Shown here in pieces: positions 1-22,654 of a DNA stretch of 22,654 nucleotides. The notes beneath the pieces are model-generated. The model searched no databases and was not told where the DNA came from. It was given only the letters and a program-made list of their open reading frames with translations. The position numbers and the translations under genes were made by a program. Each line of letters starts with the position of its first letter. The first letter of the stretch is position 1. Source of the DNA: a virus; the IMG/VR virus record IMGVR_UViG_3300044858_000807, positions 1 through 22,654 of that record, one strand, 5' to 3'.

Positions 1-84
1 CGAGGTGGCACCCTCGTCGTCAACAGCGCAATACGAAAATCCAAATACCAACAAGCCACTGAAATAGGAGACGCACTGTTATGA
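1..84 (+). CDS. C-terminal end of an unidentified upstream gene (partial)
   Basis: Frame 1 is open from the first base to a TGA at 82-84, giving 27 residues that begin RGGTLVVNSAIRK and end ATEIGDALL. The TGA overlaps the ATG of the next gene in an ATGA arrangement, which is typical of adjacent genes in a phage operon, so I read this as the end of a real gene whose start lies before the window. No domain can be recognised in so short a piece. A chance open frame of this length is quite possible; the main support is the ATGA junction and the gene-dense context. Confidence 0.4.
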   Translation, partial: RGGTLVVNSAIRKSKYQQATEIGDALL

Positions 85-293
85 GCGCGAACGAAACCCA
101 GGTGGGGGGTGACCACTACAAGATGGCATACGAAACGTGGGATGTGATCCACGCATGGGGGCTGGGATATTTTGACGGCAACGCTGTAAAGTACCTGTCC
201 CGCTGGCGCAAGAAGGGCGGCATGCAAGATCTACACAAAGCCCGCCACTACATCGACAAGCTCATCGAGCTGGAGGAACAAAAAGGTGGCTGA
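81..293 (+). CDS. DUF3310 small phage protein (SaV-like / T7 gp1.7 family)
   Basis: This 70-residue protein carries the DUF3310 signature: GGDHYK near residues 9-14, then an aromatic/hydrophobic stretch with HAWGLGYFDGNAVKYL (about 24-39), a basic RWRKKGG segment and a terminal DLHKARHYIDKLIEL helix. The family is common in phages and includes proteins related to T7 gp1.7, reported to act on nucleotides; whether this one does is not visible from sequence. The length is normal. The ATG at 81 is preceded by AGGAG at 66-70. It overlaps the stop of the upstream frame by 4 bp and the next gene's GTG by 8 bp, so it sits in a tightly coupled early/replication operon, in keeping with a nucleotide-metabolism role. 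Family assignment is firm; the biochemical role is inferred. Confidence 0.85.
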   Translation: MSANETQVGGDHYKMAYETWDVIHAWGLGYFDGNAVKYLSRWRKKGGMQDLHKARHYIDKLIELEEQKGG

Positions 294-2313
294 CCTTCCG
301 GGGATATCCTGTTACTGCAGTACCTACGGGAGGCCGACTGCCCTGATCGAGAACGCCATCTGGTGCTTTCTTCAGCAGGACTACGCTGGGCCGAAAGAGC
401 TGGTGATCCTGAATGACTTTGAGCAGCAGGAGCTGATATTCGACCACCCCGAAGTACGCATAGTGAACCACGCACAGCGCATCAAGCCGCTGGGTAAGAA
501 GTTCAACTACAACGTGTCACTGTGCAAGTACCCACTGCTGGCGGTGTGGGAAGACGACGACATCTTCTTGAAGCACCGGCTGAGTTACAGCTACGCCCAT
601 ATGCGGGACGGTGTGTTCCATTCAAACGATGCGTTCATCGAGCACGCCCCGTGCGAGTTGGGTGTCATGCGTAATCTTTTCCACAGCCAACATCTGTTCA
701 CCAAGGAGCTGTTCACCCGCGTGGGTGGGTATGCAGAGGCTGACCGGGGGTCCATCGATGTGACCCTGATGGACGCACTGCGTAAGGAGGTCGGGGAGTA
801 CTCGCAAGATGTGCCCATCGATGACCTGTTCTATGTGTATGTCTGGAGCGGGGCCAACTCCTTCCACGGCAGCGGTATGGGCGCAGACAACGAGGCAGTG
901 TCTGACAGCGCCGCCGAGTACGTTGTCCGACAGGTGAAAGAAGGTCGGGTGCAGGCGGGCAAGGTATACCTGCAGCCGAAGCCCAGGTACGACGTGTATG
1001 AGTACCTCCCCACGAGCAAGGCGCTGTTCCGCCCAGGTAACGTGCGGGTGGCGTATGGGTTGCCGGATGGGCGGAGCGAGGACGTAACTGCCCGGGTTGC
1101 CCGACTGTGCACAGTCTCATCAGGGGTGTGGTCCGTGCCCAGCGACGACGTGTCTCGGGCTGCGATACTGGGCGACCCTGCGCCGAACTACGTAAAACAA
1201 GTACGTATACAAGTAGTACCCGCCCCGGGGGAGACCGCATCGCTGCCGACGGTAGTGCCGTCCGGGGAGACAGTGAACTTCACGTTCACGCAAGGACAGC
1301 TATCGTTCGCGTACCCCACTGTAGGTACGCACCCAAAGATATTCATAAACATCGCCTCGTACCGGGATGACCACGAGCTGTGGGCCACGGTGAAGGACGC
1401 GGTGCGTAAAGCCGAGCACCCTGAGCGGCTGCGGTTTGCAGTGGTGGATCAGACCGCCGCGCCTGTCAATGAAGCCACGTTGGCGCAGGTTGCGCCCGCA
1501 CAGATCGAGTACCTATATGTAGACTACAGGTTCAGCCGAGGGCCATGCTGGGCGCGGGCACTGGGGTACACGCTGTTGTACGAAGAAGATTACGTGCTGC
1601 AGGTTGACTCGCACTCACGGTTCGACAACAACTGGGACACGTGGTTTATCACCACGGTAAAACGATTGCAGGGTAAATCCCCCAAGCCGTATGTAGGCAT
1701 GATGCCTTATGGGTTTACGTACGAGGGTGGGGTGGAGAAGCTGGACCGCAGCGGTGGGGTTACGCTGAACCTGTTGCCGAACGAGGGGCCGATAACTGCC
1801 CTGGCGAACGGGTACACAGGGATGATCTGCGACCACTCCGAGGACATCGAAGGAAGCCACGTCTCCGCAGGGTGCGTGTTCGCGCCAGCGGATTTGTTCA
1901 GGCAGGTGCTGGTTGACCCGGGGTTGTACTTCAACGGTGAGGAGCACAACTTCACGGTGCGTGCGTTCACGCATGGGTGGGACTTGTTCTTTGTCGCTGG
2001 GCAACCGGTGTTTCACCTATTCAACAACTCGCAGCAGTCGGTACGCTCCCCACACTGGAACGAGGAAGATGACCGGCAACGCAAGATCCGCTGGTGGCAA
2101 TACGACCAACGCTCAAACGAGCGGCAGAAGAGACTGCTGGTTGACCCTGCAAGTCTGGGTGCCTACGGACTAGGCAGTGCACGTTCCCTGGCAGATTACG
2201 CGACCAAGTTTGGCGTGGACTATCCGAACATGGTGGTGCACGCGGGGTTTGGACACAAGAAACAAAACGAACCGGAGAAAGAGCAGCATGGACCTGATAA
2301 CAATCGACTTTGA
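286..2313 (+). CDS. Two-domain glycosyltransferase (GT2-like plus GlcNAc-type)
   Basis: The 675-residue protein joins two GT-A-like transferase units. The first (about 6-210) starts ISCYCSTYGRP and has an EDDD acidic motif at 89-92, the usual metal/nucleotide-sugar site of GT2 enzymes. A linker of roughly 140 residues follows. The second (about 352-620) starts FINIASYRDD and has RGPCWARAL, then QVDSHSRF with D441 and H443, later FNGEEHNFTVRAFTHGWDLFF and FHLFNN. These are marks of the Glycosyltransferase (GlcNAc) family, whose eukaryotic members add GlcNAc to hydroxyproline in Skp1. The start is GTG at 286 with GGAGG at 272-276, overlapping the preceding gene by 8 bp; the end overlaps the polymerase start by 26 bp. 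Possible targets are virion proteins, modified DNA or host sugars; sequence does not decide. It lacks a signal peptide, so it likely acts in the cytoplasm. Confidence 0.85.
   Translation: MADLPGISCYCSTYGRPTALIENAIWCFLQQDYAGPKELVILNDFEQQELIFDHPEVRIVNHAQRIKPLGKKFNYNVSLCKYPLLAVWEDDDIFLKHRLSYSYAHMRDGVFHSNDAFIEHAPCELGVMRNLFHSQHLFTKELFTRVGGYAEADRGSIDVTLMDALRKEVGEYSQDVPIDDLFYVYVWSGANSFHGSGMGADNEAVSDSAAEYVVRQVKEGRVQAGKVYLQPKPRYDVYEYLPTSKALFRPGNVRVAYGLPDGRSEDVTARVARLCTVSSGVWSVPSDDVSRAAILGDPAPNYVKQVRIQVVPAPGETASLPTVVPSGETVNFTFTQGQLSFAYPTVGTHPKIFINIASYRDDHELWATVKDAVRKAEHPERLRFAVVDQTAAPVNEATLAQVAPAQIEYLYVDYRFSRGPCWARALGYTLLYEEDYVLQVDSHSRFDNNWDTWFITTVKRLQGKSPKPYVGMMPYGFTYEGGVEKLDRSGGVTLNLLPNEGPITALANGYTGMICDHSEDIEGSHVSAGCVFAPADLFRQVLVDPGLYFNGEEHNFTVRAFTHGWDLFFVAGQPVFHLFNNSQQSVRSPHWNEEDDRQRKIRWWQYDQRSNERQKRLLVDPASLGAYGLGSARSLADYATKFGVDYPNMVVHAGFGHKKQNEPEKEQHGPDNNRL
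2274..2290 (+). promoter_or_regulatory. Ribosome binding site that fixes the polymerase start
   Basis: GGAG at 2274-2277 lies 10 bases before ATG 2288. The same frame is open upstream to an ATG at 2177, but that extension lies inside the glycosyltransferase gene and encodes a Trp/Arg-rich stretch unlike any polymerase. The proofreading motif IDFE begins only six residues after ATG 2288, so 2288 is the true start. Confidence 0.75.
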
Positions 2314-4111
2314 AACGTACTACGACCGAGAGTTCAGCCTAACTAAACTCACAACCGAAGAGTACGTACGTGATGAACGGTTTGAGGTTATTGGCGTCGG
2401 GATAAAAGTCAATAATGGTGTAGTGGAGTGGGCAAGTGGGACTGAATCTCAACTCAAAGACTGGCTACTCCAGTTTGACTGGAAAAACTCTATGGCGTTG
2501 GCTCATAACGCTATGTTTGATGGGGCCATTCTGGCTTGGCGGTTTGGTATTGTGCCTGCTCTATGGCTTGACACTCTGTGTATGGGGCGTGCTCTGCATG
2601 GGGTGGAGGTCAGCAACTCGTTGGCGTCCCTGGCTGCGCGGGAGAAGGTAGGTTACAAGGGTGTGGAGGTGCTGAACGTAGTCGGTATGCGGCGGGAGGA
2701 CTTCTCGCAGGAGCGACTTGCCCGCTACGGGGACTACTGCATCACCGACGTGGAGCTTACGTATCTGATATTCCAGAAGTTCATACCGCAGTTCCCCAAG
2801 AAAGAACTCAAGCTGATCGACACCACCTTGCGGATGTTCATCGAGCCGACCCTGGAGCTGGACAAGAACCTACTCGCAGAGCACCTACAAATAATTCAGG
2901 AGCAGAAGTCCAAGCTGCTGACCGACAGCGGTGTGACCTCCGAAGACTTGATGAGTAACCCCAAGTTCGCCGAGGTGCTGACGAATCTGGGCGTGACGCC
3001 ACCGATGAAGACGAGCCCGACCACGGGTAAAGAAACCTACGCGTTCGCCAAGAACGACGAGGAGTTCATCGCGTTGATTCATCACCCCGACTGGCGCGTT
3101 CAGGGTCTGGTCGCGGCGAGGCTTGGGTTGAAATCCACGCTAGAAGAAACACGTACGCAACGGTTCATGGAGATCGCCGAGCGCGGCGCGTTGCCGGTGC
3201 CGATCAAGTACTACGCTGCGCACACGGGTCGATTCGGCGGGGACGACAAGATCAACCTGCAGAACCTGCCGAGCCGAGGCGCTAACGCTAACAAGCTCAA
3301 GCAAGCTATCCTCGCTCCGCAAGGGTACAGCATCATCGACTCTGACTCATCACAGATTGAAGCACGGGTGCTGGCATGGCTGGCTGGGCAGGAAGACTTG
3401 GTGCAGGCATTCGCAGAGCAGAAAGATGTCTATAAGAAGATGGCATCAGCTATCTACGACAAACCTGAAGACCAGATCACCAAGTCCGAGCGGTTCGTGG
3501 GGAAGACCACCATTCTCGGCGCGGGCTACGGTATGGGCGCGGTGAAGTTCCAAGCGCAGCTAAAGACGTTTGGTGTATCCGTTGAGTTGGATGAGGCACG
3601 ACGCATCATTGACATCTACCGGAAGTCGAACTTTGCGATCACCGCTTTGTGGAGGCAAGCTCAACTTGTTTTGGTGGCAATGTCCCGAGACGAACCCGCT
3701 CCACTGGGCCGAGCCGGTGTGCTGTCGGTGGTGCCGAAAGACAGGGCAATCCTGTTGCCGAGCAAGCTGATGCTGCGGTACGATGACCTGAAGGTACACG
3801 AGGGTGAGAAGGGGTTTGAGTTCACCTACAAGACCCGCAAAGGGCGCACGCGCATCTATGGTGGGAAGGTGATCGAGAACGTCTGCCAAGCCATCGCCCG
3901 GTGCATCATCGGAGAGCAGATGATGCGTATATCTATGAAGTACAAAGTTGTGCTGACCGTGCATGACGCCATCGCTTGCATATGCAAGGACGAGGAAGTC
4001 AAAGAAGCCCAAGCATACGTAGAAGAATGTATGCGGTGGGTCCCCAAATGGGCGGCTGGACTGCCGCTTAACTGTGAGAGCGGAGTTGGAAAAAGTTATG
4101 GTGACTGCTGA
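2288..4111 (+). CDS. polA: Family A DNA polymerase with 3'-5' exonuclease (Leu762 type)
   Basis: The 607-residue protein has a DnaQ-like proofreading domain followed by a Pol I-type palm/fingers domain and no 5'-3' exonuclease. Exo I is D7-F-E9, Exo II is HNAMFD (73-78) and Exo III is Y150-x3-D154. The polymerase part shows HTGRFGG at 312-318 and NLQNLP at 323-328. Motif A is DSSQIEAR with D353 and E358, motif B is R402-x3-K406-x3-L410-x3-Y414-G, and motif C is VHDA with H559 and D560. All catalytic acids are present, so it should be active as the phage replicase. The residue aligned with E. coli Phe762 is Leu410. At 607 residues it is somewhat shorter than T7 gp5. It overlaps the glycosyltransferase by 26 bp and the next small gene by 14 bp, implying translational coupling. 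Confidence 0.95.
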   Translation: MDLITIDFETYYDREFSLTKLTTEEYVRDERFEVIGVGIKVNNGVVEWASGTESQLKDWLLQFDWKNSMALAHNAMFDGAILAWRFGIVPALWLDTLCMGRALHGVEVSNSLASLAAREKVGYKGVEVLNVVGMRREDFSQERLARYGDYCITDVELTYLIFQKFIPQFPKKELKLIDTTLRMFIEPTLELDKNLLAEHLQIIQEQKSKLLTDSGVTSEDLMSNPKFAEVLTNLGVTPPMKTSPTTGKETYAFAKNDEEFIALIHHPDWRVQGLVAARLGLKSTLEETRTQRFMEIAERGALPVPIKYYAAHTGRFGGDDKINLQNLPSRGANANKLKQAILAPQGYSIIDSDSSQIEARVLAWLAGQEDLVQAFAEQKDVYKKMASAIYDKPEDQITKSERFVGKTTILGAGYGMGAVKFQAQLKTFGVSVELDEARRIIDIYRKSNFAITALWRQAQLVLVAMSRDEPAPLGRAGVLSVVPKDRAILLPSKLMLRYDDLKVHEGEKGFEFTYKTRKGRTRIYGGKVIENVCQAIARCIIGEQMMRISMKYKVVLTVHDAIACICKDEEVKEAQAYVEECMRWVPKWAAGLPLNCESGVGKSYGDC

Positions 4112-4283
4112 AATTGTTGACTACGCCTACCCGTGCATGATGGCGGAGAGAGCACTCAGGGATCTACACCAAGCCATGCTGCGTAACGACTACGACGAGG
4201 CGCTGGAGCATGCACTGACTGCGATGGCAGAGGCAAAGCTGGCTTACAACGCTATTCGCTACGCAAAAGGAACTGACAAGTGA
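4098..4283 (+). CDS. Small helical protein of unknown function
   Basis: A 61-residue, Ala-rich and apparently all-helical protein (MVTAEIVDYAYP at the start, later ALRDLHQAML and EALEHALTAMAEAKLAYNAI). I do not recognise a family. The start at ATG 4098 is preferred because GGAG at 4082-4085 lies 12 bases upstream; another in-frame ATG at 4074 would add eight residues inside the polymerase gene. It overlaps the end of the polymerase by 14 bp, and its TGA overlaps the GTG of the nuclease gene by 4 bp. This junction pattern is the best support for it being translated. It may simply couple translation between its neighbours. Confidence 0.55.
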   Translation: MVTAEIVDYAYPCMMAERALRDLHQAMLRNDYDEALEHALTAMAEAKLAYNAIRYAKGTDK

Positions 4284-4951
4284 CTACCACTCGTTGGTCA
4301 TACAGCAGCCTCAAGCTATTTGAGCAGTGCCCCAGAAAGTATTACCACGTACGGGTAGTCAAGGATTTTCAGGAGCCCGAGTCCGAGGCGATGCTGTATG
4401 GCACGCGGTTCCATGAGGCAGCGGAGTTCTACATCAAGGACAACACGCCGCTGCCCGCGTACTTCACGTTCGTCAAGGGGGCGCTGGACAACATCCGGCA
4501 AATCAAGGGCGAGAAGCTGTGCGAGTACGAGATGGGTGTCACCGAAGACCTGCAGCCATGTGCGTTCAACGACCCGAACGTCTGGTTCCGTGGGATTGCC
4601 GACCTGTTGATCCTAGACCGTGAGGCCGGTGAAGCCCGCATCATTGACTACAAGACCGGCAAGTCCGCGAAGTATGCGGACCCGGATCAACTGGAGTTGA
4701 TGGCGCTGTGTGTGTTCAAGCACTTCCCCGAGATCAAGAAGGTGCGTTCTGGCCTGTTGTTCGTGGTGTGTAACGCGTTCGTGAAAAGCAAGTGTGACTC
4801 AGCACAACAAGATGTGTTGTGGAAGAAGTGGGTAGACAAGCACGACAAGCTAAAATTTGCTATCGCACATGACGTATGGAATCCAAAACCCAGCGGACTG
4901 TGCCGAAAGCATTGCGTGGTGACGTCATGCCCACACAACGGAAGGAACTGA
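4280..4951 (+). CDS. Cas4/RecB-like PD-(D/E)XK nuclease with likely Fe-S cluster
   Basis: The 223-residue protein begins WSYSSLKLFEQCPRKYYH, the classical N-terminal signature of the PD-(D/E)XK nuclease superfamily seen in Cas4, AddB and RecB-like proteins. Catalytic residues are visible: H45 in GTRFHEAA, D108 in GIADLLI and D123-Y-K125 in IIDYKTGKS. Four cysteines (C17 and a C208-x3-C212-x4-C217 cluster at the end) fit the Cas4/AddB iron-sulfur site. The known activity of this family is DNA end resection or flap processing. Beside a polymerase and helicases, a role in phage replication or recombination, or host DNA breakdown, is likely. No CRISPR array or other Cas gene is in the window, so an adaptation role is unsupported. 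The GTG start at 4280 overlaps the preceding stop by 4 bp. Confidence 0.87.
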   Translation: MTTTRWSYSSLKLFEQCPRKYYHVRVVKDFQEPESEAMLYGTRFHEAAEFYIKDNTPLPAYFTFVKGALDNIRQIKGEKLCEYEMGVTEDLQPCAFNDPNVWFRGIADLLILDREAGEARIIDYKTGKSAKYADPDQLELMALCVFKHFPEIKKVRSGLLFVVCNAFVKSKCDSAQQDVLWKKWVDKHDKLKFAIAHDVWNPKPSGLCRKHCVVTSCPHNGRN

Positions 4952-4952
4952 C

Positions 4953-5312
4953 ATGAGCCTGACTCCTGATTATTTCTATCGTGGTTCGTCACTCTGCCGC
5001 ATCTGCGATAAGCAGATGGGTGTCAACGACACGGGTGTAACCTACCACACGTACTCCAAGACGCAAGGTGACCTCATGTTCTGTGCGCCATGCGCGATGA
5101 AACTTATTGCCTCTGCCGTACAAGATCTTTGCAGGGTAGATGGTCATCTGAGCCTTGCCGAGTACAACAAGTTCAAAACCCCGCAACCTAGCTTACGCCG
5201 ACACGCCGCCGCGTTTGACGCTATGGCGACCCACCTAAGGCAGTGGGCGTCAGCATATGACCTTGAACGGCAGCACCTGCCGGGGGTTGTGTTCGAACAA
5301 CCGCAGGAGTGA
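4953..5312 (+). CDS. Zinc-finger-like protein of unknown function
   Basis: A 119-residue protein not recognised as a named family. It has two CxxC pairs, C15-R-I-C18 and C44-A-P-C47, spaced as in a small zinc ribbon, followed by a helical basic half (SLRRHAAAFDAMATHLRQW). The ATG at 4953 follows the nuclease stop by one base and has AAGGA about seven bases upstream, so the two genes are cotranslated neighbours. A DNA- or protein-binding accessory role in replication is plausible from the context but not demonstrated. The coding frame is continuous and joins the next gene by an overlapping RBS, which supports it as real. Confidence 0.65.
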   Translation: MSLTPDYFYRGSSLCRICDKQMGVNDTGVTYHTYSKTQGDLMFCAPCAMKLIASAVQDLCRVDGHLSLAEYNKFKTPQPSLRRHAAAFDAMATHLRQWASAYDLERQHLPGVVFEQPQE

Positions 5313-5314
5313 TC

Positions 5315-5572
5315 ATGCCCTACACCAAGTCCCCCCGCCCGTACAAGCATGAGTACGAGATGCAGCAGCAGCGTGGTGAACACGACGACCGCATGGAGCG
5401 ACAGCGTGCGCGTCGGACTCTGGACAAGAAGGGTGTGAACCGTAAGGGTAAAGATGTTTCCCACGTGAAGGCTCTGGCACGGGGCGGCACCAACTCAGAT
5501 GGATACAAGTTGGAATCCCCTGCGGTAAACCGTAGCAGGAACTTGCATAAAAAAGGGGAAAAATCCGGTTGA
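5315..5572 (+). CDS. Small basic HNH-like phage protein
   Basis: This 85-residue, strongly basic protein resembles small phage proteins with a tyrosine/arginine-rich front (SPRPYKHEYEMQQQR, then RMERQRARRTLDKKG), a GKD segment and an HNH-like end. Here the end is DVSHVKALARGGTNSDGY followed by LESPAVNRSRN. The usual DH pair is SH, and the third His is replaced by Asn, as in HNN variants. The family pattern is a metal-dependent nuclease fold, but catalytic competence is uncertain with the altered Asp. ATG 5315 is chosen because AGGAG (5305-5309) lies 5 bases upstream; a GTG at 5309 would overlap that RBS. The gene's 3' end contains the promoter described next. Confidence 0.68.
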   Translation: MPYTKSPRPYKHEYEMQQQRGEHDDRMERQRARRTLDKKGVNRKGKDVSHVKALARGGTNSDGYKLESPAVNRSRNLHKKGEKSG

Positions 5573-5597
5573 CTTCGTGGCGCGACAGCGCTACATT
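5569..5597 (+). promoter_or_regulatory. Sigma70-type promoter for the SNF2/primase block
   Basis: TTGACT at 5569-5574 and TACATT at 5592-5597 are separated by exactly 17 bases; the -35 matches consensus at 5 of 6 positions and the -10 at 4 of 6. A-rich tracts at 5548-5563 could act as an UP element. Transcription would start near 5604, leaving a leader of about 170 bases before the SNF2 helicase start. The promoter overlaps the last bases of the HNH-like gene. It would allow host RNA polymerase to transcribe the second replication block separately. Confidence 0.5.
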
Positions 5598-5603
5598 GAT
5601 CTT

Positions 5604-5620
5604 GTCTCTCTCGTAGAGAC
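5604..5620 (+). other. Hairpin at the predicted 5' end of the leader RNA
   Basis: GTCTCT (5604-5609) pairs with AGAGAC (5615-5620) around a five-base loop. It would sit exactly at the predicted transcript start, where such hairpins often protect phage mRNA from 5'-end-dependent decay. That role is inferred from position only. Confidence 0.35.
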
Positions 5621-5628
5621 CCCTGTAA

Positions 5629-5645
5629 GGTGGGGGTGGGGGTGG
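5629..5645 (+). other. G-rich block, possible two-tier G-quadruplex
   Basis: The plus strand reads GG-T-GGGGG-T-GGGGG-T-GG with single-base loops. Four G runs with one-base loops meet the simple sequence rule for a two-tetrad quadruplex in RNA or in the non-template DNA strand. Nothing else in the sequence proves folding. Confidence 0.35.
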
Positions 5646-5669
5646 CTCAGTGGCCAGTTAACTACACCA

Positions 5670-5707
5670 GTCGGCACGGGGAATCCTTTCTCCCCCCGGG
5701 AACCGAC
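5670..5707 (+). other. Two-part stem-loop in the SNF2 leader
   Basis: GTCGG (5670-5674) pairs with CCGAC (5703-5707), and inside it GGGGA (5678-5682) pairs with TCCCC (5691-5695) around an eight-base loop. The two helices are separated by an asymmetric internal loop of 3 and 7 bases, a shape seen in structured leader RNAs. No known riboswitch class is recognised. Confidence 0.35.
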
Positions 5708-5716
5708 AACGCAGAC

Positions 5717-5750
5717 GGCAGAACAGCTAACCCTGTTCTGCCTGTTTTGC
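5717..5750 (+). terminator. Perfect 10 bp hairpin with T-rich tail: attenuator or weak terminator
   Basis: GGCAGAACAG (5717-5726) and CTGTTCTGCC (5733-5742) form a perfect inverted repeat with a six-base loop CTAACC, followed by TGTTTTGCC. The stem is only moderately GC-rich and the T run is four bases, so termination would be partial. It lies about 30 bases before the SNF2 start codon and could equally be a protein-binding operator or an mRNA control hairpin. Confidence 0.4.
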
Positions 5751-5772
5751 CATTACAACGAGACGACACACC

Positions 5773-7311
5773 ATGCAAATCATTGATAACAAAGCACTGC
5801 TTTTGACACTGCGTGATCCGACCAAGGTCACCTCGGTCATACCCAAGAGCAAACTGGTTGGCGCTAATCAGGTGGCCGTGCACTGGGGGCTGGACGAGAC
5901 GCAGGTGCTGAAGAACCTGAAGATCAAGAACGTCCCTTCCCCCATCTACAAAGAATACAACTGGCCTGGGCTGCACGCCCCGTTCGAACACCAGAAGACA
6001 ACGGCAGCGTTCCTGACACTGAACAAGCGGGCGTTCTGCCTCAACGAGCAGGGCACCGGCAAGACCGGCAGCGTCATCTGGGCTGCGGACTACTTGATGC
6101 GTAAGGGGCGCGTGCGGCGCGTCCTCGTGGTGTGCCCGCTGTCGATCATGGATTCGGCGTGGCGCTCGGACCTGTTCAAGTTCGCAATGCACAGGTCTGT
6201 AGATGTGGCCTACGGGTCAGCGATCAAACGCAAGGAAGTTATAGCAAGCCAAGCCGAGTTCGTGATCGTCAACTTCGATGGGTTGGAGATCATTGCCGAG
6301 GACGTTGCAGCAGGCGGGTTCGACCTTGTGGTTATCGACGAAGCCAACGCATACAAGAACGTGCAGACCAGACGGTGGAAGGTGCTGAACCAACTACTCA
6401 AAGCAGACACATGGCTGTGGATGTTGACCGGCACACCTGCCGCGCAGTCCCCCGTAGATGCGTATGGCTTGGCTAAGTTAGTCAACCCGCTCAGCGTACC
6501 TAAGTTCTTCTCCGGGTTCCGGGACATGGTGATGTTCAAGGCGACCCAGTTCAAGTGGACACCCAAGCCGACCGCAACGAAGACGGTGTTCAGCGTACTG
6601 CAGCCAGCGATCCGGTTCACCAAAGACGAGTGCTTGGATCTCCCGGAGATGACTTACGTGGATCGCCACGTAGCACTGACCAAGCAGCAGGAGCAGTACT
6701 ACAAGCTGCTCAAGAAGAAGATGATCATTGAGGCGGCGGGCGAGGAGATCACGTCGGTCAACGCTGCAGTCAACCTCAACAAGCTACTGCAACTGTCATG
6801 CGGGGCGGTCTACTCGGATACGGGGGACACCGTTACGTTCGACATCAAGAACCGATATCACGTGTTGCTTGAAGTCATCGAAGAAGCCGCGAAGAAGGTG
6901 CTGATCTTCGTACCGTTCCGCAACTCCATAGAAGTTATCGCACAAAAGCTCACCGACGACGGCTACACAGTCGAGGTAATCAGTGGGGACGTGTCCGCTG
7001 CCAAGCGCACCGACATCTTCAAACACTTCCAAGAAACACCAAACCCGCGTATCCTAGTGATTCAGCCCCAAGCTGCAGCGCACGGAGTCACACTGACTGC
7101 AGCCGACACGGTGGTGTGGTGGGGGCCGACGAGTTCATTGGAGACCTACGCACAGGCGAACGCACGGGTACACCGGGCAGGGCAACGCCACCCCACAACG
7201 GTTGTGCGACTGCAAGGCTCCAACGCCGAACGCCACGTGTACAAGATGTTAGATAACAAAGGAGATGTTCACACACAAATAGTTGACCTTTACAAGAGGC
7301 TACTAGACTAG
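5773..7311 (+). CDS. SNF2-type superfamily 2 helicase/translocase
   Basis: The 512-residue protein has the two RecA-like lobes of an SF2 Snf2/DEAD-like ATPase. Walker A is NEQGTGKT (91-98, Lys97), motif II is D189-E-A-N192 in VVIDEANAYKN, motif III is LTGTPA (218-223) and motif VI is ARVHRAGQ (464-471, arginine finger region). A Q-type FEHQKTTAAF stretch precedes Walker A. Such proteins move along duplex DNA using ATP; phage members are thought to assist replication or recombination. Motif II is DEAN rather than the usual DEAH/DEAD. The length fits a minimal SNF2 core without accessory domains. It is the first gene after the structured leader and promoter, and opens a block containing SSB-like and primase-helicase genes. 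The ATG at 5773 lacks a strong RBS, the best being a weak GAGACGA upstream, so translation may depend on leader structure. Confidence 0.9.
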   Translation: MQIIDNKALLLTLRDPTKVTSVIPKSKLVGANQVAVHWGLDETQVLKNLKIKNVPSPIYKEYNWPGLHAPFEHQKTTAAFLTLNKRAFCLNEQGTGKTGSVIWAADYLMRKGRVRRVLVVCPLSIMDSAWRSDLFKFAMHRSVDVAYGSAIKRKEVIASQAEFVIVNFDGLEIIAEDVAAGGFDLVVIDEANAYKNVQTRRWKVLNQLLKADTWLWMLTGTPAAQSPVDAYGLAKLVNPLSVPKFFSGFRDMVMFKATQFKWTPKPTATKTVFSVLQPAIRFTKDECLDLPEMTYVDRHVALTKQQEQYYKLLKKKMIIEAAGEEITSVNAAVNLNKLLQLSCGAVYSDTGDTVTFDIKNRYHVLLEVIEEAAKKVLIFVPFRNSIEVIAQKLTDDGYTVEVISGDVSAAKRTDIFKHFQETPNPRILVIQPQAAAHGVTLTAADTVVWWGPTSSLETYAQANARVHRAGQRHPTTVVRLQGSNAERHVYKMLDNKGDVHTQIVDLYKRLLD

Positions 7312-7358
7312 CCCACAAAACGACACTAGAATCCAGATTCCAACAACAGGAGAACGAG

Positions 7359-7790
7359 ATGAACGACGCGGTTGAGAGTACCGAGAGCGAAGCCTCCCCC
7401 AAAATTTCCGTGGACCGTATGGTCCGTGCGTATCTCAAGATGCGCACTGCGCGGGATGCCTTGGTCAAGGAGCACGAAGAGAAGCTGTCCTCATTCGATG
7501 AGGGCATGAAGACGATCAAGCTGGCCCTGCTGGGCTACTGCAAAGAGAACAACGTCGATAGCGCAAAAATCTCTGGGGTAGGCATGTTCTACCGAGGGGT
7601 CAAGAAGCGGTATTGGACAAACGATTGGGAAGCGATGGGTAAGTTCGTGGTTGATCACGAAGTGCCTGAGCTTTTCGAGAAGCGTCTGCACCAGGGGAAC
7701 ATGGAATCCTTCTTGGAGCAGCACCCGGATTTGCTACCACCCGGGCTGAACGTGGATAGCGAGTTCACCATCACTGTGAGGAAAGCCTAA
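7359..7790 (+). CDS. Conserved phage protein of unknown function
   Basis: The 143-residue protein has an N-terminal helical half (YLKMRTARDALVKEHEEKL, likely coiled coil at about 26-70) and a C-terminal half with ISGVGMFYRGVKKRYW, then LPPGLNVDSEFTITVRKA. I recognise the general pattern as one often found beside phage replication genes: a YxKLRxxRD-type helix, then a gly-tyr beta segment and an ending like LPPGV plus basic strand. I know of no established function. The ATG at 7359 has AGGAG 6 bases upstream, and its TAA shares one base with the next ATG. A binding role in the replication complex is a guess from position only. Confidence 0.75.
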   Translation: MNDAVESTESEASPKISVDRMVRAYLKMRTARDALVKEHEEKLSSFDEGMKTIKLALLGYCKENNVDSAKISGVGMFYRGVKKRYWTNDWEAMGKFVVDHEVPELFEKRLHQGNMESFLEQHPDLLPPGLNVDSEFTITVRKA

Positions 7791-8026
7791 TGGCTGAAGA
7801 TAAATACATTCCGATTGACCATGTTGCAGACCACTTCCAAGTGTCTGTTTCCACCGTGCGTTCGTGGGTGCGGACAAAGATCCTGCCGGATTCCACGTAC
7901 CTGAAGATCGGTAAGACCTATCGGTTCCAGCTTCAGAAAGTCGAGGATGCCTTGCGGGCGTACAACACCTCCAAGGCCACAAAGCTGACCCCTACCGAAA
8001 CCCCCAACCCTGACCAAGACCTGTAA
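7790..8026 (+). CDS. Small helix-turn-helix DNA-binding protein (MerR/excisionase-like)
   Basis: The 78-residue protein starts with IPIDHVADHFQVSVSTVRSWVRT (about 7-29), which fits the winged helix-turn-helix of MerR/excisionase-like and helix_turn_helix_17 proteins: a short helix, a turn with S-V-S, and a recognition helix TVRSWVR. A wing-like LKIGKTYRFQLQKVEDAL follows (about 38-56), then a Pro/Thr-rich tail. Such proteins act as small regulators, excisionases or DNA-bending factors. The ATG overlaps the preceding TAA by one base, and the following gene starts 11 bases downstream with a good RBS, so it is part of the operon. No integrase is in the window, so an excisionase role cannot be inferred beyond the fold. 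Confidence 0.78.
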   Translation: MAEDKYIPIDHVADHFQVSVSTVRSWVRTKILPDSTYLKIGKTYRFQLQKVEDALRAYNTSKATKLTPTETPNPDQDL

Positions 8027-8037
8027 GGAGAAACGAA

Positions 8038-8931
8038 ATGAGCGAAATTGCACTGTTCAAGGGTGGCGTCCCCGCATACCTGCGCCAACTGGAAGATGAC
8101 ACCACGAATGCCCTGGCGGGCGGAGAGATGGGCGCACGCCGTATCTCCATCAAGGGTGGTGTGTTCCGGGAAATGATCGGCTCCAAGGAGTACCGCACCT
8201 CTGAAGAACGGTCTATGGGTGTGATCATCATCAAGGCCGCACCGAGTGTGCACCGTACGTACTTTGAGGGCACCTACGTTGAGGGGCAAGCAAGCTCCCC
8301 GATCTGCTGGTCATCTAACTCCCAGACTCCGGCCCCCGAGGTTCCTGAGACACAGCGCCAAGCTGCCAAGTGCATGGACTGCCCGCAGAACGTCAAGGGT
8401 TCTGGTCAGGGTGAGACCCGCGCCTGCCGGTATCAGCAGCGTATCGCCGTGCTGCTGGAGGGTGAAGTCGAGAAGCGTGAGGTGTACCAAGTGGTGCTGC
8501 CCCCGACGTCTGTGTTCGGCGACGGCGAGAAGAACAAGCTCCCGCTGCAAGCATACGCACGCCACCTGCGGGCACACGGCACCCCGATTGCTGGGGTGAT
8601 TACCGAGATGCGGTTCGACACTGCAAGCCCCACGCCGAAGTTGATCTTCAAGCCTGTGCGCCCCATCACGGAAGAAGAACTCGCGGTTGTGCAGGGGATG
8701 AAGAACTCCAAGGAAGCGGAAGAGGCGGTCAAGCTGACGGTAAACGTCTCCGCCCCCAAACCTGCTGCTGCGCTGTTTGACACCCCTGAGCCCGCAAAGC
8801 CCGCACCCAAGGCAAAGCCGAGCCCGGTGGTGGAGGAAGAGGCAGTGCCCCCGAAGAAGATCGAGACTAAGAAGCCCGCCGCTAGTTCGGCAAGTCTTGA
8901 AAGTCTCGTGGACGGTTGGGACGACGAGTAA
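8038..8931 (+). CDS. Candidate zinc-containing single-stranded DNA-binding protein
   Basis: The 297-residue protein has a globular part (about 1-220), a Pro/Ala/Lys-rich flexible linker (about 235-285) and an acidic end VDGWDDE. A terminal acidic peptide after a disordered linker is the hallmark of bacterial SSB and of T7 gp2.5-type proteins, which use it to recruit replication partners. Cysteines C90, C112-M-D-C115 and C130 make a plausible zinc site embedded in a QRQAAKCMDCPQN and ACRYQQRIAVLL pattern that I associate with conserved phage proteins of this kind. The position between helicase and primase genes fits SSB. No OB fold can be proven from sequence alone. AAGGAG lies 8 bases before ATG 8038. 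The function is inference; the gene is certain. Confidence 0.8.
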   Translation: MSEIALFKGGVPAYLRQLEDDTTNALAGGEMGARRISIKGGVFREMIGSKEYRTSEERSMGVIIIKAAPSVHRTYFEGTYVEGQASSPICWSSNSQTPAPEVPETQRQAAKCMDCPQNVKGSGQGETRACRYQQRIAVLLEGEVEKREVYQVVLPPTSVFGDGEKNKLPLQAYARHLRAHGTPIAGVITEMRFDTASPTPKLIFKPVRPITEEELAVVQGMKNSKEAEEAVKLTVNVSAPKPAAALFDTPEPAKPAPKAKPSPVVEEEAVPPKKIETKKPAASSASLESLVDGWDDE

Positions 8932-8939
8932 GTACAGCA

Positions 8940-8974
8940 GGGTAGCGGGCTAGGTCCGCTACCCGTTACTTGTC
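8940..8974 (+). terminator. Perfect 9 bp hairpin between SSB-like and primase genes
   Basis: GGGTAGCGG (8940-8948) pairs with CCGCTACCC (8956-8964) around a seven-base loop, just after the SSB-like stop codon. The tail GTTACTTGTC is not a real T run, so this is better seen as a partial terminator, RNA processing site or 3' mRNA stabiliser that would make the SSB-like protein more abundant than the primase downstream. Confidence 0.45.
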
Positions 8975-8997
8975 TATAACCACAACCATCCTGGGAT

Positions 8998-11841
8998 ATG
9001 CAGACAAACGAATTCCTATCCGCAGTCCTTGGAGGAGATGGGTACATCTGTGTGTTCGGCGCGAACCCCGAGAAGAAGCGCGTCATCCAGAAGCTGTACT
9101 CCACCGTAGACGCTGCAGCAGCGACAGCAGAAGACCTGACGCGTGAAGGCTTTGACGCCTACTTCGGGTTGGCTACGTTCATCAATGACAACTCAAGGAG
9201 GGCTGACAACGCCAAGTCCCTGAAATCTTTTTTCCTCGACATTGACTGTGGGGCGCACAAGTCCGAGCACGAGGGGTACCCGGGCGGGCAAGTCGATGGC
9301 GTCAACGCACTCAAACAGTTTTGCCGAAACGCACGTCTACCTAAGCCGACCCTGGTGAACTCTGGGCGGGGTGTGCATGTGTACTGGATCTTGGAAGAAG
9401 CCATCTCCCCCGACGAGTGGCTGCCCGTAGCCGAAAGCCTCAAGGTGCTGTGCACTGCGAGGGGGTTGAAAGCCGACCCGGCAGTGACGTCCGATATTGC
9501 CCGCGTACTGCGGGTTCCAGGGACGCTGAACTTCAAGGACAACCCACCACGGGATGTCGTATTGATAGGGGACATGGCCCCACCAGTTAAGTTCGACGCG
9601 TTCAAAGAACTTGTAGGGCAGATACAGAAACGATCCTCACCCGTTGCTTCGGTTGATGACGACATCACCGCGTCGATTCTTGGCAACTACCGTAACGTCT
9701 TCAAGACCATCATGCTGAAGACGGAGGCTGGTCGGGGGTGTGCACAACTGAAGTACGTCATTGACCAGCAGGCGTCCATGCAGGAGCCTATGTGGCGTGG
9801 CGGGTTGTCTATCGCCAAGTTCTGCGTGGACGTGGATGAGGCGGCGCACACAATTTCCAGCAAGCACCCCAACTACACGCCTCAAGAGACGAGCCATAAG
9901 CTCGATCAGATCAAGGGGCCTTACACCTGTGAGACGTTTGAGAAACTGAACCCGGGCTCGCTGTGCAGTGAGTGCCCCAACAAGAACAAGATTAAGAGTC
10001 CCATCGTACTTGGCCGCGAGGTGCAGGAAGCGGGGGACGAAGACAACATAGTAGAAGACACACCACAACTTATCCCCACTGCGGGTAAGCAAACCTACGT
10101 GATCCCGAAGTACCCGACGCCGTACTTTCGGGGGGTCTACGGAGGTGTATTCAAGCGGACCAAGGACAGAACTGGAGACCCGGTTGAGATCCCGGTGTAC
10201 CACAACGATCTGTATGTAATCCGCAGGTTGACTGACCCCGAGTTGGGGGAAGCCATCGTCATACGACTGCACTTGCCGAAAGATGGGGTGCGTGAGTTCA
10301 CCATCCCGCTGGCCTCGGTGCTGTCTAAGGACGAGTTCCGAAAGCACATGGCAATGAATGGTGTTGCCGTAATAAGGATGGAAGAACTTATGAGTTACAC
10401 AACGGCATGGGTGAACAAGTTACAAGCTGAAGTGGAAGCAGACATCGCTCGCCGCCAGTTTGGTTGGACTAACGATGCCCTGACCACATTCGTGGTCGGT
10501 TCGAAGGAGATTCACGCAGATCGGATTGAACCGAACCCACCGTCGAATTCGACGTTGCGGTTGTTCCCAGCACTGCAGTCGAAAGGCACGCTGGAGAACT
10601 GGATCAAGATGGCGGAGTTCTACAACCGCCCCGGCCTTGAGATGCACCAGTACGTCCTCGGCTTGAGCTTCGGCAGCCCGCTGCTGGCGTTCTCTGCTGA
10701 CGGTGCGGCGCTGTTCCACATGCACAGTAAAGACCCGGGCATCGGTAAGACCACTGCTATGCGCGTGGGCAACTCTGTCTGGGGTGAACCCATGGAGATG
10801 ATGTGTCAGGAGCGAGATACGTTCAACTCAAAGATGAACCGTATGGAGGTGTACAAGAACATCTTCATGAGTGTCGATGAGCTGACCAACATCACGCCGA
10901 AAGATGCAAGTGATTTCCTGTATCAACTGACCGGGGGCAAGCAGCGCAACCGGATGAGTGTGGGTGGTAACGTCGAGCGTTATCGTGGTGAGCAGGCGAA
11001 GATGAACGTCACCAGCACGGGTAACACGGGACTGATCTCTCGGGTCACCATGTACAAGGCCATGCCGAAAGCAGAGTCTGTACGGGTGCTGGAGTGCCAC
11101 GCACGGGCGTATGATTTTGGCGATAAAGCCGAGACCGACAACTTCAACCAAGTGCTGTCGGAGAACTACGGGGTGGCGTGCGTTCCGTTCTTGCAGTACT
11201 TCATCCGCAACAAGGACGAGGTTCGTGATCTGTTCTTCTCGGTACGGGAGCGCATAGACAAGGCAGCGTTGCTGATGCAGCCCCATCGGTTCTGGTCTGC
11301 GCAGGCGGCTTCAGCCATAGGCGGTCTGCTGATCGCCAAACAACTCAAGCTGATCAACTACGATATGGCCGCGTTGTTCAAGTGGGTCACGGTACAGATT
11401 GAGGCTAACAAGGTCAACTTCTCTGCGTCAAACGACGACGCCGAAAGCATCCTGACATCGTATCTCGCGGAGAACTACAACAACATCCTGCGTATCAAGA
11501 GCACAGACGACGCACGCTTCGGGGATAGTTCTGACGTGTTTGTCGTGCCTGATAGCACGCCACGATTCCAACTTGTGGCGCGGTATGAGTATGACGTGAA
11601 GCGACTGTACTTGCTACCCAAGCCGTTCCGTGAGTGGTGCAACAAGCTGCAGATCCCGTTCCACGATGTAGTCACCAATCTGAAGGAGGGCCCGACCCGT
11701 GGGATCATCAAGAAGATTCGCCTGGGTAAGGGCACGCGCATGAACCTTCCGCCGACCGACGCGCTGCTACTTGACTGCACGGGCTTTATGTCAGAAGACC
11801 GGGAAGAGGAGTTGGCTATCCTGCACGCGAAACAGGTGTGA
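8998..11841 (+). CDS. Primase-helicase fusion (AEP-like primase plus DUF927-like ATPase)
   Basis: The 947-residue protein joins an N-terminal archaeo-eukaryotic primase-like domain (about 1-230) to a C-terminal ATPase (about 500-780). Primase residues are D81-I-D83 in FFLDIDCG, H127 in SGRGVHVYW and D166 in SDIARVLRVPGTLNF. A PriCT-like helical segment (about 245-310) and a cysteine set C248, C311, C323-S-E-C326 follow, ending KIKSPIVLG; these may bind zinc. The ATPase has YVLGLSFGSPLL, Walker A DPGIGKTT (Lys584) and Walker B SVDE (Asp627-Glu628), like DUF927 helicases. The fusion would prime and unwind DNA at the fork, replacing a T7 gp4-type enzyme. The ATG at 8998 has only a weak upstream GGGA. 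The last bases overlap the next gene by 4 bp. Confidence 0.9.
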   Translation: MQTNEFLSAVLGGDGYICVFGANPEKKRVIQKLYSTVDAAAATAEDLTREGFDAYFGLATFINDNSRRADNAKSLKSFFLDIDCGAHKSEHEGYPGGQVDGVNALKQFCRNARLPKPTLVNSGRGVHVYWILEEAISPDEWLPVAESLKVLCTARGLKADPAVTSDIARVLRVPGTLNFKDNPPRDVVLIGDMAPPVKFDAFKELVGQIQKRSSPVASVDDDITASILGNYRNVFKTIMLKTEAGRGCAQLKYVIDQQASMQEPMWRGGLSIAKFCVDVDEAAHTISSKHPNYTPQETSHKLDQIKGPYTCETFEKLNPGSLCSECPNKNKIKSPIVLGREVQEAGDEDNIVEDTPQLIPTAGKQTYVIPKYPTPYFRGVYGGVFKRTKDRTGDPVEIPVYHNDLYVIRRLTDPELGEAIVIRLHLPKDGVREFTIPLASVLSKDEFRKHMAMNGVAVIRMEELMSYTTAWVNKLQAEVEADIARRQFGWTNDALTTFVVGSKEIHADRIEPNPPSNSTLRLFPALQSKGTLENWIKMAEFYNRPGLEMHQYVLGLSFGSPLLAFSADGAALFHMHSKDPGIGKTTAMRVGNSVWGEPMEMMCQERDTFNSKMNRMEVYKNIFMSVDELTNITPKDASDFLYQLTGGKQRNRMSVGGNVERYRGEQAKMNVTSTGNTGLISRVTMYKAMPKAESVRVLECHARAYDFGDKAETDNFNQVLSENYGVACVPFLQYFIRNKDEVRDLFFSVRERIDKAALLMQPHRFWSAQAASAIGGLLIAKQLKLINYDMAALFKWVTVQIEANKVNFSASNDDAESILTSYLAENYNNILRIKSTDDARFGDSSDVFVVPDSTPRFQLVARYEYDVKRLYLLPKPFREWCNKLQIPFHDVVTNLKEGPTRGIIKKIRLGKGTRMNLPPTDALLLDCTGFMSEDREEELAILHAKQV

Positions 11842-12047
11842 ACACCGAGATCAACCCCGACGGCTTACCCATCTCAATTCAGTGGGATACGTTTGTTATC
11901 GGGGCATCGGTGTTCATACCCGCAGTCAACGTGACCCGGCTTATGCGTCAGATGCGAGCGGCGGCTAAGGAGCGGAAGATGAAGTTCCACATCATGGAGC
12001 GGGTCGAGGGCGGTAAACTCGGGGCACGGTTCTGGCGGGTTCTGTGA
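11838..12047 (+). CDS. Small conserved-looking phage protein of unknown function
   Basis: The 69-residue protein reads ISIQWDTFVIGASVFIPAVN, then a basic helix (RLMRQMRAAAKERKMK) and an ending GKLGARFWRVL. Similar small proteins with a hydrophobic FVxGxSVFxP stretch, a basic helix and a terminal R-x-WR-x-L strand are common in phages, but I know no function. The GTG at 11838 overlaps the stop of the primase-helicase gene (GTGTGA), which suggests translation by coupling rather than its own RBS. It is the last gene of the plus-strand operon, ending 52 bases before the terminator hairpin. Confidence 0.65.
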   Translation: MNTEINPDGLPISIQWDTFVIGASVFIPAVNVTRLMRQMRAAAKERKMKFHIMERVEGGKLGARFWRVL

Positions 12048-12099
12048 TAACATCCCGCTCGGCGGTGCAATGCCGCTAGTTGTCTCGTCTCCTTCTTGC

Positions 12100-12127
12100 A
12101 CCCCGGCCCCGCGCCGGGGTCTTTTTT
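12100..12127 (+). terminator. Intrinsic terminator of the plus-strand operon
   Basis: ACCCCGGC (12100-12107) and GCCGGGGT (12113-12120) form a GC-rich 8 bp stem with a five-base loop, followed by C and six Ts (12122-12127). On the minus strand the hairpin is not followed by a T run, so it terminates rightward transcription only. Its T run overlaps the TAA of the convergent 2097-residue gene. Confidence 0.9.
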
Positions 12128-15100
12128 AGTCTTGCTGTTCCGCAGCCGTCTGCAGTAGCTCGTCGCGCAGTGCCTTGCTCAGGACGATGCCGTGGTACAT
12201 GGTCTGGGTTGTACGCTCATGCTGGGCCATCGACCGCTTGATAGTCTCTTCCAAATTACCCAAGCCAGGGTGCTTGATGTAAAGATCTTGCAGCTTCTCG
12301 CGGGCTTCCAGCAGTCCGTCAATGTCCCCCATCCGCCCTGCGGTATACATCTCCCGTAGGTACTTGGTGCGGTTGGTGGTAACAGCTTTGTCGATTCCCT
12401 TGAGCATGGAGTTGATCTCTAGCTGCTGGGTGTACTCGGCGGGTGAGAATCCGAAGAACTGAGCGGCTACGTTCCAAGGTCCAATGTCTCCGATGATGGG
12501 GTCTCCCCGCAGAGTGGTGGCACCTTCGGTGGCGTAACGCACAGCCTTCATCGGGTTGGACGCGAAGACCGGGACCATCGTCTCCATACCGCGTATGTAC
12601 TCCCCGTCGTTCACCATCTGTAAACCACGCTGCAGGCGACTAGCGATACCGTAGGCTGGACCCCCGAAAGTTTGTGCAGCCCACTCACCCAAGGTTTCAG
12701 AGCCGGAAGACACCGGGCTGGTGCGGAACAGCAGGTTGCTCAACCCGACACGCTCGGCAATACTGAGACCAGTTACTTCGTTTATGAGCCCCTTGTACAC
12801 AGACTCGCCCGTGTACCCACGCACCACCGCGCCGAAGTCCTCGTCGTCATCTTCCTTGAACATGTTGTAGATCATGGCGACCACACCGAACATCGGCATG
12901 CCTTGGAGCCCTGCAAACAGCCCGGTCGTAGCCATGATCCCCGTAAGTTGCTTGAACGCGGCGCGGCGAACAGCGGGGGTCTCCCCTCGTAGCATCTCCT
13001 TGGCGGTCTTGAACAACAAGTAGTTCATCAGCACGCCGTACTTCTTGAACATGAACAAGACCTTACCGATTGCGTTTTGTGCAATCGGCGGAGCGGTAGC
13101 TGCGGATGAGCCACCGTTGGTCATTTCAGCCAAGTAGATCGCCTCGTGGGCGGCACGTGTTTCTTTCTCCGCTTGCGATAGCGCACGCTCCTCGGCGGTA
13201 GCCTTGTTACTGTTCAACCGCTGCAACTCAAGGTCGTATGCAGCCATCAGCGAAACCTCACGGTTCAACCGCTCGGCATGATGGAATGCAAAACCGCTCA
13301 CCGCGTTGACCCGAGACATAACAGTCTTACGGTCGTCCACTTCCAACGCGTCGTACATCATGGAGCGATTGAACTGCCCCATCTTATTTGCTTCACGTGC
13401 CAGTGCAGCGTAGCGCTTCACTTCCTTCGGTACGTCAGGGCTGTCGAAGTCGTAGTTGTCCAAAGAAGGCATGGCACGGCGCTTGTCTTTCTTACCGCCA
13501 GCCCCCAGGATTTCTACCTCGCGCCCGAACCCACTAGCCATGAACGTCTTGTACGCCCGGGTGATCGCCTTACCGGCATCCCCATAACCATACTTGCCGC
13601 CCAGCATCGGCATGACAATCAGCGGCACCTGCGTCAAGTTCACCATCGCTGACGACACGTTAAAGCCGAGCAGGTAGTTGAAGCCGACGGTGTTGATGAG
13701 CTGAGCAGTCCGACTGACAGTCGGGGCCACGGCGAACGAGACGCGCCGCTCCATCTCGGAGAGGTATTCCTTAGCCAGTGCGTTGTCCTCGGCACCACCC
13801 TTACCCATCTTGATCGCGTACTCGCGCATGTCCTGCTGCACGTCGTACATACGGGCGGCGTACTTCATGTTCGACAACTGCCGAGACATAGAGAACGTCT
13901 TTTCGCGTAGGGCGCGAATCGAATCCTTTTTGAAACCCTCAGTTTCCTTGCGGCGTTGGAAGGACTGCGCAACCGCCGTCTCTGGCAGCGTGGTGAGGTA
14001 CATGCGCAAGACCGCTTCCATAGCGGTATCGAAACGCGCCTGCTGTTCTTCCGTCGCGCCATTGGGGCGGTTCTTTTCTATGATCTCCAGCACGCCCTTC
14101 ACGAAAGACGCAGGGGGCGCGTTCTTGTACGACAACTCCCGAATGTTGGAGAACTTCTGGATGAGGGTAGCACCCGCTGCCTCTACTGCCTTTATCGCAC
14201 GCTCACGCTCACGAGGGGACTCAAACGCTTCTATGTAATCAGTTGTCTGACCTCGGGCGTCTTTGGCAACATAGTACAACCAGTAGTCTCCGTTACGGGT
14301 CAGCGGAAAGTACGGATCGATTTCACCCTTCTGCGCCAAGACAGCATGCAACTCATCCTTTATCTTCTTGCGTGTATCTGTGTTGTCTACGGATGAGTCC
14401 ACCCGCGAATCAAGGGCGCTAAGAAGTTCCCTGTACAACTCTTGGTACGCATCACGCATGTTGATGTACAGTGCCCGCCCACCGGGCAGTGGGTCCAGAA
14501 GTTTGTTCAGCCGGTCCCAGGTCTCCAGTGCGTTCACTAGGTCAATCGCAGGGGCTTTTGCAAACTTGTCTTCGTAGAACTTCCTCGGCCTTGTGGGGTC
14601 GATCTTTGAGGTGGTGCTGTCGTACACCACCGTATCGAACCGCTCGGTAGCTGTGGGGCCTACTCGACGTGCCCACTCTTCAGCCTTGCGGACTATGCCT
14701 TCGATCTTCTGGTTGCGGGCGTTCTCGTCGCCTGCCCGCTCACGCACCAACTCGTTTATGCGGGGGGCTTGAGGCAGGTACTTCTTGGCAGTGTCTACGA
14801 ACACTTCCAACGGGAGTAACGAGAACCCCATACGCCGTGCGGTACCCCCTGCGGAGGCGAGGAACGCACTTGCAGCATCCGCTGTCTGCTCCCCTGCGAC
14901 ACGCCCAGTAGCGTCGAACATCGCGTTGATCGCACGAGAGACGATGGGTGCCTTGGGGTTCACGGTCGCCGCGTACAGCAGTTCCGCTTCCCGTGTATCC
15001 GGTGCAGCAGACAGGATGGACTTGATCGCCCGGTCGGCTACGTCATACGCAGTCTCAATACCGACGGAGGGCTTACCCATGAAGCTGCGGAACATGTTGC

Positions 15101-18100
15101 GGACGATGTTGACAAACCGCTCCCATGCCGTGATCTCCGCGCCCTTGGGGTTGATGGAGTTCAGCTTCGCCTTGAACTCCTCGTTTGCCCAGGTCTCAGC
15201 AACGAACTCGTCCAGACTCGTCGCACCGTACGCCGTATCCAAACTTCCCTTCACGTCGTTGAACAACGTGGTGAGCTGCTTGGTGTAGGGGTTCATCGGA
15301 TTGGAGAGAACATGCGAAGTAAACGCATGTCCAAGCTCATGGAACAGCACGTGATGGTTCATGCCGAACACGGAGTCCAGCGAGATTGAATTGGTCTTTG
15401 GGTCGTAGATACCGGCTACCCGCTTACCCGTGGCGTCAGTCAACTGGTTCACTGCCTGCACAGTGGTGGTCGTGAGGATGCCCAAATACAGCTTGGCGAG
15501 ATCCGCACTTATCCCGTCGGACTCGGCAGCAAGGAGCCTCAATGCTTGCTTGAGATCACCGTTATACAGCGCATGGCGCACAACGGGGTGCAATGGCGTG
15601 GCGAAGTCGCCCGGTGACTCCAACTTCTTCTGCGTCCAGCCAAGATCTCTCCACACCTCGGGCGGTGCTTGACGCTTGGCTTTGGCGTACGCTGCGATCT
15701 CCCGGGTCTGGGTAACTGCAGTAACTGCGTCTTCGGCAATCGCCTCAGAGTATTCACGGACTTGGGCTTGCTCGGCCTTGTACCGCTTCATACCCAATTT
15801 GGTGGCGGCGCGGCTACGTTGGTGTTCGGCGACGAACTTGGTGTACAGCGCCTTGGCGTCAGGGGACAGCTTTTCCTGTACCCATTGCTGCGCTTGTTTG
15901 GCAGCCCTGGTGCCGGTCCCCTGGAACCTTTCTACTTCAATCGATCCTTCACCTTCAGCACGCCGATAATTTGAAGTAGGGTTTACAACGTCGAACGCAA
16001 TGTCGTACAGGACATCGATCAGATTGGATGACTTGGAGAAATACGTTCTGGCGGCGGAAGCGGCTTCGCTGAGCTTACGCGTGGTAGCGACAACCCCAAG
16101 AATGGTCTTGCGATCCCGAGGTGGCAGCTTCTCACCTGCAGTGGGTTGATAGCCCTTGCGATCCAGTTCAGCCCAAGTCTTACGCGCCACCTCCTGCGCA
16201 GCACGCTCATCCGGCGTCAGGTCAGCATCTTCCTTGGCAACCTTGGGTTCTTTCTTTTCAGTCTGCGGCGCGGACGTGGGCGGCGGTGGGGGCGCGGGAG
16301 TAGCTGCTGCAGCAGCTTCATCGGCCTTGCGCTGTGCTTCCTCTGCACGCTCCAACATTTGTTGGGGTGTAAATTTAGGTGCCGGTGCCGGTGCAACAGG
16401 CGCAGCAACAGGCGCAGCAACAGGCGCAGCGGTAGGAGCCGAAAGCACCGATGGGTCGAAGTCAAACCCGGTAAGTTCTTTCCACTGCTTGAGCTTCTGT
16501 TCCAGCTCTGCTTCAATGGCTTCGTACTCCACCCGTGCTGGAGACGCCTGCTTACCTTCGCGGGGCCGGAACGGTTCCCGACCGTCCGAGGTCATCAACT
16601 CACCCTTGCGCGTACCGATCCTGCGCAGATCTTCGATGAGCGATTCTTTGGTAGGTGGCGCGGCAGGAGCCGTAGGCTCAACGGGTGGCGGTGGTGGCGG
16701 AGGCGGAGGCGGAGGTGGAGGCGGCGCAGGTGGGGTAACTTCTACTGCAGGGGGTGCAACTCCCGCTCCCATAACAGGACTTGCAGGAGGTTCTGCACCG
16801 CGTACCACTGGAGGTTGTTGAGGTGTGACAACTCCTGCGGGGGGTGCTGCTCCTGGGGGTTGCACAGGTACTGAAACGCCCTCTCCAATACTGGGAGGGG
16901 GAGGTTGTCCAACATTCGGTTGTTCCTCTACGGGGCCGGGGGCCCCTTTACGTTTGGCAAGTTCGGCTTGAACTGCCTGTATGAGATCTTGCTTCTGCTG
17001 ATCTTGGGGCTTAGCCAGTTGGTGCTGCAGGGTAGTTTCCAACAATTGCACAGGCCATGCGTCAAGTGATGGAATACCGAGAGGAGTGGGGGCCTCTGCA
17101 GGTGGAGCTGGGGGCGCAGCGGGTACGGGTGGTGTAGGCGCGACAGGTGGAGCGACAGGTGGAACGACAGGTGGAACGACAGGTGGAACGACAGGTGGAA
17201 CGACAGGCGGCGCGACAGGCGGCGCGACAGGTGGAGCTGGGGGCGCAGGGGGGAGAACGGGTGGGGGTGGCTCAGCGGGAGGTGGAGCCGGGGGTTGCTC
17301 TGCTGCGGTACGCTCGTCGAGGATACGTTGTGCCTCAGACTTCTGACGCTGGGCTTCTGCAAACGCACCGGGCGCACCAAACGTAGTACCGCCAATCGCA
17401 CCTTTCAGGCTTGCGTTGAGGATACGGTCGATGTTCTTCTGGCTAAACGCTTCTCCTGTGGCTCCGGCAGTCTGCTCGGCCAAGATACCAAGAAGTTCCT
17501 GTGCACCTTCGGTAGCACCTTCACCAAGTCCAGTCTTCAGAAGTTCTTTTGCTACGCCTACCTTGAGCGTCTGGGGAACAATCGTGGACTGCTGCACCAA
17601 CTCGTTAGCCACCCGGGCACGTGCGGCGGGGGAGAACTGACTCAACAATCGGGCAGGGATGATGGCGTCCAGCGCAGCTTGCGCGGCACCAAACACCACG
17701 GCTATACCGGGGGTGATGTTCCCTGTTTCTTCGTAGATGTTCTGGAACGTGTCTGGCGCGTTCAGTCCAAACGATGCGGTGCCGAGCCCTACGTTGGTCC
17801 CGGTTCTGGCTCCACGTGCAGCGACATCAGCACCGTATCTGTCAGTGGCGCGTGCGGCGAGACGCTCGGCATAGATCTTTGCCGCGTCATCAGTCATCCC
17901 TCTGGCCGCAGCGGTCTGCGCGGCCTTCTCCGCCGCCATTTTCTCCAGCCCACTAAGCGCAGCACGCCGCCCCACCACCCCACTAGCACCAGCGCCAGTG
18001 AGCATAGCGAGCATGTCAGCGCTGAGTTCTCCGACCGTTTCGGCTATGTATCCAGGGGCGTCTCCCACCCCCCGAATGTCACGGAAAGACTTGAAAGCGG

Positions 18101-18419
18101 TGGGGTACTTGAGTTCGGCTTCCCGGCGCTTGGCTGCAGCCTCTTCAAACTGTTGCTTGACGTACTCGTCGTTTTTACCGACAAGCGACGCCGCCAAGGC
18201 AGGGGCTAGATCAGTGATTGCACTCCCTAACCCAGAAGCTGCACGGCCAAAGCCGCCCTTGATGAGCTGACCTAACCCGAGATCCCGGTAGTCAGGACGA
18301 TACCCATACTTTTGCTCTGCGAGCGAAGCAAGCCGTTGTGCCTGTGCCTGGATCTCTGCATCCGGCATTGAGTCAGGAAACGATACCGGCCCATAGTTGG
18401 GTATCTGGACTACCTTCAC
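12126..18419 (-). CDS. Giant polyvalent virion protein with metallopeptidase motif and LPD38-like end
   Basis: The 2097-residue protein has an Ala/Gly-rich N-terminal region (about 1-360) with amphipathic helices. Next come long Pro-rich linkers (about 365-450 and 500-780), including a run of 14 prolines at 566-579. A zinc metallopeptidase motif HELGH (1027-1031) follows, with E1071 or E1075 in SLDEFVAETW as likely third ligand. Helical regions continue to about 1600. The C-terminal part (about 1700-2000) contains KVLFMFKKYGVLMNYLLF, a hydrophobic segment near 1815-1848 and GEYIRGMETM, which resemble the LPD38 domain of phage polyvalent proteins. I infer an internal virion protein ejected with the DNA, possibly processing itself or a host factor. 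GTG 18419 overlaps the upstream stop by 4 bp, with a G-rich RBS. The gene ends next to the convergent terminator and shows no T-tailed hairpin of its own. Confidence 0.85.
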   Translation of the reverse strand: MKVVQIPNYGPVSFPDSMPDAEIQAQAQRLASLAEQKYGYRPDYRDLGLGQLIKGGFGRAASGLGSAITDLAPALAASLVGKNDEYVKQQFEEAAAKRREAELKYPTAFKSFRDIRGVGDAPGYIAETVGELSADMLAMLTGAGASGVVGRRAALSGLEKMAAEKAAQTAAARGMTDDAAKIYAERLAARATDRYGADVAARGARTGTNVGLGTASFGLNAPDTFQNIYEETGNITPGIAVVFGAAQAALDAIIPARLLSQFSPAARARVANELVQQSTIVPQTLKVGVAKELLKTGLGEGATEGAQELLGILAEQTAGATGEAFSQKNIDRILNASLKGAIGGTTFGAPGAFAEAQRQKSEAQRILDERTAAEQPPAPPPAEPPPPVLPPAPPAPPVAPPVAPPVVPPVVPPVVPPVVPPVAPPVAPTPPVPAAPPAPPAEAPTPLGIPSLDAWPVQLLETTLQHQLAKPQDQQKQDLIQAVQAELAKRKGAPGPVEEQPNVGQPPPPSIGEGVSVPVQPPGAAPPAGVVTPQQPPVVRGAEPPASPVMGAGVAPPAVEVTPPAPPPPPPPPPPPPPPVEPTAPAAPPTKESLIEDLRRIGTRKGELMTSDGREPFRPREGKQASPARVEYEAIEAELEQKLKQWKELTGFDFDPSVLSAPTAAPVAAPVAAPVAPAPAPKFTPQQMLERAEEAQRKADEAAAAATPAPPPPPTSAPQTEKKEPKVAKEDADLTPDERAAQEVARKTWAELDRKGYQPTAGEKLPPRDRKTILGVVATTRKLSEAASAARTYFSKSSNLIDVLYDIAFDVVNPTSNYRRAEGEGSIEVERFQGTGTRAAKQAQQWVQEKLSPDAKALYTKFVAEHQRSRAATKLGMKRYKAEQAQVREYSEAIAEDAVTAVTQTREIAAYAKAKRQAPPEVWRDLGWTQKKLESPGDFATPLHPVVRHALYNGDLKQALRLLAAESDGISADLAKLYLGILTTTTVQAVNQLTDATGKRVAGIYDPKTNSISLDSVFGMNHHVLFHELGHAFTSHVLSNPMNPYTKQLTTLFNDVKGSLDTAYGATSLDEFVAETWANEEFKAKLNSINPKGAEITAWERFVNIVRNMFRSFMGKPSVGIETAYDVADRAIKSILSAAPDTREAELLYAATVNPKAPIVSRAINAMFDATGRVAGEQTADAASAFLASAGGTARRMGFSLLPLEVFVDTAKKYLPQAPRINELVRERAGDENARNQKIEGIVRKAEEWARRVGPTATERFDTVVYDSTTSKIDPTRPRKFYEDKFAKAPAIDLVNALETWDRLNKLLDPLPGGRALYINMRDAYQELYRELLSALDSRVDSSVDNTDTRKKIKDELHAVLAQKGEIDPYFPLTRNGDYWLYYVAKDARGQTTDYIEAFESPRERERAIKAVEAAGATLIQKFSNIRELSYKNAPPASFVKGVLEIIEKNRPNGATEEQQARFDTAMEAVLRMYLTTLPETAVAQSFQRRKETEGFKKDSIRALREKTFSMSRQLSNMKYAARMYDVQQDMREYAIKMGKGGAEDNALAKEYLSEMERRVSFAVAPTVSRTAQLINTVGFNYLLGFNVSSAMVNLTQVPLIVMPMLGGKYGYGDAGKAITRAYKTFMASGFGREVEILGAGGKKDKRRAMPSLDNYDFDSPDVPKEVKRYAALAREANKMGQFNRSMMYDALEVDDRKTVMSRVNAVSGFAFHHAERLNREVSLMAAYDLELQRLNSNKATAEERALSQAEKETRAAHEAIYLAEMTNGGSSAATAPPIAQNAIGKVLFMFKKYGVLMNYLLFKTAKEMLRGETPAVRRAAFKQLTGIMATTGLFAGLQGMPMFGVVAMIYNMFKEDDDEDFGAVVRGYTGESVYKGLINEVTGLSIAERVGLSNLLFRTSPVSSGSETLGEWAAQTFGGPAYGIASRLQRGLQMVNDGEYIRGMETMVPVFASNPMKAVRYATEGATTLRGDPIIGDIGPWNVAAQFFGFSPAEYTQQLEINSMLKGIDKAVTTNRTKYLREMYTAGRMGDIDGLLEAREKLQDLYIKHPGLGNLEETIKRSMAQHERTTQTMYHGIVLSKALRDELLQTAAEQQD
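16393..16428 (-). repeat. Three 12 bp tandem repeats encoding an Ala/Pro/Val linker
   Basis: The plus strand has three identical copies of GCAACAGGCGCA, giving a repeated A-P-V-A unit in the giant protein's linker before its peptidase half. It lies in frame, so copy-number change would not break the gene. Confidence 0.85.
16683..16724 (-). repeat. Run of 14 proline codons
   Basis: Codons 566-579 of the giant protein are all proline (GGN triplets on the plus strand), with mixed synonymous codons. Long proline runs stall bacterial ribosomes unless EF-P assists. Confidence 0.9.
17141..17236 (-). repeat. Eight 12 bp tandem repeats encoding V-P-P-V/A units
   Basis: Eight units of CGACAGGTGGAA and close variants (AG or CG endings) follow one another without gaps and encode PPV/PPA repeats at about residues 395-427 of the giant protein. 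The middle four units are identical, a sign of recent expansion by slippage or recombination. Confidence 0.9.
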
Positions 18420-20149
18420 TGTGAACCCCCCGCGAGATCGCGCAATGCTTGCTCCACCGAGGGTATACCAGATTCACGCCCAATGGACGACATAAGATCA
18501 CGTCTGTACAACTCTGATGCGCGTTGGATCGCGGCTTCAGCATCCCCCCAACCCACACGAGGATCGTACTTGACACGCTTGTTGGCAATATCGTTCAGCA
18601 CACGTCTACCATCCTCACTTTGCATCAGGTACTGACGCATCTCCGGAGTCACTGCGCCTGAGAAGAACTTGTTACGCACGTCGTCACGCAGGGCAAGCTC
18701 ATCACGTGGTGACAGGGGCTTAAGACTGGCTACTCCCTTACCTTGCGCCACTGCCGCACGCATCTTTGCTTGCTGGTCTGCGATGTCGCGCCGTGCCGCA
18801 GTAGCTTCCCGACGGGTAGCCGCCTGCTCAGCAACTTGGAACGCTTGTCCAGCCAACTGCGTCTGGTTGTTATCAAACGCCTTGCGCAACTGTTGATATC
18901 TATCCATACGGGCTTCGTATGACTTGAAGTCCCCGTTGGCTTCCGCCCGACGTGCATCCTCCACGGCTTGGCGCATTTCTATCATCAGTTTCTGCTGCTC
19001 AATCTTCAGCTTGTCATAGGCTGCGTCCTGAGCTTTCATACGGTCTTTATAAGCGAGACCGCCGCGTCCAGCGTTTACCAAGTTTTGCCAAGCCTTACCC
19101 CCACGGGCACCAGCAAGTAGGAATTCCTGCAGCCCACGCATTGCGCGGCCCTTCTTATCTTCTTCTCGTGCAGCTTCTTGCTGCTGGAACAACTTCTCAA
19201 GCTGTGCGATACCTTGTTCAGCCGCCTGCCCTGCGGGGCCTTTGATACCCGCAGCCTCCAACGCAGCCTTACGCTCAGCAGCTATACCCTCTGCCGTTGG
19301 CTTCTCCATATCGAACGTACGGTCAAGCGCAGCTCGTACATCCTTCTCGTACGGGTTTGGCGCTTCTGGAGGAGGCGCAGCCATAGCTGGCGCTTGCGCT
19401 GCCGGTCCACCCGGTGCGCTGGGCACCTTCGTAATTTGTACGGGTGGGCGAGCCGGAGCGGCGGGCGCGGCGGCAGCGGGTGCAGCAGGACGTGGAGCTT
19501 GCGCAGCGAAGCGACGTTTGATTTCCTCTTCGGGATACCCCATCTGCCGCAGTTCATCGGCAGTGAACCTACCCCGTTTACCCCCAGGCCCAAACGCTTC
19601 TACGCGGGGTTCATCTGGAAGTTGTTGGTATTCCGCTTCACCACGCGAGGTATACGGAAGTTGTTGGTATTCCGAACCCTCTACCCCACCAAATTCGGCA
19701 TTGAATGGCGTCAATCCCCCGGGGGAGAACCCCACCGCTCCGCCGTCGTCGTAGCCCAGAATCCCGCCAGCACGCAGTGGGATGATGTCTGGGTCGAGAC
19801 TGGTGATACCCGCAGGGGGACGGTTCTGAGCTTGGATCTGCTGCGCGGCTTCCTGCATCGCCCGCTGGTCCTGCATGGCGTCTTGTCGCATAGCCGGAAG
19901 CGCGGTATCTCGCACGTCCTGTATATCCGGCTCGTCCATCATGGGTTCTTCCGCTTGGGGCATCATGTCTGAAGCCACTGCACCGGCAATACCCTCGGCT
20001 ATCGTCCCCCCAGGAGGCGCGGCTGTCGCCTGATTTTTTGACATCAGGTACTTCACCAACCCCATCAGATTCTGCAGGGGCTCAGGAACAGTACCAGACC
20101 CCGCCTTCATCGGCTGGCCGGTTTGGATGATTGATTCGATGCCGTTCAT
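18416..20149 (-). CDS. Virion-associated helical protein with GGI-GY-GGAV motif
   Basis: The 577-residue protein has an acidic, Met/Gln-rich first part. A glycine motif AGGILGYDDGGAVGFSPGG follows at about 126-146, then a duplicated 13-residue segment starting EYQQLP (near 159-184) and a Pro/Ala-rich linker at about 213-260. A long charged helical, probably coiled-coil, region runs from about 275 to 480. I do not recognise a named family. The GGI-GY-GGAV motif recurs in its neighbour and in many phage structural-type proteins as I recall them. It lies directly before the giant polyvalent protein and overlaps its start by 4 bp, so the two are probably made together and may both be internal or tail-associated virion proteins. 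The ATG at 20149 has a G-rich upstream segment (AAGGGCGG) as RBS. Confidence 0.75.
   Translation of the reverse strand: MNGIESIIQTGQPMKAGSGTVPEPLQNLMGLVKYLMSKNQATAAPPGGTIAEGIAGAVASDMMPQAEEPMMDEPDIQDVRDTALPAMRQDAMQDQRAMQEAAQQIQAQNRPPAGITSLDPDIIPLRAGGILGYDDGGAVGFSPGGLTPFNAEFGGVEGSEYQQLPYTSRGEAEYQQLPDEPRVEAFGPGGKRGRFTADELRQMGYPEEEIKRRFAAQAPRPAAPAAAAPAAPARPPVQITKVPSAPGGPAAQAPAMAAPPPEAPNPYEKDVRAALDRTFDMEKPTAEGIAAERKAALEAAGIKGPAGQAAEQGIAQLEKLFQQQEAAREEDKKGRAMRGLQEFLLAGARGGKAWQNLVNAGRGGLAYKDRMKAQDAAYDKLKIEQQKLMIEMRQAVEDARRAEANGDFKSYEARMDRYQQLRKAFDNNQTQLAGQAFQVAEQAATRREATAARRDIADQQAKMRAAVAQGKGVASLKPLSPRDELALRDDVRNKFFSGAVTPEMRQYLMQSEDGRRVLNDIANKRVKYDPRVGWGDAEAAIQRASELYRRDLMSSIGRESGIPSVEQALRDLAGGSQ
19617..19674 (-). 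repeat. 19 bp direct repeat pair, period 39 bp
   Basis: GGAAGTTGTTGGTATTCCG occurs at 19617-19635 and again at 19656-19674. On the coding strand each copy encodes EYQQLP; the surrounding sequence is a diverged 13-codon duplication. Confidence 0.85.
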
Positions 20150-20158
20150 ACGCCGCCC

Positions 20159-21835
20159 TTAACCATTAGGGAACAACTTCTTGATCTGATCCGCAAGCCC
20201 CATCAGCCCGCCTAACGTACCAGACAACTGCCCAAGCCCGGTAGTAGCTTCAGAGGTGGTGCTGGTGCTGGCGGGTAGCCCTTGGATAAGGCTTTGTTGG
20301 AACTGCAACTGCTTGTACGGGTGGAGACGTTCCTCCTCAAACTGAGCCCTATCGGCGGCAATGCCTTCGCCCTCGATATCACGCTGGGTCTTACCAGCAC
20401 CTGCCATCATGTCAGCCAGAGTCTTGGCTTGGCCTTGCTCGGTGTTGAACTGTCCCATCGCCCGGTCATAGGCGTTGGCATACCCAGTGCCGATGGCTTT
20501 GTTCTGCTCTTGCATCAGATTTCGTTCAAGTTCAGCAGACTCAATTGCTTGCCTGCCGCCACCAAACGCACTTGCCCCACCGCCGATGCCGCTAAATTTA
20601 GCGCCCAGGTTCTTCCGAGAGATCTCGGACTGCCTGCGCATTTCCTCCAACTGAGGCGTCAGCACAGCGCTCAAGTACGGGTTCATGTACTGAGAGGCAA
20701 TCCCCCCCGGCCCAGTAGCTGGCCCCCCTGCGGTTGGTAGTTGATACGCCCCTGTGGAGGAGAACGTCTGCCCCAGTTGACCAGGGAAGGACAATCCCTG
20801 CAATCCCGAAAACACTTTTGACTGCAGCCCGGATTCACCCGCCGTGAGCGGCCCGGTATAGGCTTGATATGGGGTGTTGGCAAGTGCCTGACCTTTACCC
20901 ATGTAGTCCGTCACATAGGGACCGATCCAGCTAGACAGATTGGATTCCGTACTGACATCTCCAGCCACACCACCGGCGTCGAACGCAACCGCACCCCCAC
21001 CAGCGTAACCAGCGATACCACCCGGGGTGAACCTTGCAGGGTTGATCCGCCGCCCTTGCTTTTTGGTACCAGTTCTTGCCCTACGCACTCGGTCCATCAT
21101 TTGATACAGCACCTTGGCCCCGGCGTCAGAGTTGCCGTTACCGAGATGGGAGACCACGTCCGCAGGAATCACGAACTCCCCATGACTTAGCTTGGCAGGT
21201 TGCCGGTTATCGATGGAGCTAGGAATCCTGTCGGCCATACCGTCGGTTTGGCCACGCAGATAACGAGGGGGCATTGCTTTGCCACCACGGGCCATTTCAG
21301 CAATACCGCCCTGGGCCATGCCGCCTCCGTCAGTCGCAATGTTGACGGAATCACTCCCGTCGCCCCCTGCAACAGTATCAGCACCACCTCCACCACCTCC
21401 ACCACCTCCACCACCTGTGGTCGCAGTGGTTACAGGCGCGTAAGTTACATCAGAGAAGTACCGCCGTCCAGCACTTCCAGGGCGACGTGCAGGGGCCCCC
21501 GCTGCGGGTGTAGGTTGCGCAAGTTGGGTTCGCGTTGCGGTGAGTTGGGGGATGCCACCCCTATACCCAGGCGGCTTGCTGCTCTTGAACATCCCGGTCA
21601 ACCCGCCGATTCCAGCCAGTGCAGCGATCTGCCCCGGTGCACCAAACGGCGATGTGCCCGTAAACAATTTACGTACGTCGTTCCACGTAAAGCTGCTGGG
21701 GTCCGCATTGGATACGACATCGTTCCAGTACGTGGTCGAACTCTGCAAGTTAGGATCAGTGTAGTTCTTGACCCATTCCCCCGTTACATCGTCCCAACCA
21801 TAAGTGGGGTTTGCGGGATCTACATTGCTAGACAT
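20159..21835 (-). CDS. Phage structural-type protein with poly-Gly linker
   Basis: The 558-residue protein begins with a Trp/Asp-rich segment (YGWDDVTGEWVKNY), then a Pro/Arg linker and a run of 11 glycines near 142-152. A conserved block at about 198-252 contains SIDNRQPAKLSHGEFVIPAD and VVSHLGNGNSDAGAKVLY, a pattern I know from many phage virion-type proteins. GGIAGYAGGGAVAFDAGG follows near 268-290. The C-terminal half has a helical MNPYLSAVLTPQLEEM start, FGGGRQAIESAELERNLMQ (about 421-440) and an ending HPYKQLQFQQSLIQGLP, again typical of phage proteins coded near internal virion or tail genes. The exact role is unknown; a structural or ejection protein is inferred. The ATG at 21835 has AGGAG upstream, and its TAA lies 9 bases before the next gene. 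Confidence 0.78.
   Translation of the reverse strand: MSSNVDPANPTYGWDDVTGEWVKNYTDPNLQSSTTYWNDVVSNADPSSFTWNDVRKLFTGTSPFGAPGQIAALAGIGGLTGMFKSSKPPGYRGGIPQLTATRTQLAQPTPAAGAPARRPGSAGRRYFSDVTYAPVTTATTGGGGGGGGGGGADTVAGGDGSDSVNIATDGGGMAQGGIAEMARGGKAMPPRYLRGQTDGMADRIPSSIDNRQPAKLSHGEFVIPADVVSHLGNGNSDAGAKVLYQMMDRVRRARTGTKKQGRRINPARFTPGGIAGYAGGGAVAFDAGGVAGDVSTESNLSSWIGPYVTDYMGKGQALANTPYQAYTGPLTAGESGLQSKVFSGLQGLSFPGQLGQTFSSTGAYQLPTAGGPATGPGGIASQYMNPYLSAVLTPQLEEMRRQSEISRKNLGAKFSGIGGGASAFGGGRQAIESAELERNLMQEQNKAIGTGYANAYDRAMGQFNTEQGQAKTLADMMAGAGKTQRDIEGEGIAADRAQFEEERLHPYKQLQFQQSLIQGLPASTSTTSEATTGLGQLSGTLGGLMGLADQIKKLFPNG
21383..21416 (-). repeat. 9 bp tandem repeats encoding poly-glycine
   Basis: ACCACCTCC is repeated 3.8 times on the plus strand. 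Each unit encodes three glycines in the 558-residue protein, giving a flexible linker. The period is a multiple of three, so slippage keeps the frame. Confidence 0.85.
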
Positions 21836-21838
21836 AAC

Positions 21839-22654
21839 TTACTCCTTGCTTTGGGGCTGTGACCGGCGCTGCAGCAGCCGCATCAGATTCTTGAGCGCTT
21901 GCTCTTCAGGGGTTTCTTGTTTGGCAGTCTGCACGGGTGCCGAGTCGCGGCGTGCCCATTCTCGCTGCTTTTCTTCCTGTTGGCGCTTCCACGCCTTGTA
22001 AAACGGTGTTTCTAGGTCCGGGGTTGGCACATTTGCCAACATATCCTGCATCTTCTCCCGCGCACCTCTCTGAGGAAGCGACGCCACCCCAGCCAGTAGT
22101 GCCGCTGCATCTGCGGGTGAACCCGGCTTGATCGTAGTCGTCGGAGGCAGCGTCGTTGGAGGCGGAGTCGTCGGAGGCAGCGTCGTTGGAGGCGGAGTCG
22201 TCGGAGGCGGAGTCGTCGGAGGCGGAGTCGTCGGAGGCAGCGTCGTTGGAGGCGGAGTCGTCGGAGGCGGAGTCGTCGGAGGCGGAGTCGTCGGAGGCAG
22301 CGTCGTTGGAGGCAGCGTCGTTGGAGGCAGCGTCGTTGGAGGCAAAGAGAATGTAATTGGGGGCTTAGTTGTAGTTGGAGGCAGCGTCGTTGGAGGTAAA
22401 GAGAATGTAATTGGGGGCTTAGTTGTAGTTGGAGGCAGCGTCGTCGGAGGCGGAGTCGTCGGAGGCAGCGTCGTTGGAGGCAGCGTCGTTGGAGGCGGAG
22501 TCGTCGGAGGCGGGATCTTTAAGGTGAAGGTATTAGTAGGTGTGAGCGATGGCGTGAGCGATGGCGTGAGCGATGGCGTGAGCGACGGTGTGAGCGACGG
22601 TGTGAGCGACGGTGTGAGCGACGGTGTGAGCGACGGTGTGAGCGACGGTGTGAG
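21839..22654 (-). CDS. PPTT/LTPS-repeat protein, start beyond the window (partial)
   Basis: The minus-strand frame is open from the window edge to TAA at 21839-21841, giving 271 residues of a longer protein. From the N-terminal side it contains LTPS repeats, a short NTFTLKIP bridge, several PPTT(L/P) pentapeptides broken by two TKPPITFS inserts, and then 14 PPTT(L/P) pentapeptides in a row. A charged helical end (about 100 residues; DMLANVPTPDLETPFYKAW, EEQALKNLMRLLQRR) closes it. The Thr/Pro region must be extended and unstructured, like mucin stalks. No enzymatic motif is visible. The next gene starts 4 bases after its stop, with its RBS overlapping this stop. A virion surface or linker protein is the likeliest role; a TTG at 22345 is in frame but has no reason to be the start. 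Confidence 0.7.
   Translation of the reverse strand, partial: LTPSLTPSLTPSLTPSLTPSLTPSLTPSLTPSLTPSLTPTNTFTLKIPPPTTPPPTTLPPTTLPPTTPPPTTLPPTTTKPPITFSLPPTTLPPTTTKPPITFSLPPTTLPPTTLPPTTLPPTTPPPTTPPPTTPPPTTLPPTTPPPTTPPPTTPPPTTLPPTTPPPTTLPPTTTIKPGSPADAAALLAGVASLPQRGAREKMQDMLANVPTPDLETPFYKAWKRQQEEKQREWARRDSAPVQTAKQETPEEQALKNLMRLLQRRSQPQSKE
22136..22345 (-). repeat. Fourteen 15 bp tandem repeats (PPTT-L/P coding)
   Basis: Units of TCGTCGGAGGCGGAG and TCGTTGGAGGCAGCG alternate over 210 bp without interruption. They fall into two types that give Pro or Leu at the fifth residue. The two sequence types are shuffled, as expected if units were copied by recombination. Confidence 0.92.
22331..22438 (-). repeat. 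54 bp tandem duplication within the PPTT region
   Basis: The stretch 22331-22384 is repeated at 22385-22438 with one difference noted (C at 22343, T at 22397). Each copy encodes 18 residues including KPPITFS and PPTT units. Confidence 0.88.
22542..22654 (-). repeat. 12 bp tandem repeats running into the window edge (LTPS coding)
   Basis: Three copies of GTGAGCGATGGC are followed by six copies of GTGAGCGACGGT and a partial seventh that reaches the last base. On the minus strand each unit encodes L-T-P-S. The true repeat number is not known because the array continues past the window. Confidence 0.92.

Follow-up and report, generated by a model that had tools for sequence, protein, structure and literature searches.

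The fusion gene that lies between a DUF3310 gene and polA in the phage DNA analysed here encodes, on the balance of probability, a two-headed protein O-glycosyltransferase (GT) acting on a Pro/Thr-repeat phage protein. The evidence points to a repeat protein of the virus that is sugar-coated, in the manner of animal and protist mucins, rather than to modified DNA. The window, i.e. the whole stretch that was analysed, comprises positions 1-22,654 (22,654 nt) of the record IMGVR_UViG_3300044858_000807 from an uncultured phage; its relevant features are collected in Table 1. Few phage proteins have been demonstrated to be glycosylated, and little is known of the sites that accept the sugars.

Table 1. 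Features of the window that bear on the fusion gene and its proposed acceptor.
Feature	Position	Strand	Remarks
DUF3310 gene	81..293	+	PF11753 E 1e-9; upstream border of the exchange slot; 98-100% nucleotide identity with L006/L007 in the larger part of the gene
Fusion glycosyltransferase gene	286..2313	+	675 aa, GTG start; recurs in L002 and L003
N-domain, GT2-like, probably GT-A, residues 1-244	286..1017	+	EDDD; free-standing homologues; PF00535 match of relative L110; structure model; SpsA/PglI profile matches
Linker, residues 245-349	1018..1332	+	fast-evolving; dN/dS 0.2-0.37
C-domain, PF11397 GlcNAc (GT60-like), residues 350-660	1333..2265	+	PF11397 E 7e-42; motifs invariant
C-domain motifs DSH, GEE, conserved His577	1606..1614; 1936..1944; 2014..2016	+	
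Family A DNA polymerase gene (polA)	2288..4111	+	PF00476 E 1e-38; downstream border of the exchange slot; 98-100% identity with L006/L007
558-aa late gene	20159..21835	-	immediately follows the repeat ORF; marker for comparing GT+ and GT- relatives
Pro/Thr-repeat ORF, (LTPS)n followed by (PPTTL/PPTTP)n	21839..22654	-	at least 271 aa, cut by the contig end; putative acceptor

The sequence-only reading had described an EDDD-bearing GT2-like domain and a GlcNAc-type domain with VDSH and FNGEEH in a single chain, the gene of which overlaps its neighbours on both sides. All of this was confirmed. The reading frame is open and real, table 11 being sufficient for its translation, and the gene shares 8 nt with the DUF3310 gene at its 5' end and 26 nt with polA (ATG at 2288) at its 3' end. 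EDDD is located at residues 89-92 (nt 550-561), VDSH at residues 440-443 (nt 1603-1614) and FNGEEH at residues 549-554 (nt 1930-1947). The full fusion was found in two further contigs from two other metagenomes (95-97% identity), i.e. in three contigs in all. A set of 50,697 phage records contained no copy of it; the C-half alone was matched in three of these records and the N-half in none. The fusion is thus not one that is widespread and already characterised. Chimeric assembly was rejected as the source both of the fusion and of the allele swap described below, since every one of the architectures was seen in at least two metagenomes. When the three copies of the fusion gene were compared with each other, dN/dS amounted to 0.07-0.13 in both halves, which indicates that both are maintained by purifying selection. 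The linker between them evolves faster, and it yielded no Pfam match, no phage match and no identified relative. The polymerases nearest to that of the window are those of Rhizobium phage RHph_TM3_14A (36%) and Pseudomonas KPP25 (33%), and the label 'HMO-2011-type phage' was therefore dropped.

The C-half is scored by the Pfam profile PF11397 ('GlcNAc') at 144.6 bits (E 7e-42; cut-off 21). In an alignment of 67 sequences D441-S442-H443, E552/E553 and H577 are invariant, and the domain shows the hallmarks of the PF11397/GT60-like enzymes: DxH replacing DxD, an acidic GEE/xED motif, and a C-terminal His. DxH is the motif of GT27 and GT60, where it stands in place of DxD; GT60 has been placed beside GT27, the mucin-type ppGalNAc-transferases, and both families have been linked to O-glycosylation of Ser/Thr in polypeptides (PMC7185993). 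The Trypanosoma cruzi enzyme puts alpha-GlcNAc onto Thr of mucins (PMC3769586). In a profile search of the PDB, GalNAc-T7 aligned to the DxH and GEE regions with a sub-threshold E of 0.78, and in the structure model the C-half, with its shallow alignment, has a pLDDT below 50. The window C-domain belongs to the same Pfam family as the polypeptide alpha-GlcNAc transferases Skp1 Gnt1 and Gnt2 of Dictyostelium and TcOGNT-2 of T. cruzi, with which it shares DxH, and as for these enzymes we propose a Thr or Hyp acceptor in a Pro/Thr-rich or mucin-like protein (PMC3769586, PMC7185993). Unlike them, the window enzyme is phage-borne and fused to a second GT (or, in sister alleles, to a methyltransferase), and its sugar and acceptor are putative.

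The N-part of the window protein is a genuine domain despite its weak match to PF00535 (Glycos_transf_2), which at 17.3 bits (E 0.005) stays under the cut-off of 23.3. Its relative L110 passes the same cut-off with 38.3 bits, and about 40 viral contigs encode the N-half as a free-standing protein of about 245 aa, so that the border of the domain can be set near residue 244. EDDD is invariant among all N-homologues aligned. In the AlphaFold model, strands and helices alternate along residues 1-240 and the pLDDT there is mostly 87-98, and a profile search of solved structures gave weak matches to SpsA and PglI (E about 0.01). The earlier view that two real GT domains are joined in one chain is supported. 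It might be argued that the C-half is the sole transferase and that the N-half serves to bind the acceptor or is otherwise non-catalytic, because the module can be replaced by a methyltransferase and because the replacement in L004/L094 is itself a methyltransferase that has shrunk and lost its SAM motif. We consider this unlikely in view of the invariant EDDD, the low dN/dS and the existence of free-standing homologues. In another phage contig (L086:3671-5296) the same N-domain (65% identity) forms a fusion with another kind of GT2 domain, and a portal gene directly precedes the gene for it.

The GT gene is a swappable cassette. Over the greater part of the DUF3310 and polymerase genes, two relatives, L006 and L007, match the window at 98-100% identity, whereas the GT gene between these genes differs: the C-domain of their allele is only 53-54% identical to that of the window, and its N-terminus is a SAM-methyltransferase. 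A third form, present in L004, L005 and L094, carries the shrunken methyltransferase without a SAM motif, which is homologous to the L006 methyltransferase (BLASTP E 2e-15). When a tree was built from the C-domains, the phage forms of the window's group all fell into one clade (SH-aLRT 100), within which the methyltransferase form is sister to the remaining ones. Given this single rooting within the clade, a methyltransferase was probably displaced by the GT2 half. As the two modules are exchanged for one another in sister alleles, it is preferable to regard the N-half as a replaceable module that serves to 'extend or cap'. Diversifying pressure on phage glycans is suggested by the exchange of alleles.

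In more distant relatives the same slot is empty or holds an HNH-like, VRR-NUC-like or deaminase-like gene, as judged by reading the sequences. Relatives with differing cargo or nothing between DUF3310 and polA are L011, L012, L036, L038, L044 and L079. Because the cargo is unrelated, the position beside polA marks a cargo site and not a role in replication. The place of the fusion among replication genes, which had been taken as a functional clue, therefore carries little weight. This bears directly on the idea that the GT glycosylates a modified base and thereby counteracts restriction. Glycosylation of DNA is familiar from T4-type phages, the gene sits between DUF3310 and polA, and a carbamoyltransferase gene adjoins the GT gene of the jumbo phage XacN1. 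Apart from the unrelated cargo in the slot, what speaks against such an activity is that a Pfam scan of ten ORFs from the 44-kb contig G001, all located beyond its window-like part, detected no gene for base modification, these genomes being incomplete. Tet_JBP was likewise matched in 0 of 10 records, which is a weak argument given incomplete genomes and a search without an informative positive control. Furthermore, the DxH clade of GT60 and GT27 acts on polypeptides (PMC7185993). We regard modification of DNA, which the sequence-only reading had held worth testing, as very improbable and as not supported by the G001 ORFs scanned or by the nature of the slot.

Modification of a protein finds indirect support in Pro/Thr-rich repeats. 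In the window and in those relatives that carry it, a repeat ORF directly precedes the 558-aa late gene, and from these neighbours it would be a virion protein. Each contig breaks within the repeats, which leaves the N-terminus of the ORF outside every one of them, and a search with the repeat DNA led to no additional contig; longer versions, of 504 aa in L203 and 454 aa in L205, contain (APTL)n. Pro/Thr arrays are present in all three GT+ contigs that extend into the late operon (the window, G001 and G002), the GT+ relatives of the window constituting one clade, and in none of 14 GT- relatives (586 kb), ten of which hold the 558-aa gene. With a looser criterion of 40-aa segments the GT- set gave four tracts, of which 42 residues fall in an ORF of at least 150 aa. 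At N-domain loci outside the window's group no Pro/Thr arrays were seen within 5 kb. The association with Pro/Thr repeats therefore belongs to the C-domain.

The same association recurs in jumbo phages. XacN1 has 29 Pro/Thr tracts (1662 residues) and RAS14 has 24 (1299 residues), and both carry a distant PF11397 gene (26-28% identity). In RaK2, GAP32, 121Q and CcrColossus the GT profile found no gene, and there are no Pro/Thr tracts in their 1.33 Mb; these controls are AT-richer, except for the GC-rich CcrColossus. Proteomic analysis of XacN1 revealed at least two glycoproteins, for which the authors suggest GTs including ORF334; in the portion of that report available to us the glycoproteins are tied neither to ORF334 nor to any Pro/Thr-tract protein (PMC5852040). 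ORF334 shares with the window enzyme the PF11397 domain (26% identity) and a phage origin, with many Pro/Thr tracts in the genome and glycoproteins reported from proteomic analysis (PMC5852040), but it lacks the GT2 fusion, adjoins a carbamoyltransferase gene and belongs to an unrelated phage. TPTP-rich hypothetical proteins, some of which adjoin tail sheath genes, are encoded at 124048-133832, 235607-237571 and 249342-261711 of XacN1 (AP018399.1) and are candidates for the reported glycoproteins of that phage.

Modification of virion protein, the second proposal of the earlier reading, is thus supported indirectly, by the co-occurrence with Pro/Thr repeats and by the XacN1 glycoproteins. The modified protein need not be the repeat ORF, since virion glycosylation is known in phages: the virion-protein glycans of Che8 and other mycobacteriophages are attributed to phage GTs (cited in PMC11256854). 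The targets there are capsid proteins, whereas Pro/Thr repeats are proposed for the window. Glycosylation of capsid, tail tube or other virion proteins in the manner of the mycobacteriophages would also agree with the XacN1 glycoproteins (PMC5852040). It would leave the co-occurrence with Pro/Thr tracts unexplained, and we deem it unlikely.

In bacteria, the C-domain is a stand-alone gene at nearly all of 65 Burkholderiales/SAR86 loci, and it is single-copy in the 20 of 20 genomes that were checked. At 30 of the 65 loci there is a gene for a TPS exoprotein, which in 29 of the 30 cases is immediately divergent from the C-domain gene, and no such gene was present in control DNA (400 kb) taken from these genomes. 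Seven of the TPS exoproteins bear Pro/Thr tracts, e.g. (PAPT)n. The arrangement, of which L145:1725-6948 and 28 similar loci are examples, some with (PAPT)n tails, points to a possible unrecognised O-glycosylation of adhesins in Comamonadaceae. It is reminiscent of HMW1-type adhesin glycosylation, in which a TPS exoprotein is paired with a dedicated cytoplasmic GT. HMW1C belongs to GT41, i.e. to a different GT family, and the linkage of the C-domain homologues to TPS genes is a genomic one. A Burkholderiales MAG contig (L132:1132-5178) encodes a GlcNAc-GT/2OG-Fe(II) oxygenase fusion, a GlcNAc-GT/methyltransferase fusion and a PPPSTTTVV repeat ORF, and looks like a bacterial hydroxylate-and-glycosylate cluster. 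A 2OG-Fe(II) oxygenase domain was seen only in this bacterial locus; 2OG-FeII_Oxy_3 is absent from the window and 19 related virus records, several of which are fragments. A Skp1-type prolyl hydroxylase partner was thus not found in these phage records, which makes Thr a simpler acceptor in the phages than hydroxyproline.

The bacterial loci also bring the host surface into play. The enzyme could act early in infection on LPS, capsule or a Pro/Thr-tailed TPS adhesin of the host, so that superinfection would be blocked or receptors altered. Many phage GTs alter O-antigen. In addition to the TPS adhesins that adjoin the bacterial homologues, the early-type position in the operon fits such a role, and the swapping of alleles among near-identical phages would suit an arms race over receptors. 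This explanation does not account for the phages' own Pro/Thr arrays, which accompany the GT and are absent from GT- relatives. Moreover, PF11397/GT60 acceptors are polypeptides (PMC7185993), and no flippase-like or polyprenol-GT partner gene was seen within the window. We thus rate a host-surface target as a minor possibility.

For the favoured protein O-glycosyltransferase we envisage the following course. The C-half with its DxH metal motif would transfer the first sugar, probably a HexNAc such as GlcNAc, onto Thr, possibly Pro/Hyp, of Pro/Thr-rich repeats, for which the APTL/PPTT-repeat ORF beside the late genes is the best candidate. The GT2-like N-half would then add a second sugar. The two-step formation of a disaccharide that had been read from the fusion is thus plausible from sequence. 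In sister alleles, the methyltransferase that stands where the N-half is otherwise found would methylate the sugar and so cap it, and a whole-cassette swap between nearly identical phages could change the glycan at one stroke. We infer the link to the acceptor from co-occurrence in two lineages of phages and a single group of bacteria; in the window itself the two genes are 20 kb apart. More tentatively, and with somewhat less than even confidence, we propose a self-contained mucin-type O-glycosylation system of phages, in which a GT60-like initiator for Pro/Thr-repeat virion proteins is fused to an exchangeable finishing module in the form of a second GT or a methyltransferase. If this is true, the glycan coat of the virion would be switched by cassette swaps among otherwise near-identical phages. 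The link between enzyme family and Pro/Thr repeats in two unrelated phage groups and beside Burkholderiales adhesins would provide a simple genomic rule for predicting mucin-like glycoproteins of phages, and it also offers a direct peptide assay.

Two side observations may be added. A 2097-aa protein encoded on the minus strand of the window (12126-18419), with LPD39 and a DarB-like antirestriction C-terminus, adjoins the operon of the repeat ORF. In GT-less relatives, acyl-carrier-protein-like and ketosynthase-like ORFs (L230 and L231; G013 35294-35572 and G014 266-1645) are located beside tail-type genes.
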